Below are positions 1-64,000 of a stretch of 64,000 nt of DNA, one piece after another. Under the pieces are notes generated by a model, which was not told the origin of the DNA, ran no database searches, and worked only from the letters and a program-made list of their open reading frames with translations. Both the position numbers and the translations under genes were made by a program. The stretch spans positions 496,001 to 560,000 of the forward strand of contig NZ_CP059205.1 of assembly GCF_014251995.1 (NCBI RefSeq). The letters are read 5' to 3'. The first letter of the stretch is position 1, and every line of letters begins with the position of its first letter. Origin of the DNA: Blattabacterium cuenoti. GTDB taxonomy: Bacteria; Bacteroidota; Bacteroidia; Flavobacteriales; Blattabacteriaceae.

Positions 1-23
1 GGACATATTATAAATTAGAGATA

Positions 24-1076
24 ATGATTAAAATTTTTGATGAATTAGGTTCCTTTTTAAGAACATTTCAAACATATTATAACAAACATAATAAAAATAA
101 ATATATTTCTAAAGATTATAAAATAATTTTTTCTAATCTAAAAAAAATCGTTAAAAAAATAACACTTACAAATAGTTGGTTTAGAGAAGAAGATTTATTA
201 ATAACTATTAATCAATGGGGAAACTCTTTAAAAAAAGAAAAATTAGAATATTGGATTAATAAATATTCATTAAAAATGAATAGAAAATCTATGAAAGTTC
301 TTGTTATTATGGCTGGAAATATACCAATGGTAGGATTTCATGACTTACTATGTGTTCTAATATCAGGACATAAAATCATAATTAAACTATCTGAAGAAGA
401 TAACTTATTGATTCCTTTTTTATGCAAAGTATTAATTTACAAAAAACCAAGTTTAAGAAATAAAATAAAGTTTACAAAAAATATCTTCCAAGAAGAATTC
501 GATTATGTTATAGCTAGTGGAAATAATAATACAGCTCGTTATTTTGAATATTATTTTAGGAAATTTCCTCTATTACTTAGAAAAGGAAAAACTTCCATTG
601 CAGTTTTACAAGGAAACGAAAGTGAAGAAGAACTATTTAATCTAAATAAGGATATACTTACTTATTCTGGAAAAGGTTGCAGAAATGTAGGAAAAATATT
701 TATCCCTCATAACTATGATATTAATTTAATCTTAGAAAAATCATATATTTCTAAATATATAATGAAAAATTATAAATATATAAACAATTATAAGTATTAT
801 TTATCTATTTACATTATGCAAAAAATTCCTTTTCACAAAAATAATTTTCTTCTTTTCAAAGAAGAAAAAAATTTTCATAGTCCAATATCTGTGGTATATT
901 ATGAATTTTACAATAATTTAAATCAATTAAGAAGGATTATTAAAAACAATAATCAACACATACAATGTGTAGTATCTAAAAATTTTTTAAAAGAAGAAAT
1001 ATGCTTTGGAAAAACACAATATCCAAAATTAGAAGAATATTCAGATGGAATTGATACAATTCGATTTTTGAATTGA
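24..1076 (+). CDS. Acyl-CoA reductase, LuxC family
   Basis: The 350-residue protein resembles the LuxC-type acyl-CoA reductases that are widespread in Bacteroidota; the family reduces a thioester-bound acyl group to an aldehyde with NAD(P)H. A Rossmann-like stretch with AGNIPMVGFHDLL lies near residues 97-109. The likely nucleophile is Cys219 in the motif GKGCRNVGK. There is no signal peptide or membrane segment, so it should be cytosolic. It ends 10 bases before the convergent ribD. The substrate cannot be read from the sequence, and no luciferase or fatty-acid reductase partner genes are visible. In free-living relatives the gene often sits near a ferredoxin and serC (from memory); the upstream side is cut off here. 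Confidence 0.8.
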   Translation: MIKIFDELGSFLRTFQTYYNKHNKNKYISKDYKIIFSNLKKIVKKITLTNSWFREEDLLITINQWGNSLKKEKLEYWINKYSLKMNRKSMKVLVIMAGNIPMVGFHDLLCVLISGHKIIIKLSEEDNLLIPFLCKVLIYKKPSLRNKIKFTKNIFQEEFDYVIASGNNNTARYFEYYFRKFPLLLRKGKTSIAVLQGNESEEELFNLNKDILTYSGKGCRNVGKIFIPHNYDINLILEKSYISKYIMKNYKYINNYKYYLSIYIMQKIPFHKNNFLLFKEEKNFHSPISVVYYEFYNNLNQLRRIIKNNNQHIQCVVSKNFLKEEICFGKTQYPKLEEYSDGIDTIRFLN

Positions 1077-1086
1077 TAAATTTTGA

Positions 1087-2114
1087 TCAAAAATTCCTTT
1101 TTATAAAAAGATAATCTTTTCCTATACTTATTTTTTTCATAATTTTTCCCCCTATTTTAGGGGCTTTTAATCCATTTTTTAATACAACATCGCATATGAA
1201 AATCCTACATTCATCCCATATATTATTTTTGATAAAACTTTCTAAAGTTTTTTTCCCTCCTTCTATTATTAAAGATAATATCTTTTTTTTGTATAAAAAA
1301 TTCAATATATTATTGATTATTTTTTCATTAAAAATAATTTGAACATATTCTATATTCTTTTCTTTTTTTTTTTTTCTTCTGTAAAAACAATTGTTTTTTG
1401 TGACCCGTCTAAAATAAAATAGTAAGAAGGTACTTTTAGTTTTCTATCGATAAAAATTCTAATGGGATTATTTCCAAACCATTTTCTTGCGTTTAATTTT
1501 GGATTATCATTTAAAACAGTTTTTTTCCCTACTAAAATGCTGTCTTCTTCCGCTCTCCATTTGTGACTAAATTGTCTGGAATATTTACCACTGATCCAAA
1601 ATTTTTTATTGTTTTTTGAATCTATAAAACCATCATAACTTTGAGCCCATTTTAAAATAATGTAAGGCCGATTTTTTTCATGAAAAGTGAAAAAACGTTT
1701 ATTTAAAATACGACATTCATTTTCTAAAACGTTTTCTATAACCTCTATACCAGACTCTTTTAATTTTAGGATCCCTAGCCCTCTAACTTTATCACATGTA
1801 TCCTGTGTTCCTATAACTACTCTTGGTATATTCTTTTTAATTATCAAATCAACACAAGGTGGGGTCATTCCTAAATGAACACATGGCTCTAATGTTACAT
1901 AAAGAGTTGAATCCAAAAATAGATCTTTATTTTTCACTCCATTGATAGCGTTTACTTCTGCATGATTCATTCCTTTTTTATAGTGCCATCCTTCCGAAAG
2001 AATTATTCCATTTTTTTCTATTACACATCCAACCATAGGATTTGGAGATGTCATTCCCAACCCATTTTTAGCCAATTGAATAGCTCTTTTCATAAAAATT
2101 TCTTTATTCTTCAT
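1087..2114 (-). CDS. ribD: RibD, bifunctional riboflavin deaminase/reductase, one gene in two frames (A13 frameshift)
   Basis: RibD carries out the second and third steps of riboflavin synthesis: deamination of the pyrimidine intermediate, then reduction of its ribosyl side chain. The deaminase zinc site is complete, with HAE at residue 51 and Cys78 and Cys87 in EPC..PPC. The reductase domain starts near residue 148 (PYIILKWAQSYDGF). The first frame ends after 254 residues, just past a run of 13 A on the coding strand (1363-1375). The rest of the reductase, including IIEGGKKTLESF, is open in another frame down to 1087. Adding one A joins the two frames with no stop and gives about 342 residues, the normal family length. 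It is either rescued by transcriptional slippage, a recent pseudogene, or a homopolymer sequencing error. It lies 6 bases downstream of aroE. Confidence 0.85.
1363..1375 (-). other. A13 homopolymer at the ribD frameshift point
   Basis: Thirteen consecutive T on the plus strand read as A13 in the ribD sense strand. With 13 A the frame runs into TAG five codons later; with 14 A it continues into the C-terminal reductase sequence; with 12 A it meets TAA about a dozen codons on. Polymerase slippage on such tracts is documented in other insect endosymbionts and could restore full-length protein from part of the mRNA. Confidence 0.85.
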
Positions 2115-2120
2115 TAAATT

Positions 2121-2879
2121 TTATGAATTCCATATTTTCCAAGACTCTTCTGCTTGAAGATAAAACATTTCTAATCCATTTTTAATCCTCGCCCCTTTCT
2201 TTTCTGCTTTTTTCAAAAATAAAGTTTTACTTGGATTATAAACTAAATCATAAAAATAATGTTTTGAAGAAACATGTTGATAAGGTAACAAAGGGTAAGA
2301 ATTATTAGGAAATGTTCCTAAAGGAGTACAGTTAATAACAATTTTATATTCTTCCAATAAATTTTCATTAATATCTTCATAGGATAGAAATTTATTATTT
2401 CTAGTTCTAGAAACATATTTGTATGGAATTTTCAATTTGTCTAAAACAAATGAAACTGTTTTAGAAACTCCTCCAGTACCTAAAATTAATGCTTTTAAAT
2501 CTTTAAAAGGAAACTTAACAATATCTTTTTTAAAAGATAGTTCAAAACCTAACACATCTGTATTATATCCAACTTTACATCCATTTTTGTTAATTTTTAT
2601 AACATTAACAGATTTTGTAGATTTTGCTTCTGCAACGACTTTTGTTAGAAAAGGAATAATACTTGTTTTATAAGGAATAGTTATATTACATCCCCTTAAT
2701 AAGGGATTTTTAAATAGAAATGAAACATTTTCTATTTTCGGTATGTCAAAAATTTTATAATCTGCATGAAATATAGATTCTTTTTTAAATTTCTCTAAAA
2801 AAAAATTTCTGGAAAAAGAATAACTTATATTCCTTCCAATTAATCCAAATAAAAATTTATAATTTCCTATTTTTTTCAT
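2121..2879 (-). CDS. aroE: Shikimate dehydrogenase
   Basis: AroE reduces 3-dehydroshikimate to shikimate with NADPH, in the route to chorismate and aromatic amino acids. The 252-residue length is normal. The substrate-binding serine motif appears as SYSFS (residues 19-23). The catalytic lysine is Lys71 in NITIPYK and the paired aspartate is Asp108 in GYNTD. The dinucleotide loop is GTGGVSK (134-140), and the C-terminal QAEESWKIW helix is typical. It reads with ribD on the minus strand, 6 bases upstream of it, and follows rpsU after a 159-base gap. Aromatic amino acid supply to the host is a plausible role for a symbiont. Confidence 0.93.
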   Translation of the reverse strand: MKKIGNYKFLFGLIGRNISYSFSRNFFLEKFKKESIFHADYKIFDIPKIENVSFLFKNPLLRGCNITIPYKTSIIPFLTKVVAEAKSTKSVNVIKINKNGCKVGYNTDVLGFELSFKKDIVKFPFKDLKALILGTGGVSKTVSFVLDKLKIPYKYVSRTRNNKFLSYEDINENLLEEYKIVINCTPLGTFPNNSYPLLPYQHVSSKHYFYDLVYNPSKTLFLKKAEKKGARIKNGLEMFYLQAEESWKIWNS

Positions 2880-2958
2880 AACATAATTATCCTCAAGAAT
2901 TAAAAAACAGCATTCTTATAATTAATATAAATATATAAATATATATTTATTATTCAAT

Positions 2959-2976
2959 CACTACTCACACTACTCA
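2959..2976. repeat. Two tandem copies of a 9-bp unit
   Basis: CACTACTCA occurs twice head to tail in the aroE-rpsU gap, in a stretch richer in C than the A/T-only sequence around it. No function is evident. Confidence 0.8.
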
Positions 2977-2993
2977 CCAAGACTAATTCATAG

Positions 2994-3034
2994 ATAGTAT
3001 TAATGCTTAACACTATATACTATTCTAAGTATAG
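2994..3034 (-). terminator. Possible pair of overlapping hairpins downstream of rpsU
   Basis: One hairpin can form between ATAGTAT (2994-3000) and ATACTAT (3017-3023). An alternative one forms between CTATA/CT (3013-3021) and AGTATAG (3028-3034) with a two-base bulge. They share bases and cannot both fold. They lie just past the rpsU stop on the minus strand. There is no strong U run, so termination or attenuation is only a guess. Confidence 0.25.
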
Positions 3035-3038
3035 AAAA

Positions 3039-3236
3039 TTAATATTCTTTTTTTAGTTTCATACGTTCTCTGTATTTTGCTTTTAATATTTCATTTCTTC
3101 TACCTTCAGAAGGTTTTATATATTGTTGTCTTTCCCTAAATTCTTTTAAAATTCGAGTTTTATCAAACTTTTTTTTACATTTTTTCAAAGCTTTTTCAAT
3201 TGATTCTCCTTCTCTAACTATAGTAATTAAAACCAT
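3039..3236 (-). CDS. rpsU: 30S ribosomal protein bS21
   Basis: A 65-residue, very basic protein with the bS21 pattern: a REGESIEKALKKCKKKFDKT block followed by RERQQYIKPSEGRR and a Lys/Arg-rich tail. bS21 binds the 30S platform near the 3' end of 16S rRNA. In Flavobacteria it helps hide the anti-Shine-Dalgarno sequence, and rpsU itself is reported to be translated from a Shine-Dalgarno site. Here the bases before the start (AATTTTTGGCTT) show no AGGAGG-like site. The gene follows tRNA-Val on the same strand after 52 bases, so the two may share a transcript. Confidence 0.93.
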   Translation of the reverse strand: MVLITIVREGESIEKALKKCKKKFDKTRILKEFRERQQYIKPSEGRRNEILKAKYRERMKLKKEY

Positions 3237-3288
3237 AAGCCAAAAATTAAGTGTTAATTTTTTTTTGAAATTATTAATATTTATTTTG

Positions 3289-3363
3289 TGGACATTATCG
3301 GATTTGAACCGACGACCTCTACTCTGTCAAAGTAGTGCTCTAAACCTACTGAGCTAAATGTCC
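3289..3363 (-). tRNA. tRNA-Val (anticodon GAC)
   Basis: A 75-base cloverleaf on the minus strand. The acceptor stem GGACATT pairs with AATGTCC and is followed by discriminator A. The anticodon arm is CTACT-TTGACAG-AGTAG, giving anticodon GAC. The T arm contains GGTTCGAATCC. CCA is not encoded. It should read GUC and GUU, so a second valine tRNA for GUA/GUG must lie elsewhere. Confidence 0.93.
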
Positions 3364-3378
3364 TTGTTAAATTAACAA
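3364..3378. promoter_or_regulatory. Palindrome TTGTTAA-A-TTAACAA between tRNA-Val and recG
   Basis: Perfect 7-base inverted arms around one central A start at the first base upstream of the tRNA-Val 5' end and overlap its predicted transcription start. This could be an operator or chance in A/T-rich DNA. No cognate regulator is visible. Confidence 0.3.
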
Positions 3379-3405
3379 AATTAAGTATTTTTTATTATGT
3401 ATAAA
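3376..3405 (-). promoter_or_regulatory. Bacteroidota-type promoter for tRNA-Val (and possibly rpsU)
   Basis: On the minus strand, TAATTTTG (3376-3383) matches the TAnnTTTG -7 element. A TTTA at 3402-3405, 18 bases further upstream, is a near match to the TTTG -33 element. The implied start lies a few bases before the tRNA. Confidence 0.45.
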
Positions 3406-3429
3406 GATCTTAATCTATTCTATTAAAGT

Positions 3430-5508
3430 ATGTCCTACAACATTTTCAAAAAGCCTATAGAACATTTAAAGGGATTAAGTTTAAAAAAAGCTTATTTATT
3501 TAATAATGAATTAAAACTTCATACATACGAGGATTTATTATTCTTTTATCCAAGAGGATATATTCATTTTTCTATTATAAAGAATATATCAGAATTATTA
3601 ACAAAAAAGAATAATAATAACTTTGTTCAAATATCCGGAAAAATAACAAATACAAAAGAGATAAATTATAAAAAAGGAAAAATATGGATATCTTATTTAA
3701 CGGATAAAACTGGATTTATTGAGTTAGTGTGGTTTCAAAAGCCAAAATTTTTAAGAAAAATAGATAAAAACAAAATTATAATAGTTTCAGGAAAAGTTCA
3801 ATGCTTTCAAAAAAAAAAACAAATCGTTCATCCAAATATACAATTTTCGGAAAAAAATTATTATTCTATATCCATATCTCCAATTTATTCCATTCCAAAT
3901 AATCTAAAAAAAAAAGGAATTAATAATTCTTTTATGATTAATCTATTAAAAAATCTGATAGAAGAATCAAAAAATTCTATAAAAGAATTTTTTTTTCAAG
4001 AATTTCTTGAAAAAAAATTAATGTCTAGAAAAAAAGCTTTAGTTCAAATTCATTTTCCAGAATCTTTAGAAAATTTATTTCAAGCACAATATTCTTTAAA
4101 ATTTGAAGAATTATTTTTATTAAAGTTGTTTTTTTTGTCGAAAAAAAAAATAACATACAGTCATCCGTTTATAAAAATAGGAAAAAATTTCCATACATTT
4201 TATAAATATTTTTTGCCTTTTACTTTAACAGAAGAACAAAAAAAAGTTCTTAAAGAAATATGGAATGACTTAAAAAAACCTATTCAAATGAATAGATTGT
4301 TGCAAGGAGAAGTAGGATGTGGAAAAACTATAATAGCTATATTATCAATGCTAATTGCATTGGATAATGGATTCCAATCTTGTTTAATGGCTCCTACTGA
4401 AGTTTTAGCTATTCAACATTATTCTTTTATTAAGGAAATGTTTTCAGAGATTGGAATTAAGATAGCATTATTAACAAGTTCTACGTCTAATTCTATACGA
4501 AAAGAAATTTATCATAAAATATTCGCAGGAAAAATTTCAATTTTAATAGGTACGCATGCTCTAATTCAAGAAAAAGTTAAATTTAAAAATTTGGGATTAG
4601 CAATAATAGATGAAGAACAAAGATTTGGAGTTGAACAAAGAGATAAGATTTGGAAAAAAAAAGAAAAATTTCCTCATATATTAATTATGACAGCTACACC
4701 TATTCCTAGGACTTTAGCTAAAGTTATTTATCATGATTTAAATATTTCTATTATAAAAAAATTGCCTTTAGGTAGAAAACCTGTTAAAACTATTCATTTT
4801 TGGAATAAAAATAGAGATAAAGCTTTTGAAATAATAAAAAACCAAATTTCAAATGGGAGACAAGTATACATTATATATCCCACTATCAACACTTCTTTAA
4901 AAGAAGAGAATATGAATTTAATAAAAGGATATAAAGAAGTAAAAGAAAAATTTAAAAATTTAAAAAATGAAATTGGTATTTTACACGGACAAATGAATTT
5001 TCAAGAAAAAAACATTCAAATGAACCGATTTTTGCGTGGAGAAACTAAAATTATGATAGCAACCACAGTTATAGAAGTGGGGGTTAATGTTCCAAATGCA
5101 TCAGTCATTTTAATAGAAAATGCAAATTTTTTTGGGTTATCTCAATTACATCAATTAAGAGGAAGAGTGGGAAGAGGGATTCATCAAAGTTATTGTATTC
5201 TTATTACTGATACAAACATCAGTATAGATGGAATCTTTCGAATTAAAAAAATGTGTGAGACTAATAAAGGACTAGAAATATCCAAAGAGGATTTAAAGTT
5301 ACGTGGTGAAGGAAACTTAATAGGAACTCAACAAAGTGGAAAAAATTGTTTTCGAATTGTGAACCTTATAAAAGATTATAAATTAATAAAAGATGTTTTT
5401 CCAATTGCTAAAAATTTCTTTCTTAAGAATCCTAATTTTTTTGAAAAAAAAATATTTTTTTTCAAAAAAATTATACAAAAGATAAATAAAATAAATATTT
5501 TAGACTAA
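3430..5508 (+). CDS. recG: ATP-dependent DNA helicase RecG
   Basis: RecG remodels stalled replication forks and branch-migrates Holliday junctions. The 692-residue protein has an N-terminal wedge/OB region (about 1-180) with VQISGKITNTKE and a FIELVWFQKPKF segment. Walker A follows as GEVGCGKT (about 293-300), then helicase motif II as DEEQRFGVEQ (about 394), where many RecG proteins have DEQH, and motif III TATPIPRT. Motif VI is QLRGRVGRG, and the C-terminal TRG motif is GEGNLIGTQQSG. It starts a plus-strand pair with uvrD only 4 bases downstream, so recombination and repair helicases are likely co-transcribed. Confidence 0.95.
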   Translation: MSYNIFKKPIEHLKGLSLKKAYLFNNELKLHTYEDLLFFYPRGYIHFSIIKNISELLTKKNNNNFVQISGKITNTKEINYKKGKIWISYLTDKTGFIELVWFQKPKFLRKIDKNKIIIVSGKVQCFQKKKQIVHPNIQFSEKNYYSISISPIYSIPNNLKKKGINNSFMINLLKNLIEESKNSIKEFFFQEFLEKKLMSRKKALVQIHFPESLENLFQAQYSLKFEELFLLKLFFLSKKKITYSHPFIKIGKNFHTFYKYFLPFTLTEEQKKVLKEIWNDLKKPIQMNRLLQGEVGCGKTIIAILSMLIALDNGFQSCLMAPTEVLAIQHYSFIKEMFSEIGIKIALLTSSTSNSIRKEIYHKIFAGKISILIGTHALIQEKVKFKNLGLAIIDEEQRFGVEQRDKIWKKKEKFPHILIMTATPIPRTLAKVIYHDLNISIIKKLPLGRKPVKTIHFWNKNRDKAFEIIKNQISNGRQVYIIYPTINTSLKEENMNLIKGYKEVKEKFKNLKNEIGILHGQMNFQEKNIQMNRFLRGETKIMIATTVIEVGVNVPNASVILIENANFFGLSQLHQLRGRVGRGIHQSYCILITDTNISIDGIFRIKKMCETNKGLEISKEDLKLRGEGNLIGTQQSGKNCFRIVNLIKDYKLIKDVFPIAKNFFLKNPNFFEKKIFFFKKIIQKINKINILD

Positions 5509-5512
5509 TTTT

Positions 5513-7669
5513 ATGGTATGGATCGATCTTAACAATTCCCAAAAAAAAATTATTGAAACTATCAATGGACCTATTCTTGTCATTGCTGGAGCAGGTTCTG
5601 GAAAAACTCGTGTCATAACATACCGTATTGCTTATATGATTCAAAAAATGGGAATTAATCCTTATAATATTTTAGCTTTAACTTTCACAAGAAAATCAGC
5701 TAGAGAAATGAAATTCAGAATTTCCAATATGATAAATTCAAAAAATTTGGAAAAAATCACATTAGGAACTTTTCATTCCATATTTTCTTCTATTCTAAGA
5801 AAAGAATCTCATTGGTTAGGATACAACCAAAATTATACCATTTACGATCAAAAAGATTCAGAAAATGTAATAAAAAAAATATTAGAAGACATTAATTTAG
5901 ATATTTCTTTTTCTCCTAAAGAAATAAGAAGAATAATATCCGAATATAAAAATAATTTATGTTCCATAAATAATGGAAAACTAAATAGAAAAGAAATAGA
6001 ATGTTTATCTAAAATATATAAATTCTATATTCAAAAATGTCATCAATCAAATGCATTAGATTTTGATGATATTTTGTTAAAAACTAATCACTTATTTTAC
6101 AAATTTCCTAATGTCTTAAATAAATATAGAAACAAATTCAAATATATATTAATTGATGAATATCAAGATACAAATTTATCTCAAAATAAAATTATAAAAA
6201 ACTTAGCGTTCAAACATCAAAACGTTTTTGTTGTGGGAGATGACGCTCAAAGCATTTATTCTTTTCGCGGAGCAAATATTTCCAACATTTTAAATTTTCA
6301 TTTAGATTATAAAAATGTTAAAATTTTTCGTCTTGAACAAAATTATCGTTCTACTTATCATATAGTCAAAGCTTCCAATAACATCATTTCTTTTAATAAA
6401 AATCAAATTATAAAAAAAATATGGACTGATAATGAAAAAGGAGAAAAAATTGAAATATATTGTGCTTTTTCCGAAAAAGAAGAAGCACAATATATTGCTT
6501 CATCTATTCTTTCTATTAAAAAAAATAAAAAACTTCATTATGAAAATTTTGCTATTCTTTATAGAGCAAACATACAATCACATATTATTGAATATATTTT
6601 CAAAGAAAAAAAAATACCATACAAAATTCATGGATCCATTTCATTTGAAAAACGAAAAGAAATTAGAGATTTACTAGCTTATTTAAGAGTAATTTCTAAT
6701 TTAGATGATGAAGAATCTTTTTTACGTATTCTTAAAAAAGAAAGTAGTCAAAAAACTATTAGAATTATATTAGATTTATCCAAAAAAAGAAAAATCAAAA
6801 CTTACGGAATAATAAAAAATTTAGAATCTTATTATCACCTTCTAATGATAAAGAAAAAAACAAAAGATAAATTTAAACAAATTATTTATACAATAGAAAA
6901 GTTACATTCAGAAATAAAAATAAAAGATTCATTCACAATAGTAAAAAACGTCGCCAATTTACTGTTAGAAAAGTATCCAAAAAATTATAAAATTGAGGAT
7001 TTTAAACCTATACTTGATAATGTTTTGTATCATACTAACGAACAAAAAAAATTGAAAAATAATGGAGATGTTAGTTTATCTGGATTTTTACAAAAATATT
7101 ATCTGGAAATAAATGAAAATTCAAATAATGATGATAATGAAAAAAATAAAGTTTCATTAATGACAGTACATTTGTCAAAAGGGTTGGAATTTCCCATTGT
7201 TTTTATTACAGGATTAGAGGAAAATTTATTTCCTTCTAAGTCTAGTTTAAATAAACAATCTAAAATAGAAGAAGAGAGACGACTTTTCTATGTAGCTCTT
7301 ACCAGGGCTAAAAAAAAAGCTATTCTTACTTATACAAAGTACAGATTTTTATGGGGAGAAAAAAGAAAAAATTATCCTAGTCGTTTTATTAACGAATTAA
7401 ATGAAAATTATATAAAAATTCATAATCATACAAAAAATTTTTCACAAAATCTTTTAGAAAAATCAAAAATAAATTTTTTGGAAAAAAAAAATAACAATGA
7501 ACAAAGAAAATTCCAAGTAGGATCAAAAATTTTCCACAAAAAATTTGGAATAGGTATAATTTTAGATTTTCAAAATGAAAATAAAATAGCTTTGATTAAA
7601 TTTCAAAATTTAGGAAAAAAAAGAATACTATTAGAACTAGCGTTAGATAAAATAATTATTTATTCATAA
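5513..7669 (+). CDS. uvrD: UvrD/PcrA-type superfamily 1 DNA helicase
   Basis: A 3'-5' helicase of the UvrD/Rep/PcrA family, acting in nucleotide excision repair and in clearing proteins from DNA. Visible motifs in order: Q-motif region LNNSQKKII, Walker A AGAGSGKT (25-32), TFTRKSAREM, the Walker B motif DEYQDTN (about 215), GDDAQSIYSFRGA, QNYRST, TVHLSKGLEFPIVFITGLEENLFP and VALTRAKK. The C-terminal KIFHKKFGIGIILDF segment resembles the Tudor-like RNA-polymerase-binding domain of PcrA. The 718-residue length is full size. It directly follows recG. Choice among UvrD, PcrA and Rep is not decisive from sequence alone; the C-terminal domain favours PcrA/UvrD. Confidence 0.93.
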   Translation: MVWIDLNNSQKKIIETINGPILVIAGAGSGKTRVITYRIAYMIQKMGINPYNILALTFTRKSAREMKFRISNMINSKNLEKITLGTFHSIFSSILRKESHWLGYNQNYTIYDQKDSENVIKKILEDINLDISFSPKEIRRIISEYKNNLCSINNGKLNRKEIECLSKIYKFYIQKCHQSNALDFDDILLKTNHLFYKFPNVLNKYRNKFKYILIDEYQDTNLSQNKIIKNLAFKHQNVFVVGDDAQSIYSFRGANISNILNFHLDYKNVKIFRLEQNYRSTYHIVKASNNIISFNKNQIIKKIWTDNEKGEKIEIYCAFSEKEEAQYIASSILSIKKNKKLHYENFAILYRANIQSHIIEYIFKEKKIPYKIHGSISFEKRKEIRDLLAYLRVISNLDDEESFLRILKKESSQKTIRIILDLSKKRKIKTYGIIKNLESYYHLLMIKKKTKDKFKQIIYTIEKLHSEIKIKDSFTIVKNVANLLLEKYPKNYKIEDFKPILDNVLYHTNEQKKLKNNGDVSLSGFLQKYYLEINENSNNDDNEKNKVSLMTVHLSKGLEFPIVFITGLEENLFPSKSSLNKQSKIEEERRLFYVALTRAKKKAILTYTKYRFLWGEKRKNYPSRFINELNENYIKIHNHTKNFSQNLLEKSKINFLEKKNNNEQRKFQVGSKIFHKKFGIGIILDFQNENKIALIKFQNLGKKRILLELALDKIIIYS

Positions 7670-8379
7670 ATAAATAAAAATGTTTTATTATGAATAAATT
7701 TGAAAAAATAAAATAAATTTGTAGTTTACAGTAATTAATTTTCTTTCATTTTCCATTTTTTTTTATTAAGATAAAATTATATAATCCGAAATATTATTTC
7801 AATACTTTCCATATTGTTAAAAAAATAATATTAGTAGAAAAGTTTCACTAAAATAATTAATTATTGGATTAATTGGTGGATTATCATAATAATATAATAT
7901 CCTTAATTCCTCCTCCTACTATTTTATTATTCCTAATTACTATTTTTCTTAATTAATTATTTACCCCTACTTTAAGGATTAAAGTTATCCATATATAACA
8001 ACATATTTATTATATAAATAGAATTTCTCTCAATAGAGAAGATTTAATTTTTTTATAGAAATAAATTAGTATTTTTATATTAAAAATTATATTATTTGCG
8101 TAACAAATCATAATATGGAATTTTTATATCTAGATCAAATTATAAAATAATTATTTTAATGATTTTTACTTGCTATTAATTATCTTTATTTAAGATTCTT
8201 TATGTTTATAAAATTACTATCTATTCTACTTTTGGTTTTATTTTAGGATTAGTTATATTATTAATGAATCATATAAAATATACATATGATTGGATACTAT
8301 CATTTCTTTCTATTATTTCTCCTTTTATAGTTTTGTATACTGAATTAATAAATTACTAAAAAACGCTATAGCTAGAATT
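7670..8379. other. Gene-poor A/T-rich stretch, probable decayed gene
   Basis: About 710 bases hold no intact gene, which is exceptional in this compact window. Short open pieces encode hydrophobic peptides. One is in the frame open from 8180 to 8359, containing IYSTFGFILGLVILL and WILSFLSIISPFIVLY, with no good start codon. Another, near 7890-7960, reads SLIPPPTILLFLITIFLN. The pieces are in different frames and broken by stops, which suggests remains of a membrane protein, but A/T-rich DNA also gives hydrophobic noise. I see no tRNA-like fold or tandem repeat. Confidence 0.5.
8025..8040 (+). terminator. Weak hairpin followed by a T-rich tract
   Basis: TTCTCT-CAAT-AGAGAA forms a 6-base stem and is followed by GATTTAATTTTTTT. 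It could be an intrinsic terminator, either 355 bases after uvrD or left from an ancestral gene. The stem is short. Confidence 0.3.
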
Positions 8380-8712
8380 ATGGATGAATTTGATAATAAA
8401 AAACTATTAAAAAAATTGTCATTCATTTTTAATGAAAAAAGAAATAATCATTGGAATAATATTCATTATTTTTTAACAATTTATGAAACCATTCTTCATA
8501 TTAATTCTTATTTGACTATTACATGGTTTTTTAATATAAAAAAATCAAATCAGGAAATTAATAAATTAACTCAATTAATTAAAAATAAATTTAGATCTCA
8601 AAGTAGATTATTCTTTTTTTTTGAAACTTGCAAAAATAATCATTGTATATTTCATTTCAATTACTTATTTCAAGTTAAAAAAATTTTTAAAAAAAAGATT
8701 TTTGGACATTAA
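8380..8712 (+). CDS. Unrecognised 110-residue protein, possible gene fragment
   Basis: The frame encodes 110 residues rich in Asn, Lys, Phe and Ile, beginning MDEFDNKKLLKKLSFIF. I do not recognise a family. The same frame is open upstream without ATG back to 8344 (INKLLKNAIARI). The hydrophobic frame that closes at 8359 overlaps this point, so both could be halves of one frameshifted membrane protein (8180-8712) with a short cytosolic tail. No homopolymer explains the shift. It lies on the same strand as DUF4290, 75 bases upstream of it. It may be a real small lineage-specific protein, a fragment or a chance frame. Confidence 0.4.
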   Translation: MDEFDNKKLLKKLSFIFNEKRNNHWNNIHYFLTIYETILHINSYLTITWFFNIKKSNQEINKLTQLIKNKFRSQSRLFFFFETCKNNHCIFHFNYLFQVKKIFKKKIFGH

Positions 8713-8787
8713 GACTAAGACATCATATTATAATACTAAAAAATATCCCTATAAATTGAAATAATTGATTATAAATACTTATAAAAT

Positions 8788-9399
8788 ATGGAATATAATA
8801 CTAATCGTTTAAAATTAGTAATACCAGAATATGGTAGAAACATTCACAAAATGATAGATTATGCAATAAAAATAAAAAATAGAAAAAAAAGAAATCGTTG
8901 CGCCTGGGGAATCATAAAATTAATGATAGATTCTACTTATACTAATAGGTTTAATAATAAGACAATTCCTTATTTTCAACATAAATTATGGAATCAATTA
9001 TTTATTATGTCTAAATATCAATTAGATGTTGATCCTCCCTTTTCTAAATCCAATCTTTTTTTAGAAGAAAAAAAGAATAATTTTTCTTCTAAAAAAAGAG
9101 AAACAATATATCCTAAATATTTAACTGATTTTAGATATTATGGAAAGATAATCAGAAACATGATACATGTAGCAATAAATTGTAAAAATAAGAAAAAAAA
9201 AGAAGGATTATTTTATGCAATAGCTAACACGATGAAAAAAAATTATCTAAGATGGAATAGAAATATAGTAGAAGATAATACAATATTTAAAGATTTAAAA
9301 GAAATTTCAAAAGGAAAAATACGTTTAATAAATACAGATCCTTTACTACAATGTTCTTATATTTTAAGATATAAAAAGAAAAAAATATTTAAAAAATAA
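8788..9399 (+). CDS. DUF4290 domain protein
   Basis: A 203-residue basic protein that matches my memory of the Bacteroidota-specific DUF4290 family, including its position directly upstream of murA. The opening YNTNRLKLVIPEYGRNIHKMIDYAIKI and the later DFRYYGKIIRNMIHVAINCKNKKKKEGLFYAIANTMK look like two copies of one helical unit (YGR/YGK-x-I-x-x-MI), which suggests an internal duplication. There is no signal peptide or membrane helix. Function is unknown. It ends 25 bases before murA and is probably co-transcribed with it, which hints at a link to cell-wall synthesis but does not prove one. Confidence 0.75.
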   Translation: MEYNTNRLKLVIPEYGRNIHKMIDYAIKIKNRKKRNRCAWGIIKLMIDSTYTNRFNNKTIPYFQHKLWNQLFIMSKYQLDVDPPFSKSNLFLEEKKNNFSSKKRETIYPKYLTDFRYYGKIIRNMIHVAINCKNKKKKEGLFYAIANTMKKNYLRWNRNIVEDNTIFKDLKEISKGKIRLINTDPLLQCSYILRYKKKKIFKK

Positions 9400-9424
9400 A
9401 AAAAAAAGTTATTAGATTAATATA

Positions 9425-10744
9425 ATGGGAACTTTTAAAATAGAAGGCGGATCCCCTTTAAAAGGGGAAATAATTCCACAAGGCGCTAAAAATGAAACAC
9501 TGCAAGTTTTATGTGCCGTATTATTAACCACACACGAATTAAGAATCAGAAATATTCCAGAAATAGGAGATGTTAAATGTTTAATGCATATTCTTAACGA
9601 TTTAGGAGTTAAAATAAAAAAGAATAGTATTGGAGATTACACATTTTGTGCTAAAAATATTAATCTTGAATATTTAAATACAAATGAATTTCGTAAGTAC
9701 GGAAAATCCATTAGAGGTTCTGTTATGATAGCAGGGCCACTACTTGCTAGATTAGGAAAAGTTTGCATTCCTCTACCCGGAGGAGATAGAATAGGAAGAA
9801 GAAGATTAGATCCACATTTAATGGGATTAAAATTATTGGGAAGTAATATATATTATAATCATGATAAAAAATATTTTCATTTATATACAAAAAATAAAAA
9901 AAATTTAGTAGGAAGCTATATTTTAATGGAAGAAGCCTCCGTAACTGGAACCGCCAGTATTATAATGGCTGCTACTTTAGCTAAAGGAAAGACTACCATT
10001 TACAACGCTGCTTGCGAACCTTATATTCAACAATTATGTAGATTATTAAATAATATGGGTGCTAAAATAATAGGAATAGGGTCCAATTTAATTCATATAA
10101 TCGGAGTGCAAGAATTAAAAGGATATAGTATCCATACAATACAACCTGATATAATAGAAATAGGAAGTTGGATTGGTTTATCTGCTATCACTTGTTCCGA
10201 AATAAGAATTAAAAATGTTGATTGGAAAAATTTAGGAATAATTCCAAATACATTCCAAAAAATGGGAATAAAATTAGAAAAAGAAAAAAATGATATTTTT
10301 ATACCACCTCAAGATTCTTACCAAATTAAAAAATTATTAAACAACGCAATACTAACAATATCAGATTCTCCATGGCCAGGGTTAACTCCTGATTTATTAA
10401 GTATTTTAACAGTGGTAGCTACCCAAGCTAAAGGAAGTGTTTTAATTCATCAAAAAATGTTTGAAAGTAGATTATTTTTTGTAGATAAACTTATTGAAAT
10501 GGGTGCACAAATTATATTATGTGATCCTCATAGAGCAACTATTATTGGATTAAACCATCAATCTCATTTGAGAGGTGCTATATTAAATTCTCCGGATATA
10601 AGAGCAGGGATATCTCTTTTAATTGCAGCTCTTTCTGCTAAAGGAACTAGCATTATTAAAAATATAGAACAAATTGATAGAGGATATGAAAATATAGATC
10701 AAAGATTACGGACTTTAGGAGCAAATATTCTAAGAATAGAATAA
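9425..10744 (+). CDS. murA: UDP-N-acetylglucosamine 1-carboxyvinyltransferase (MurA)
   Basis: MurA transfers enolpyruvate from PEP to UDP-GlcNAc, the first committed step of peptidoglycan synthesis. The 439-residue length fits. The substrate motif AKNE sits at residues 21-24 and the C-terminal catalytic segment is SPWPGLTPDL. In the mobile loop the usual PGGC is PGGDRIGRRRLDPH, so Asp121 replaces the cysteine (Cys115 in E. coli) that fosfomycin alkylates. Such Cys-to-Asp MurA proteins are active but fosfomycin-insensitive in other bacteria. It lies downstream of the DUF4290 gene, with murF and ddl elsewhere in the window. Confidence 0.95.
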   Translation: MGTFKIEGGSPLKGEIIPQGAKNETLQVLCAVLLTTHELRIRNIPEIGDVKCLMHILNDLGVKIKKNSIGDYTFCAKNINLEYLNTNEFRKYGKSIRGSVMIAGPLLARLGKVCIPLPGGDRIGRRRLDPHLMGLKLLGSNIYYNHDKKYFHLYTKNKKNLVGSYILMEEASVTGTASIIMAATLAKGKTTIYNAACEPYIQQLCRLLNNMGAKIIGIGSNLIHIIGVQELKGYSIHTIQPDIIEIGSWIGLSAITCSEIRIKNVDWKNLGIIPNTFQKMGIKLEKEKNDIFIPPQDSYQIKKLLNNAILTISDSPWPGLTPDLLSILTVVATQAKGSVLIHQKMFESRLFFVDKLIEMGAQIILCDPHRATIIGLNHQSHLRGAILNSPDIRAGISLLIAALSAKGTSIIKNIEQIDRGYENIDQRLRTLGANILRIE

Positions 10745-11030
10745 CTACTTTCTATAATTTAGAATTTATTAAAAGTCTAACTAAAAGTTAAATTTTTATC
10801 ATTTTCTCTAATTTTTTTTTCTTGTGTAAAGATAAATACAAAAATTCGTAATTTTAAAATATAAAACTCTGAGTATACAATAATTCTTTGTCTTTTACAA
10901 AGAGAATTAATTATATATGTATTAAGAATTTTATATTCATAAAATATATGAATTCATACTAGCTAATATCATTATCTACTAATCAAAATAAATAATAAAT
11001 GAAAAAATCCGGAAAAAATAATAATGAAAA
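10745..11030. other. Intergenic region murA-greA with small hairpins
   Basis: This 286-base gap has no coding potential that I can see. It contains an imperfect inverted repeat AATTCTTTGT/ACAAAGAGAATT at about 10882-10907. A TTTG (10887-10890) stands 21 bases before TATATATG, a near match to the Bacteroidota -7 element, so a greA promoter may lie here. Confidence 0.4.
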
Positions 11031-11519
11031 ATGATGGGAAAATTTGAATATATAACCAAAAAAGGATTAGAAAAATTACAAAAAGAAATAGAAAGATTAG
11101 AAAATATAGAACGTCCAAAAATATCTATGCAAATTGCAGAAGCAAGGGATAAAGGGGATATTTCAGAAAATTCTGAGTATGACGCAATAAAGGAAGCACA
11201 AGGATTTTTAGAAATGAATATATCAAAATTAAAAAAAAAATTATCCAATTCTCGTATTATAGATGGTTCCCAAATAATAAATAAAACTAGAGTGTCTATT
11301 CTTTCTACAGTTAGAGTAAAAAATTTGACTCATGGAGGTGAGCAAATATATACTCTAGTTCCAGAAGGAGAGGCTGATTTAAAATCAGGAAAAATATCCA
11401 TCAATACTCCTATATCAACTGGATTACTCGGAAAACAGGTAGGGCAAATTGCTCATGTTACATTGCCAAATAAAATGACACTTGATTATGAAATTTTAGA
11501 AATAGCATTTAGTGAATAA
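11031..11519 (+). CDS. greA: Transcription elongation factor GreA
   Basis: GreA rescues backtracked RNA polymerase by stimulating cleavage of the nascent RNA. The 162-residue protein has the long N-terminal coiled coil with the acidic tip DKGDISENSEYDAIKEAQ (about residues 41-58), whose Asp and Glu hold catalytic Mg2+. The C-terminal FKBP-like domain follows, with LVPEGEADLKSGKISINTPI. Two adjacent ATG codons at 11031 and 11034 could both serve as start. Its last 8 bases overlap the HIT gene, implying coupled translation. Confidence 0.95.
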   Translation: MMGKFEYITKKGLEKLQKEIERLENIERPKISMQIAEARDKGDISENSEYDAIKEAQGFLEMNISKLKKKLSNSRIIDGSQIINKTRVSILSTVRVKNLTHGGEQIYTLVPEGEADLKSGKISINTPISTGLLGKQVGQIAHVTLPNKMTLDYEILEIAFSE

Positions 11520-11928
11520 AAACATTTTTCAAAAAATAATTGATCAAGAACTTCCTTCTTATAAAGTAGCAGAAAATTCTGATCATTTAGCTTTTTTAGA
11601 TATTAATCCTATTAAAATAGGACATACATTAGTGATTCCAAAAAAAAATAATGAAGAAAAAATTTTTTCCCTTACTGAAAAAGAATTCATTTCTATTATG
11701 ACCTTTACAAGAAAAGTTGCTTTAGGAATAGAAAAAGTTATACCCTGTAATAGAATAGGAATATTCGTTATGGGATTTGAAATTCCTCATGTTCATATTC
11801 ATCTCATTCCCATGGACCAAGAAAGTGATGGAAACTTTTCCAAAAAAAAAATTATTTTATCTGATAGAAAATTTAAAATGTTATCCAAAAAAATAAAAAA
11901 TTCTATTTTAATAGAATTCAATAATTAA
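11512..11928 (+). CDS. HIT family nucleotide-binding protein
   Basis: A 138-residue histidine-triad protein. The active-site signature is HVHIHLIP near residue 88-95, and the N-terminal part has FLDINPIKIGHTLVIPKK typical of the Hint/HinT-like branch. Such proteins hydrolyse AMP linked to amines or acyl groups; the natural substrate cannot be read here. The start is GTG, inside the end of greA. Its TAA stop shares bases with the stop of the convergent coaX (TTAA at 11925-11928). Confidence 0.88.
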   Translation: MNKNIFQKIIDQELPSYKVAENSDHLAFLDINPIKIGHTLVIPKKNNEEKIFSLTEKEFISIMTFTRKVALGIEKVIPCNRIGIFVMGFEIPHVHIHLIPMDQESDGNFSKKKIILSDRKFKMLSKKIKNSILIEFNN

Positions 11929-12716
11929 TGTTTATTCCAATGAAATAAAATTTTTAACCCTTTGATTGTATGTAATTTATCTTTAACGTGAATTTTATTT
12001 GTTAAAGGTGTATATATATGAGATAATCCTCCAGTTGCAATTACAAAACAATTCGTTTTTAATTCTTTATTCACTCTATTAATTAATCCTTCTACCATAC
12101 TTAAATACCCATAAATAATCCCACTTTGAATACATGTTTCTGTATGTTGTCCTAATATGCTTGGAGGTTTTTTCAATTCTATTTGTGATAGTTGAGCTGT
12201 ATTTCCAATTAAACCTATTAAAGAACTATTAACTCCGGGGGCAATAATAATACCTTGGAGTACTCCATTTTTACTAATACAAGTTAAACTTAGTGCAGTT
12301 CCAAAATCTACTACTAAAGATGTAGTATTTTGATGATTATATAATGTATATGCGGAAATAGAATTAGCATACAAATCTGTTCCTAATTGATGAGAATTGT
12401 GTTTTACAGGAGAAGAAGAGTATCTATTTACTATTAAAGGATTAATTTTATGTATTTCATATAAAGATTGTTCTACAATATTTGTAAGTGAAGGAACCAC
12501 TGATCCGATAACAATATTTTGTATTGATCGGAGATTAATTCCATATTGCTGATATATATTTCTGAACAATAAAATATATTCATCTAAAGACCTATGTGGA
12601 TTACTATTAATAATCCATGAAAAATTGCATTTTAAATCATAATTATTATTAAATAATCCAAAACGAATACTAGAATTTCCAATATTTATTGTTAATAGCA
12701 TAATTCGTTTTTTCAT
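11925..12716 (-). CDS. coaX: Type III pantothenate kinase (CoaX)
   Basis: CoaX phosphorylates pantothenate, the first step of coenzyme A synthesis. The 263-residue protein has the ASKHA-fold signatures: the N-terminal phosphate loop INIGNSSIRFGLF, GTDLYANSISAY with the probable general base Asp, VVDFGTALSLTCIS, and FVIATGGLSHIY. The loop normally reads DxGNT; here its first Asp is Asn (residue 11), a position reported to matter for activity in other type III kinases. The start may be 12716 or, more in line with the family, the Met at 12701 (MLLTINIGN). It is divergent from the hydrolase gene and tail-to-tail with the HIT gene. Confidence 0.88.
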   Translation of the reverse strand: MKKRIMLLTINIGNSSIRFGLFNNNYDLKCNFSWIINSNPHRSLDEYILLFRNIYQQYGINLRSIQNIVIGSVVPSLTNIVEQSLYEIHKINPLIVNRYSSSPVKHNSHQLGTDLYANSISAYTLYNHQNTTSLVVDFGTALSLTCISKNGVLQGIIIAPGVNSSLIGLIGNTAQLSQIELKKPPSILGQHTETCIQSGIIYGYLSMVEGLINRVNKELKTNCFVIATGGLSHIYTPLTNKIHVKDKLHTIKGLKILFHWNKH

Positions 12717-12798
12717 TTATCATGAAAAAATATTCTAATTCAAGAAAGTTATATTTTTCATTTTTATTTATTATTCATCTATAGTAATATTATAGTAT

Positions 12799-12806
12799 TA
12801 TATTTG
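12799..12806 (+). promoter_or_regulatory. -7 element TATATTTG upstream of the alpha/beta hydrolase
   Basis: An exact TAnnTTTG match lies 30 bases before the hydrolase start. The -33 region shows only T-rich DNA rather than a clear TTTG, so the promoter assignment is moderate. Confidence 0.4.
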
Positions 12807-12836
12807 ATATTTTTTTAATATTAAATAATATAATAA

Positions 12837-13643
12837 ATGTATATGAATAATACTTTCAAAAATATAAATTTTAAAGTAGAGGGAAAAGGTTCTATTCCAA
12901 TAGTTCTACTGCATGGATTTATGGAAAACTTGAAAATATGGAATAATATTATTGACGATTCCAACAAACATAAATATAAATTTATTTTAATTGATTTTCC
13001 AGGGCATGGAAAAAGTGATTTTATATTAAATTATGATACTGTTTTTTCTATGGAAAAAGGTGCTGAAATTGTGAAAATAATTTTGGAAAAAGAAAATATA
13101 GAAAAAGCCGTATTTTTAGGACATTCTATGGGAGGATATATTGCTCTAGCTATAGCTGAAAAATATCCAGAAATTTTTTTAGGATTATGCTTGCTTCATT
13201 CTACAGCAAAATCTGACTCGGATAATAAAAAAAAAATTCGTTTACAATCTATAAAACTAGCAATTAGTAATTACTCCTTTTTCGTAAAAAAAAGTGTAAA
13301 TAAACTTTTCTCTTATAAAAAAATTCCATTCTTACAAAAAGAAATTAGTTTTGTAAAAAAAATAGCTTTTTCCACATCTAGAAGTAGTGTAATTTCTTTC
13401 TTGAAAGGAATTTCTATCAGAAAAGATAGAAGATTTTTGCTAAAAAAAACAAATTTTCCAAAAATGTATATAATTGGTTTATACGACTTAATTCTTAATG
13501 CAAAAGAAATTCGAGAAGAAGCAAAAAGTGGAAATAAAACTTGTTTTTTCGAAGTTCATACAGGTCATATGGGACATATAGAAAATCCTAAAAAAATAAA
13601 AAAAATACTAGAAAATTTTATAGATCATATAATTTTCAATTAA
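12837..13643 (+). CDS. Alpha/beta-fold hydrolase
   Basis: A 268-residue alpha/beta hydrolase. The oxyanion segment is LLHGFME (residues 24-30) and the nucleophile elbow is GHSMGGY with Ser97. A late Asp in GLYDLIL and a His in HTGHMGHIENP complete the triad. It has no signal peptide. Because the window carries a menaquinone methyltransferase, a MenH-like role is possible, but nothing specific proves it; an esterase is equally likely. It precedes the 5-FTHF cyclo-ligase by 9 bases. ATG codons at 12837 and 12843 both fit as start. Confidence 0.82.
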   Translation: MYMNNTFKNINFKVEGKGSIPIVLLHGFMENLKIWNNIIDDSNKHKYKFILIDFPGHGKSDFILNYDTVFSMEKGAEIVKIILEKENIEKAVFLGHSMGGYIALAIAEKYPEIFLGLCLLHSTAKSDSDNKKKIRLQSIKLAISNYSFFVKKSVNKLFSYKKIPFLQKEISFVKKIAFSTSRSSVISFLKGISIRKDRRFLLKKTNFPKMYIIGLYDLILNAKEIREEAKSGNKTCFFEVHTGHMGHIENPKKIKKILENFIDHIIFN

Positions 13644-13652
13644 ATTTTAAAA

Positions 13653-14243
13653 ATGAATAAAGAAGAATTTCGTAAAAAATATTTTTATTACAGACAGTCC
13701 TTGTCTCAGAAAGAGATTTTTGATTATAGTTATCAAATTTTTTTAAATTTTAGAAAATTATTTTTTATATGGAAAAAAAAATATTATCATATTTTTTTAC
13801 CTATAAAAAAATATAAAGAGGTTAATACATTTATTTTTATAAATTTTTTACAACAAAAAAAAAAATATATAACTATTCCTTATTCTAACTTTTATGACCT
13901 ATCTATAGATAATTGCTTTTTTGATGAAAAAACTCTTTTAAAAAAAAGTAAATATGGAATTCTTGAACCTATTTATACAGAAAAACGGATTGTATCACCT
14001 TCTATTATTGAAGTAATATTTATTCCATTACTAATATTTGATCTAAAAGGTTATAGAATTGGTTATGGAAAAGGTTTTTATGATAGATTTATTCTTTTAT
14101 GTAAAAAAAATGTTATTAAAATAGGATTGAGTTTTTTTTATCCAGTAAAAGAAATTGGATTTCTTCATGAAAATGATTTATCAATAGATTTGGGCATCAC
14201 ACCAACTAATATTTTTTTCTTTAATAAGAAAGCATATTATTAA
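13653..14243 (+). CDS. 5-formyltetrahydrofolate cyclo-ligase
   Basis: This enzyme converts 5-formyl-THF to 5,10-methenyl-THF with ATP, returning stored folate to one-carbon metabolism. The 196-residue protein has the family signature GYRIGYGKGFYDRFI (about residues 130-144), preceded by EVIFIPLLIFD. An N-terminal KEEFRKKYFYYRQSLS block matches the usual start. It pairs with folP and metE elsewhere in the window as folate users. Its TAA stop overlaps the stop of the convergent rseP gene by 4 bases. Confidence 0.9.
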   Translation: MNKEEFRKKYFYYRQSLSQKEIFDYSYQIFLNFRKLFFIWKKKYYHIFLPIKKYKEVNTFIFINFLQQKKKYITIPYSNFYDLSIDNCFFDEKTLLKKSKYGILEPIYTEKRIVSPSIIEVIFIPLLIFDLKGYRIGYGKGFYDRFILLCKKNVIKIGLSFFYPVKEIGFLHENDLSIDLGITPTNIFFFNKKAYY

Positions 14244-15571
14244 TAAATAAATATCTTAAATATATCCCAAATAATAATAGTAATCATAATTAAACTAATT
14301 GTTATAAATCCAATAATCGTGCATTGATCAATAATTTTTTCGTTTATTTTTTTTCCTATAATTATTTCTATCAAAATGAATAATATATAACCTCCATCCA
14401 ATGATGGAATTGGAAGTAAATTTAAGAAAGCTAACCAAATAGATAAAGTAGCAGTCAAAGTAAAAAAGACGTTCCAATCCCATTCGGAAGGAAATTCTTT
14501 AGCCATAGAAAAAAAACTTCCTACTTGTTTATAAGCTTTCGTTTCTACATGAAAAATATTTTTTAAAAAAAAAATTTGATTTTTTAAAACATCTAAAGAC
14601 TTCTTCATTCCATGGAAAATACTTTCAAAAAAAGAATACTTCTTTTTTTGAAAAGGAAAAATGTAATTTAAATCCGTAAAATCTTTCAAGAGTATTCCTA
14701 ATACTCCTTCTGAATCTAAAGAAATTTTTTTTTGAAGAAACTTTCCATTTCTATTTACGGAAACTATTACATCTTTATTCTTATAATTTTTAGATAAAAA
14801 AAAATCCCTGAGTTGATCAGAAAAAACAATTAATTTAGAATTAATTGCTAATATTTCATCATTATTTTTTAATCCGTACTTTTCCGCTTGAGAATTTTTT
14901 ACTACATAATTTATAATAGGAGGAACACGTGGTTTAATAAAAAAACTGATTTTCTTTCTATCAAAGAAAAATTTTTTTTTATTGTTCAACGATATTTTTA
15001 TAATTTTTCCCATTCTATTTACAGTTACGGAATTTCCTAAAAGAATTTCTTTAGGAAGGTCATTGAAATACGGAACATATTTATTATTTACAAATATAAT
15101 TTTATCTCCATTTTTAAATCCTATCTTTCTTCCTAAAGAATCAACTTCTATCCCATATTTAATATTTTTGGTAGGAAGGCATTCTTCTCCATTATTAAAT
15201 AAGAAACAAGAAAAAATAAAAACAGATAATAATATATTGAAAATAATTCCTCCAGAAATAATTAATAATCTTTTTATTGCTGATTTTGAACGAAAATCCC
15301 AATTTTTTTCGGAGGATTTTAAAAAAGTTTTTTCATCTTTTATTATTCCGGATATTTTTATATATCCACCTAATGGTAACCAACCAATTCCATAAGTAGT
15401 ATGTCCTATTTTTTTTTTAAAAATAGAGAACCAAGGGTCAAAAAACAAAAAAAATCTTTCAACTCTTACTTTAAATATTTGAGCTAAAATAAAATGTCCT
15501 AGTTCATGAATAACTATTAATATAGAAATGCTAAGAAGCAATTGTATGAGCTTAATAATAATGGATCCCAT
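14240..15571 (-). CDS. rseP: RIP metalloprotease, site-2 protease (RseP)
   Basis: A membrane-embedded zinc protease that cleaves transmembrane substrates such as anti-sigma factors. The 443-residue protein has HELGH at residues 22-26 in the first membrane helix and the third-ligand motif NLLPIPSLDGG in a late helix. PDZ-like sequence lies between them (KYGLKNNDEILAINSK). Two further helices close the C terminus. It is divergent from feoA. No anti-sigma factor is visible in the window, so its substrate here is unknown; removal of leftover signal peptides is another family role. Confidence 0.92.
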   Translation of the reverse strand: MGSIIIKLIQLLLSISILIVIHELGHFILAQIFKVRVERFFLFFDPWFSIFKKKIGHTTYGIGWLPLGGYIKISGIIKDEKTFLKSSEKNWDFRSKSAIKRLLIISGGIIFNILLSVFIFSCFLFNNGEECLPTKNIKYGIEVDSLGRKIGFKNGDKIIFVNNKYVPYFNDLPKEILLGNSVTVNRMGKIIKISLNNKKKFFFDRKKISFFIKPRVPPIINYVVKNSQAEKYGLKNNDEILAINSKLIVFSDQLRDFFLSKNYKNKDVIVSVNRNGKFLQKKISLDSEGVLGILLKDFTDLNYIFPFQKKKYSFFESIFHGMKKSLDVLKNQIFFLKNIFHVETKAYKQVGSFFSMAKEFPSEWDWNVFFTLTATLSIWLAFLNLLPIPSLDGGYILFILIEIIIGKKINEKIIDQCTIIGFITISLIMITIIIWDIFKIFIY

Positions 15572-15670
15572 TATACGATAACTTAAAAATAAAAAAGATA
15601 AATTTAAATTTTTATTCTTTATTTTTTATTATTACAACAATTATTTTTTATTACAATAAATATATAAAAT

Positions 15671-15898
15671 TTGAATTTATCCAATCTTAAAAGAGGAGAA
15701 AAAGGAATTATTAAAGGATATAAATATAACGAAAATTTTCCTGTTAAGTTGTTAGAATTAGGAATATTACCTGGTGTGAAAGTTGAAATTATTTTTGTTT
15801 CTATTTTCTGTGATCCACTATGTATAAGTTATAATGAAACTTTCTTGGCTTTACGTAAAAAGGAAGCGGAGAACATCATAATAAAACCTATTAAATAA
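15671..15898 (+). CDS. feoA: Ferrous iron transport protein A (FeoA)
   Basis: A 75-residue SH3-like protein with LSNLKRGEKGIIKGY at the start and the core LLELGILPGVKVEIIF. It is needed for FeoB-dependent Fe2+ uptake in other bacteria, probably as a cytosolic modulator of FeoB. The start is TTG at 15671; the residues after it align with the usual FeoA beginning and no ATG is available. The feoB gene follows 3 bases later. Confidence 0.88.
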   Translation: MNLSNLKRGEKGIIKGYKYNENFPVKLLELGILPGVKVEIIFVSIFCDPLCISYNETFLALRKKEAENIIIKPIK

Positions 15899-15901
15899 AT
15901 A

Positions 15902-17956
15902 ATGCAAAAAAAAATAATAAAATTAGCACTTATTGGAAATCCCAATGTAGGAAAAACTTCTTTATTTAATAAATTAACTGGACTTAATCAAAAAATAGGA
16001 AATTATTTAGGAGTTACGGTAGAAAAAAAAGTAGGATATTTTTTTCATGAAAGAACATTGTATCAGATTATAGATCTTCCAGGAGTTTATAGCATATATC
16101 CTTCATCTGAAGATGAAGAAATAGTCAGAAAATTACTTAACAATACAGATGATATAGATTATCCGGATAAAATTATAGTTGTAGCTGATTCTTCTAATAT
16201 AAAGAAAAGCCTTCTTTTATTTAGACAAATTCAAGATTTAGGTTTTCCTGTTTTATTTGTATTAAATATGTTAGATGAAGCAAAAAAAAAAGGATTATTT
16301 ATTAATATAAAAAAATTAAAAAAATTTCTTAAAACGGAAATTGTTTTCACTAATGCAAGAAAGGGTGTGGGATTAGAAATGATTAAAAAAAAAGTCAAAG
16401 ATTTAAATAGACAAAAAAAATTAGATTTTTTTAATTTAGGATTTCGTTATTCTTTTGCTGTTAATGAAATAAAAAAAATTTATAAAGTAAATACTTATAA
16501 AGCTTGGTATTATTTAGCTTATGATGGAAAATATTTGAAAAAACGTCATGATATCAATAATGTAAAAATAAAATATAATATTTCATCAAAAAGATTGCAA
16601 ATAAAAGAAATTGTAAATAGATATGAAGAAATTGAAAAAATTATTTCTAAAACAGTTTATAGATTAACATCGGATAAAGAAAAAAATTATTTAGAATTTT
16701 CAAAAAAAATAGATAAAAACTTAATTGTTCATCCTTTTTGGGGTTATTTTATTTTCTTTTTTCTACTTTTTTTCATTTTTCAATGTGTTTTCTTTTGGAC
16801 AGATCCACCTAAAAAATTCATAGAATTTTTTTTTTCTTTAATTCAAAAAAAATTAGAGAATTTTTATCCAGGCCCTTTAAATGATTTTTTATTAAAAGGA
16901 ATATTACCTGGGATTAGTACTGTTATTTCTTTTATTCCACAAATTTTTATTTTATTATTTTTTCTTCTTCTTATGGAAGAAAGTGGTTATATAAGTAGAG
17001 TGACTTTTTTAATGGATCGAATTATGAGACCTTTTGGATTAAATGGAAAGAGTGTTGTCCCTTTTATATCTAGTATATCTTGTGCTATTCCAGCTATTAT
17101 GTCAGCTAGACATATTGAAAACCCTAGAGATCGTTTAATTACTATTTTAGCTACTCCTTTTATGACTTGTTCTGCAAGATTACCTATTTATACCTTAATT
17201 ATATCTATAATAATCCCGAATTATAAATGGTGCTTTATTCAATTAAGAGGAGCAGTTCTTATGATTATGTATTTATTAGGAGTTTTTTCTTCGTTAAGTG
17301 TATCAATGATTTTACATAAATTTTTGAGAAAAGATTATAAAAGCCATCTTATTATGGAAATCCCCACCTATAAAGTTCCCATATTCACAAATATATTTGT
17401 TTCTTTATGGATAAATATTAAATCCTTTATTTTCAATACAGGAAGAATAATTATATTAGTTAATGTGTTAATTTGGGTTTTAGGTACTTTTGGTCCATCG
17501 GAAAATATTTCACATCAAAAATCATTCATTTTAACGAAATACATTAAAAAAAAAGAATTACCTCACTCGTATCTAGGATTAATTGGAAAATCAATAGAAC
17601 CTATTATTTATCCATTAGGATATGATTGGAAAATTGGAATAGGATTATTATCTTCTCTTTTAGCTAGAGAAGTTTTTATAAGTACAATGGATTCCATATA
17701 TATAATGGATGCTATGTCTAAAAAAAATAACTCTTTAGAAGAGAAAATTTCTTATAAAAAAAATAGAGAACCTATTTATAATTTAGCAACAGGAATTTCC
17801 TTACTTTTTTTCTATGCATTTTCTATGCAGTGTATGAGCACTTTAGTTACAATAAAAAAAGAAACAAAATCTTGGAAATGGCCAATAGTACAATTTTTAT
17901 TCATGAGCATATTAGCTTATATGACTTCATTTTTCGTATATCAAATATTTAAATAA
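15902..17956 (+). CDS. feoB: Ferrous iron transporter FeoB
   Basis: FeoB imports Fe2+ across the inner membrane. The 684-residue protein has an N-terminal G domain: G1 GNPNVGKTS (12-20), G3 DLPGVYSI and G4 NMLD near residue 121. A C-terminal domain of many hydrophobic helices carries the gate motifs SCAIPAIMSAR and TCSARLPIY. The length is normal. It forms a tight operon with feoA and probably with a tiny Cys-containing membrane ORF downstream. Iron supply fits the Fe-S-dependent metabolism suggested by sufE. Confidence 0.95.
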   Translation: MQKKIIKLALIGNPNVGKTSLFNKLTGLNQKIGNYLGVTVEKKVGYFFHERTLYQIIDLPGVYSIYPSSEDEEIVRKLLNNTDDIDYPDKIIVVADSSNIKKSLLLFRQIQDLGFPVLFVLNMLDEAKKKGLFINIKKLKKFLKTEIVFTNARKGVGLEMIKKKVKDLNRQKKLDFFNLGFRYSFAVNEIKKIYKVNTYKAWYYLAYDGKYLKKRHDINNVKIKYNISSKRLQIKEIVNRYEEIEKIISKTVYRLTSDKEKNYLEFSKKIDKNLIVHPFWGYFIFFFLLFFIFQCVFFWTDPPKKFIEFFFSLIQKKLENFYPGPLNDFLLKGILPGISTVISFIPQIFILLFFLLLMEESGYISRVTFLMDRIMRPFGLNGKSVVPFISSISCAIPAIMSARHIENPRDRLITILATPFMTCSARLPIYTLIISIIIPNYKWCFIQLRGAVLMIMYLLGVFSSLSVSMILHKFLRKDYKSHLIMEIPTYKVPIFTNIFVSLWINIKSFIFNTGRIIILVNVLIWVLGTFGPSENISHQKSFILTKYIKKKELPHSYLGLIGKSIEPIIYPLGYDWKIGIGLLSSLLAREVFISTMDSIYIMDAMSKKNNSLEEKISYKKNREPIYNLATGISLLFFYAFSMQCMSTLVTIKKETKSWKWPIVQFLFMSILAYMTSFFVYQIFK

Positions 17957-17969
17957 TCAAAATAATAAA

Positions 17970-18137
17970 ATGTATTTATTTTTTCAATATTTAGTAATAG
18001 GAATATCGTTCTTATATTCAATTGTTTTTTTAATCAAAAAAATGTTGATTTTTTTTCATAAAAAAAAATTTTTTTGTAAAAAAAAATGTAATTGCAAATT
18101 TACAATAATCTTTATAATCCTTCATTCATTTTTTTGA
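17970..18137 (+). CDS. Small FeoB-associated Cys-containing membrane protein (candidate)
   Basis: A 55-residue frame starting with ATG 13 bases after feoB. It encodes one membrane helix (YLVIGISFLYSIVFLI) followed by a basic region with three cysteines in CKKKCNC. Small single-helix Cys-rich proteins follow feoB in many Bacteroidota, and this fits in size, position and motif order. Its last 26 bases overlap the 3' end of ddl on the other strand. It is too short for certainty; the C-terminal tail after CNC looks atypical and the true stop could differ in relatives. Confidence 0.5.
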   Translation: MYLFFQYLVIGISFLYSIVFLIKKMLIFFHKKKFFCKKKCNCKFTIIFIILHSFF

Positions 18138-19098
18138 TAGAGAAATTAATATACTTTTTGAGTAAATCGGAAAAAGATATTCCAGCTGTTTTCAATTGTT
18201 TTGGAAAAATACTCTCTTCTGAAAGACCAGGAATAGTATTTATTTCTAAAAAATAAGGTTCTTCATTAACTATAATATATTCAGCTCGAGATATCCCTGA
18301 TAAGTTTAGACAACTATATACCTTTTTTGAAACTTCTTGTATTTTATTTTTAATTATTGGTAGTAATTTTGCTGGAGTTATTTCTTGGGATTTTCCAGAA
18401 TATTTTGATTCAAAATCAAAAAAATCATTTTGACTAATTATTTCTGTTATAGGTAATACAATAATTTCGTCTCCAAATGAAAAAACTCCTACTGACACTT
18501 CTCTACCTTCAAGAAAAGATTCAAAAATAATTTCTTGATCTTCTTCAAAAGCTTTTTCTAATGCATTAGATAAATCTTTCTTTTTATAAACTTTACTAAT
18601 TCCGAAACTTGATCCAGATCGATTAGGTTTAACAAAACAAGGAAGTCCTATTTTCTTTATAATTTCTTCTTCACAAAAAGTTTCATTTTTATTTAGAAAA
18701 TAAGATTTAGCTGTATTAATTCCAAAATGTTTTAATAAAGTTAAGCAATATTTTTTATTAAAAGTCATATTAGAATGGTGAAAATCACATCCTGTATAAG
18801 GAATGTTTAATAATTCAAAATAAGCAGACATCATACCATCTTCTCCTGGAGATCCATGAATAGCATTGAAAACACAATCAAAATGTATACGTTGTTTTTC
18901 TATTTTAATAGAAAAATTACGTCTGTCAACAGGATATTTTTTTTTTTCTTTCATGAAAAACCATTCCTCTTTAAGAATATAAATTTGATAAGGATTAAAC
19001 TCTTTTCTACACAAATTTTCATAAACCATTTTTCCACTTTTCATTGAAATTTCAGATTCTTTTGTATATCCACCTGTGATTATTGCAATATTTTTCAT
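18112..19098 (-). CDS. ddl: D-alanine--D-alanine ligase
   Basis: Ddl joins two D-Ala for the peptidoglycan stem peptide, using an ATP-grasp fold. The 328-residue protein shows the N-terminal GGYTKESEIS loop, HGSPGEDG, LPCFVKPNRSGSSFGISKV, EGREVSVGVF and the Mg2+-binding end EINTIPGLSEESIFPKQ. The gene is divergent from the PASTA protein. Together with murF (adds D-Ala-D-Ala) and murA it indicates that peptidoglycan synthesis is retained. Confidence 0.95.
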   Translation of the reverse strand: MKNIAIITGGYTKESEISMKSGKMVYENLCRKEFNPYQIYILKEEWFFMKEKKKYPVDRRNFSIKIEKQRIHFDCVFNAIHGSPGEDGMMSAYFELLNIPYTGCDFHHSNMTFNKKYCLTLLKHFGINTAKSYFLNKNETFCEEEIIKKIGLPCFVKPNRSGSSFGISKVYKKKDLSNALEKAFEEDQEIIFESFLEGREVSVGVFSFGDEIIVLPITEIISQNDFFDFESKYSGKSQEITPAKLLPIIKNKIQEVSKKVYSCLNLSGISRAEYIIVNEEPYFLEINTIPGLSEESIFPKQLKTAGISFSDLLKKYINFSIKKMNEGL

Positions 19099-19179
19099 GA
19101 TTTTACCTTTATTTTTATTTTACTGTTTTTTAATTTCATACCTACAAACATAATTTTTATATTTAAAAAATATTTTTTC

Positions 19180-20022
19180 ATGAATTATTCAAAATATTTT
19201 ATAATATTTATTATTAACTTTTTGATTTCCATATTTATTCTATATAAAATCGCTCATTTTGCATTAAAATGGACCGATATCTATACAAAACATGGTTCTT
19301 ACGTAATAGTTCCTAACTTACGTTATATGACCTTATCTCAGGCTACATCTATTCTTAAAAAACTAGGATTGAAATATGATATAGATACATCATATTATGA
19401 TCCTAATTTAGAAAAAAATAGGATAATTTCCTTTTCACCAGAATCCGGCGATCATGTAAAAGAAGGTAGACATGTTTACTTAAAAGTTAATTTTAAGTCA
19501 AAATTAAAAAATCGTACAGTATTACCAAATATTATAAATAAAAATAAATCTTTTGCGATAAAACTACTGAATTCTAATCATATTCTTATTAAAGAAATCA
19601 AATATATCAATGATATATCTAAAAATATTGTTTTAAAAGTTTTTTACAAAAACAAATTAATCCAATCTGGATTTATTTTTCCTTCTAATGAAGAAGGAAT
19701 AACTTTGATAATTGGAAAAGGATATGAAAAAAATAATTTAGTCGTTCCAAATGTGATGGGAATGTCATTGCATGATGCAAATTTTACTTTAAAAACAAAT
19801 TTTTTTCATGTTATTAATTATTATTATGACCATCCAATTATAGATCCCGAAAAAAATGCAAAAGTATATCGACAAAATCCTTCTCCTGGAGAAATTCGGG
19901 AAAAGAATAAACCTGTTGAATTATGGCTAACTTCAAAAAAAGTGTTAGATAATCTGATGGATGAAGAAAAAGGTTTTAACAAAAAAACAGAAGAAAAAAA
20001 TACTATAATATCTAATGAATGA
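19180..20022 (+). CDS. PASTA domain membrane-anchored protein
   Basis: A 280-residue protein with one N-terminal membrane helix (about 5-27) and an extracytoplasmic part carrying PASTA repeats. These are recognisable from VPNLRYMTLSQATSILKKLGL, LPNIINKNKSFAIKLL and VPNVMGMSLHDANFTLK, each followed by a P..G segment such as QNPSPGEI. PASTA domains bind peptidoglycan or muropeptides in other proteins; no kinase or transpeptidase domain is attached here. It sits beside ddl and overlaps rluD by 8 bases, an arrangement I recall from other Bacteroidota. A role in cell-wall sensing or anchoring is inferred. Confidence 0.82.
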   Translation: MNYSKYFIIFIINFLISIFILYKIAHFALKWTDIYTKHGSYVIVPNLRYMTLSQATSILKKLGLKYDIDTSYYDPNLEKNRIISFSPESGDHVKEGRHVYLKVNFKSKLKNRTVLPNIINKNKSFAIKLLNSNHILIKEIKYINDISKNIVLKVFYKNKLIQSGFIFPSNEEGITLIIGKGYEKNNLVVPNVMGMSLHDANFTLKTNFFHVINYYYDHPIIDPEKNAKVYRQNPSPGEIREKNKPVELWLTSKKVLDNLMDEEKGFNKKTEEKNTIISNE

Positions 20023-21037
20023 ATCTACATCAATTACAATTATTGCAGGTAATAACCAAAAAGAAATTCGAATTGATAAATTTTTAAAAGAACATATTAA
20101 AAATATTAGTAGAAACGAAATTCAAAAACACACGAATTCAGGAAAAATTTTAGTAAACAAAAAAATTGTAAAAAAAAATTATAAAGTAAAACCATTGGAT
20201 TTTATTCAAGCAAAAATTTTTAAACCTCCCATTTTAGATTTCTTAAAATATGAAAATATTAATGCAGAAAAAATAAAAATAAATATTATTCATGAAGATG
20301 AAGATATTATTGTGATAAATAAACCTGCAGGAATGGTAGTTCATCCTGGATTCGGAAACGAAACAGGAACATTAATTCATGGAATTAAATATCATTTCTT
20401 AAACTCAAAGCTAAATGATTTTAACTTATATAGATGTGGTTTAGTCCATAGATTAGATAAAAATACATCAGGTTTATTAGTCTTAGCTAAGAATGAATAT
20501 TCACAAAAACATTTATCTCAACAATTTTATTCCAGAACTATTAAAAGAAAGTACATTGCTTTAGCATGGGGAGATTTATTAGAAAATAAAGGAACTATAA
20601 CCGGATTTATTGGACGAGATCCTAAAAATAGAAAAAAAATGAAAATTTTAGAAGAAATTTACCAAAATAAAGGTAAATATTCTGTAACAGAGTATAAAGT
20701 ATTGGAAAGATTTAAATATGTAACATATGTCTCTTGTAAAATAAAAACAGGAAAAACACATCAAATAAGAGTCCATTTTAAACATTTGGGACATCCATTA
20801 TTTCATGATTCAACTTATGGAGGAAATAAAATTTTTATGAAAAAAAAATGTTCAAATAAAAATATAAAATATCTAAACAATTGTTTAAAGATCTTAAAAA
20901 GACAAGCTTTACATGCTATTTCTCTTTCTTTCATTCATCCTAGGAAAGAAAGTATAAAATGTCATTTTATCTGTCCAATTCCTGAGGAATTTAAAAAAGT
21001 TCTAGAAATTTGTAGAAATACTTTTCCACATTCATAA
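20015..21037 (+). CDS. rluD: RluA-family 23S rRNA pseudouridine synthase (RluD-like)
   Basis: A 340-residue pseudouridine synthase. It has an N-terminal S4 RNA-binding domain (about 18-75) and the catalytic motif HRLDKNTSGLLVLAKN with Asp148. A downstream RKYIAL and KTGKTHQIRVHFKHLGHPLFHD are typical of the RluA/RluC/RluD branch. RluD modifies helix 69 of 23S rRNA and is the member most often retained; assignment to RluD rather than RluC rests on S4 domain presence and genomic habit, not a decisive residue. The start overlaps the PASTA gene by 8 bases. Confidence 0.87.
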   Translation: MNESTSITIIAGNNQKEIRIDKFLKEHIKNISRNEIQKHTNSGKILVNKKIVKKNYKVKPLDFIQAKIFKPPILDFLKYENINAEKIKINIIHEDEDIIVINKPAGMVVHPGFGNETGTLIHGIKYHFLNSKLNDFNLYRCGLVHRLDKNTSGLLVLAKNEYSQKHLSQQFYSRTIKRKYIALAWGDLLENKGTITGFIGRDPKNRKKMKILEEIYQNKGKYSVTEYKVLERFKYVTYVSCKIKTGKTHQIRVHFKHLGHPLFHDSTYGGNKIFMKKKCSNKNIKYLNNCLKILKRQALHAISLSFIHPRKESIKCHFICPIPEEFKKVLEICRNTFPHS

Positions 21038-22366
21038 TAAAGTTCCACGTAAAAAAATATAAGACATAGAAAAATATATGATTAATCCAATAACGTCAAC
21101 TAATGTTGCAACAAAAGGTGCAGAAGAACTAGCGGGATTTCCTCTAAATTTTTTAATTATAAAAGGTAACATAGAACCACTCAAAGTTCCCCATAAAACT
21201 ACTCCAATTAAAGAAAAAAAAATAGTTACTCCAACTAATATCCAATGAGGTCCATAATTAAATAAATTAAGATTATGCCAAGCTACTACTCGTATAAATC
21301 CAGTTAATCCTAAAATTCCTCCTAAAAAAAAACCACAAATAATCTCTCTTCGCATAACTATCCACCAGTCTTTTATTTTCACTTCTCTCAAAGCCATTGC
21401 TTGAATAACTAAACTAGCAGCTTGCGAACCACTATTACCTCCACTAGAAACGACTAATGGTATAAATAAAACAAGAACTACTGCTTTTTCAAGTGTATTT
21501 GAAAAATTTTGCATAACTGTTGTGGTTAACATTTCTCCTATAAATAGTAAAATTAACCAAACTGCCCTTTTTTTAATCAACCTATATAATGATTCATTTA
21601 AATATGATTTATTTGATTCTTTTTTCTTCATGTAATAATTTTCATTCAAAAAAAGTAAAATATCATTCACTGTTACTATTCCAAGTAAAAATTTTTGATT
21701 ATCAACAACTGGTATTGAAATTCTATTATTAATAGTAAAAAATTTAACGGCTTTTTTTTCTGTATCTTTAAGATTTAAAAAAATGGTAGATTTATTATTT
21801 ATCAAATTAGATATTTCTATTTTTGGATTTACTAAAAATAGTTCTCCAATTTTTATGTCATTTATCAATTTTCCTTTTTGATCAACTACGTACAAAACTT
21901 CTATTATATTTTCATTTTTTATTTCTTTTCTTTGTATATAATCTAAAACTTTTTGTATTTTCCAATTTTTTGGAACAGAAATATAATATGGAATAATAAA
22001 ACGTCCTATACTATTTTTTGGATATCCTAATGAAATTAGTATTTTGTATCTTTCTTCTGGATTTAAATACTTGATTAAATTTTTTAATATTCTCTCAGGA
22101 AGTTTCTTTAAAAAAGAAAGACGATCATCTATTGGTAATTTATTCAAAAGTTTCATTTTTTTAACTGAAGGTAATTTTTCTATAATTTTTTTTTTTACAG
22201 AAAAATTTAATTCATTAAAAACAGAAATTGCCTTGCATAATTTTAATAAATTAAATATTTTGATAACATCATTTGGATGGTTATGGATAATTTTTATTAA
22301 ACTACTAATAGTTTGACTATTGATAAATTCATCATTATTTAAATAATCTTGGTGTTCATTAAACAT
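21032..22366 (-). CDS. mgtE: Magnesium transporter MgtE
   Basis: A Mg2+ channel/transporter. The 444-residue protein has an N-terminal helical superhelix domain (IEKLPSVKKMKLLNKLPIDDRLSFLKKLPER), a CBS pair in the middle (VLYVVDQKGKLINDI and NRISIPVVDNQKFLLGIVTVNDIL), and a C-terminal pore domain of about five membrane helices. The pore-lining segment reads SSGGNSGSQAASLV. Cytosolic Mg2+ gating by the N and CBS domains is known for the family. Its stop overlaps that of rluD by 6 bases. Confidence 0.93.
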   Translation of the reverse strand: MFNEHQDYLNNDEFINSQTISSLIKIIHNHPNDVIKIFNLLKLCKAISVFNELNFSVKKKIIEKLPSVKKMKLLNKLPIDDRLSFLKKLPERILKNLIKYLNPEERYKILISLGYPKNSIGRFIIPYYISVPKNWKIQKVLDYIQRKEIKNENIIEVLYVVDQKGKLINDIKIGELFLVNPKIEISNLINNKSTIFLNLKDTEKKAVKFFTINNRISIPVVDNQKFLLGIVTVNDILLFLNENYYMKKKESNKSYLNESLYRLIKKRAVWLILLFIGEMLTTTVMQNFSNTLEKAVVLVLFIPLVVSSGGNSGSQAASLVIQAMALREVKIKDWWIVMRREIICGFFLGGILGLTGFIRVVAWHNLNLFNYGPHWILVGVTIFFSLIGVVLWGTLSGSMLPFIIKKFRGNPASSSAPFVATLVDVIGLIIYFSMSYIFLRGTLL

Positions 22367-22499
22367 TTTATTCTTTGTTTGTACCTTTTTTAACTATTTA
22401 TTATAATAGCATTTCAATTTGATGTGATTATAGTGATTATATATAATTACGTGCGATGGATTACTTTTAGAAGTTGTGTTGTAAAACGTATATATAGAA

Positions 22500-22509
22500 G
22501 TTACGTAAC
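22500..22509. promoter_or_regulatory. 10-base palindrome in the mgtE-leuS divergent gap
   Basis: GTTACGTAAC is a perfect palindrome 52 bases upstream of leuS, inside the 195-base divergent region. This gap has unusually many CG-containing words for the window. It may be an operator or a chance site; no canonical TAnnTTTG promoter was found nearby. Confidence 0.25.
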
Positions 22510-22561
22510 CATTGCAATTATTCTATTCATTATTCATTCTATAAATAAAATTTAAATAAAA

Positions 22562-25354
22562 ATGGAATATAATTTTAAAGAAATAGAAAAACGTTGGCAA
22601 AAATATTGGAAAAAACATAATATTTTTTATGTAAAAGAAAATGAAAAAAAGAAAAAATTTTATATTTTAAATATGTTTCCTTATCCTTCTGGAGAAGGGC
22701 TTCATGTAGGACATTGTTTAGGTTATATTGCTTCAGATATTTATGCAAGATATAAACGTGTAGAAGGATATAACGTTTTAAATCCAATGGGATTTGATTC
22801 TTTTGGATTACCCGCAGAACAATATGCAATTCAAACAGGAAACCATCCTTCAGATACTACTTTAAAAAATTCTCAAAAGTATCAAATTCAAATGAATAAA
22901 ATAGGGATTTCTTTTGATTGGAATCGTAAACTATATACTAGTTCCCCCAATTATTATCATTGGACTCAATGGATGTTTATTCAAATTTTTAATTCTTGGT
23001 ATGATAAAAATTGTAAAAAAGCTAAACCTATAGAAATTCTAGTAGAAGAATTTAATAAAAATGGAAATTTTTTTGTAAATGCAAGTACTTCTTATAAAAA
23101 GAAATTTAATTCAAAAGAGTGGAATGATTTCAATTCTTTTGAAAAGGAAACTATTCTTTTAGATTATCGTTTAGCCTTTTTGTGTAAAAATATAGTCAAT
23201 TGGTGTCCAGATTTAGGAACTGTTTTAGCCAATGATGAAATTAAAAATGGAAAAAGTCAAAGAGGAGGATATCCAGTATATAAAAAAAACATGTTACAAT
23301 GGCACATAAGAATTAGTGCATATGCAGAAAGACTTATAAAAGGTCTAAATTTAGTTGAATGTTCTCAATCTCTCAAAAGATTACAGATTAATTGGATAGG
23401 AAAATCAATAAAATTTTTTGTCACATTAAATGTTGTATACAACAATGAAAAAATAAAAAAAATAAAATTTTTTCTTTTTTGTCCAGAAATGATATTTGGA
23501 GTAACTTTTGTTATTTTATCTCCAGATCATCCAATAGTAAATGAAATTAGTGTTGATTCTCATAAAAAAAACGTTTCAAAATACTTGAAAAACAATTCTT
23601 TTTTTAAGGAAGAAGAAGAAAAAGTTTCTGGAGTTTTTACAGGAAACTATATTTTCCATCCTTTTCTCAAAAAAAAAATTCCTATTTATATTAGTAATTC
23701 TTTTTTTGTAAAGAATGATATAATAAAATCTATTGTAGGAATACCTGGACACGAAAAAAAAAGTAATAATTTTGCTAAGAAATTTAGATTAGAAATTATT
23801 AAAGTATACAAAAAAAATATAAATAATAATGAAATTTGTACTAATTCTGATCTATTAAATGGATTAAACCTAAAAGAAGCAAGAAAAAAAATTACAAAAA
23901 TATTAATAGAAAAAAATATAGGAGAGGAAAACACGTATTACAAAATACGTGATGCCATTTTTTCTAGACAAAGATATTGGGGAGAACCAATTCCTATTTA
24001 TTTTAAAAAAAAAATTCCAAGAACAATTCCTGTAAATAAGTTACCTATCATCTTGCCCAAGGTAAATAATTATCATCCAAAAAATGGAAAATCTTCATTA
24101 ACAAGAGTAAAAAATTGGGCTTGGGATGAAAAAAATATGAAAATAGTTTCAAATACATTGATCGACCATAAAAATATATTTCCGATGGAAATTAATACAA
24201 TGCCAAGTTGGGCTGGATCTAGTTGGTATTTTCTTAGATATATGGATGTTCATAATCATCAATTTTTTCTTGATAAAAAAAAAGAAAATTACTGGAAAAA
24301 TGTTGATTTGTATATTGGAGGATCTGAACATAGTACAGGGCATTTGATTTACGCTAGATTTTGGCATAAATTTTTAAAAGATAGAGGTTGGATTACAACT
24401 GAAGAACCTTTCAAAAAAATATTAAACCAAGGAATGATACTTAGTTATTCTGCTTCTATAATAAAAATCATAGGAGAAAATACTTTTATTTCTTATGGAT
24501 TACTAAAAAAAAGTATTAATAAAAATATTTCTTTTCAAGAAATTTATGTAGATCTTTCCTTAATTAAAGGAAATAACGAATTAGATATAAAAAAATTTAA
24601 AAAAAATAAACCAGAATTTTGCACTTTTAACTTTTTATTAGAAAAAGGAATATTTATATGTAAAAGAAAATTGGAAAAAATGTCCAAATCTAAATTGAAT
24701 GTTATAAACCCTGATAAAATATGTGATAAATATGGATCAGATGTATTTAGAATATATGAAATGTTTTTAGGCCCTATTACCCAATCAAAACCTTGGAATG
24801 ATGAGAAAATAAAAGGAATGAAAAATTTTATAAAAAAATTATGGTCTTTGTTTCATAAAGAAAATAATTTTCAAATTAGTGAAATAAATCCGACTCTAAA
24901 AGAATTACAAATTTTGCATTCTACTATAAAAGAAGTAAAAAATAAAATAAATTCTTTTTCTTTAAATACATCCATTAGTTCATTGATGGTTTTCGTAAAT
25001 AAACTAATTGCGCTAAGATGCAATAAAAGAAAAATATTAGAGCCTATGGTTCAACTAATGGCACCATTCTCTCCTCACATAGCCGAAGAATTATGGAATA
25101 AATTGGGGAAAAAAAAATCTATCATAAACTATCCCATTCCTATTGTGAATTCAAAATATTTAATAAATAAAATAACGTATCCAATTATGTTTAATGGAAA
25201 ATTAAAGTTTTTAGAACAATTTGATTCTAACATTTCAACCAAAGAATTAAAAAATAAAATCTTAAATCATTCAAAAACGAAATTCTTATTAAAGGATAAA
25301 ATAATTAAAAAATTAATTATAGTTCCCAAAAAAATAATAAATATTTTAATATGA
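22562..25354 (+). CDS. leuS: Leucyl-tRNA synthetase
   Basis: LeuRS charges tRNA-Leu and edits mischarged products. The 930-residue class I synthetase has the HIGH-type motif PYPSGEGLHVGH (about 40-51). A large editing insertion (CP1) follows, with IPGHEKKSNNFAKKF. Then come the catalytic-domain sequence WAGSSWYFLRYMD, the KMSKS loop EKMSKSKLNV (about 706) and a C-terminal anticodon-binding part with PMVQLMAPFSPHIAEELW. The segment just before KMSKS is longer than in E. coli, which fits Bacteroidota enzymes. It stands alone on the plus strand with gaps on both sides. Confidence 0.96.
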   Translation: MEYNFKEIEKRWQKYWKKHNIFYVKENEKKKKFYILNMFPYPSGEGLHVGHCLGYIASDIYARYKRVEGYNVLNPMGFDSFGLPAEQYAIQTGNHPSDTTLKNSQKYQIQMNKIGISFDWNRKLYTSSPNYYHWTQWMFIQIFNSWYDKNCKKAKPIEILVEEFNKNGNFFVNASTSYKKKFNSKEWNDFNSFEKETILLDYRLAFLCKNIVNWCPDLGTVLANDEIKNGKSQRGGYPVYKKNMLQWHIRISAYAERLIKGLNLVECSQSLKRLQINWIGKSIKFFVTLNVVYNNEKIKKIKFFLFCPEMIFGVTFVILSPDHPIVNEISVDSHKKNVSKYLKNNSFFKEEEEKVSGVFTGNYIFHPFLKKKIPIYISNSFFVKNDIIKSIVGIPGHEKKSNNFAKKFRLEIIKVYKKNINNNEICTNSDLLNGLNLKEARKKITKILIEKNIGEENTYYKIRDAIFSRQRYWGEPIPIYFKKKIPRTIPVNKLPIILPKVNNYHPKNGKSSLTRVKNWAWDEKNMKIVSNTLIDHKNIFPMEINTMPSWAGSSWYFLRYMDVHNHQFFLDKKKENYWKNVDLYIGGSEHSTGHLIYARFWHKFLKDRGWITTEEPFKKILNQGMILSYSASIIKIIGENTFISYGLLKKSINKNISFQEIYVDLSLIKGNNELDIKKFKKNKPEFCTFNFLLEKGIFICKRKLEKMSKSKLNVINPDKICDKYGSDVFRIYEMFLGPITQSKPWNDEKIKGMKNFIKKLWSLFHKENNFQISEINPTLKELQILHSTIKEVKNKINSFSLNTSISSLMVFVNKLIALRCNKRKILEPMVQLMAPFSPHIAEELWNKLGKKKSIINYPIPIVNSKYLINKITYPIMFNGKLKFLEQFDSNISTKELKNKILNHSKTKFLLKDKIIKKLIIVPKKIINILI

Positions 25355-25411
25355 TTATACTCGATTTATATCGAAAAGTATCTAAACATAATATATTTAT
25401 GTATTAAAATT

Positions 25412-25428
25412 TCTACATAAAATGTAGA
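25412..25428. promoter_or_regulatory. Palindrome overlapping the predicted gdhA -7 element
   Basis: TCTACAT-AAA-ATGTAGA is a perfect 7-base inverted repeat. Its right arm overlaps TAGATTTG (25425-25432). The position suits a repressor site, or the sequence may simply be a hairpin after leuS without a U run. Confidence 0.35.
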
Positions 25429-25432
25429 TTTG
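25425..25432 (+). promoter_or_regulatory. -7 element TAGATTTG upstream of gdhA
   Basis: An exact match to TAnnTTTG stands 54 bases before the gdhA start. The -33 box is weak (TTTA-like at about 25396-25399). Confidence 0.4.
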
Positions 25433-25486
25433 TATCCTAATATATAATTGATATCACATCTTATATTTCTAAAAAAAAACTAAAAA

Positions 25487-26935
25487 ATGTGTAAAAACTT
25501 TTTTATGTCAAAAAAAAATCAAGACAAACCTGTTAAAAACAGTTTCTTTAATTGTATAGAAAAAAATTTTGACAAAGCTGAACGATTTCTTTCTATTGAA
25601 AAAGGCCTCTTGGAGCAGATTAAATCTTGTAATGCTGTATACCGTATGAATTTCCCTGTAAAAATAGGAAAGGAAATTAAAGTTATTGAGGCTTATCGAG
25701 TTCAACATTCTCATCATAAACTCCCTTGTAAGGGAGGAATTAGGTATAGTATTAAGGTCAATCAAGATGAAATCATGACGTTATCAGCTTTAATGACTTA
25801 CAAATGTGCTATAGTTGATGTTCCTTTTGGTGGAGCAAAAGGAGGAATCAAAATTGATCCACAAGCTGTATCGGAAGAAGATATAGAAAAAATAACTCGT
25901 CGTTATACTTCTGAATTAATTAAAAAAAATTTCATAGGTCCAGGAATTGATGTTCCTGCTCCTGATTATGGAACTGGAGAAAGAGAAATGAGTTGGATTT
26001 TTGATACTTTTTTATCTGTTTGTCCTAAAGATGTAGATGCATTAGCCTGTGTCACCGGAAAACCGGTTTCTCAAGGAGGAGTTAGAGGTAGAAAAGAAGC
26101 AACAGGATTAGGAGTATTTTATGGAATTAGAGAATTATGTCGAATGAAAGAAGATATGTCTTCTATAGGGCTTGACGTTGGGTTAGTGGGGAAAAAAATT
26201 ATAATACAAGGGTTGGGAAATGTTGGCTATCATGCTGCTACTTTTTTTCATGAAGCTGGAGCCATTATTGTAGCTTTAGCGGAAAGAGAAGGAGCTATTT
26301 ATAATCAAAAAGGATTAAATGTTTCCGATGTTATTTTACATTTAAAAAAAACTGGATCCATATTAAATTTTCCAGGAGCAAAAAATATTGAAAATACAGA
26401 AACTGCTTTAGAATTGGAATGCGATATTTTAATTCCTGCAGCATTGGAAAATGTAATTCATAAAAATAATGCAAATCGTATTAAGGCTAAAATAATTGGA
26501 GAAGCTGCAAATGGACCTATTACTCCAGAAGCAGATGAAATATTAGAAAAAAAGGGAATTATTGTAGTTCCTGATATTTATCTTAATGCAGGAGGTGTTA
26601 CCGTTTCTTATTTTGAATGGCTTAAAAATTTAAGCCATGTTCGTTATGGAAGAATGGAAAAAAGATTTAGTGAAAATATGAATGCAGAATTATTACAGGT
26701 TATTGAAACTGTTTGCAAAAACAAAATTCCAAAGGAAGAAAAAAAAATCATATTAAAAGGACCAAATGAAATAGATTTAGTACGAAGTGGATTAGAAGAT
26801 ACAATGATTAGTGGATTTCATAAAATTCTCGATATAAAGAAATCGTCGAAAATAGAGAATTTACGTACCTCTGCATTTGTACTTGCTATAAATAAAATTG
26901 TAGATTCTTATGAAAAATTAGGAATTTTTCCATAA
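25487..26935 (+). CDS. gdhA: Glutamate dehydrogenase
   Basis: The enzyme interconverts 2-oxoglutarate plus ammonia and glutamate. The 482-residue protein has the substrate-binding segment KLPCKGGIRY (78-87) and the catalytic lysine region PFGGAKGGI (113-121). PAPDYGTGEREMSW and the Rossmann motif GLGNVGYHAA follow. In Blattabacterium-type symbionts this step is thought to assimilate ammonia from host urea breakdown, so it is a key nitrogen-recycling gene; that role is inference from lineage. The start may be 25487 or the in-frame ATG at 25505 (MSKKNQ). The promoter region carries a palindrome. Cofactor preference is not clear from sequence. Confidence 0.95.
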   Translation: MCKNFFMSKKNQDKPVKNSFFNCIEKNFDKAERFLSIEKGLLEQIKSCNAVYRMNFPVKIGKEIKVIEAYRVQHSHHKLPCKGGIRYSIKVNQDEIMTLSALMTYKCAIVDVPFGGAKGGIKIDPQAVSEEDIEKITRRYTSELIKKNFIGPGIDVPAPDYGTGEREMSWIFDTFLSVCPKDVDALACVTGKPVSQGGVRGRKEATGLGVFYGIRELCRMKEDMSSIGLDVGLVGKKIIIQGLGNVGYHAATFFHEAGAIIVALAEREGAIYNQKGLNVSDVILHLKKTGSILNFPGAKNIENTETALELECDILIPAALENVIHKNNANRIKAKIIGEAANGPITPEADEILEKKGIIVVPDIYLNAGGVTVSYFEWLKNLSHVRYGRMEKRFSENMNAELLQVIETVCKNKIPKEEKKIILKGPNEIDLVRSGLEDTMISGFHKILDIKKSSKIENLRTSAFVLAINKIVDSYEKLGIFP

Positions 26936-26942
26936 TATCCTT

Positions 26943-26962
26943 ATTTCTTAAAATAAAGAAAT
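26943..26962 (+). terminator. Hairpin between gdhA and pyrH
   Basis: ATTTCTT-AAAATA-AAGAAAT forms a 7-base A/T-rich stem directly after the gdhA stop. The downstream tract is A-rich rather than U-rich, so it is a weak terminator candidate. Confidence 0.3.
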
Positions 26963-26995
26963 TCTAAAAAATATACTTTCAATAAATATATTTTC

Positions 26996-27733
26996 ATGAA
27001 GTACAAAAGATCATTATTGAAATTAAGTGGAGAAGCTTTAATGGGGAACAACGAATTTGGACTTCATTCTACCCGTCTTCAACAATATGCAGAAGAAGTC
27101 AAAAAAGTAGTAGATATGGGAGCTCAAGTAGCTATAGTAATTGGAGGAGGTAATATATTTAGAGGATTTTCTAGAATAAAGGAAAAAACAATAAATGGTA
27201 TAAATCGGATAGATCGTATAGAAGGAGATTATATGGGAATGTTAGCCACTGTCATTAATGGAATAGCTTTTCAATCATATTTAGGAAATGTAGGAATATG
27301 CTCTTATATTCAAACAGCTATTAGAATGGATCAAATAGCAGAACCTTTTGGTAAAGAAAGAGCAATTCATCATCTTGAAAAGGGTAGAGTAGTAATATTT
27401 GTAGCGGGATTAGGAAATCCTTATTTCACTACAGATACAGCTGCAGTTTTACGAGCTATAGAAATAAAAGCTGATATTTTACTAAAAGGAACTAGAGTTG
27501 ACGGAATCTATACTACGGATCCAGAAAAAGATAAATATGCAAAAAAAATTAAAAGTATATCTTTTGACATGGCATATCAAATGGGAATAAAAGTAATGGA
27601 TCAAACTGCATTCATTTTAGGAAATGAAAATAATTTACCAATTATTATTTTTGATATCAACAGAAAAGGTAATTTTAAAAAAGTGATTTCTGGAGAAGAA
27701 ATAGGAACTTTGGTTTCTAAATTAGAAAAATAA
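26996..27733 (+). CDS. pyrH: UMP kinase
   Basis: PyrH phosphorylates UMP to UDP; it is hexameric and allosteric in bacteria. The 245-residue protein begins KYKRSLLKLSGEALMG and has IVIGGGNIFRG, the NGIAFQSYL region, GLGNPYFTTDTAA and KGTRVDGIYTTDPEKD, all standard for the amino-acid-kinase fold. It is the first gene of a tight run pyrH-frr-asnS-rpoN. Confidence 0.96.
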   Translation: MKYKRSLLKLSGEALMGNNEFGLHSTRLQQYAEEVKKVVDMGAQVAIVIGGGNIFRGFSRIKEKTINGINRIDRIEGDYMGMLATVINGIAFQSYLGNVGICSYIQTAIRMDQIAEPFGKERAIHHLEKGRVVIFVAGLGNPYFTTDTAAVLRAIEIKADILLKGTRVDGIYTTDPEKDKYAKKIKSISFDMAYQMGIKVMDQTAFILGNENNLPIIIFDINRKGNFKKVISGEEIGTLVSKLEK

Positions 27734-27737
27734 AATT

Positions 27738-28292
27738 ATGGACGAATTAAAAAACATTTTTTTTTCTTGTAAAAAGGACATGGAAAAAATTTTGAAGCAA
27801 TTAAAAGAAGAAATACATCGTATTCGATTTGGAAGTAAATCCATATCTTCTATTTTAGAAAAAATAAAAATAAAATGTTATGGAAGGTATCAAAATCTTA
27901 TAGAAATCGCCAGCATTTCTATTGTAGATAATATGAATATTATTATTCGTCCTTGGGATCGTTCCATTATAGCACATATAGATAAAGCTATTATAGATTC
28001 TAATTTAGGATTCGTTCCTACTAATAAAGGAGAATCTATTCATATACGATTACCAATTATAACAGAAGAAGGAAGAAAAAATTTGATGAAAAAAGTTAAA
28101 GTTAAAATCGAACATGCAAAAATACTTATAAGAAATATACGAAAGAAAAATAATCAACAAATAAGAAAATTAAAAGTATCTGAAGATTTTTCTAAATCAG
28201 GAGAAATTAAGATACAGAAAATCACAAGTGAATATATAAAAAAAATAGAAGATTTTTTTCTTCAAAAAGAAGAAGAAATAATGAGAATATAA
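27738..28292 (+). CDS. frr: Ribosome recycling factor
   Basis: RRF splits post-termination ribosomes together with EF-G. The 184-residue protein has the central signature SIVDNMNIIIRPWDRSII. Domain II follows, with LGFVPTNKGESIHIRLPIITEEGRKNL and a C-terminal helix rich in Lys and Glu. It starts 4 bases after pyrH, the usual pairing in bacteria, and its TAA shares one base with the asnS ATG (TAATG). Confidence 0.96.
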   Translation: MDELKNIFFSCKKDMEKILKQLKEEIHRIRFGSKSISSILEKIKIKCYGRYQNLIEIASISIVDNMNIIIRPWDRSIIAHIDKAIIDSNLGFVPTNKGESIHIRLPIITEEGRKNLMKKVKVKIEHAKILIRNIRKKNNQQIRKLKVSEDFSKSGEIKIQKITSEYIKKIEDFFLQKEEEIMRI

Positions 28293-29701
28293 TGATAAAA
28301 AAATATTCTATTAAAGAATTATTAAATAAAGAAAAGTATTTTATAAATAAAAAAGTATTAGTTGAAGGATGGGTACGTTCTTTCCGTTATTCTATCTTTA
28401 TTACCATAAATGATGGATCTACAATTAAAAACTTACAAATTATTTTATCCGAAAAATTAGAAAAAAAAATATCTAAAAAAATAACAATTGGAACCTCAAT
28501 TAGAGTTGTAGGAATTATAATAAAAAGTATAGGTGAAAAACAATATATAGAATTGAAGTCTTCAGATATTCTCATATATGGATCTACAGATCCATCTATT
28601 ATCCAAAAATCAATTTTACAACCAAAAAGACATAGTTTCGAAAAACTTCGAGAACAAGCTCATTTACGTTTCAAGACAAATATTTTTGGTTGTGTCATGA
28701 GAATACGTCATCATATAGCTTTTTGTATACATAAATATTTTCATGATCGTGGTTTTTTTTATCTTCATACTCCAATAATTACAACTTCAAATTGCGAAGG
28801 TAGTGGAAAGATGTTTCAAATTACTACTATGGATTTAAAAAAAAGTCCAATAGACTATGAAAAAGATTTTTTTAAATGCAAAACTTATTTAAGTGTATCT
28901 GGACAATTGGAAGCAGAAACAGCTGCTTTGGGTTTAGGTAAAGTTTATACATTTGGTCCTGTATTTCGTGCAGAAAATTCTAATACATCACGACACTTAT
29001 CAGAATTTTGGATGATAGAACCAGAAATCGCTTTTTATCATTTGAATGATAATATTAATTTGGCAGAAGATTTTTTAAAATTCATTATTAAATATGTTGT
29101 TGATAAAAATCTAGAAGATTTGTCATTTTTAAACGAATACTTAGAAAAGTATAAAAATAATAAGAAAGAACACCTTTTAGAAAGATTATACCTTGTATTG
29201 AAATTTCCATTTAAGAGAATCAGCTATACAGAAGCTATAGAAATTCTTATTAAAGAAGAAAAAAAACAAAGTACAAAATTTTTTCACCCAATTTCTTGGG
29301 GGATGGATTTACAATCGGAACATGAACAATATTTAGTAAATAAATATTTTAAAATTCCTGTTGTCATATTTGATTATCCTTCTTGTATTAAAGCTTTCTA
29401 TATGCGTATTAATAATGATGAAAAAACAGTTAGAGCTATGGATATTTTATTTCCAGATATAGGAGAAATTATTGGAGGATCTCAAAGAGAAGAACGTTAT
29501 GAAATATTATTGCAACGAATAAAAGATACAAATACAGATAAAAATAAACTTTGGTGGTATTTGGACACACGTCGTTTTGGATCCGCTCCTCATAGTGGGT
29601 TTGGATTAGGATTTGATCGTTTAGTCCAATTTATCACAGGAATGAACAATATTCGTGATGTTATTCCATTTCCTAGAACTCCAAATAATGCAGAGTTTTA
29701 A
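28292..29701 (+). CDS. asnS: Asparaginyl-tRNA synthetase
   Basis: A class IIb synthetase of 469 residues. The N-terminal OB fold reads VLVEGWVRSFRYS. Motif 2 is FRAENSNTSRHLSEFWMIEPEIAF, and motif 3 is GFGLGFDRLVQFITGMNNIRDVIPFPRTP at the C-terminal end. The residues after motif 2 favour AsnRS over AspRS. Having AsnRS means Asn-tRNA can be formed directly rather than by amidotransferase. Translation is likely coupled to frr by the one-base overlap. Confidence 0.95.
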   Translation: MIKKYSIKELLNKEKYFINKKVLVEGWVRSFRYSIFITINDGSTIKNLQIILSEKLEKKISKKITIGTSIRVVGIIIKSIGEKQYIELKSSDILIYGSTDPSIIQKSILQPKRHSFEKLREQAHLRFKTNIFGCVMRIRHHIAFCIHKYFHDRGFFYLHTPIITTSNCEGSGKMFQITTMDLKKSPIDYEKDFFKCKTYLSVSGQLEAETAALGLGKVYTFGPVFRAENSNTSRHLSEFWMIEPEIAFYHLNDNINLAEDFLKFIIKYVVDKNLEDLSFLNEYLEKYKNNKKEHLLERLYLVLKFPFKRISYTEAIEILIKEEKKQSTKFFHPISWGMDLQSEHEQYLVNKYFKIPVVIFDYPSCIKAFYMRINNDEKTVRAMDILFPDIGEIIGGSQREERYEILLQRIKDTNTDKNKLWWYLDTRRFGSAPHSGFGLGFDRLVQFITGMNNIRDVIPFPRTPNNAEF

Positions 29702-29719
29702 AACATATTTCGTTTTTTT

Positions 29720-31189
29720 ATGTTAAAACAGCAATTAGCACAAAAAGAACAACATAAACTTTCTCCACAACAAATTAAACTAATGAAATTAGTTCAATTA
29801 TCTACTTTTGATTTTGAACAAAGAGTTCAACAAGAATTAGAAGAAAATCCGGCATTAGAAGAGGAAAATTATTATGATTTAAAAAAAGAATATTCAGAAT
29901 CCGAAACTTTAGAAAATGATTTCGATCTTTCAAAAGATCAAAATAAAACTATAAACAACTCTGAATATGAACAATATCTTAGTAATAATGATGAAGTTGA
30001 AGATTCCCGAATTAATCACAAAATTTCTCCTTTTGAGAAACAAATTCCTATTATTTCTGGAATTTCTTTTCAAGAATATTTAAAAAATCAATTACATACT
30101 TTTCATTTAGATGAAAAAGACCTTCTAATAGCAGATTTTATATTAGGAAATATAGACGATGACGGTTATATAAGAAGAAAAGTATCATCTATGGTTGATG
30201 ATATTTTTTTGATACTTGGAATATCTGTTACAGAAAAAAAATTAGAAAAATTAATTGTAAAATACATACAAAAATTAGACCCTGTAGGTATAGGTGCTAG
30301 AAACTTACAAGAATGTTTACTAATTCAATTAGAAAAAAAAAAAATAACGAAAGAAGTTATTTTATCTAAACAAATTATTCAATCAAATTTTGAATTGTTT
30401 GTAAAAAAACATTATCAGAAAATACAAAAAAAATTAGGTATAACGAAAAAAGATTTGAGAAAGTCTATTTTTCAAATAAAAAAATTAAATCCGAAACCTG
30501 GTAGAGGGTGTTCAGAAAATACAAAAAATTTAAATTATATTATACCAGATTTTACTATTTTTATTTCAGATAATAACAAATTAGAACTTTCTTTAAATCA
30601 AAAGAATATTCCAGACTTAAAAGTTTCATCTTCGTATTTAGACATGCTAAAGTCTTACAAAGACTCCAAAGAGAAAAATTTAAAAAATAAAGAGGAAACC
30701 ATTCTATTTTTAAAACATAAGATTGATTCTGCAAAATGGTTTGTAGACGCAATAAAAAAACGTCAAAATACTTTGTTATTAACAATGAACGCTATTATGA
30801 ATTATCAAAAAGAATATTTTTTAACTGGGGATGTAGTTAAAATAAAACCTATGATTTTAAAAAATATTTCTCAAAAAATTGGCGTAGGAATTTCTACAGT
30901 TTCACGTGTAGCTAATAGTAAATATGTCAATACACCATATGGAACTTTTTTAATTAAAAGTTTTTTTTCTGAAAAAATGAAAAATAAAGAAGGAGAAGAT
31001 ATTTCTTCTATTGAAATAAAGAAGTTTTTAAAAGAATATATTTATAATGAAAATAAAAAAAAACCTTTTACTGATGAAGAATTATCAAAAATACTCAAAA
31101 AAAAAGGTTACTTAATAGCTAGAAGAACAGTATCTAAATATAGAGATCAAATGAATATTCCTGTCGCAAGAATGCGTAAAAATTTATAA
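29720..31189 (+). CDS. rpoN: RNA polymerase sigma-54 factor
   Basis: Sigma-54 directs polymerase to -24/-12 promoters and needs AAA+ enhancer-binding activators. The 489-residue protein has the Gln/Leu-rich region I (LKQQLAQKEQHKLSPQQIKLMKLVQ), an acidic linker, the core-binding domain with DPVGIGARNLQECL, an HTH, and the RpoN box ARRTVSKYRD (467-476). A 12-A run (30333-30344) lies in the coding sequence but is in frame. No activator gene is in the window. It ends in a 6-base overlap with the convergent aldehyde dehydrogenase. Confidence 0.95.
   Translation: MLKQQLAQKEQHKLSPQQIKLMKLVQLSTFDFEQRVQQELEENPALEEENYYDLKKEYSESETLENDFDLSKDQNKTINNSEYEQYLSNNDEVEDSRINHKISPFEKQIPIISGISFQEYLKNQLHTFHLDEKDLLIADFILGNIDDDGYIRRKVSSMVDDIFLILGISVTEKKLEKLIVKYIQKLDPVGIGARNLQECLLIQLEKKKITKEVILSKQIIQSNFELFVKKHYQKIQKKLGITKKDLRKSIFQIKKLNPKPGRGCSENTKNLNYIIPDFTIFISDNNKLELSLNQKNIPDLKVSSSYLDMLKSYKDSKEKNLKNKEETILFLKHKIDSAKWFVDAIKKRQNTLLLTMNAIMNYQKEYFLTGDVVKIKPMILKNISQKIGVGISTVSRVANSKYVNTPYGTFLIKSFFSEKMKNKEGEDISSIEIKKFLKEYIYNENKKKPFTDEELSKILKKKGYLIARRTVSKYRDQMNIPVARMRKNL
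30333..30344 (+). other. In-frame A12 tract inside rpoN
   Basis: Twelve A follow a G in the rpoN coding sequence and encode part of EKKKI. The frame is correct at this length, so slippage here would produce truncated sigma-54 in a fraction of products. Confidence 0.9.
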
Positions 31190-32548
31190 TTTTTTCATAA
31201 TTATTGTTTTCCAATTGGAAAATTCTTTTATGGACAAAATAGATAATTCTCTACCATATCCAGATTTTTTTACCCCTCCAAAAGGAAAACGAACATCTGA
31301 TTTAACCATTTCATTAATAAACACCATTCCAGTATTTATTTTTTTTGATAATCTCTCCGCTTTTTCTAAATCTTCTGTCCAAATAGATGCCCCTAATCCA
31401 TAACATGTATTATTAACAATGTCAGAAATTTCTTCTTCTTTATAGAAGAGAGAAACTATTCCTATTGGACCAAAAATTTCTTCTTTTTTCATTATACAAT
31501 TATTTGTATCAACTCTTAATAAAGAAGGAGAAAAAAAGTTATTTTTTCTATTAATTTCTAAACAAATTTTTCCTCCATTTGATATAATATTCTGATATTG
31601 AGAATATAATTTTTCGGATAAATCATGACGCGAAATATAACCTATTTTAGTAGATTCGTTATATAAGTCTCCCATTTTATATTTTTTCATTTCTTTAATA
31701 ACTAAATCTATAAAATCATCAACTATAGATTGATCAATAATAAATCTTTTTGCGGATATACATGTTTGTCCTGTATTATTTAATCTAGATTCTGTTGCAA
31801 TTTTTGCTATTTTTTCAATATTTTTAACATCTTTCATAACTACAAAGGCATCATTCCCCCCTAGTTCCAAAATAGATTTTTTAGTATACTTTCCAGACAA
31901 TGATCCGATTATGCTTCCAGATAAAGAACTACCTGTAAATGTTACTCCTTGAATTACTGGATCTGCTATAACTAATTCTATTTTAGGAATGTCTATTAAT
32001 AAAATTTGAAAAATCCCTTTAGGAAATCCAGATTTTGTAAAAATTTTTTCTAACATTAGACAACTACCTGCTGTATTAATAGCTGGTTTAATAAGAACTG
32101 CATTTCCTAATAATAAATTAGGAATAGTAGATCTTATGGTTTGCCAAACAGGATAATTCCATGGAACAATTCCTAAAATCCCCCCTATAGGTTCGAATAT
32201 AACATAAGATTTTTCATATTCTTTTGTGGGAATATTTTGAAAAAATATGGAATTCTCCTTTAATTGAGAATAGTATTTACATAAATTTGAACTTTTATTC
32301 ACCTCTAAACGAGATTGATGAATAGGCTTTCCCATTTCTTGGGTAATTAAACGAGATATAGTATTTATGTTTTCCTGTATACAAAAATATAATTTTTTCA
32401 AGCATTTAATTTTAGAATTAAAAGAATAATTTTTCCAATTTTTGTATGCATGATTAGCTATAAATAGTTTTTTTCTAAGATCCTTTTCAGATAAAAAGTA
32501 ATAAGTTTTTAAAACTTTTTTATTTTCAGGATTAATAGTTTGAAACAT
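31184..32548 (-). CDS. Aldehyde dehydrogenase, succinate-semialdehyde type
   Basis: A 454-residue NAD(P)-dependent aldehyde dehydrogenase. Active-site residues are Asn131 (PWNYP), Glu228 (LELGGNDAF) and Cys263 (NTGQTCISAKRF), with GSTL-like FTGSSLSGS before them. The C-terminal FPFGGVKKSGYGRELS is typical of the GabD/Sad branch that oxidises succinate semialdehyde to succinate, although substrate cannot be settled by eye. With glutamate dehydrogenase nearby, a GABA-shunt-like route is possible, but no decarboxylase or transaminase gene is in view. It precedes no obvious operon partner and lies 9 bases after sufE. Confidence 0.85.
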   Translation of the reverse strand: MFQTINPENKKVLKTYYFLSEKDLRKKLFIANHAYKNWKNYSFNSKIKCLKKLYFCIQENINTISRLITQEMGKPIHQSRLEVNKSSNLCKYYSQLKENSIFFQNIPTKEYEKSYVIFEPIGGILGIVPWNYPVWQTIRSTIPNLLLGNAVLIKPAINTAGSCLMLEKIFTKSGFPKGIFQILLIDIPKIELVIADPVIQGVTFTGSSLSGSIIGSLSGKYTKKSILELGGNDAFVVMKDVKNIEKIAKIATESRLNNTGQTCISAKRFIIDQSIVDDFIDLVIKEMKKYKMGDLYNESTKIGYISRHDLSEKLYSQYQNIISNGGKICLEINRKNNFFSPSLLRVDTNNCIMKKEEIFGPIGIVSLFYKEEEISDIVNNTCYGLGASIWTEDLEKAERLSKKINTGMVFINEMVKSDVRFPFGGVKKSGYGRELSILSIKEFSNWKTIIMKKL

Positions 32549-32557
32549 TTCAATTTT

Positions 32558-33010
32558 TTATTTTCTCTTTTTATTATTTAATTCAATAGAAATTTTTGTA
32601 TTAAAAGCCATAGCGTAAAATTTTATTTTCTTTAAAAATAAAAACATACCATTAGCTCTAATAGGAGATAAAAAAGTTTGAAATCCTATTTCATAAATAA
32701 AATTTGCATTTGAGTAAATAATTTCAAAAGGGAATACTCCTGAATACACATAAATCATAAGAGCAGCCATTCCTCTAGGTAACAAAGCATCACCATCCGC
32801 ATCAAAAAAAATACGAGACTCCTTTATCTCAGCATCTAACCATATTCTTGATTGACATCCGTGAATCAATCTTTTATCTGATCTAAATTCATCCGATTTT
32901 TTTGATAAATTTCCTCCTAAATCTATCAAGTACTCATATTTTTCTTCCCAACTATTTAATTGATTAAATTCTTTTTTTATTGTTTCCTCTTTTTTCCGCA
33001 ATGAAATCAT
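32558..33010 (-). CDS. sufE: SufE family sulfur acceptor protein
   Basis: SufE takes sulfur from the cysteine desulfurase SufS and passes it to the SufBCD scaffold for Fe-S cluster assembly. The 150-residue protein has the active Cys52 in LIHGCQSRIWL and the core EKYEYLIDLGGNL. The C-terminal FLSPIRANGMFLFLKKIKFYA helix is usual for the family. The suf partners are not in the window. It lies between metE and the aldehyde dehydrogenase with short spacers. Confidence 0.92.
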   Translation of the reverse strand: MISLRKKEETIKKEFNQLNSWEEKYEYLIDLGGNLSKKSDEFRSDKRLIHGCQSRIWLDAEIKESRIFFDADGDALLPRGMAALMIYVYSGVFPFEIIYSNANFIYEIGFQTFLSPIRANGMFLFLKKIKFYAMAFNTKISIELNNKKRK

Positions 33011-33044
33011 TTCTTACCTTAATTTGTATAATACAAATATAAAA

Positions 33045-35348
33045 TTAAGGAGATTGATTGTAAAGTTTTGTTCTCGCTATTTTTGCTGCTGATGTCATAT
33101 TTTTTAAAGCTTTCAATACCTCTTCCCATTTTCTAGTTTTTAATCCACAATCTGGATTAATCCAAATATTTTTTATTGGTAATTCTTTTGAAGCTTTTTT
33201 TATTAAATCTAGAATTTCTTCTACGGAAGGTATTCTTGGAGAATGGATATCATATACTCCTGGACCAATCTCATTAGGATAAGAAAAAACAGAGAAAGCC
33301 TTTAATAATTCCATTTTTGATCTAGAAGTTTCCATAGTAATTACATCTGCATCCAGATTTGCTATTTTTTCTAAGAAATCATTAAATTCACTATAACACA
33401 TATGTGTGTGAATTTGTGTTTCATCTTTTACTCCACTTGAAGAAATCAAAAAAGATTTAATAGCCCAATTAAAATAATATTCCCAATTCTTCTTTTTCAA
33501 AGGTAATCCTTCTCTAATAGCAGGTTCATCAATTTGAATTATCTGAATTCCAGACTTTTCTAAAGATAAAACTTCTTCTCTAATAGCCCAAGCGATTTGA
33601 TAAGCAGTATGAGAAATAGGTTGATCATTTCTAACAAATGACCATTTTAAAATAGTAACTGGACCAGTCAACATTCCTTTCATTAATTTTTTTGTTTGAG
33701 ATTGAGCAAAACATATCCAATCAACAGTCATATCTCCAGTTCTACTAACATCTCCATATATAATAGGAGGCTTTACACATCTACTGCCATAGCTTTGGAC
33801 CCATCCATTATTAGTAGACATTATTCCATTTAATTTTTCTGAAAAATATTCTACCATATCACTTCTTTCAAACTCACCATGTACTAAAACATCTAACCCT
33901 ATTTTTTCTTGTTTCTTAATAACGTCAATAATAAAATATTTTATCTTTTTATTGTACTCTTCTTTTGTTAATTCTTTTTTACGAAATTTATTTCGTAAAC
34001 TACGTATTTCTTTTGTTTGAGGAAAAGACCCTATAGTAGTAGTTGGAAAAATAGGAAGATTAAATTTTTTTTTTTGTTTTTCTTGCCTGATATAAAAAGG
34101 ATTTTTTCTTCGTATGTCTTCTTCTTTAATTTTTGTTGCTCTTTCTTTTATCTTTTTGTTATGAAAAATAGAAGAAATTTTAGATTGTTCTAATAAAGAA
34201 GAATTTTTTAATAAAATTTCTTTATTTCCTTTCAAAATAAGGTCTAAATCATTTAATTCATAAATTTTTTGTTTAGAAAAAGACATTATTTTTTTTACTT
34301 CTTTATGAAGGTTTTTTTCTTCTTCTATATCTATAGGAACATGCAAAAGAGAACAATTGGGTGCTATCATAACACGATCTTCTCCTATAAATTCTATTGT
34401 TTTTTTAATCTTATTAATTGAATCTGTATAATTATTTTTCCATATATTCCTTCCGTCAATGATTCCTAAGGATAAAATCATTTCTGATTCTTTTATAAAG
34501 TTTATAATTTTTTCCAATTGATTTGAATCTTCCACTAAATCTATATGTAAAGCTTTAACGAAAAAGCTTTTGAATAAAGATATATTATCTAAAATTCCAT
34601 CAAAATAAGAAGTCAATAAAATATTAATATTTGAACAAGTTTTTGATATTTTTTTATAAGCATATTGAAAAGCTTCTTTTTCTTTTTTAGTCATATCTAA
34701 AACTAGAATAGGTTCATCTAATTGAATCCAGTTAATTCCTTTATCTATTAACTTATTAATAATTTTTATGTAAACAGTTACAAGATCTTCAATTAAGTCC
34801 ATCCTATGAAAAGAATTATCTTTTTCTTTTCCTAAAAAAAGATAAGAAATAGGTCCTATCAATACAGGTTTTATTTTTTTTATTGATTTTAAAATCCTTT
34901 CTGATTCCTCTAATTCATCAAAAATTTTATTTGAAAAAATAGAAAATTTTTGATTTTTATTAAATTCTGGTACTATATAATGATAATTAGTATTAAACCA
35001 TTTTGTCATTTCCAATGCTTTGATATCCCACTTATTTTTTTGAAATCCTCTAGCCATAGAAAAATACAAATCAATACGATTTTTAATCATTGGTATAGAA
35101 AGATAAGATTCAGGTATAACTCCTAATAAAAAAGACATATCTAAAACTTGATCATAAAAACTAAAATCATTACATGGGATTAAATCTAAATTTGCTAATT
35201 CTTGAGTTTTCCAATTTTCTTCCCTTATCTTTTTTCCTACTTCAAATAAAGTATGTGAATCAATTTTATTGGTCCAGTAAAGTTCACAAGCTTTCTTTAA
35301 TTCTCTTTTTACTCCTATACGAGGATATCCTAAATTATGTTTCAGCAT
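33045..35348 (-). CDS. metE: Cobalamin-independent methionine synthase
   Basis: MetE transfers the methyl group of 5-methyltetrahydropteroyl-triglutamate to homocysteine. The 767-residue double-barrel protein starts NLGYPRIGVKRELKKACE. The catalytic barrel has TTTIGSFPQTKEIR, the DVLVHGEFERSDMVEYF segment and zinc ligands in IHTHMCYSEF (His and Cys), TMETSRS (Glu) and NPDCGLKTR (Cys). It needs no vitamin B12, which suits an intracellular symbiont. Spacers on both sides are under 75 bases. An 11-A run near 34066-34076 is in frame. Confidence 0.96.
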   Translation of the reverse strand: MLKHNLGYPRIGVKRELKKACELYWTNKIDSHTLFEVGKKIREENWKTQELANLDLIPCNDFSFYDQVLDMSFLLGVIPESYLSIPMIKNRIDLYFSMARGFQKNKWDIKALEMTKWFNTNYHYIVPEFNKNQKFSIFSNKIFDELEESERILKSIKKIKPVLIGPISYLFLGKEKDNSFHRMDLIEDLVTVYIKIINKLIDKGINWIQLDEPILVLDMTKKEKEAFQYAYKKISKTCSNINILLTSYFDGILDNISLFKSFFVKALHIDLVEDSNQLEKIINFIKESEMILSLGIIDGRNIWKNNYTDSINKIKKTIEFIGEDRVMIAPNCSLLHVPIDIEEEKNLHKEVKKIMSFSKQKIYELNDLDLILKGNKEILLKNSSLLEQSKISSIFHNKKIKERATKIKEEDIRRKNPFYIRQEKQKKKFNLPIFPTTTIGSFPQTKEIRSLRNKFRKKELTKEEYNKKIKYFIIDVIKKQEKIGLDVLVHGEFERSDMVEYFSEKLNGIMSTNNGWVQSYGSRCVKPPIIYGDVSRTGDMTVDWICFAQSQTKKLMKGMLTGPVTILKWSFVRNDQPISHTAYQIAWAIREEVLSLEKSGIQIIQIDEPAIREGLPLKKKNWEYYFNWAIKSFLISSSGVKDETQIHTHMCYSEFNDFLEKIANLDADVITMETSRSKMELLKAFSVFSYPNEIGPGVYDIHSPRIPSVEEILDLIKKASKELPIKNIWINPDCGLKTRKWEEVLKALKNMTSAAKIARTKLYNQSP

Positions 35349-35419
35349 ATTAATTATCTTTATCTTAATTCTCTATCTACTAAATAAATTATTTTTACTT
35401 TATTTTGATTTTCAAAATA

Positions 35420-36607
35420 TTAAATATCCAATAATGGATACAAATATTCTAAAATTTTTTTGTCTAAAATAGAAAAACAAATATTTCTTCTTTTCATCAT
35501 AATATCAGCAGTTTCACAAACTCTTTGAAATGGTATTTTTTTTCTATTCTGAATTCCACCTAAAGAAAAAGAAGGAATATATCTAGGAGGAAATCCATAT
35601 CCGAAAATGCTAGTGCTAACTCCTATTATTGTAGCTGTATTAAATTGAGTATTTATTCCAGATTTAGAATGATCCCCCATAATTACCCCTAAAAACTGCA
35701 TATCTACAGGAATAAAATCTCTTTTTTCATAATTCCAAACTGTTACTTTACGGTAATCATTTCTTAAATTAGAAACATTGGTTCCAGCTCCTAAATTACA
35801 CCATTCTCCTAAAATAGAATTCCCTAAAAATCCATCGTGAGCTTTATTAGAATAAGAAAAAATTACAGAATTAATAATTTCTCCACCTATTTTACAAAAA
35901 TGTCCAATAGTAGTTCCACCATATATTTTAGTTCCCATATTTAAAATGGTATTTCTACCAATAAATACCGGACCTCTTATTAAAGTTCCTTCCATTATTT
36001 CCACCCCTTTCTCAATATATATTGGCCCTAAATTAGCATTTAACACAACATTATTTGTTTCTATATTTTCTTCCAGAAAAATTTTTTCTTTGCAAAGAAC
36101 ATAATTTCCGCCTAATAAAGAAAAAGATTTTTTTCCTTTTGTAAAAAAAAGAAAATCTTTATTTAATATTGTTTCATTATTCATGAAAATATCCCATGGA
36201 TTTTGTATATGAATAATATTTTTAATATTATATCTTTTTTTAAAAGAAATTAAATTTTCTGTTTTCTCATAACAGGAAAAAAAGTCTTTTTTAAAGGCTA
36301 TGATTTTTTCTTCAAAAAAAATTGCTTCATTTTTTTCTAATGAAAAAATCATTTGAATTAATTCTTCATTTGGAAGATATGCAGAATTTATCAATAATAC
36401 ATTTTCTAAAAATAACTGATCATTTATTAATGAATACTTCTTTGAAAGAAATGGATGTGTAATGATTCCACAAGATTTTTTTCCAATATATTTTTCCCAT
36501 CTTTCTTTTATAGTAAATAATCCTAAACGAATTTCTGATACAGGTCTGGTAAGTGTTATAGGAAATAAATTTTTCCATTCTATTCCATCATACAATATGA
36601 AATTCAT
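35420..36607 (-). CDS. GlmU-like nucleotidyltransferase/hexapeptide-repeat protein
   Basis: A 395-residue protein. The N-terminal part (NFILYDGIEWKNLFPITLTRPVSEIRLG) differs from canonical sugar-phosphate nucleotidyltransferases. The C-terminal half is a left-handed beta-helix of hexapeptide repeats (GPIYIEKGVEIMEGTLIRGPVFIGRNTILNMG). Similar proteins are common in Bacteroidota and labelled GlmU family or putative sugar nucleotidyltransferase. It lacks a clear GxGTRM-type N-terminal loop, so the reaction is uncertain; an acetyltransferase or a UDP-sugar enzyme are the main possibilities. It is downstream of rpmE on the same strand. Confidence 0.75.
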   Translation of the reverse strand: MNFILYDGIEWKNLFPITLTRPVSEIRLGLFTIKERWEKYIGKKSCGIITHPFLSKKYSLINDQLFLENVLLINSAYLPNEELIQMIFSLEKNEAIFFEEKIIAFKKDFFSCYEKTENLISFKKRYNIKNIIHIQNPWDIFMNNETILNKDFLFFTKGKKSFSLLGGNYVLCKEKIFLEENIETNNVVLNANLGPIYIEKGVEIMEGTLIRGPVFIGRNTILNMGTKIYGGTTIGHFCKIGGEIINSVIFSYSNKAHDGFLGNSILGEWCNLGAGTNVSNLRNDYRKVTVWNYEKRDFIPVDMQFLGVIMGDHSKSGINTQFNTATIIGVSTSIFGYGFPPRYIPSFSLGGIQNRKKIPFQRVCETADIMMKRRNICFSILDKKILEYLYPLLDI

Positions 36608-36639
36608 ATTATTAAGTATATGTTATACTCTTTTTTAAA

Positions 36640-36894
36640 CTAAAACTTTTTATATTTTTCATATTTTTTCTTGAATCGTTCGGCTGGTCCTGTTTTCCCT
36701 AAAAATCTTTTTTCTCCAGTAAAAAATGGATGTGAATAACTAGATATCTCCATTTTATATAATGGATAACTTAGTCCATTTATTTTAATAGAATCTTTAG
36801 TTTTTACTGTTGATCTACAAATCAGAATTTTATCATTATTAATATCTTTAAAAACAACAGATCTATAATTTTCCGGATGTATTTTATTTTTCAT
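36640..36894 (-). CDS. rpmE2: 50S ribosomal protein bL31, type B
   Basis: An 84-residue protein starting MKNKIHPENYRSVVFKDI, with SYSHPFFTGEKRFLGKTGPAERFKKKY at the end. It lacks the CxxC zinc-ribbon cysteines of type A bL31, so it is the zinc-independent type B form. It is the only L31 in the window. It sits between the FabH-like gene and the GlmU-like gene. Confidence 0.94.
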   Translation of the reverse strand: MKNKIHPENYRSVVFKDINNDKILICRSTVKTKDSIKINGLSYPLYKMEISSYSHPFFTGEKRFLGKTGPAERFKKKYEKYKKF

Positions 36895-36909
36895 AATAAT
36901 ATTAATTTA

Positions 36910-38010
36910 TCATAAACTTTTTTTTGGAAAACGGTAAATCATTCCATTAATATTCATTCCTGCACCTAAAGATACCATTAATATTGTATCTCCGGGACTT
37001 ATTTTATGAGGCAACATTTTACCTTGAAGTATTAAATCTAATAAAGTAGGAACAGTAGCTACGGAAGAATTTCCAAATTTTTTTATAGTCATAGGCATAA
37101 TTTTAGAAATCCTTTTATTAAAGGATGCACAACTATAATTATACAATTTCAATAATCTTTTTAAGATTGCATAATCCATTTTTGCATTAGCTTGATGAAT
37201 AAGAATTTTTTTTATATCTCTCAAATGTAAATTCTCATGATCAAGTATATTTTTTAACATATTTGGAACTTCTGTCAATGCATATTCATAAATTCTTCTT
37301 CCATTCATTCTAATATGAATTAAAGATTTTTTATAATTCGGATTTAAAGAAGGTCCATTAGTCAAATAATATATTTCATCGTTATTATTACATTGAGTAT
37401 CACAATAAATTATACCATTTTTTTCTGAATCTTCTATAGCTGACAAAACAACAGCTCCAGCACCATCAGAAAAAATCATGGAATTTCTATCATGTGGATC
37501 TATAACTTTTGATAAAGTTTCAGATCCAGTAATTAATATATTTTTAGCATATTTAGATCTCAAAAGTTGATCGGCAAGAATCATTCCTTCTATCCATCCT
37601 GGACAACCAAAAATCATGTCGTATGGTCTGCATTTTTTATTTTTAATTTGAAGTTTATTCTTTATTCTAGTAGCTAGAGATGGCATTAAATCAGATTGAT
37701 AAGAAATAGGATGAATATCTCCATAATTATGAGCCGATATAATATAATCTATTTTTTCTTTATAAATTTTAGAATTAATCAGAGCCCTTTTCGCTGCAAT
37801 TGCTGCAATGTCAGAATTCAATAATTTTTGATTTAAATATCTTCTTTCCTCTATCTCTGTGATTTTTTGAAATTTTTTAATAATTTCTTCATTAGATTTA
37901 TCAAGTTTTAATCCTTTTTTATTATAAAATTTATTCTTAAAAAAATGATCATTCTTTATAATCTTATTTGGTAAATAATGTCCAGTTCCTGTAATTATTG
38001 ATCGGATCAT
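36910..38010 (-). CDS. 3-oxoacyl-ACP synthase III-like ketosynthase
   Basis: A 366-residue thiolase-fold condensing enzyme. The catalytic triad is Cys136 (FGCPGWIEG), a His in LIHQANAKMDYAI and an Asn in KFGNSSVATVPTLL, as in FabH. The gene may start fatty-acid chains from acetyl-CoA, or be one of the extra FabH-like proteins common in Bacteroidota that feed specialised lipids. Its sequence differs from textbook FabH around the start (ITGTGHYLPNKIIKN is kept). An uncommon upstream insertion (residues 25-45) is Lys/Asn-rich. It is the first gene of a minus-strand run toward rpmE. Confidence 0.85.
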   Translation of the reverse strand: MIRSIITGTGHYLPNKIIKNDHFFKNKFYNKKGLKLDKSNEEIIKKFQKITEIEERRYLNQKLLNSDIAAIAAKRALINSKIYKEKIDYIISAHNYGDIHPISYQSDLMPSLATRIKNKLQIKNKKCRPYDMIFGCPGWIEGMILADQLLRSKYAKNILITGSETLSKVIDPHDRNSMIFSDGAGAVVLSAIEDSEKNGIIYCDTQCNNNDEIYYLTNGPSLNPNYKKSLIHIRMNGRRIYEYALTEVPNMLKNILDHENLHLRDIKKILIHQANAKMDYAILKRLLKLYNYSCASFNKRISKIMPMTIKKFGNSSVATVPTLLDLILQGKMLPHKISPGDTILMVSLGAGMNINGMIYRFPKKSL

Positions 38011-38137
38011 TTATGTTATTATATAATCAAAATATGTAATAATTGATTAAAAAAATAAAATTAAGAAACGATTTCCATTTCTCTTTATTTATAATTTAAA
38101 GTAAATTATGCATATATACTACATACATTAATAAATA

Positions 38138-38863
38138 ATGAATAAATACTCTTTTTCTTTAAAAGAAAAAAAAATAAAAAATATGTTTAATCATATTGCG
38201 TGTAAATATGATTTGATTAACCACATTATTTCTTTTGGAATTGATTTTTTTTGGAGAAAAAAAATAGTTTATCTCCTAGATAAATTCAATAAAAAAAAAA
38301 CGAAAAATATACTTGATTTAGCTACTGGAACTGGAGATTTAGCCATTTTGTTAGCAAAAAAATTTAATAAAGCAAAAATTACAGGATTAGATCCATCTGA
38401 AAAAATGCTAAAAAAATCCGAAGAAAAAATAAAAAATAATTCTTTAGGTAAAAAAATTAAATTAATTCAAGGATACTCTCAAAATATTCCATTTAAAAAT
38501 GAAACTTTTGATATGGTAACTATCTCTTTTGGAATAAGGAATTTTCAAAATATTGATTTATCAATTAGAGAAATATATAGAGTACTTAAACCTTTTGGTT
38601 TATTAGGAATTTTAGAGTTTTCTAGACCATCTAATTCTTTCATAAGAAAAATTTATGAAATATATTCGCACATTCTTATGAAAATAGGAGGAATGTTATC
38701 AAAAAATTACTTTGCTTATAATTATTTAGTCAAATCTATTCAACTATTTCCTTATTATGGAAATATAATGAATAATCTTATAAAGAATTACAAATTCGAT
38801 ATGATTTGCACAAAAAAATTAACATTTAAAATTGTTTCCATTTATTTATTTACAAAGAGATAG
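38138..38863 (+). CDS. ubiE: Demethylmenaquinone methyltransferase (UbiE/MenG)
   Basis: An S-adenosylmethionine-dependent C-methyltransferase completing menaquinone. The 241-residue protein has FNHIACKYDLINHIISFGIDFFWRKK at the start, the SAM-binding motif LDLATGTGDLAI (about 62-73) and ITGLDPSEKML. The family signatures SFGIRNFQNIDLSIREIYRVLKPFG and LEFSRP follow. Bacteroidota use menaquinone, so MenG is the more apt name. The gh3 gene follows after 47 bases. Confidence 0.93.
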   Translation: MNKYSFSLKEKKIKNMFNHIACKYDLINHIISFGIDFFWRKKIVYLLDKFNKKKTKNILDLATGTGDLAILLAKKFNKAKITGLDPSEKMLKKSEEKIKNNSLGKKIKLIQGYSQNIPFKNETFDMVTISFGIRNFQNIDLSIREIYRVLKPFGLLGILEFSRPSNSFIRKIYEIYSHILMKIGGMLSKNYFAYNYLVKSIQLFPYYGNIMNNLIKNYKFDMICTKKLTFKIVSIYLFTKR

Positions 38864-38910
38864 AAAAAGTAATTGAATATCAATTCAAATTTTAAATAAA
38901 TTTTTTCGTA

Positions 38911-40428
38911 ATGATAAAATATTTATCCGGATATTTGACATCTTCTTTTATTAAAAGAAGAATTAAGAATATAGAACTCTTCATGCGTTATCCAATAGAA
39001 ACGCAAAAAAAACTATTTAATCAATTAATTTTATTTGCGAAAGATACTGAATTCGGAAAAAAATATGGATTTTGCGATATTAAAAAATACCAACAATTTT
39101 CCAACAGAATTCCTATATGTAAATATTTAGATTTAAAGTCTACAATAGAAAGAGCTAGGAAAGGAGAAGAAAATATATTATGGCCAGGGAAAGTAAAATG
39201 GTTTGCAAGATCTTCTGGAACTACAAATCTAAAAAGTAAATATATTCCTGTAACTAATATATCTATGAATGAGTGTCATTATAAAGCTGGAAAAGATATG
39301 TTGTCTGTTTATATTCATAATCATCCAAAAACCAAAATTTTTTTTGGAAAAGCTGTTCGTTTAGGAGGAAGTCATGAATTGTATAAAAATTACAATACAT
39401 TTTATGGAGATTTATCCTCTATATTAATCAAAAATACACCTTTTTGGGCAGAAAAAATTTGCATTCCTAGAAAAAAGACAGCTTTGATGGGAGAATGGGA
39501 AACAAAATTAGAAAAAATAATAGAAGAAACAGGGAAAAAAGATGTTCGTATTTTATTGGGAGTTTGTTCTTGGTTATTAATTTTTTTAAAGCAATTACTT
39601 ATTAAATTTGATCAAAAAAAAATTGACAAAATATGGCCTAATATAGAAGTTATATTTCATGGGGGAATGAGCTTAAAACCTTACATTATCCAGTATCAAA
39701 AATTATTCGATAAACCTATTAACTATTATGATATATATAGCGCTTCAGAAGGATTCTTTGCAATTCAAGATCAAAATAACGTTGAAGATCTTCTGCTTTT
39801 ATTAAATCATGGAATTTTTTATGAATTTATTCCAATGGAAGAAATTGGAAAAAAAAACCCTAAAATTTTTCCTATTGATAAGGTAGAACTAAATAAAAAC
39901 TATGCAATAGTTGTTTCTACAAATGCTGGATTATGGAGATATATAGTTGGAGATACTGTGAAGTTTACTAGTTTATCACCATATAGGATTTCTATTTCAG
40001 GAAGAACAACTCATTATATCAATTCTTTTGGAGAAGAATTAATTATTGAAAATGCTGAAAAAGCTTTGAATATTACTTGTATGAAAACAAAATCTATTAT
40101 TCATGAATATACAGCAGGTCCTGTTTATATGAACAAAAAAAATTCTGGATTTCATGAATGGATTATAGAATTTAAAAAACCTCCACAAAACTTAGAAAAG
40201 TTTAGGGATATTTTAGATGAAGAATTAAAATTTCTTAATTCAGATTATGAAATTAAACGATATAAAAATCTAGTTCTAGGTCCTCCTATCATACATATAG
40301 CCAGAAATGGGATATTTTATGATTGGTTGAAAAAAAATAAAAAATTAGGAGGACAAAATAAAATTCCTCGTTTATCTAACGATAGGATTTATATCGATTC
40401 TATTTTAGAAATGGAAAAAAAGTTTTAA
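38911..40428 (+). CDS. GH3-family acyl-adenylating protein
   Basis: A 505-residue homologue of plant GH3 auxin/jasmonate-amido synthetases, a family that adenylates a carboxylate and conjugates it to an amino acid. The nucleotide-binding motif WFARSSGTTNLKSKYIPVT spans residues 97-115. A second motif YDIYSASEGFFAIQD and the third WRYIVGDTVKF with ISISGRTTHYINSFGEE are all conserved. GH3 proteins occur in many Bacteroidota with unknown substrates. It follows ubiE/menG and precedes rpsO. Retention in a reduced genome suggests a useful role, perhaps in lipid or amino-acid conjugation. Confidence 0.87.
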   Translation: MIKYLSGYLTSSFIKRRIKNIELFMRYPIETQKKLFNQLILFAKDTEFGKKYGFCDIKKYQQFSNRIPICKYLDLKSTIERARKGEENILWPGKVKWFARSSGTTNLKSKYIPVTNISMNECHYKAGKDMLSVYIHNHPKTKIFFGKAVRLGGSHELYKNYNTFYGDLSSILIKNTPFWAEKICIPRKKTALMGEWETKLEKIIEETGKKDVRILLGVCSWLLIFLKQLLIKFDQKKIDKIWPNIEVIFHGGMSLKPYIIQYQKLFDKPINYYDIYSASEGFFAIQDQNNVEDLLLLLNHGIFYEFIPMEEIGKKNPKIFPIDKVELNKNYAIVVSTNAGLWRYIVGDTVKFTSLSPYRISISGRTTHYINSFGEELIIENAEKALNITCMKTKSIIHEYTAGPVYMNKKNSGFHEWIIEFKKPPQNLEKFRDILDEELKFLNSDYEIKRYKNLVLGPPIIHIARNGIFYDWLKKNKKLGGQNKIPRLSNDRIYIDSILEMEKKF

Positions 40429-40480
40429 AAGAAATATTTATAACTTTACTTTAATAGCTTATTTTAAGTTAAGTATTATT

Positions 40481-40744
40481 ATGATAACTATAAAAAAGGA
40501 AGAAATATTAAAAAATTATGGAAAATCTATTGAAAATACGGGAGATTCAAAAGTTCAAGTTATTTTATTTACTTATCGAATTAATCATTTAAGCAACCAT
40601 TTAAAAAATAATAAAAAGGACTTTAATACAGAAAGAGCTTTGGTAAAACTAGTAGGAAGAAGAAAAAAACTATTGAAATATATAGAAAAACATGATATTA
40701 ATAATTATAAAGCTCTAATTAAAGATCTAGGATTAAGAAAATAA
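40481..40744 (+). CDS. rpsO: 30S ribosomal protein uS15
   Basis: An 87-residue protein with GDSKVQVILFTYRINHLSNHLKNNKKDF, the RALVKLVGRRKKLLKYIEKHD helix and the end YKALIKDLGLRK. uS15 is a primary 16S rRNA-binding protein. It lies 49 bases upstream of pnp, the conserved rpsO-pnp arrangement, so both are probably co-transcribed. Confidence 0.96.
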   Translation: MITIKKEEILKNYGKSIENTGDSKVQVILFTYRINHLSNHLKNNKKDFNTERALVKLVGRRKKLLKYIEKHDINNYKALIKDLGLRK

Positions 40745-40793
40745 ATTAAATAATAATAATCTATTAATGATTAAAGATAGAAAAAAATAAAAT

Positions 40794-42944
40794 ATGCCAG
40801 ATAATATAATAGTAAAAGAAACCATATCTCTTAAAGATGGTCGTTCTATTGTTATTGAAACAGGAGAGTTAGCTAGACAATCAGATGGAGCTGCCATAGT
40901 ACGGTTAGGAGATACAATGCTATTAGCTACTGTAGTTGTTTCTCAAGAAACAAAAAATGAAACGAATTTTTTGCCTTTAACAGTGGATTACAGAGAAAAA
41001 TATTACGCTGGTGGAAAAATTCCTGGAGGGTTTATAAAAAGAGAAGGGAGACCTTCTGATGAAGAAATATTAACAATGAGATTAGTAGATCGTGTGTTAC
41101 GTCCAACGTTTCCAAAATGGTTTAAAAAAGAAATACAAATTATGATTTCTTTATTATCATACGATAAAACTGTGTTACCAGATGGATTAGCTGGATTAGC
41201 AGCATCTACCGCTTTATCTGTAGCAGGAATTCCTTTTAATGGACCTATATCTGAAATAAGAATAATACGTTCAAGAAAAAAATTTATTATTAATCCAAGT
41301 TTAGAGCAGTTAAAAGAAGCAGATATAGATTTGGTAGTGGGAGCTTCAATTGATTCTATCATAATGATAGAGGGAGAAATGAAAGAAATAAAAGAAAATG
41401 AATTTTTAGATACAATAAAAATAGCTCATGAAGAAATTAAACCACAAATAAAAGCTCAAATCCGTTTATCGGAAAAATTATCAAAAAATAATTCTTTTTC
41501 CTCTCTTGAAAAGGAGATGATAGAATTAGAAAAAAATAATTCTGATTATACTTTTTTAAAAGAAAAATTATATTCTTTTTCCAAAATAAAAATAGAAAAA
41601 CTTTACAATAATTTTCTTGGAAAAAAGAAGAGAAATATTCAAGAAAAAATTATTTTAAATGATTTCAAGAAAAAGTTTTTAATAGAAGATAATATAGAAA
41701 AAAAAGAAATTTTTATTAACCAACTCTATGAAGAAATTAAAAGGAAAGTAACTAGAGATCTAATTTTGAAAAAAGAAATTAGACTAGATGGAAGAACCAA
41801 TAAACAAATACGTCCAATTCGAAGTGTTGTTGATTATTTACCTGGTGTTCATGGATCAGCTTTATTCTCTAGAGGAGAAACCCAATCTATAGCTACTGTT
41901 ACTTTAGGGTCATCTTTAGATTCCAATAAAATTGATAATGTTGTTATGGAAAACCAAGAAAAATTTTATTTACATTATAATTTTCCACCTTTTTCAACTG
42001 GTGAAATACGTCCAATAAGAGGTATTTCTAGACGTGAAATTGGACACGGAAATTTAGCTCAACGTGCGTTAAAAAATATTATACCTGATAATCCATATAC
42101 AATACGTGTTGTCTCAGAGATTTTAGAATCTAATGGATCATCTTCCATGGCTACAGTTTGCGCCGCAAGTTTAGCATTAATGGATGCTGGTATTCCCATT
42201 GAAAATCCAGTTTCTGGAATCGCTATGGGATTATTAATGGAAAATGGAAAGAAAATTATTATATCGGATATAATGGGAGAAGAAGATCATTTTGGAGATT
42301 TAGATTTTAAAATCACGGGAACGAAAAATGGAATAACAGCTTGTCAAATGGACGTCAAAAAAATAAAAGGTCTTACATATGATATTTTGCATCAAATTTT
42401 AATGCAAGCTTTAGAAGGTCGGACTTTTATTTTAAAAAAAATGTTAGAAGTTTTACCTAAATATAAAAAGAAAATGAAGCCTAATGCTCCAAAAATATAT
42501 ACTTTTAACATTCCTAAAAATTTTATTGGATCAGTTATAGGTCCGGGAGGAAAAATTATTCAAGAAATACAATCTTATACAAATACAAACATTTTAATTG
42601 AAGAAAAAGGAAATTTTGGGTGTATTGAAATTATAGGAAAAAATCATGAAAAAATAGAAAAAGCTATCGATAGGATAAAGCAAATAACATTTGTACCTGA
42701 ATTGGGAAAAATTTATAAAGCAAAAGTGAAATCTATAAAAAATTTTGGAGCTTTTGTTGAAATATCTAAAGGTGTAGAAGGATTACTTCATATTTCAGAA
42801 ATAAGATGGAAAAGATTAAGTCATATAGAAGAAGAATTACATATTGGTGATATTATTGATGTTAAATTTATGGGTATGGATGAAAAAAATAAAAAAATGA
42901 AACTTTCTAGGAAAGTACTTTTTCCTCGTCCAGAAAAAAAATAA
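40794..42944 (+). CDS. pnp: Polyribonucleotide nucleotidyltransferase (PNPase)
   Basis: PNPase degrades RNA 3'-5' by phosphorolysis. The 716-residue protein has two RNase PH-like domains: the first with ARQSDGAAIVRLGDTMLLATVV, the second with LDGRTNKQIRPIRSVVDYLPGVHGSALFSRGETQ and the conserved catalytic DIMGEEDHFGDLDFKITGT. A KH domain follows (FIGSVIGPGGKIIQEI) and then an S1 domain (KIYKAKVKSIKNFGAFVEI). It follows rpsO and precedes rpoD by 18 bases. Confidence 0.96.
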   Translation: MPDNIIVKETISLKDGRSIVIETGELARQSDGAAIVRLGDTMLLATVVVSQETKNETNFLPLTVDYREKYYAGGKIPGGFIKREGRPSDEEILTMRLVDRVLRPTFPKWFKKEIQIMISLLSYDKTVLPDGLAGLAASTALSVAGIPFNGPISEIRIIRSRKKFIINPSLEQLKEADIDLVVGASIDSIIMIEGEMKEIKENEFLDTIKIAHEEIKPQIKAQIRLSEKLSKNNSFSSLEKEMIELEKNNSDYTFLKEKLYSFSKIKIEKLYNNFLGKKKRNIQEKIILNDFKKKFLIEDNIEKKEIFINQLYEEIKRKVTRDLILKKEIRLDGRTNKQIRPIRSVVDYLPGVHGSALFSRGETQSIATVTLGSSLDSNKIDNVVMENQEKFYLHYNFPPFSTGEIRPIRGISRREIGHGNLAQRALKNIIPDNPYTIRVVSEILESNGSSSMATVCAASLALMDAGIPIENPVSGIAMGLLMENGKKIIISDIMGEEDHFGDLDFKITGTKNGITACQMDVKKIKGLTYDILHQILMQALEGRTFILKKMLEVLPKYKKKMKPNAPKIYTFNIPKNFIGSVIGPGGKIIQEIQSYTNTNILIEEKGNFGCIEIIGKNHEKIEKAIDRIKQITFVPELGKIYKAKVKSIKNFGAFVEISKGVEGLLHISEIRWKRLSHIEEELHIGDIIDVKFMGMDEKNKKMKLSRKVLFPRPEKK

Positions 42945-42962
42945 TGATTAAAAAAAATAATA

Positions 42963-43826
42963 ATGAGACAACTTAAAATTACTAAACAAGTAACAAATCG
43001 TGAATCTGAGTCATTAGATAAATATCTTCATGAAATAGGAAAAATACCGTTGTTAACTCCAGAAGAAGAAGTAGAATATGCTCGTCAAGCAAGAGAAGGA
43101 AATACTTCTGCTATAGACAAGCTTGTTAATGCAAACTTACGATTTGTAGTTTCTGTGGCAAAACAATATCAAAATCAAGGATTGAGCTTATGTGATTTAA
43201 TTAATGAAGGAAATTTAGGATTGATAAAAGGAATATTACGTTTTGACGAAACAAGAGGTTTTAAATGTATATCTTATGTAGTATGGTGGATTAGACAAGC
43301 TATTTTACAAGCTATAGCTGAACAATCACGTTCTATACGACAACCTACAAATAAATTAGCTTTACTCAATAAAATATTAAAAACTCTTGCACAATTAGAA
43401 CAAGAGTTACAAAGAACTCCTTCTGCTCGAGAAATAGCAGAAAATTTAAATATGAGCGAGAAAGATGTAGAAGAATCAATTAAGAATTCAGGAAGACATG
43501 TTTCTATGGATGCCCCTTTAATAGAAGGAGAAGACTCAAATTTATATGATTTAGTTAGATCTGATGAATCTCCTCGTCCAGACGAACATTTAGAAAAAGA
43601 ATCTTTACGAAAAGATATAAAAAGAATTTTGGAAACTTTAAGTGAAAGAGAACGTCGTGTTATTGTTTTACATTTTGGATTAAATGGATCTCCTCCAATG
43701 ACCTTAGAAGAGGTAGGACAATATTGCGATTTAACAAGAGAAAGAGTAAGACAAATAGAAAGTATAGCATTAAAAAGATTAAAACATTCTTCCAGAAGTA
43801 GAATTCTTAAGCCTTATTTAGGATAA
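42963..43826 (+). CDS. rpoD: Primary RNA polymerase sigma factor (RpoD/SigA)
   Basis: A 287-residue housekeeping sigma factor in the short Bacteroidota form without region 1.1. Region 1.2 has LDKYLHEIGKIPLLTPEEEVEYA. Region 2 reads LVNANLRFVVSVAKQYQNQGLSLCDLINEGNLGLI and TRGFKCISYVVWWIRQAI, where ISYVVWW differs slightly from the usual FSTYAVWW. Region 4 has SERERRVIVLHFGL and the HTH TLEEVGQYCDLTRERVRQIE. It should recognise the TTTG/TAnnTTTG promoters seen in this window. It follows pnp closely. Confidence 0.95.
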   Translation: MRQLKITKQVTNRESESLDKYLHEIGKIPLLTPEEEVEYARQAREGNTSAIDKLVNANLRFVVSVAKQYQNQGLSLCDLINEGNLGLIKGILRFDETRGFKCISYVVWWIRQAILQAIAEQSRSIRQPTNKLALLNKILKTLAQLEQELQRTPSAREIAENLNMSEKDVEESIKNSGRHVSMDAPLIEGEDSNLYDLVRSDESPRPDEHLEKESLRKDIKRILETLSERERRVIVLHFGLNGSPPMTLEEVGQYCDLTRERVRQIESIALKRLKHSSRSRILKPYLG

Positions 43827-43855
43827 AATAATAATCTAATGAAAATCAAGAAATA

Positions 43856-43929
43856 CGACCTCGAAGGGATTCGAACCCATAACCTTCTGATCCGTAGTCA
43901 GATGCTCCATCCAATTAAGCTACGAGGCC
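43856..43929 (-). tRNA. tRNA-Arg (anticodon ACG)
   Basis: A 74-base cloverleaf on the minus strand. The acceptor stem GGCCTCG pairs with CGAGGTC (one G-U pair) with discriminator G. The anticodon arm is TCTGA-CTACGGA-TCAGA, giving ACG, and the T arm contains GGTTCGAATCC. The A34 must be converted to inosine by TadA to read CGU, CGC and CGA. Confidence 0.93.
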
Positions 43930-43944
43930 TATATATTAATAAAA

Positions 43945-43976
43945 CAAATATATATCAAGATTTAATAATTTTTAAA
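43945..43976 (-). promoter_or_regulatory. Bacteroidota-type promoter for tRNA-Arg
   Basis: On the minus strand TATATTTG (43945-43952) matches TAnnTTTG. TTTA (43973-43976), 20 bases upstream and inside the 3' end of tpiA, is a near -33 match. The implied start is about 9 bases ahead of the tRNA. Confidence 0.45.
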
Positions 43977-44713
43977 AATTTTTCCATTTTCAAAGAAGAA
44001 TTTCCAACAAGTCCTCCATCTATATCTTTTTGCAAAAAAAAATATTTTGCATTAAGATCAGTAATACTTCCTCCATATAAAATATAAATTTGATTTGAAA
44101 TGTATTCTCCATATTTTTTTAAAAATAAATAACGAATAAATTCATGCATTGTTTGAGCTTGTTTATATGTAGCATTTTTTCCTGTTCCAATAGCCCAAAT
44201 AGGTTCATACGCAATACAAAATAATTTAATCTCATCAGGAGAACAATGGAAAACAGTTTTTTCTAATTGATTTTTGATAATATCAAATTGTTGATCTTTT
44301 TTCCTTTCAGTTTCTGTTTCCCCTATACAAAAAATAATTTTTAGTCCATATTTTAATGATATTTTTATTTTTTTTAATAAAACATCATTTTTTTCGAAAA
44401 AAAACCCTCTACGTTCACTATGTCCTAATATTACTTTAGAAATTCCTATAGATTTTAACATAGAAGCAGATACTTCTCCTGTATATGATCCTTTATCCAT
44501 ATGATGAACATTTTGTGCAGAAATTCTTAATGAAGTTCCTTGTAAAATTTGATTTGAAATATATAGAAAAGGGAAAGAAGGTGAAATAATAATCTTTTTA
44601 TTATGATTTATTTTTCTTTCGAAAATAATTTTTAAAAAATTTCTAATAAAAAAAGTCGTCTCATGAAGGTCATAATTCATTTTCCAATTTGCTATAACAA
44701 TCTTTTTTTTCAT
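43955..44713 (-). CDS. tpiA: Triosephosphate isomerase
   Basis: TpiA interconverts dihydroxyacetone phosphate and glyceraldehyde 3-phosphate. The 252-residue barrel has the catalytic Lys11 (NWKMN), His in ILGHSERR and Glu in AYEPIWAIGTGK. The phosphate loop is YGGSITDLNAKYF. It is followed on the same strand by tRNA-Arg and preceded by the DUF1599 gene (44 bases upstream), as often seen in Bacteroidota. Confidence 0.96.
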   Translation of the reverse strand: MKKKIVIANWKMNYDLHETTFFIRNFLKIIFERKINHNKKIIISPSFPFLYISNQILQGTSLRISAQNVHHMDKGSYTGEVSASMLKSIGISKVILGHSERRGFFFEKNDVLLKKIKISLKYGLKIIFCIGETETERKKDQQFDIIKNQLEKTVFHCSPDEIKLFCIAYEPIWAIGTGKNATYKQAQTMHEFIRYLFLKKYGEYISNQIYILYGGSITDLNAKYFFLQKDIDGGLVGNSSLKMEKFLKIIKS

Positions 44714-44757
44714 TTTTTATATTAATTTCACCAAGTTAATAAACAATAAATACATAT

Positions 44758-45252
44758 TCAAAAACTTTTTTTAAGCAAAAAAAGAGTTTCAACTAATATT
44801 TTTAAATAAAACTTTTCTAATTCTTTGAATGAAAACTTTTTTTCATTTTCTTTCAAGTATAAAACATTTTTCAATACATTATTAATAGAAAGTATTTTTT
44901 TTTCATAATTATCATTAATACAATTTTTTATACTTTTAAATTTTTTTTTATATAGGAAAACAACGTCATCATATGATATTTTATCGAAGTTTAAAATAAA
45001 AAAAATATCTTTTTTAATTAGAATAATTATGATATAATTTATAATATCCATATACGTATCTGTTATTTTTTCTTCTTTTATTTCTTGATATCCTTTTAAT
45101 TGAATATTTTTTATACGAACTACTTTAATCAGGATTTGATCTATTATAGAAGAATTTTTTAAAAACTTCCATGAAAGATCGTAGTCTTTCAATTTATCAT
45201 AAAATAATTTTCCACATTTTTTAATGAAAAAATCAATAGATAAATGATTCAT
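44758..45252 (-). CDS. DUF1599 family protein (tentative)
   Basis: A 164-residue protein that by size, position and the segments SWKFLKNSSIIDQILIKVVRIKNIQ and GYQEIKEEKITDTYMDIINYIIIILI fits my memory of the Bacteroidota DUF1599 family, usually found beside folP and tpiA. Function is not established; a nucleotide-modification link has been proposed for the family. The C-terminal half is rich in Lys, Asn and Phe and looks fast-evolving. There is no signal peptide. It is divergent from folP across 53 bases. Confidence 0.7.
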   Translation of the reverse strand: MNHLSIDFFIKKCGKLFYDKLKDYDLSWKFLKNSSIIDQILIKVVRIKNIQLKGYQEIKEEKITDTYMDIINYIIIILIKKDIFFILNFDKISYDDVVFLYKKKFKSIKNCINDNYEKKILSINNVLKNVLYLKENEKKFSFKELEKFYLKILVETLFLLKKSF

Positions 45253-45305
45253 ATCATTTAATTTTATTATATGTAAATAATAAATTACAAATAAATAGTT
45301 TTTAA

Positions 45306-46139
45306 ATGATGATCAATTGTGCGGGATCTTTATTGTCTTTCAGTGAACCAAAGATTATGGGAATAGTTAATCTAACCCCTGATTCTTTCTATGATGGAGG
45401 TAGATTAAATTCTAAATATAAAATATTAAAACATGTAGAAAATTTATTAAATGAAGGTTCTGATTTTATAGATATTGGAGGTTGTTCTACTCGTCCAAAA
45501 TCAAAAATCATAACGGAAAAAGAAGAAATAAAAAGAGTTATAAATCCTATTCGAAATATTGTAAAAAATTTTCCAAATATTAAAATATCTATCGATACTT
45601 TTCGTAGTGAAGTCGCAAGAATAGCCGTTGAAGAAGGTGTTGTTATAATAAATGATATATCAGGTGGAAAATTGGATAAAAATATGTTTTCTTTAGTTGG
45701 AAAACTAAAAATCCCATACATATTAAATCACATAAAAGGAATTCCAGAAAACATGCAAGAAAAAACATATTATAGAAATAATATAATATTAGAAATTAAC
45801 AAATTTTTTTCAAAAAAAATTTTCTATCTAAAAAAAAATGGAGTTCAAGATATTATCTTAGATCCTGGATTTGGTTTTGGAAAAACATTAAAACAAAACT
45901 TTCAAATATTAAAAAATTTATCTGTACTTGGATTCCAAGATTACTTGATTTTAATAGGAATTTCTAGAAAATCTATGATTAAAAATCTTCTGAAGATTTC
46001 TTATGAAGAATCATTAAATGCCACTTCAATTATTCATACAATGGCATTGTTAAATGGATCAAAAATATTACGAGTACATGATGTAAAAGAAGCTATAGAA
46101 TGCGTTAAATTAGTAAAATATTATAAAAAAATTTCTTGA
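45306..46139 (+). CDS. folP: Dihydropteroate synthase
   Basis: FolP condenses p-aminobenzoate with the pterin diphosphate in folate synthesis and is the sulfonamide target. The 277-residue barrel has MGIVNLTPDSFYDGG, DFIDIGGCSTRP, ISIDTFRSEVA, INDISGG, ILDPGFGFGKT and IGISRKSMI, covering the pterin, pABA and phosphate-binding loops. Its stop TGA is nested with the TTG start of cdaA (TTGA), so the two genes are translationally coupled, a common Bacteroidota pair. Confidence 0.95.
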   Translation: MMINCAGSLLSFSEPKIMGIVNLTPDSFYDGGRLNSKYKILKHVENLLNEGSDFIDIGGCSTRPKSKIITEKEEIKRVINPIRNIVKNFPNIKISIDTFRSEVARIAVEEGVVIINDISGGKLDKNMFSLVGKLKIPYILNHIKGIPENMQEKTYYRNNIILEINKFFSKKIFYLKKNGVQDIILDPGFGFGKTLKQNFQILKNLSVLGFQDYLILIGISRKSMIKNLLKISYEESLNATSIIHTMALLNGSKILRVHDVKEAIECVKLVKYYKKIS

Positions 46140-46966
46140 TTGATTATACCATAGATTCTTTTTGTATATATTTTTGTATAAATTCTTTGATTATAACTCA
46201 TTCATTGAAAATTTCTTTCATTGATATTTTAGATATATTTTTAGTATCTATTATTTTGTTCCAAGTTTACAGATTAGTTCATAAAACCGTCGCTTTAAAC
46301 ATTTTTTATGGAATTATTGCAACTTTTATTTTCTGGAAAATAGTAGAAATTTATAAAATGAAACTCCTAAGCATAGTCATTAGTGCTTTTTTCAAAGGAG
46401 GATTTTTAACATTAATTATTGTATTTCAACCAGAAATTAGAAAATTTCTCCTTATAGTAGGAAGTAAAATTTTCTTTAAAAAATTTATATTTTCTCTTTT
46501 TTTTAAGAAATCAAATGTTTCTACAAAAACTGAAACCATAGATAGTATAGTAAAATCTTGTGCTATTTTTTCAGGAGATAAAACAGGAGTTTTAATAGTT
46601 ATTCAGCTACATCAAAACTTAAGAGAATTTATTCAAAATGGAGATAAAATAGATGCAAAAGTAAATATTCCTATCCTAGAAAGTATTTTTTATAAAAATA
46701 GTCCATTGCACGATGGAGCTGTAATTATTGTAGGAAATAAAATAGTGAGAACAAGAGCAATTCTTCCTGTTTCTTACAATAAAGAAATTCCATCTCGTTT
46801 AGGATTACGTCATAGAGCTGCTTTTGGTCTATCTGAAAAAACAGATTCTATATGTCTCGTTGTTTCTGAAGAAACAGGTTATATATCTTATATTAAAGAT
46901 CAAAAAAGGACTGTAATAACCAATATAAATAATTTAAAAATGAAACTTGAGAAAGATTTACTTTGA
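46136..46966 (+). CDS. cdaA: Diadenylate cyclase CdaA (c-di-AMP synthase)
   Basis: CdaA joins two ATP to form cyclic di-AMP, a second messenger that controls potassium, osmolyte and cell-wall balance. The 276-residue protein has N-terminal membrane helices (IDILDIFLVSIILFQVYRLV, then two more). The DAC domain carries the hallmark motifs NSPLHDGAVIIVGNKI and LGLRHRAAFGLSE. The start is TTG at 46136, overlapping the folP stop by four bases; no better ATG exists before the first helix. No phosphodiesterase or c-di-AMP riboswitch is visible in the window. It is followed closely by murF. Confidence 0.92.
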   Translation: MIDYTIDSFCIYFCINSLIITHSLKISFIDILDIFLVSIILFQVYRLVHKTVALNIFYGIIATFIFWKIVEIYKMKLLSIVISAFFKGGFLTLIIVFQPEIRKFLLIVGSKIFFKKFIFSLFFKKSNVSTKTETIDSIVKSCAIFSGDKTGVLIVIQLHQNLREFIQNGDKIDAKVNIPILESIFYKNSPLHDGAVIIVGNKIVRTRAILPVSYNKEIPSRLGLRHRAAFGLSEKTDSICLVVSEETGYISYIKDQKRTVITNINNLKMKLEKDLL

Positions 46967-46979
46967 ATTAATTTAAAAA

Positions 46980-48281
46980 ATGGATATTCAAAAAATATAC
47001 CAATTATATATAGATTCTTCTGGAGTAGAAATAAATAGTAAAAACGTAAAAAAAGGGTCTATTTTCATAGCTTTAAAAGGAAAAAATTTTAATGGAAATC
47101 AATTTACTGAAGAAGCTATATCAAATGGAGCTCTACTAGTTATAGTAGATGATAAAAAAATTTTTTCTTACAATAAAAAATACAAAAAGATTGTTCAAGT
47201 AGATAACACTTTATTTTTTTTACAAAAATTAGCTCTATTTCATAGACATAAATTACGTCACATTCCTATTATAGCTATTACAGGAAGTAATGGAAAAACA
47301 ACTACAAAAGAACTTACTAAATCAGTTCTTTCCAAGAAATATAAAAAAATTCATTTTACTAAAAATAATTTTAATAATCACATAGGAATTCCATTAACTA
47401 TACTTTCTATGTCTGCAGATACAAAAATATCTGTAATAGAAATTGGAGCTAATCATGAAAAAGAAATAGAAAAAATGTGTTCTATAATCAATCCAGATTA
47501 TGGGTATATAACTAATTTCGGAAAAGCTCATTTAGAAGGATTTAAAAGTATAGAAGGAATTATACGAGGAAAACTAGAACTATATGATTTTTTAAAAAAA
47601 GAAAAAAAAATAGTATTTGTTAATGGGGATGATCCCATTCAATTAAGTAAAAGTATAGGAATGAAAAGATATATTTTTTCTGAAAAAATGGAATCAGATT
47701 TAAATGTTAAATATTTATGGAAAGAGAATTATTTATATATTGAAAATATGAAAATAAGCTCTTCCTTAATAGGAAGTTATAACTTATATAATATGGCATC
47801 TGCTATATCTATAGGAAAATATTTTGAAGTTCCTCTAGAAGAAATAAGGGATGCTATAAGAGAGTACATTCCAATCAACCACCGTTCTCAAGTTTTAAAT
47901 AAACAAAAAAGAAAAATTATTATAGATTGTTATAATGCAAATCCTACCAGTATGATAAAAACATTAACTTTTTTTGATAGTATTAAAGGTAATAAAATTG
48001 CTATACTGGGAGATATGTTAGAATTAGGACTTTATTCTAATCGTGAACATGAAAATATAATTTTTTTTATAGAAAAAAGTAGTATAAACAAAACATTTTT
48101 GATTGGAGAAATTTTTTCTAATACTCATTTTAAAACTTCTAAAAAAATAAAAAAATTCGTAAATAAAAATGGATTTATTAAATGGATTAAAAAAAATTCT
48201 CTTAATTATAAAGAAATAGATTATGTTCTTATTAAAGGATCTAGAAAAATTGCTTTAGAAACCATTATTGATTTAATATAA
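46980..48281 (+). CDS. murF: UDP-MurNAc-tripeptide--D-Ala-D-Ala ligase
   Basis: MurF adds the D-Ala-D-Ala dipeptide, the last cytoplasmic step for the peptidoglycan monomer. The 433-residue Mur ligase has an N-terminal uridine-binding domain (GSIFIALKGKNFNGNQF). The ATP loop is ITGSNGKTTTKE near residue 98, followed by EIGANHEKEIEKM, the HRSQVL segment and the C-terminal CYNANPTSM and LGDMLELG. It complements ddl and murA. It ends 2 bases before the predicted -33 box of pdhA. Confidence 0.95.
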   Translation: MDIQKIYQLYIDSSGVEINSKNVKKGSIFIALKGKNFNGNQFTEEAISNGALLVIVDDKKIFSYNKKYKKIVQVDNTLFFLQKLALFHRHKLRHIPIIAITGSNGKTTTKELTKSVLSKKYKKIHFTKNNFNNHIGIPLTILSMSADTKISVIEIGANHEKEIEKMCSIINPDYGYITNFGKAHLEGFKSIEGIIRGKLELYDFLKKEKKIVFVNGDDPIQLSKSIGMKRYIFSEKMESDLNVKYLWKENYLYIENMKISSSLIGSYNLYNMASAISIGKYFEVPLEEIRDAIREYIPINHRSQVLNKQKRKIIIDCYNANPTSMIKTLTFFDSIKGNKIAILGDMLELGLYSNREHENIIFFIEKSSINKTFLIGEIFSNTHFKTSKKIKKFVNKNGFIKWIKKNSLNYKEIDYVLIKGSRKIALETIIDLI

Positions 48282-48283
48282 TC

Positions 48284-48314
48284 TTTGTTTTTTAAATCTT
48301 AAAGATTAAATTTG
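48284..48314 (+). promoter_or_regulatory. Strong Bacteroidota-type promoter for pdhA
   Basis: A -33 box TTTG (48284-48287) and a -7 box TAAATTTG (48307-48314) are separated by 19 bases, exactly the consensus spacing for Bacteroidota primary-sigma promoters. The predicted leader is about 35 bases. It is the best promoter match I found in the window. Confidence 0.7.
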
Positions 48315-48355
48315 CAAACGACTAAGTAAATAATCTCACATAAAAATTTTTTCTT

Positions 48356-49357
48356 ATGAAAGAAATTACCACAAAAACCTATCTTAAATGGTTTAAGGAT
48401 ATGTTTTTTTGGAGGAAATTTGAAGATAAATGCCGTTCCCTGTATTTGAAACAGAAAATTAGAGGATTTTTACATCTATATAATGGACAAGAAGCTGTTC
48501 CTGCAGGGTTAACTCATGCAATGGACTTATCTAAAGACAAAATCATAACTGCTTATAGATGTCATATTTTACCGATATCAATGGGGGTTGATCCAAAAAG
48601 GGTAATGGCAGAACTTTTAGGAAAAGAAACAGGAACATCTCATGGAATGGGAGGATCTATGCATATTTTTAGTAAAGAAAATCGTTTTTATGGAGGACAC
48701 GGGATTGTGGGAGGCCAAATTCCATTAGGAGCTGGTATTGCTTTTGCCGATAAATATTTTAATAGAAAAGCAGTTACTCTAACTCTTATGGGAGACGGTG
48801 CAGTTAGACAAGGATCTTTACATGAAACATTTAATATGGCTATGATATGGAAACTTCCTGTTGTATTTATATGTGAAAATAATAAATATGCTATGGGGAC
48901 TTCTGTAGAAAGAAGTGCTAATATAGAAGAAATTTATAAGATAGGATTATCATATGGAATGCCTTCTTTTCCAGTAGATGGTATGGATCCTGAAAAAATA
49001 TCTAGAGTAGCTTATACTGCAATAGAAAAAGCTAGAAAAGGAGAAGGAGCTACTTTTTTGGATATTAAAACATATAGATATAGAGGACATTCTATGTCAG
49101 ATAATGAATTATATCGAAGCAAAGAAGAAGTTTTATCATACAAAAAAAAGGATCCAATTTTAAAATTAAAAAATATCATTTTAAAAAATAATTGGGAAAC
49201 TATAGATAATCTGTCTAATATAGAAAATAAAATGAAAGAAAAAGTGGAATCCTGTGTAAAATTTGCAGAAAATTCAAATAATCCTTCACTAGAAAATATG
49301 TATAATGTTGTTTATAATGAAAAAAATTATCCTTTTTTAGATAAAGTTATATCTTAA
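48356..49357 (+). CDS. pdhA: Pyruvate dehydrogenase E1 component, alpha subunit
   Basis: The thiamine-diphosphate subunit that decarboxylates pyruvate. The 333-residue protein contains the TPP-binding motif GDGAVRQGSLHETFNMA (near residue 146) ending in ENNKYAMGT, the AYRCHILPISMGVDP region, and the phosphorylation-loop analogue YRYRGHSMSDNELYR. E1 beta is not next to it; the gene is followed 28 bases later by the E2 gene, so E1 beta must lie elsewhere. A clear promoter precedes it. Confidence 0.93.
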   Translation: MKEITTKTYLKWFKDMFFWRKFEDKCRSLYLKQKIRGFLHLYNGQEAVPAGLTHAMDLSKDKIITAYRCHILPISMGVDPKRVMAELLGKETGTSHGMGGSMHIFSKENRFYGGHGIVGGQIPLGAGIAFADKYFNRKAVTLTLMGDGAVRQGSLHETFNMAMIWKLPVVFICENNKYAMGTSVERSANIEEIYKIGLSYGMPSFPVDGMDPEKISRVAYTAIEKARKGEGATFLDIKTYRYRGHSMSDNELYRSKEEVLSYKKKDPILKLKNIILKNNWETIDNLSNIENKMKEKVESCVKFAENSNNPSLENMYNVVYNEKNYPFLDKVIS

Positions 49358-49385
49358 TGATAACCAAAAAAATACTTTACGAATA

Positions 49386-50558
49386 ATGGCAGAAATAATA
49401 TATATGCCCCAATTAAGTGATACGATGGAAGAGGGGACTGTAGTTAAATGGAATAAAAAAATTGGAGATAAAATTTTCGAAGGTGATATAATAGCTGAAA
49501 TAGAAACAGATAAAGCTACTCAAGATTTTGAAATAGATATTAGTGGAATTTTACTTTTTATTGGTGTACAAGAAGGAGAAAAAACGCGCGTGAATGATAT
49601 ATTAGCAATTATAGGAGAAGAAGGAGAAAATATTAGTCATCTTATTTCAAAATTAAAATTAAAAAAACAGTTGAAAAAAAAAGATAAAGAGGATAAAAAT
49701 GAAGATAAGAATAATAAAAATAATAATAGAATATTTATTTCTCCTTTAGCAAAAATAATGGCTAAAAAAAGAGGGATATCTATAGAAGAAATTAATAAGG
49801 GAAGTGGAGAATGTGGAAGAATTATTAAAAGAGATATTGAATTTTATGAAAAAGAAAAATTAAAAGAAAAAAAAATTGATCAAAAAATTTCTCATTCTTC
49901 TATGAGAAAAAAAATAGCAAAACATCTAACTTTTTCTAAATTTTCCGCTCCACACTACTATTTATTTAGCGAAATAAATATGGATAATTTAATTAAGTTC
50001 AGAAAAAATTTAAATAATAAACTTTCTTTAGAAGAAAAAATATCGTTTAATGATATTATTATAAAAGCAGCAGCTCAATCTTTGAAAAAAAATCCAGATA
50101 TAAATGGATCTTGGAATGAAGAAGAAATTTTACTTCATTCGAATATTAATATAGGAATAGCTGTATCAGTTCCAAATGGATTAATAGTTCCAGTTATTCA
50201 AAATGCTGATCAAAAATCGTTATTACAAATATCTAAAGAAATAAAAGATAAAGTTTTACGTTCAAGATCAAAAAAAATACAAGCAGAAGAAATAGAAAAT
50301 AGTACTTTTACTGTTTCTAATTTAGGAATGTATGGAATAGAATTTTTCACTTCAATAATTAATACTCCTAACTCTTCTATTTTATCTATAGGATCCATTA
50401 TGGAAAAACCAATTATTAGAAATTCTAAAATAGAAATAGGAAATGTAATGAAAATAACTTTGTCTTGTGATCATCGAATTATTGATGGATCTACAGCAAG
50501 TAATTATATTCATTCTTTTAGAAAATTTTTAGAAGATCCTATTACTATGTTATTTTAA
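49386..50558 (+). CDS. pdhC: Dihydrolipoamide acetyltransferase (pyruvate dehydrogenase E2)
   Basis: E2 transfers the acetyl group from lipoamide to CoA. The 390-residue protein has one N-terminal lipoyl domain with Lys43 in ETDKATQDFEI. A Lys/Asn/Asp-rich linker follows, then a peripheral-subunit-binding domain (about 115-152, SPLAKIMAKKRGISIEEI), and a catalytic domain ending in the HxxxDG motif SCDHRIIDGSTAS. Many related E2 proteins have two lipoyl domains, so this one is compact. It is the second gene of the pdhA operon and overlaps terC tail to tail by 9 bases. Confidence 0.93.
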   Translation: MAEIIYMPQLSDTMEEGTVVKWNKKIGDKIFEGDIIAEIETDKATQDFEIDISGILLFIGVQEGEKTRVNDILAIIGEEGENISHLISKLKLKKQLKKKDKEDKNEDKNNKNNNRIFISPLAKIMAKKRGISIEEINKGSGECGRIIKRDIEFYEKEKLKEKKIDQKISHSSMRKKIAKHLTFSKFSAPHYYLFSEINMDNLIKFRKNLNNKLSLEEKISFNDIIIKAAAQSLKKNPDINGSWNEEEILLHSNINIGIAVSVPNGLIVPVIQNADQKSLLQISKEIKDKVLRSRSKKIQAEEIENSTFTVSNLGMYGIEFFTSIINTPNSSILSIGSIMEKPIIRNSKIEIGNVMKITLSCDHRIIDGSTASNYIHSFRKFLEDPITMLF

Positions 50559-51260
50559 TTTTTTTAATATTATTTTATTAAATAGTGAAAAAAACAAAGG
50601 AAATATAAATATAGAAAAAGTCAATAATGAAAACATTCCTTCAGATATAAAAAAGTGATTCTTGAAAGAAGAAAAAATGAGTTTAACTCCAAGAATAATA
50701 ACTATGAAAAATGCAGAATTTTTTAATTCTGGAAATTTTTTCATTAATCGAATAAAAAATTTAGTAATTAATCTCATAAAAAATATTCCCATAAATACAC
50801 CTATAAAAATTAATAAAAAATTTTCTGATAAGGCAACGGAAGCAAATATGTTATCAATAGAAAAAGATAAATCCATTATTTCTACAATAAGTATTACCTT
50901 CCAAAAGGAATCTTTTTTTTTTATTTTTTTTGAATTGTTGAATAGAATTTTTTTTTCTTTCAAAAAAAAATGATATAAACCTGTAAAAATTAAGTATAAA
51001 CCACTTAATGGTTTTAACCACCATATTTTTATTAATAGAGTAACAAATATTAAACATAATCCTCTAAAAAAATAAGCACCAATAATTCCATATTTTATAG
51101 CTTTTTTTCTATCGTTTTCTTGTAAGTTTGTAATCATAGAAGCCAGCATAATTGCATTATCTACAGATAAAATACTTTCTATTAAAAATAGATTACCTAT
51201 AACAGTGATAGATAAAATGGGATGTTTAATAATTTCTATAAAATATTTTTCAATATCCAT
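50550..51260 (-). CDS. TerC family membrane protein
   Basis: A membrane protein of about 236 residues with seven or so predicted helices. The paired acidic motifs are ESILSVDNAIMLASM in the first helix and DLSFSIDNIFASVAL later, characteristic of TerC/Alx proteins linked to tellurite resistance or Mn2+ export. I place the start at ATG 51260 (MDIEKYF) rather than the upstream in-frame 51311. This puts it 1 base after the ABC gene stop, and the residues before it would be hydrophilic and unlike TerC. The transported ion is not known here. Confidence 0.86.
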   Translation of the reverse strand: MDIEKYFIEIIKHPILSITVIGNLFLIESILSVDNAIMLASMITNLQENDRKKAIKYGIIGAYFFRGLCLIFVTLLIKIWWLKPLSGLYLIFTGLYHFFLKEKKILFNNSKKIKKKDSFWKVILIVEIMDLSFSIDNIFASVALSENFLLIFIGVFMGIFFMRLITKFFIRLMKKFPELKNSAFFIVIILGVKLIFSSFKNHFFISEGMFSLLTFSIFIFPLFFSLFNKIILKKLK

Positions 51261-51261
51261 T

Positions 51262-53094
51262 TCAAAAACTTTGTAAAGATAGTAACTTACTATAAATTCC
51301 TTTTTTTTCAATTAGGGTTCGATGTTGACCTTGTTCTATAATTTTTCCTTTTTCCAATACAATAATATGATCTGCATTTTGAATGATTGGAGAAGATAAA
51401 CGATGAGTTATAATGATAGATGTTTTATTCTTTATCATCCTATTTAATGCATTCTGGACCTTTATTTCCGATTCTATATCTAGAGAAGAAGTAGCTTCAT
51501 CTAAGATCATAATTGGAGGATTTCTCAATACAGTTCTAGCTATACTAATTCTTTGCCTTTGTCCTAGAGATAATTTGTTCCCATTATATCCAATAATAGT
51601 ATTATATCCTTTTGGAAGTTTTTCTATAAAACAATGTGCATTCGCAATTTTCGCTGCTTTTATAACAGAATTTAAAGATATTTTTTTTTCTATTCCTAAC
51701 GTTATATTGTTGTAAACTGAATCATTAAAAAGAATTGGTTCTTGAGTGATTATACCTAATAATCTTCTGTAATCTTTAATTTTTAAATATTTAATATTGA
51801 TTCCATCAATGGTTATTTTTCCGGATGTAACATCATAAAAATTTGCTAATAAATTAGTAATAGTAGATTTTCCACTTCCCGATTTTCCTATTAAAGCTAG
51901 TGTTTTACCTTTTTTTAAAGAAAAATTAAAATTTTTAATTAAAACAGATTTATTATAAATGAATGTTACATTTTGAAATAAAATTTCACTCCCAAAATAA
52001 AAAATAGATTTTAATTGAATTTTTTTATTTAAAAGAGGTTTTGTATTTAATATTTCTACAATTCGTTCTGCTGCAGCTCTTCCTTTTTGAATGTTAGATA
52101 TAGAATTTACTAGACTTTTTGCTGGATTTATAATTTGAAAAAATAATCCTACAAAAGAAAAAAGAATTTCTGGTTTAATTTCTTTTTTTTCCAAAAAAAG
52201 TTTTCCTCCATACCAAATAATTAAAATCATTATAATAGAACCTAATAATTCTCCTATTGGAGATGCTAATTCTTTTTTCCTACTAAGGCGAGTAGCAAGT
52301 TTCTTTTGAAAAGAAGAAATTTTTTCAAAACGTTTTTGCATCCAACATTCTGCATTAAAAATATTTATAATTTTTGTAGAATTTAAGGTTTCTTCTATAA
52401 CAGAAAATAATTTTCCTAATTGGCTTTGGGCTCCTATTGCATCTTTTTTTAGACTATTTCCTATAATAAATATAAAAACACCCATTAAAGGAAGTAATAA
52501 AAAAGCAAATAATGTTAAATGATAGCTTATAAAAAATAAAGTGAAAAAATAAAAAATAACCATTATTGGATAACTAATTATATTAGCTAAAGAATTAACA
52601 ATAGATACTTCTATTTCATTTACATCATTAGATAATCGAGATACGAGATCTCCATTTCTTTTTTCAGAAAAAAAAAATGAGGGTAAAGAAAGTATTTTTT
52701 TATGGAAATCGTTTCTAATATTTCTGACTATAGAAGTCCTTATTCCAATTAAAAAATATTCTGCCAAATACTTGAAAATATTTCTAATTAAAAAAAGTAA
52801 AATAATAAAAACACAAAACATAGTTAAAGTATTTATTTTTCCATATTTATTTGACAATATTTTTATATAATCATAAAAATTTTTTATGATAAAATCAAAA
52901 TAACTATTAAAAGAATTAAAAAATGTTGTTTTATTTTTATCTTTGGGAGATTCAAATAAAATGCTTAATACAGGAGAAATAGATATTATAGATATGACTG
53001 AAAATAAAGAGTAAAAAAAATTACATAATATATTGATAATGTAATGATATTTATAAGGTTTTGAATAAGATAAAATTTTTTTAAATGCATTCAT
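51262..53094 (-). CDS. ABC exporter, MsbA-like
   Basis: A 610-residue half-transporter with six membrane helices (about 1-320) followed by a nucleotide-binding domain. Walker A is ALIGKSGSGKST (near 400), the signature is LSLGQRQRIS, Walker B is IMILDEATSSLD, and the H-loop is IITHRL. The MsbA family flips lipid A or related lipids; in Bacteroidota such genes are usually annotated as ABC transporter ATP-binding/permease. Because the window also has outer-membrane assembly genes, lipid export is plausible but unproven. TerC follows 1 base later on the same strand. Confidence 0.88.
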   Translation of the reverse strand: MNAFKKILSYSKPYKYHYIINILCNFFYSLFSVISIISISPVLSILFESPKDKNKTTFFNSFNSYFDFIIKNFYDYIKILSNKYGKINTLTMFCVFIILLFLIRNIFKYLAEYFLIGIRTSIVRNIRNDFHKKILSLPSFFFSEKRNGDLVSRLSNDVNEIEVSIVNSLANIISYPIMVIFYFFTLFFISYHLTLFAFLLLPLMGVFIFIIGNSLKKDAIGAQSQLGKLFSVIEETLNSTKIINIFNAECWMQKRFEKISSFQKKLATRLSRKKELASPIGELLGSIIMILIIWYGGKLFLEKKEIKPEILFSFVGLFFQIINPAKSLVNSISNIQKGRAAAERIVEILNTKPLLNKKIQLKSIFYFGSEILFQNVTFIYNKSVLIKNFNFSLKKGKTLALIGKSGSGKSTITNLLANFYDVTSGKITIDGINIKYLKIKDYRRLLGIITQEPILFNDSVYNNITLGIEKKISLNSVIKAAKIANAHCFIEKLPKGYNTIIGYNGNKLSLGQRQRISIARTVLRNPPIMILDEATSSLDIESEIKVQNALNRMIKNKTSIIITHRLSSPIIQNADHIIVLEKGKIIEQGQHRTLIEKKGIYSKLLSLQSF

Positions 53095-53225
53095 TCATTG
53101 AACTTCCTGGATATTAATAAACAAAGGTAATTATAAAATTTTTTTAGTCTATTTTGTTATTAATGATATTAATGAAATACCAGATTAACATCTGATTTTT
53201 ATATGAAAATAGTTTTAAAATTAAA

Positions 53226-55973
53226 ATGCGTTTAGAAAAATTTCTTACTTTTTTTATAACTATAGTACTAACTATGATTAGTCTGTATTATATATGTTTC
53301 AGTTTCTTCGGTTTAAATAAAAATAAAAAATGTTTAAATCTAGGACTAGATTTAAAAGGAGGAATAAGTTTAATATTAGATATTTCTGAAAAAGATTTAT
53401 TACAAAAATTTTTTGAAAATTCAAAAAATCCTTTTTTTATAGAAGCATTATCTTATGCGGATAAAAATAAAAAAAACAACCAAAATGGAGATTACTTGTC
53501 TTTTTTTATTAATTTTTTGAATCGAAGTAAGCTAAATAATAGTTTTAAATATTATTCTGATTTATTTGAAAACGAAAATAATATAGAGGAAATTAATTCA
53601 AATTTTTCCTCTAAAGAACTAGAAACTTTTCTTAGAAAGAAAAGAGAATCATCTATTGTTTCTATTAAAAATATATTGAGATCCAGGATGAATCAATTTG
53701 GAATCTCACAACCTAATATCCAAAGAATAAAAAATTCTAATCGGATTTCAATAGAATTTTCTAAAATAGAAAATATAGATAGAATAAAAAATATTTTGGA
53801 GAAAAAAGCTGAATTACGTTTTTTTGAAACTTACAATCTTCAAGAAATTTTTCCATATTTAAAAAATATGGACATTCTTTTCCAAAAAAATTCAGAAAAA
53901 TCTTTTATAGATCTTTTAAATATTTCTAAACTTCAGTCAATTAACACAAATGCGATTGGACTGATTCATAAAAAACATAAAAAAATGATTTCTGAATTTT
54001 TGAATTCAATGGAATATAAATCAACAAAAATATTTCAATATAATTTTTTAAATGTCAAATTTTTATGGGGTAAAAAAAATGTCATTAACGATGATTTTTT
54101 TCAATTATTTGCTGTAAAATCGGATGAAAAAAATATGTATTCATCTTTAAATGGTGATATCGTGAATCACGTTTACAAATCTTTTGGACCATTTAATGAA
54201 ATATTTGTTAATATAAAAATGAATCGGGAAGGAACTAAAAAATGGAAAATTTTTACTGAAAAAAATGTAGGAAAAAATATAGCGATAGTTCTTGATAATT
54301 TAGTTTACGCAACACCTTTAGTTCAATCTATTATACCAAATGGTATATCTCAAATATCTGGAAATTTTTCCTCAAAAGAATCTGATGACTTAATAAATGT
54401 ATTAAATACAGGAGAATTACCTACTTCAGTAAGTATTATTCAAAGCGAAATTATAGGACCATCTTTGGGAAAAGATTCAATTAAAAAAGGAGTAAAATCT
54501 TTTTTAATTTCCTTATTTTTTGTATTCTTTTGGATGATTTTTTATTACTCAATTCCAGGATTATATTCTGATATTATTTTAATTTTTAATGTAATATTTA
54601 TTTTTGGAATTCTGATTTCTATTAATTCTGTATTAACTTTTCCTGGAATTGCTGGTATTATATTAACATTAGCTATGTCTATGGATTCAAATATTTTAAT
54701 TTACGAAAAAATTAAAGAGAATATAAAAAATAAAGTTTCCATATTTGAATCTGTAAAGGATAGTTATTCTTTTAATGGTGCTTTTTCATCTATTATAGAT
54801 GGACAAATTACCACTTTTTTATGTGGAATTATTTTATTATATTTTGGAACAGGTCCTATTAAAGGATTTTCTATAACTCTAATCATTGGAATCATAATAT
54901 CTATTTTTACTTCTACTTGTTTGGGAAAATTATTTATAGAATGGCATTTAAAAAAATATCAAAAAATCACCTTTAATAAAAGAATATTTGTTAATTTCCT
55001 TGATAAAATTCAAAACATAAAATGGAATTTTTTATCCAAAAGAAAATGGGCTTATATAGTTTCTTCTATTCTTTTAATATCTAGTATATTTTCTCTTATT
55101 TATCAAGGGTTAAATTTAGGATTAGATTTTGTGGGAGGACGTTCTTATATAATTGTTTTCGAAAAAAAAATGGTTCCTGAAAAAGTTTCTAGTATATTAT
55201 CAAACACTTTCTTAGAAAATGGGATTCCATCGATTCCAAATGTAAGAGCATTTGGTAATCAAAATAAACTTAAAATAATAACTAAATATAAAATATGGGA
55301 AAAAAATGATAAAATAGATGAAGAAATTTTGAAAAAAATATTTTCTTCTTTGAAGAATTATTTTCCTACTAACTTTCGTTTTGAAGATTTTAAAAATATA
55401 AAAAAAAATAAGTTTTTAGGTGTTTTATCCTCTGAAAAAGTAGAACCTATAATAGCTGAAGATATGAAAGAAAAATCTTTCTTATCAATTACAATTTCTA
55501 TAATAACAATATTTTTATATATCTTTTTAAGATTCAAAAAATGGCAATTTGGATTAGGAGCTGTAATATCATTAATTCATGATTCAATAATAGTACTCGG
55601 ATTTTATTCTTTTTTTTACAAAAAATTCCCTATTCTGGAAATAGATCAATCTTTTATAGCAGCATTATTAACTATAATTGGTTATTCTATTAATGATACT
55701 GTGATAATTTATGATCAAATTAGAAAAATTTATAATAAAAAAGCATTATTTTCAACAATGAGAAATACTATTAATACTGGAATTATAAATTCCTTATCAA
55801 GGACCATTAATACTTCATTAATTACTTTATTAGTAATTTCTATAATTTTTTTGTTTGGAGGAACGACTCTTAAAAGTTTTATGTTATCTTTATTTATTGG
55901 AATAAGTATTGGAACCTATTCTTCTTTATTTATAGCTCCATCTATTGTATATGATTTTTGTAAAAAAAAATAA
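53226..55973 (+). CDS. secDF: Fused protein translocase subunits SecD and SecF
   Basis: SecDF uses the proton gradient to help pull proteins through SecYEG. The 915-residue fusion has the SecD part first (NLGLDLKGGISLILDI near 35-50, a long periplasmic region and a six-helix bundle). The SecF part begins near residue 600 (LNLGLDFVGGRSYIIVFEKK) and ends in VYDFCKKK. Fusion is normal in Bacteroidota. A tat gene follows. Its 5' end faces an ABC exporter across 131 bases. Confidence 0.95.
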   Translation: MRLEKFLTFFITIVLTMISLYYICFSFFGLNKNKKCLNLGLDLKGGISLILDISEKDLLQKFFENSKNPFFIEALSYADKNKKNNQNGDYLSFFINFLNRSKLNNSFKYYSDLFENENNIEEINSNFSSKELETFLRKKRESSIVSIKNILRSRMNQFGISQPNIQRIKNSNRISIEFSKIENIDRIKNILEKKAELRFFETYNLQEIFPYLKNMDILFQKNSEKSFIDLLNISKLQSINTNAIGLIHKKHKKMISEFLNSMEYKSTKIFQYNFLNVKFLWGKKNVINDDFFQLFAVKSDEKNMYSSLNGDIVNHVYKSFGPFNEIFVNIKMNREGTKKWKIFTEKNVGKNIAIVLDNLVYATPLVQSIIPNGISQISGNFSSKESDDLINVLNTGELPTSVSIIQSEIIGPSLGKDSIKKGVKSFLISLFFVFFWMIFYYSIPGLYSDIILIFNVIFIFGILISINSVLTFPGIAGIILTLAMSMDSNILIYEKIKENIKNKVSIFESVKDSYSFNGAFSSIIDGQITTFLCGIILLYFGTGPIKGFSITLIIGIIISIFTSTCLGKLFIEWHLKKYQKITFNKRIFVNFLDKIQNIKWNFLSKRKWAYIVSSILLISSIFSLIYQGLNLGLDFVGGRSYIIVFEKKMVPEKVSSILSNTFLENGIPSIPNVRAFGNQNKLKIITKYKIWEKNDKIDEEILKKIFSSLKNYFPTNFRFEDFKNIKKNKFLGVLSSEKVEPIIAEDMKEKSFLSITISIITIFLYIFLRFKKWQFGLGAVISLIHDSIIVLGFYSFFYKKFPILEIDQSFIAALLTIIGYSINDTVIIYDQIRKIYNKKALFSTMRNTINTGIINSLSRTINTSLITLLVISIIFLFGGTTLKSFMLSLFIGISIGTYSSLFIAPSIVYDFCKKK

Positions 55974-55983
55974 TAATAATAAA

Positions 55984-56232
55984 ATGAATCGTTTTTTATT
56001 TATTAGTATTGAAGAAAGTTTTTTAATTATTTTTATAGCTATTATTATTTTTGGACCAAAAAAAATCCCGAATATTGCACGAGAATTAGGAGAAGGAATA
56101 AGATATTTTAAAAATGCTAAAGAAAAAATAAAAAATGAAATTTATCATATTCAAGATAATGAACAAGAAAAAAAAATTATAAAAGAAAAAAAAATAAAGA
56201 AAAATACACCTACTTCTTCTGTAAAACGTTAA
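55984..56232 (+). CDS. tatA: Twin-arginine translocase subunit TatA/TatE
   Basis: An 82-residue protein with one membrane helix (ESFLIIFIAIIIFGPKKIPNIARELGEGI) and an amphipathic helix, then a charged tail. The FGPKK-IPxIARxLGxGI pattern is typical of TatA/E. I start at ATG 55984 because the in-frame extension to 55945 lies inside secDF and has no Tat character. TatC is not in the window. It converges with the peptidyl-prolyl isomerase gene, sharing a stop overlap of 4 bases (TTAA). Confidence 0.85.
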   Translation: MNRFLFISIEESFLIIFIAIIIFGPKKIPNIARELGEGIRYFKNAKEKIKNEIYHIQDNEQEKKIIKEKKIKKNTPTSSVKR

Positions 56233-58370
56233 ACATCCTTTCTAAAATCTTCAATTTTAGATTTTCTAATTAACACATCTCCTAATATTTCTAAAAAATT
56301 TTTTCTAAGAAAAGAATTTAAAATTTCTATCTCAGAATAGAAATAAGAAGGATTTTTAAACGTATTAAAACGTTTTAAAGTTCTTACGAAAAAAATTCCT
56401 TTATTTCCCAATAAAGGCTTAGAAGTTTTATGTAATTTTGAAGAAAAAATATATCCTACAACTTTAGGTTCTTTATATTCTCCAATCATGGAGTTATAAA
56501 AATTTATTTCACAATACTTATTTATTTTTTTAGAAAAGTACTTTGATAAAGTTTCCAAACTTTTGGAATATTTATGATTATTATTAATTATCCTGAATAA
56601 ATTGGATTCTATTTTTTTTCTCACTAAAACGGGAATTAATTCATTTTTTATTTCTTCAATAGGATAACCTTTTTTTTGAATACTAGATAAACGTGCTATA
56701 ATATAATCTCCTTTTGATGTATAAAAAACTTTTTTATCGCCCTCTTTTTTATTTTTATCATAAGACCAATTTATAACTTTTCTATCTAAATCAGTGTTTA
56801 ATCCAGGAATATCCCACTGATTTTTTTTAACTGTTTCTAAAAAAATGGTTTCATATTTTTTTTTTCTTGCATTATTAATAAATGTATTTAAATTTGAATT
56901 TTTATTTTTATTTATGAATTGAATAGCATTTTTGTAGAGTAGGTTATCTGTTTTCTTTGATGGAAAAAGGGTTTTTACAATAATGGAAAATTGATATACA
57001 GGTTCAAGATCTTTTTGTCCATCTATCCTTAAAATATGATACCCAAATTTAGTTTCAGAAAAGATAATGTCACCTTTTTTATGTTTTGACGAAAAAATAT
57101 TCAATTTTTTTAATATATTATTTCGTTCTTTATATTTTATCCATCCTAAATTTCCTTTATTTTTTTTTGCATTAATAAAATCATCAGATTTTTCCATTAA
57201 TGAATTAAATTTATATGGATTTTCCTTAATCATATTATATATTTTTTTAGCTAAGTTTTCAGCTTCCTTTTTTGTTCTTTGATTTAAACGAGGTTCTGCT
57301 TCTTTATGAGAAATTAATATTTGACTGGATAAAACAGAATTATATATCATTTTTTTTCCAGTTAATTTAGCTATGATATAAATATTATTTTCCTTTAAAG
57401 GACCAAACATTGATCCAATTTTATTTTCTCTTTCTAAAAAATATTGTAATACAGGAGGAAGATTTTTTTTCAAATAAAAATTTGAATCTAACGGTTTTTC
57501 CGATTGGCTAGAAACAATCATAGAATGATCTTTTGATAATTTTAGTTGTTTAAACAATTTATTAATCTTAAATTCCATATTTTTTTCATCTTCCGACGAA
57601 GGGAGAGAACGTAAAATAACGAAACTGATACTTCTTAAATCTTCTTTTTTATAAAGAAATTTATTTTTTTTAATAAAATCATATAACTCACTGTTTTTCA
57701 CTGATTTATATTTTTCCTTTATTTCTGAATAAGGAATAAAAATGTAATCAATAATAGAAAAATGATTTTTGTCCTTGTAATTTAATTCCGCTTCAGTTAA
57801 AGAAGTGTTCAATCCATACATTAACATTTCCACATACTTTTTTGCAACAATTTTTTTTAGTATGTTTTTTTTCTCATAATCCCAAATCTTTCTTTCTTCT
57901 TCTATCTGGGGATTTGTATTATTTTTTGAAACTTTTTTCAAATTTTTTAAATACGATTTAAATTTTAATAGATTCATTTTTCCATTTTCATATTGAAAAT
58001 CAGGTATTTTACTATATATAGATTGTTTTTCTATAGCATTCCAAAAATCTTTTTCCGTACTTTTTATCCCCAATTTATCTGCTTGTTGAAGCAATATTTT
58101 TTCATGAACTAAAAATTTCCAAGCATCATTTCTTAAATAGTTTTCAGGTTCTTTTTCACGGAATTTTTTTAAAAACTGATAATATTCTAAATATTCTTTG
58201 TAAGAAATGCCATCTTCATTCACTTTACCTACTAAATTGGTATTTTTAGAAAATAATTTCAACAAAATATTAGGATCTAATATAAAAAAAACTAAAAATA
58301 TTCCTAAAAACAAAAAAATTAACCATGTATTTCTTCTAATTTTTTCTAAACAACTCATATATTGATTCAA
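56229..58370 (-). CDS. PpiD/SurA-like periplasmic peptidyl-prolyl isomerase
   Basis: A 713-residue protein with one N-terminal membrane anchor (TWLIFLFLGIFLVFFILDP). A SurA_N-like chaperone region follows, then a parvulin-type rotamase domain around residues 340-460, where GNLGWI and FSETKFGYHILRIDG are the recognisable elements. The C-terminal part resembles the start of a second chaperone domain. It likely helps fold proteins after Sec transport and works with BamA. It overlaps the CNNM gene (58367) by 4 bases. In Bacteroidota it is commonly paired with the CNNM/CorC gene. Confidence 0.88.
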   Translation of the reverse strand: MNQYMSCLEKIRRNTWLIFLFLGIFLVFFILDPNILLKLFSKNTNLVGKVNEDGISYKEYLEYYQFLKKFREKEPENYLRNDAWKFLVHEKILLQQADKLGIKSTEKDFWNAIEKQSIYSKIPDFQYENGKMNLLKFKSYLKNLKKVSKNNTNPQIEEERKIWDYEKKNILKKIVAKKYVEMLMYGLNTSLTEAELNYKDKNHFSIIDYIFIPYSEIKEKYKSVKNSELYDFIKKNKFLYKKEDLRSISFVILRSLPSSEDEKNMEFKINKLFKQLKLSKDHSMIVSSQSEKPLDSNFYLKKNLPPVLQYFLERENKIGSMFGPLKENNIYIIAKLTGKKMIYNSVLSSQILISHKEAEPRLNQRTKKEAENLAKKIYNMIKENPYKFNSLMEKSDDFINAKKNKGNLGWIKYKERNNILKKLNIFSSKHKKGDIIFSETKFGYHILRIDGQKDLEPVYQFSIIVKTLFPSKKTDNLLYKNAIQFINKNKNSNLNTFINNARKKKYETIFLETVKKNQWDIPGLNTDLDRKVINWSYDKNKKEGDKKVFYTSKGDYIIARLSSIQKKGYPIEEIKNELIPVLVRKKIESNLFRIINNNHKYSKSLETLSKYFSKKINKYCEINFYNSMIGEYKEPKVVGYIFSSKLHKTSKPLLGNKGIFFVRTLKRFNTFKNPSYFYSEIEILNSFLRKNFLEILGDVLIRKSKIEDFRKDV

Positions 58371-59632
58371 TATTTCTTTTGAAGAAGAACTTCTTCTATT
58401 TTATTCTTAGATACTTTTTTAATCTCAATAATTAGATTATTGTTAATAACAATTTTTTCTCCAAATTTGGGAATGTCTCCTGTGTGTGTGACTATAAATC
58501 CACCTAAAGTTTCATATTTCCTAGATTTAGGAATATCTAAATCATATTTAGAATTAATAAAATCAATTTCCAAACGAGCAGAAAATAAAAACTTGTAATC
58601 ATCTAATTTTTTATCTAACAAAATATTTCCATCATGTTCATCTTTTATATCTCCAAGAAATTCTTCTAAAATATCTTCTATAGTTATCATTCCTGCTGTT
58701 CCTCCATATTCATCTAAAACTATAGCTATACTTTTTTTTTTTTTAATTAAAAGATCCATTATTTCTCTAACAGGAGTAGTAATATAAACCAGTTCTACAG
58801 ATCTAATTACAGATTCAATATTCTTTGGTTTTTTTAAAAATTCTAAATAATGAATATATCCTATAATATTATCTATATTATTTTTATAAACCACTATTTT
58901 AGATAATCCACTTTCTGTAAAAAGATTTCGAATACTATTCATGGAAGAGAATCTAAGATTAGAAGATATTATTTCTTTTCTAGGAACCATACATTCCCTT
59001 GCTTTTTTCTCAGAAAAATTCAAAGCTTTATGAAAAATTTCAACCTCATATTCTATGAATTTTTTTTCCTTAATATTATTCCTCATGTTTTCTGACAAAA
59101 AATAAATTAAATCTTCTTTATCAAAAAATTTTTTTTTATCCTTTTTTTCTTCCCCTAATATTTTTAAGAAAACATTGGAAATCCAAATCACAAAATTGGT
59201 AATAGGAGAAAATATTTTACATATAACATATACAGGAACAATAAATAAATTTAATAATTCGTTTGAATATATACTAAATATTATTTTAGGAATGAATTCT
59301 CCAATAACCAAAATTATAGTAGCAGAAAAAATTGTCTCCAAAAAAATAATCCATAAAGAATTATCCAATAATTCTATTGGTAGAAGATTAAAAAACAATT
59401 TTCCCATATAAATTCCATATATGACTAAAGAGATAGTATTTCCAATCAACATTGTAGTCATAAACTTTCTAGGCTCATTTATGCTTTTAGAAAGGATTCT
59501 AGATCTAAATGATCCTTTTTTCTTTTCCAATTCTATTTGAAATAAACTAGAAGAAATAAAAGCCATTTCCATCCCGGAAAAGAAAGCAGATATAAGTATA
59601 GTAACAAAAACTATGCTAATATAAAAAATCAT
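58367..59632 (-). CDS. CNNM/CorC (hemolysin-family) transporter-associated protein
   Basis: A 421-residue membrane protein. The N-terminal DUF21/CNNM domain has about three helices (FVTILISAFFSGMEMAFISS and GEFIPKIIFS). A CBS pair follows (ARECMVPRKEIISSNL and TTPVREIMDLLIKKKKSIAIVLDEYGGTAGMITIEDILEEFLG), then a C-terminal CorC_HlyC domain. Family members affect Mg2+/Co2+ export; GldE is a gliding relative, but no gliding genes are seen here. A 13-A tract (58732-58744) encodes KKKK in frame. Confidence 0.88.
   Translation of the reverse strand: MIFYISIVFVTILISAFFSGMEMAFISSSLFQIELEKKKGSFRSRILSKSINEPRKFMTTMLIGNTISLVIYGIYMGKLFFNLLPIELLDNSLWIIFLETIFSATIILVIGEFIPKIIFSIYSNELLNLFIVPVYVICKIFSPITNFVIWISNVFLKILGEEKKDKKKFFDKEDLIYFLSENMRNNIKEKKFIEYEVEIFHKALNFSEKKARECMVPRKEIISSNLRFSSMNSIRNLFTESGLSKIVVYKNNIDNIIGYIHYLEFLKKPKNIESVIRSVELVYITTPVREIMDLLIKKKKSIAIVLDEYGGTAGMITIEDILEEFLGDIKDEHDGNILLDKKLDDYKFLFSARLEIDFINSKYDLDIPKSRKYETLGGFIVTHTGDIPKFGEKIVINNNLIIEIKKVSKNKIEEVLLQKKY
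58732..58744 (-). other. In-frame A13 tract inside the CNNM gene
   Basis: Thirteen T on the plus strand give A13 in the sense strand and encode KKKK before SIAIVLDEYGG. The length equals that of the ribD tract, but here the frame is intact, so any slippage would disrupt rather than rescue. Confidence 0.9.
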
Positions 59633-59929
59633 ATTACTATGTCTCTATCACATAGACACATATCAAATAAAAGTTCCACTAATATTTTTATAAAATTTTC
59701 TTTATATCATCAATTATTATATTCCAAATTATTGCATTTAAAACAATTCTATTTGAATTTAGAATTTTTGAATTTATTTTTTTAATTGATATTATTGCCA
59801 TATTTTGGAAATAATGTATAATATTTATATTTATATAAAGACGAAATTAATAAAAAATATGACAATGTCACTTTTTTTAATTTTTTCCTTAATTTTATTA
59901 TTGTACTTTTACCTTAATTATTTCTTTAG
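59633..59929. other. A/T-rich gap between the CNNM gene and tRNA-Phe
   Basis: About 297 bases with no gene that I can see. A near-perfect hairpin TATGTCTCTA-TCACA-TAGACACATA (59638-59662) sits directly upstream of the CNNM start. A TACTTTTA (59904-59911) is a near -7 match for tRNA-Phe. Confidence 0.5.
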
Positions 59930-60002
59930 GGTATCTTAGCTCAGTTGGTAGAGCAAAGGACTGAAAATCCTTGTGTCCCCGGTTCGATTCCGGGAGATAC
60001 CA
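59930..60002 (+). tRNA. tRNA-Phe (anticodon GAA)
   Basis: A 73-base cloverleaf: acceptor GGTATCT/AGATACC with discriminator A, D arm GCTCAGTTGGTAGAGC, anticodon arm AAGGA-CTGAAAA-TCCTT giving GAA, and T arm CCCGGTTCGATTCCGGG. CCA is not encoded. Confidence 0.95.
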
Positions 60003-60054
60003 CTATTTATTCATAGTCGTTTACTTATTTTTCCGTTCTATTTTTATAATATAA

Positions 60055-60564
60055 TTACTTTATTTTTAGTTCTCTTTTAACTTCCTCAGTTATATCTTTT
60101 CCTTTATTAATTAAAATTCCTTTTCCAGGACTACAATCATCAACTCTTGTAATTTCCTTATTATTGTTGATAACTTTATAAATAGCATTTTCTATTTTCT
60201 TATATACGGGACCTAATAATTTAAGTCGATTATTTTCTATATCATCTGCTGCTGTTTGTTGATATGCTTGAATCTTCGCTTCCATAACTTCTAATTCTTT
60301 TTTAAGAGATTGATTTTTACTTTTTTGAAATTTATCTATTTTTTTCTGAAATTCTTTTGCTAATTTCTCTAAATTATTTTCATGAACTTTCCTAATTCTA
60401 GCCAATTCTTTCTTAGCATTGGAAAATTCTGGTAATTTTTCTATAATTAACGAACTATTAAGACAAACTATTTGTTTTTGACATTCCACAGCAAAACAAG
60501 ATAGTGAATATCCACTCAACAAAAACAAAAATAATAAAAAATAAAAAACTGTATTCTTTTTCAT
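60055..60564 (-). CDS. OmpH/Skp family periplasmic chaperone
   Basis: A 169-residue protein with an N-terminal signal peptide (FYFLLFLFLLSGYSLSCFA). A Skp-like coiled coil follows, rich in Lys and Glu (KKELARIRKVHENNLEKLAKEF), then a tip and returning helix (KLLGPVYKKIENAIYKVI). Skp binds unfolded outer-membrane proteins in the periplasm. It is the last gene of the minus-strand cluster uppS-bamA-ompH, 19 bases after bamA, matching the conserved bamA-skp arrangement. Confidence 0.9.
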   Translation of the reverse strand: MKKNTVFYFLLFLFLLSGYSLSCFAVECQKQIVCLNSSLIIEKLPEFSNAKKELARIRKVHENNLEKLAKEFQKKIDKFQKSKNQSLKKELEVMEAKIQAYQQTAADDIENNRLKLLGPVYKKIENAIYKVINNNKEITRVDDCSPGKGILINKGKDITEEVKRELKIK

Positions 60565-60583
60565 ATTGTATATTTTTTAATAA

Positions 60584-63208
60584 TTACAAATTCTTTCCAA
60601 AAATAAAATGTTTTTTCCATTTTGATTCAGTTTTATTATTTACAATATCATCTATAGGATACCCAAAATCTATTCCAAAAAATCCTAGTTTTTTCCAAAA
60701 AATACGAAATCCGAATCCAAGAGATTTATTCATTTTTAGCAAATTAAATTTTTCGTAGGAATCACTAATATTTCCTCCTTCCATAAATAAAGTATTCCAT
60801 ATTTTTAAATCTTGAGTATTTTTAATTAGATTACGAAGTTCTAGAACAAATTTATTATAAATAATCCCTCCATCAACTGGAGACGGATATTTAAAATTTT
60901 CTTCTCCATAAGAATATCCTCTTAATGGGATAAAATCCTTGTTTTCTAAGTTTGATCCAAAAAAATTATTTTTTACTCCTCCCATATAAAATTTATAGAA
61001 GCTTAATAAATCTTTTTTTGAATTTTTATATTTTCCCATAAATCCACCTTCACATCCTACTTTTAGGACTGTTCTTCCAAAAATTTTTTTATACCATGAA
61101 AAAAACATTTTTAATTTGAAATACTCTACCCAATCAATTTGATGAATTCTATAATAATTTTTATTTGGAAAAATGTGGGAATATTCGGGAGTGAATTTTC
61201 CATCTAATCGTATTATTGACCCCTGAAATGGAAAGATAATATCTGGTTCTATAGATTTCCTTTGTAATGAAATTAAAGCGTTAAGATTATTTAATTGATA
61301 TTCTTGAGTATCATGGTCACTAGGATCATTAATAATAAAAATATCCCTTTCAAGTTGGGAATTTTCGTAATTTATAGAAGTTGAAATACTTGAATAAGGA
61401 TCTAAAAATGTTAAAAGCTTATTTACATTAATAGAAAAATCCTTCCTTCCTGAGTATGTTCTTTCTCCAAATCCTTCCTCACGTCGATACTCTTTACCCT
61501 GTAAACACAAATCCCTATCTTTACCATCATATCCTATACATGATTTAATAATAACATAAGAATACTCGTCTTTTTCTATCTCACTATTTTTTGTTAAATA
61601 GTTTCCAGATAAAGTTAAAGATGTAGGATGAATTTTTTCTACCCAAGGATTCATAAAAGAGAATCCATAAGATGAGAAATCTTTTCCAAATTTACTGGAA
61701 ATAACTAATTTTTGTCCATCTCCTTGAGGAATAGGATTCCACAATCTCCATTCTAGAATATTATTTAAAGAAAAGTTTCCAAAGCTTAATTGGAAATTTC
61801 CAATAATTTTTTTTATGTCTTTACCTTCAAAACCTCCATTAATTTGAAGTTCGGTGGTATTTCTTTCTACAACATGCCATTCTATATCTACAACAAAATT
61901 ACTTTCTTGAGCTGGCTTAATTTCATAATATACTTTGCTAAAAAGGTTTAACTTTTCCAAGTTTGACAAACTATCCTTTAAATTTTTTAATGATATTAAA
62001 TCGCCTGGATAAGTTTTTAATTCTCTCCTAATTACATGATCTTTAGTAATTATATTCCCTGATATATCAACTTTTCTTATATATACAGGATTATTTTCTT
62101 TTATTTTTATTTCTAAATCTATTTTATTATCCGATACTTTTTTTTCTATTGGAATTGCATTAATAAATAAATATCCTAAATCTAAATAAGTAGATAAAAT
62201 GCTTTTAGGAAAAGAGGAACTTGAAACATATTTATCAATTTCAGTTTTATTATAAATATCACCTTTTTTATGGGAAAAAATTCTTTTTATATCCTTGTCT
62301 AACAGTCTATTGTTTCCTGAAATGTATACGTTTCCTAAATAATATTGATCTCCTTCAGTAATTTTTATTTTTATTATATAGTTACCAAATTCGTCTTTCC
62401 AAATAGAATCTAAAAATACTTGAACATCAATAAATCCCATAGATTTATATTTATCCGAAATGTTCTTTAAATCATGTTTAATATTTTCTTTAACAAATAG
62501 GAAAATATTTTCATCTATAATTGGAACATAAAAATTTTTTTTAGTTTTTGTCATTAAATCAAGTAACTCTTTATCAGAAATTATATTATTTCCTTCGAAT
62601 AATATTTTTTTTATTTCAATTTTTTTACCTTTATCAACAGATAAATATAATACATTCTTATTTTCTACTTTATTTATTTCACTTTTTATATTAATTTCAT
62701 CATATCCTTTCTGAGTATAATATTCTTGAATTTCATTTTTAATATCCTGAATTATATCCTCAGAAATTTTATCCCCAGGTTTTATTTTTTTGATATTTTT
62801 CAGTTGTTCTTTTTTAATTCCCTCAACTTTTACTTCATGAATTTCTACTAAATCTTCTAATTCAAAAAATAAATCTATTTCATTTTTAGAAACATCTTTC
62901 TTATAAATAGATATATTCTGGAACAAATGACTATCCCATAACTTTTTAATAGCAGAATCCACTTTAACATTGTAAGAATCAATCAGATCTCCACTGTGAA
63001 TACCAGATAAATCGGATATGAACTCACTATCGTATTTTGTTTTTCCTATTATATTAATAGATTTTACAATTATATTTACATTTGAACTTTCATTTTTATT
63101 ATTAATACTTAAACTTAAATCTTTTTTTCTAGTAAAAGAATATCCCTGTTTTATTTGCATTATTATTAATAAGCAAAAAACAAATTTTAAAAAATTATTT
63201 TTTTTCAT
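60584..63208 (-). CDS. bamA: Outer membrane protein assembly factor BamA
   Basis: BamA inserts beta-barrel proteins in the outer membrane. The 874-residue protein has a signal peptide (FLKFVFCLLIIMQIKQGYS). Several POTRA domains follow (from VNIIVKSINIIGKTKYDSEFISDL to about residue 430, with GNNIISDKELLDLM and ISGNIITKDHVIRRELKTYPGD). A C-terminal barrel contains GFSFMNPWV and LRGYSYGEE. The final residues are HFIFGKNL, ending in Leu rather than the usual Phe/Trp. It lies 9 bases downstream of uppS. Confidence 0.94.
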   Translation of the reverse strand: MKKNNFLKFVFCLLIIMQIKQGYSFTRKKDLSLSINNKNESSNVNIIVKSINIIGKTKYDSEFISDLSGIHSGDLIDSYNVKVDSAIKKLWDSHLFQNISIYKKDVSKNEIDLFFELEDLVEIHEVKVEGIKKEQLKNIKKIKPGDKISEDIIQDIKNEIQEYYTQKGYDEINIKSEINKVENKNVLYLSVDKGKKIEIKKILFEGNNIISDKELLDLMTKTKKNFYVPIIDENIFLFVKENIKHDLKNISDKYKSMGFIDVQVFLDSIWKDEFGNYIIKIKITEGDQYYLGNVYISGNNRLLDKDIKRIFSHKKGDIYNKTEIDKYVSSSSFPKSILSTYLDLGYLFINAIPIEKKVSDNKIDLEIKIKENNPVYIRKVDISGNIITKDHVIRRELKTYPGDLISLKNLKDSLSNLEKLNLFSKVYYEIKPAQESNFVVDIEWHVVERNTTELQINGGFEGKDIKKIIGNFQLSFGNFSLNNILEWRLWNPIPQGDGQKLVISSKFGKDFSSYGFSFMNPWVEKIHPTSLTLSGNYLTKNSEIEKDEYSYVIIKSCIGYDGKDRDLCLQGKEYRREEGFGERTYSGRKDFSINVNKLLTFLDPYSSISTSINYENSQLERDIFIINDPSDHDTQEYQLNNLNALISLQRKSIEPDIIFPFQGSIIRLDGKFTPEYSHIFPNKNYYRIHQIDWVEYFKLKMFFSWYKKIFGRTVLKVGCEGGFMGKYKNSKKDLLSFYKFYMGGVKNNFFGSNLENKDFIPLRGYSYGEENFKYPSPVDGGIIYNKFVLELRNLIKNTQDLKIWNTLFMEGGNISDSYEKFNLLKMNKSLGFGFRIFWKKLGFFGIDFGYPIDDIVNNKTESKWKKHFIFGKNL

Positions 63209-63217
63209 GAACGAAAA

Positions 63218-63958
63218 TTATTCAACGTTTCCAAAACGACGTTTTCTTTTTTGATAATCTATAATAGCCTCGAAAAAATCTTTTTTTCGAAAATCCGGCC
63301 ATAAAATCTTTGTAAAATACAGCTCTGCATAAGCAGATTGCCAAAGTAAAAAATTACTAATACGCTGTTCTCCACTAGTTCTAATAATTAAATCTACATC
63401 TGGTAAATTTTTAGTATATAAATGTTTTTGAAAAGAAGTATAATTGATATTATTTAATGAAAGAGAACCATCTAAAACTTTTTTAGAAATATTTTTTGTT
63501 GCTCTCAAAATTTCTTCTCTAGCACTATAACTCAATGCTAGAATCAATGTTCCAGATGTATTATTTTTTGTTTTTTTCATAAAAAAAATCAATTCTTCTT
63601 GAATAACTTGTGAAAAGTTTTCGATTTTCCCTATTACAATAATTTTTATATTTTTTTCATGAACTTCCTTCAAAGAACTTTTTAAATTCTTATGAAATAA
63701 AAGAATTAATTCTTTAACTTCTTCTTTTGGCCTATTCCAATTTTCGGAAGAAAAAACATACAAAGTGATATAAGGAATCTCTAATTCTTTAAATCCATTT
63801 ATAGTATCCATTACGGATTTTATCGATTCTTTATGTCCAAACGTTCTTAATTTTCCCCTTTTTTCTGCCCAACGCCCATTTCCATCCATAATAACAGCTA
63901 CATGATTTGGAAGATTATTATAATCTATTTTTTTCAGCAAACTCTTCATGAATGACAA
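63218..63958 (-). CDS. uppS: Isoprenyl transferase (undecaprenyl diphosphate synthase)
   Basis: UppS makes the C55 isoprenoid carrier for peptidoglycan and other envelope polymers. The 246-residue protein has the P-loop-like VAVIMDGNGRWAEKRG with catalytic Asp25, followed by FSSENWNRPKEEV and a C-terminal RTSGEQRISNFLLWQSAYAELYF. It is the first gene of the bamA-ompH cluster; the neighbourhood fits envelope biogenesis. The gene starts 42 bases from the window edge and appears complete. Confidence 0.95.
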   Translation of the reverse strand: MSFMKSLLKKIDYNNLPNHVAVIMDGNGRWAEKRGKLRTFGHKESIKSVMDTINGFKELEIPYITLYVFSSENWNRPKEEVKELILLFHKNLKSSLKEVHEKNIKIIVIGKIENFSQVIQEELIFFMKKTKNNTSGTLILALSYSAREEILRATKNISKKVLDGSLSLNNINYTSFQKHLYTKNLPDVDLIIRTSGEQRISNFLLWQSAYAELYFTKILWPDFRKKDFFEAIIDYQKRKRRFGNVE

Positions 63959-64000
63959 TAAAAATTCATAAAATATAAAAATATATTCATAATATAAAAA

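What the first reader, a model, noticed from the sequence alone, without database searches (positions are those of the whole stretch)
1087..2114. ribD split by one base in an A13 tract, with an intact frame if one A is added
The N-terminal 254 residues hold the complete deaminase and the start of the reductase. The rest of the reductase is conserved in another frame, and the only interruption is a 13-A run. A one-base insertion restores a continuous ~342-residue RibD. Both halves look well preserved, so this is either rescued by transcriptional slippage (known for poly-A tracts in insect symbionts), a very recent loss, or a homopolymer error. If slippage is real, riboflavin supply to the host depends on it.
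Basis: partly seen in the sequence, partly recalled or inferred. Interest (0 to 1): 0.6.

Follow-up and report, generated by a model that had tools for sequence, protein, structure and literature searches.

The report
ribD split in a poly-A tract
In a cockroach symbiont (Blattabacterium), the vitamin B2 gene ribD is one base out of frame in a run of 13 A's but otherwise undecayed, so it is probably still read correctly part of the time, as known for other insect symbionts; an interesting but ordinary case unless RNA shows otherwise.

Summary
On the minus strand, ribD (2114 to 1087) is split at a 13-A tract (+ strand 1363-1375). The zero frame stops at 1350-1352, and the last ~90 codons are intact in the -1 frame. 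The genome is a 628 kb Blattabacterium. Of the other 48 genus genomes, 44 hold an open ribD frame, one more has ribD split at another A-tract, and three have none. Window DNA is one base shorter than its relatives at this spot. Since leaving its sister lineage the C-part has evolved under the same constraint as in intact relatives. ribB, ribH, ribE and ribF are intact, and there is no second reductase domain. So the split is recent or rescued. Systematic base-calling error is disfavoured: in 324 kb sampled, 24 of 27 coding A>=11 tracts are in frame, and the three broken ones differ in direction. Error at this one tract remains possible. Best reading: a known kind of event, an A-tract frameshift partly corrected by RNA-polymerase slippage, as reported in Buchnera and Blochmannia. 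Separately, lineages that lost riboflavin genes keep a worn but stop-free RibD frame.

The parts
1350..2114 (-). ribD zero-frame ORF, 254 aa: whole deaminase domain and first ~105 residues of the reductase domain
   Evidence: TIGR00326 246 bits, residues 8-252
1363..1375 (-). A13 tract (T13 on the + strand). Zero frame reads GAA AAA AAA AAA AAG, so it contains A_AAA_AAG
   Evidence: comparison with relatives
1350..1352 (-). Zero-frame stop TAG, ten nucleotides past the tract
1087..1443 (-). -1 frame open stretch carrying the rest of the reductase domain (residues ~252-342 of the joined protein, stop TGA at 1089-1087), including the conserved EGG motif
2121..2879 (-). Upstream same-strand neighbour (252 aa), probably aroE by its sequence, ending 6 nt before ribD: probable shared transcript
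   Evidence: ORF and spacing; name inferred from sequence, not searched

Best explanation
A real one-base loss in a growing poly-A tract has put the last quarter of ribD out of frame, but the gene is still in use. During transcription of the A13 run, RNA polymerase slips and adds an A in some mRNAs (A14; A11 would also work). Those mRNAs give the full 342-residue bifunctional deaminase/reductase, while unslipped mRNAs give a 254-residue product with the deaminase and a truncated, presumably dead reductase. Ribosomal -1 slipping on A_AAA_AAG may add some full-length protein. Shown: the split, the missing base, the intact and constrained C-part, the intact pathway partners, the absence of another RibD_C domain. 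Inferred: the slippage itself, its efficiency, and that the output is sufficient.
For: The C-part on the window's branch has a pos1+2/pos3 rate of 0.21 against 0.32 over the whole tree, and dN/dS with the sister G021 is about 0.15 in C and 0.16 in N. No second lesion in about 90 codons. The ribB-type gene (PF00926), ribH, ribE and flavokinase are all intact in this genome; the only RibD_C match is this locus. The Mastotermes-symbiont-sized genome G035 has ribD split at a different tract (A15), also otherwise intact with partners intact. Other conserved genes are split at A-tracts in the same genome (prmC-like, kdsC-like) and in G017. [quoted passage not shown] Blochmannia genes with such frameshifts are annotated as functional (PMC3017870, PMC4389277); insertions in A/T runs rise exponentially with run length in Buchnera (PMC5574713).
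Against: No RNA or protein data. The Buchnera transcriptome study found no case in which a transcription error restored a frame (PMC5574713). Lack of decay fits a recent loss or a sequencing error equally well. Riboflavin genes have been lost in several lineages of this genus, so loss of ribD here would be tolerable in principle.
Confidence: 0.48

Rival explanations
1. Very recent inactivation: the base was lost recently (or is polymorphic among host individuals), RibD reductase is gone or nearly so, and the gene has simply not had time to decay.
For: A DNA indel in A13 is easy. Ten of 49 genus genomes lack ribH and ribE. The absence of decay only bounds the age of the split.
Against: The rest of the pathway is intact and no backup reductase exists. 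Two of 49 genomes caught with ribD in this brief state, both with all partners intact, is a little too many unless the state persists.
Confidence: 0.24
2. Homopolymer or assembly error: the true tract is A14 (or the true sequence has A5 downstream) and ribD is an ordinary intact gene.
For: Long A-tracts are the commonest error site; estimated completeness of this assembly is 94.8, lower than most same-size relatives. prmC is short by one A too.
Against: In 324 kb (52% of the genome) 24 of 27 coding A>=11 tracts lie in open frames, including the A12 and A15 tracts and four of five A13 tracts, though some of these sit close to the start codon where frame is weakly tested. kdsC errs in the opposite direction. 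Independent genomes show the same kind of splits.
Confidence: 0.2
3. Ribosomal recoding: ribosomes shift -1 on A_AAA_AAG inside the tract, making the full-length enzyme from the unedited mRNA together with a 254-aa form, as dnaX makes two products.
For: The zero frame reads AAA AAA AAG there and -1 is exactly the frame needed. [quoted passage not shown] coli (PMC5009743). The only tRNA-Lys seen in the sampled half of the genome has anticodon UUU.
Against: No significant downstream structure (z -1.22 and -0.39). An A13 followed by G has this phase one time in three by chance. Relatives read straight through and do not conserve the heptamer in a split context.
Confidence: 0.08

Closest known systems
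Poly(A)-tract frameshifted genes of Buchnera and Blochmannia rescued by transcriptional slippage (Tamas et al. 2008; Wernegreen et al. 2010, as cited in PMC3017870, PMC4389277 and PMC5009743)
   Same: Single indel in an A-run of an otherwise intact gene, AT-rich insect symbiont, gene under purifying selection. B. vafer has ribF, another flavin gene, split this way (PMC3017870).
   Different: Blattabacterium is a Bacteroidota symbiont; no transcript evidence here; the tract (A13) is longer than the up to 12 bp mentioned for those symbionts.
E. coli dnaX -1 programmed ribosomal frameshift (A_AAA_AAG)
   Same: Same heptamer in the same phase and same shift direction; one mRNA could give two products.
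   Different: No supported 3' stimulatory structure; site not conserved; it arose by loss of a base in a formerly in-frame gene. In dnaX the shift makes the shorter product, here it would make the longer.
ribD of G035 (chromosome 587,248 bp, the size given for the Mastotermes darwiniensis symbiont in PMC6039017)
   Same: ribD split at an A-tract, -1 frame needed, both halves intact, partners intact.
   Different: Different tract (A15, about residue 167), independent event.

Membership tests
Bifunctional RibD (TIGR00326) | Profile match over both domains above cut-off | tested here: met
   Joined reading 278.7 bits against cut-off 156.35; zero-frame product alone 246 bits but ends at profile position 244 of 343
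Bifunctional RibD (TIGR00326) | Deaminase zinc motifs HAE and PCxxxxPPC, reductase EGG motif | tested here: met
   HAE and PCVHLGMTPPC in the zero frame, EGG only in the -1 frame
Poly-A frameshift rescued by transcriptional slippage | Single indel in or next to a long A-tract, gene otherwise intact | tested here: met
Poly-A frameshift rescued by transcriptional slippage | Downstream part still under purifying selection | tested here: met
   but a recent split would look the same
Poly-A frameshift rescued by transcriptional slippage | Mixed mRNA pool with frame-restored molecules | not testable with these tools
   no RNA data
Poly-A frameshift rescued by transcriptional slippage | Split shared by related lineages over time (seen in some, not all, published cases) | tested here: not met
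   Sister G021 and all near relatives are intact at this tract; ribD of G035 is split at another tract
Programmed -1 ribosomal frameshift (dnaX type) | Slippery heptamer in phase | tested here: met
   A_AAA_AAG in the zero frame
Programmed -1 ribosomal frameshift (dnaX type) | 3' stimulatory stem-loop and conservation | tested here: not met
   weak folds, z -1.22 and -0.39; relatives read straight through

The most novel reading that the evidence does not exclude
Splitting of ribD at A-tracts is a recurrent, tolerated state in Blattabacterium in which slippage sets the dose of reductase relative to deaminase, with A_AAA_AAG giving a dnaX-like two-product gene.
Probability: 0.05. Interest if true: 0.6.

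Novelty: new member of a known kind. Interest (0 to 1): 0.33.

Why it matters
If real and rescued, it extends slippage-maintained split genes from gammaproteobacterial symbionts to a Bacteroidota symbiont and puts a vitamin supply step on an error-prone tract. It also warns that pathway reconstructions that count such genes as pseudogenes may be wrong. If it is an error or a fresh loss, it is ordinary.

Tried and rejected
A second functional copy of the reductase: none, the only RibD_C matches in the genome are this locus. A standalone 72-aa C-terminal protein from the TTG at 1305: too short for a reductase and starts inside the domain; rejected by inference. Gross base-calling failure: rejected from tract statistics. 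An apparent split next to ribH came from a run of N in G017, not from this genome. The genome-contig scan returned no named Blattabacterium record, so the host species stays unidentified. PF00925 (GTP cyclohydrolase II) is absent from all 49 genus genomes, a gap that PMC9603385 lists as common to Flavobacteriales, so it is not specific to this case. Two key papers (Wernegreen 2010; the 2021 Blattabacterium gene-loss paper) are not held.

Full report
Observation. The window lies at 496001-560000 of a single-contig 628,453-base genome. The zero frame codes 254 residues and stops at TAG 1352-1350. The tract is A13 (1375-1363), and the remaining reductase sequence is open in the -1 frame down to TGA 1089-1087. 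Reading across gives 342 residues, the commonest length among relatives. The C-part is recognised in its own frame at E=4.6e-57.

What it is. The genome belongs to Blattabacterium, the cockroach symbiont: relatives in the same genus match published chromosome sizes exactly (for example 605,745, 622,952, 629,165, 634,449, 636,850 and 587,248; table of PMC6039017). The host of this genome was not identified. The protein is RibD: the joined reading scores 278.7 bits with TIGR00326 (cut-off 156.35), while the zero-frame product alone ends at profile position 244 of 343. Solved relatives include 2hxv, 2b3z and 2g6v. The zero frame keeps the deaminase zinc motifs; the reductase EGG motif lies only in the -1 frame. 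The 254-residue product therefore has a complete deaminase and a truncated reductase. No other RibD_C domain was found in the genome.

Comparison. Of 49 genus genomes, 44 others hold an open RibD frame, G035 has it split elsewhere, and G025, G033 and G036 lack it. Relatives have 33 nt between the conserved ACA and GAATAT, the window 32, so one base is missing. Nearest relatives have A11 (G017, G011, G062), A10 (G006) or interrupted runs (G021). The lost base may have come from the A13 or from the A4 just after it. Longer runs at the same spot can stay in frame (A15 in G010, A13 in G020).

Age or rescue. On the RibD tree the window is sister to G021 (support 72). With topology fixed, the window's terminal branch after the split shows first+second-position change 0.114 against third-position 0.531 (0.21); over the whole tree the ratio is 0.32. 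Pairwise with G021, dN/dS is about 0.15 after the split and 0.16 before it. The C-part has been constrained for most of this branch. A split that is old and unrescued is excluded; a recent split and a rescued split are not distinguished. The split ribD of G035 behaves alike (0.36 after its A-tract region, within the range of intact tips).

Error or not. In the window plus thirteen 20-kb stretches (324 kb, 52% of the genome) I compared open frames with G017 and G021. Three A-tract splits were found: ribD (A13), a prmC-like methyltransferase (A11; one A short) and a kdsC-like phosphatase (A11, needing the opposite shift). Of 27 coding tracts of A11 or more, 24 lie in open frames. Gross undercalling would have broken most. 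G017 shows comparable splits (a RuvX/YqgF-like gene at A13 and a kinase at A10). The rate resembles the 4-8 frameshifted genes per Blochmannia genome (PMC4389277). Gene names in this paragraph rest on sequence motifs recognised by eye, not on a family search. Error at this single tract cannot be excluded without reads.

Pathway. In this genome the ribB-type synthase, lumazine synthase, riboflavin synthase and flavokinase frames are intact, so a ribD loss would strand intact genes. That favours rescue or a very fresh event.

Mechanism. Transcriptional slippage at long A-runs is documented: 12-50% of transcripts corrected in aphid and ant symbionts (PMC5009743), with insertions rising exponentially with run length in Buchnera (PMC5574713), although that study saw no restored frame. 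In addition the zero frame crosses A_AAA_AAG and the frame needed is -1, so ribosomal slipping as in dnaX is possible without any change of the RNA. I found no downstream structure that would mark it as programmed, and the phase has a one-in-three chance, so I rank it low as the main route.

Verdict. A new member of a known kind. Rescue by slippage is the most likely single reading (0.48), recent loss 0.24, error 0.20, ribosomal route 0.08.

Beyond the finding. Ten genus genomes lack lumazine synthase and riboflavin synthase; eight of these also give no match to the ribB-type synthase, one (G009) has only a remnant and one (G023) keeps it. Seven of the ten (G014, G063, G002, G020, G019, G009, G023) still hold a RibD frame of 321-342 codons without a stop at 17-23% G+C, although the catalytic motifs are worn in several. 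Simulated neutral decay to the same divergence gives means of about 10-24 stops (5-14 if only half of the divergence is neutral). Either RibD stayed under selection until the other genes were deleted, or the frame has a use beyond riboflavin. I have not separated these.

Noticed in passing
L113, L115, L116, L117, L030, L031, L141 (G014, G002, G020, G019, G009, G023, G063): Seven genomes that lack lumazine and riboflavin synthase (most also the ribB-type gene) keep a stop-free 321-342 codon RibD frame with catalytic motifs worn in several; a neutral simulation expects about 5-24 stops.
   Followed up: partly
L114 (G035; nt 501-515 of the gene): ribD independently split at an A15 tract in the genome whose size matches the Mastotermes symbiont; both halves and partner genes intact.
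   Followed up: partly
L129:15536-15546 (genome about 315,535-315,545): prmC-like release-factor methyltransferase split at an A11 tract, one A short.
   Followed up: partly
L156:18726-18736 (genome about 438,725-438,735): kdsC-like phosphatase split at an A11 tract in the opposite direction.
   Followed up: partly
L170 (G027:C1:74300-75800): Flavokinase gene ribF is frameshifted in an AT-rich stretch in the genome whose size matches the Nauphoeta symbiont; G019 gives no flavokinase match at all.
   Followed up: partly
L159 near 9240-9320 and L167 near 2950 (G017): A RuvX/YqgF-like gene at an A13 and a kinase gene at an A10 are split in the near relative G017, so A-tract splits are common in the genus.
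   Followed up: partly
all 49 genus genomes: No GTP cyclohydrolase II (PF00925) in any Blattabacterium genome although most keep the rest of the riboflavin pathway; the first step must use another enzyme or an outside source.
   Followed up: no
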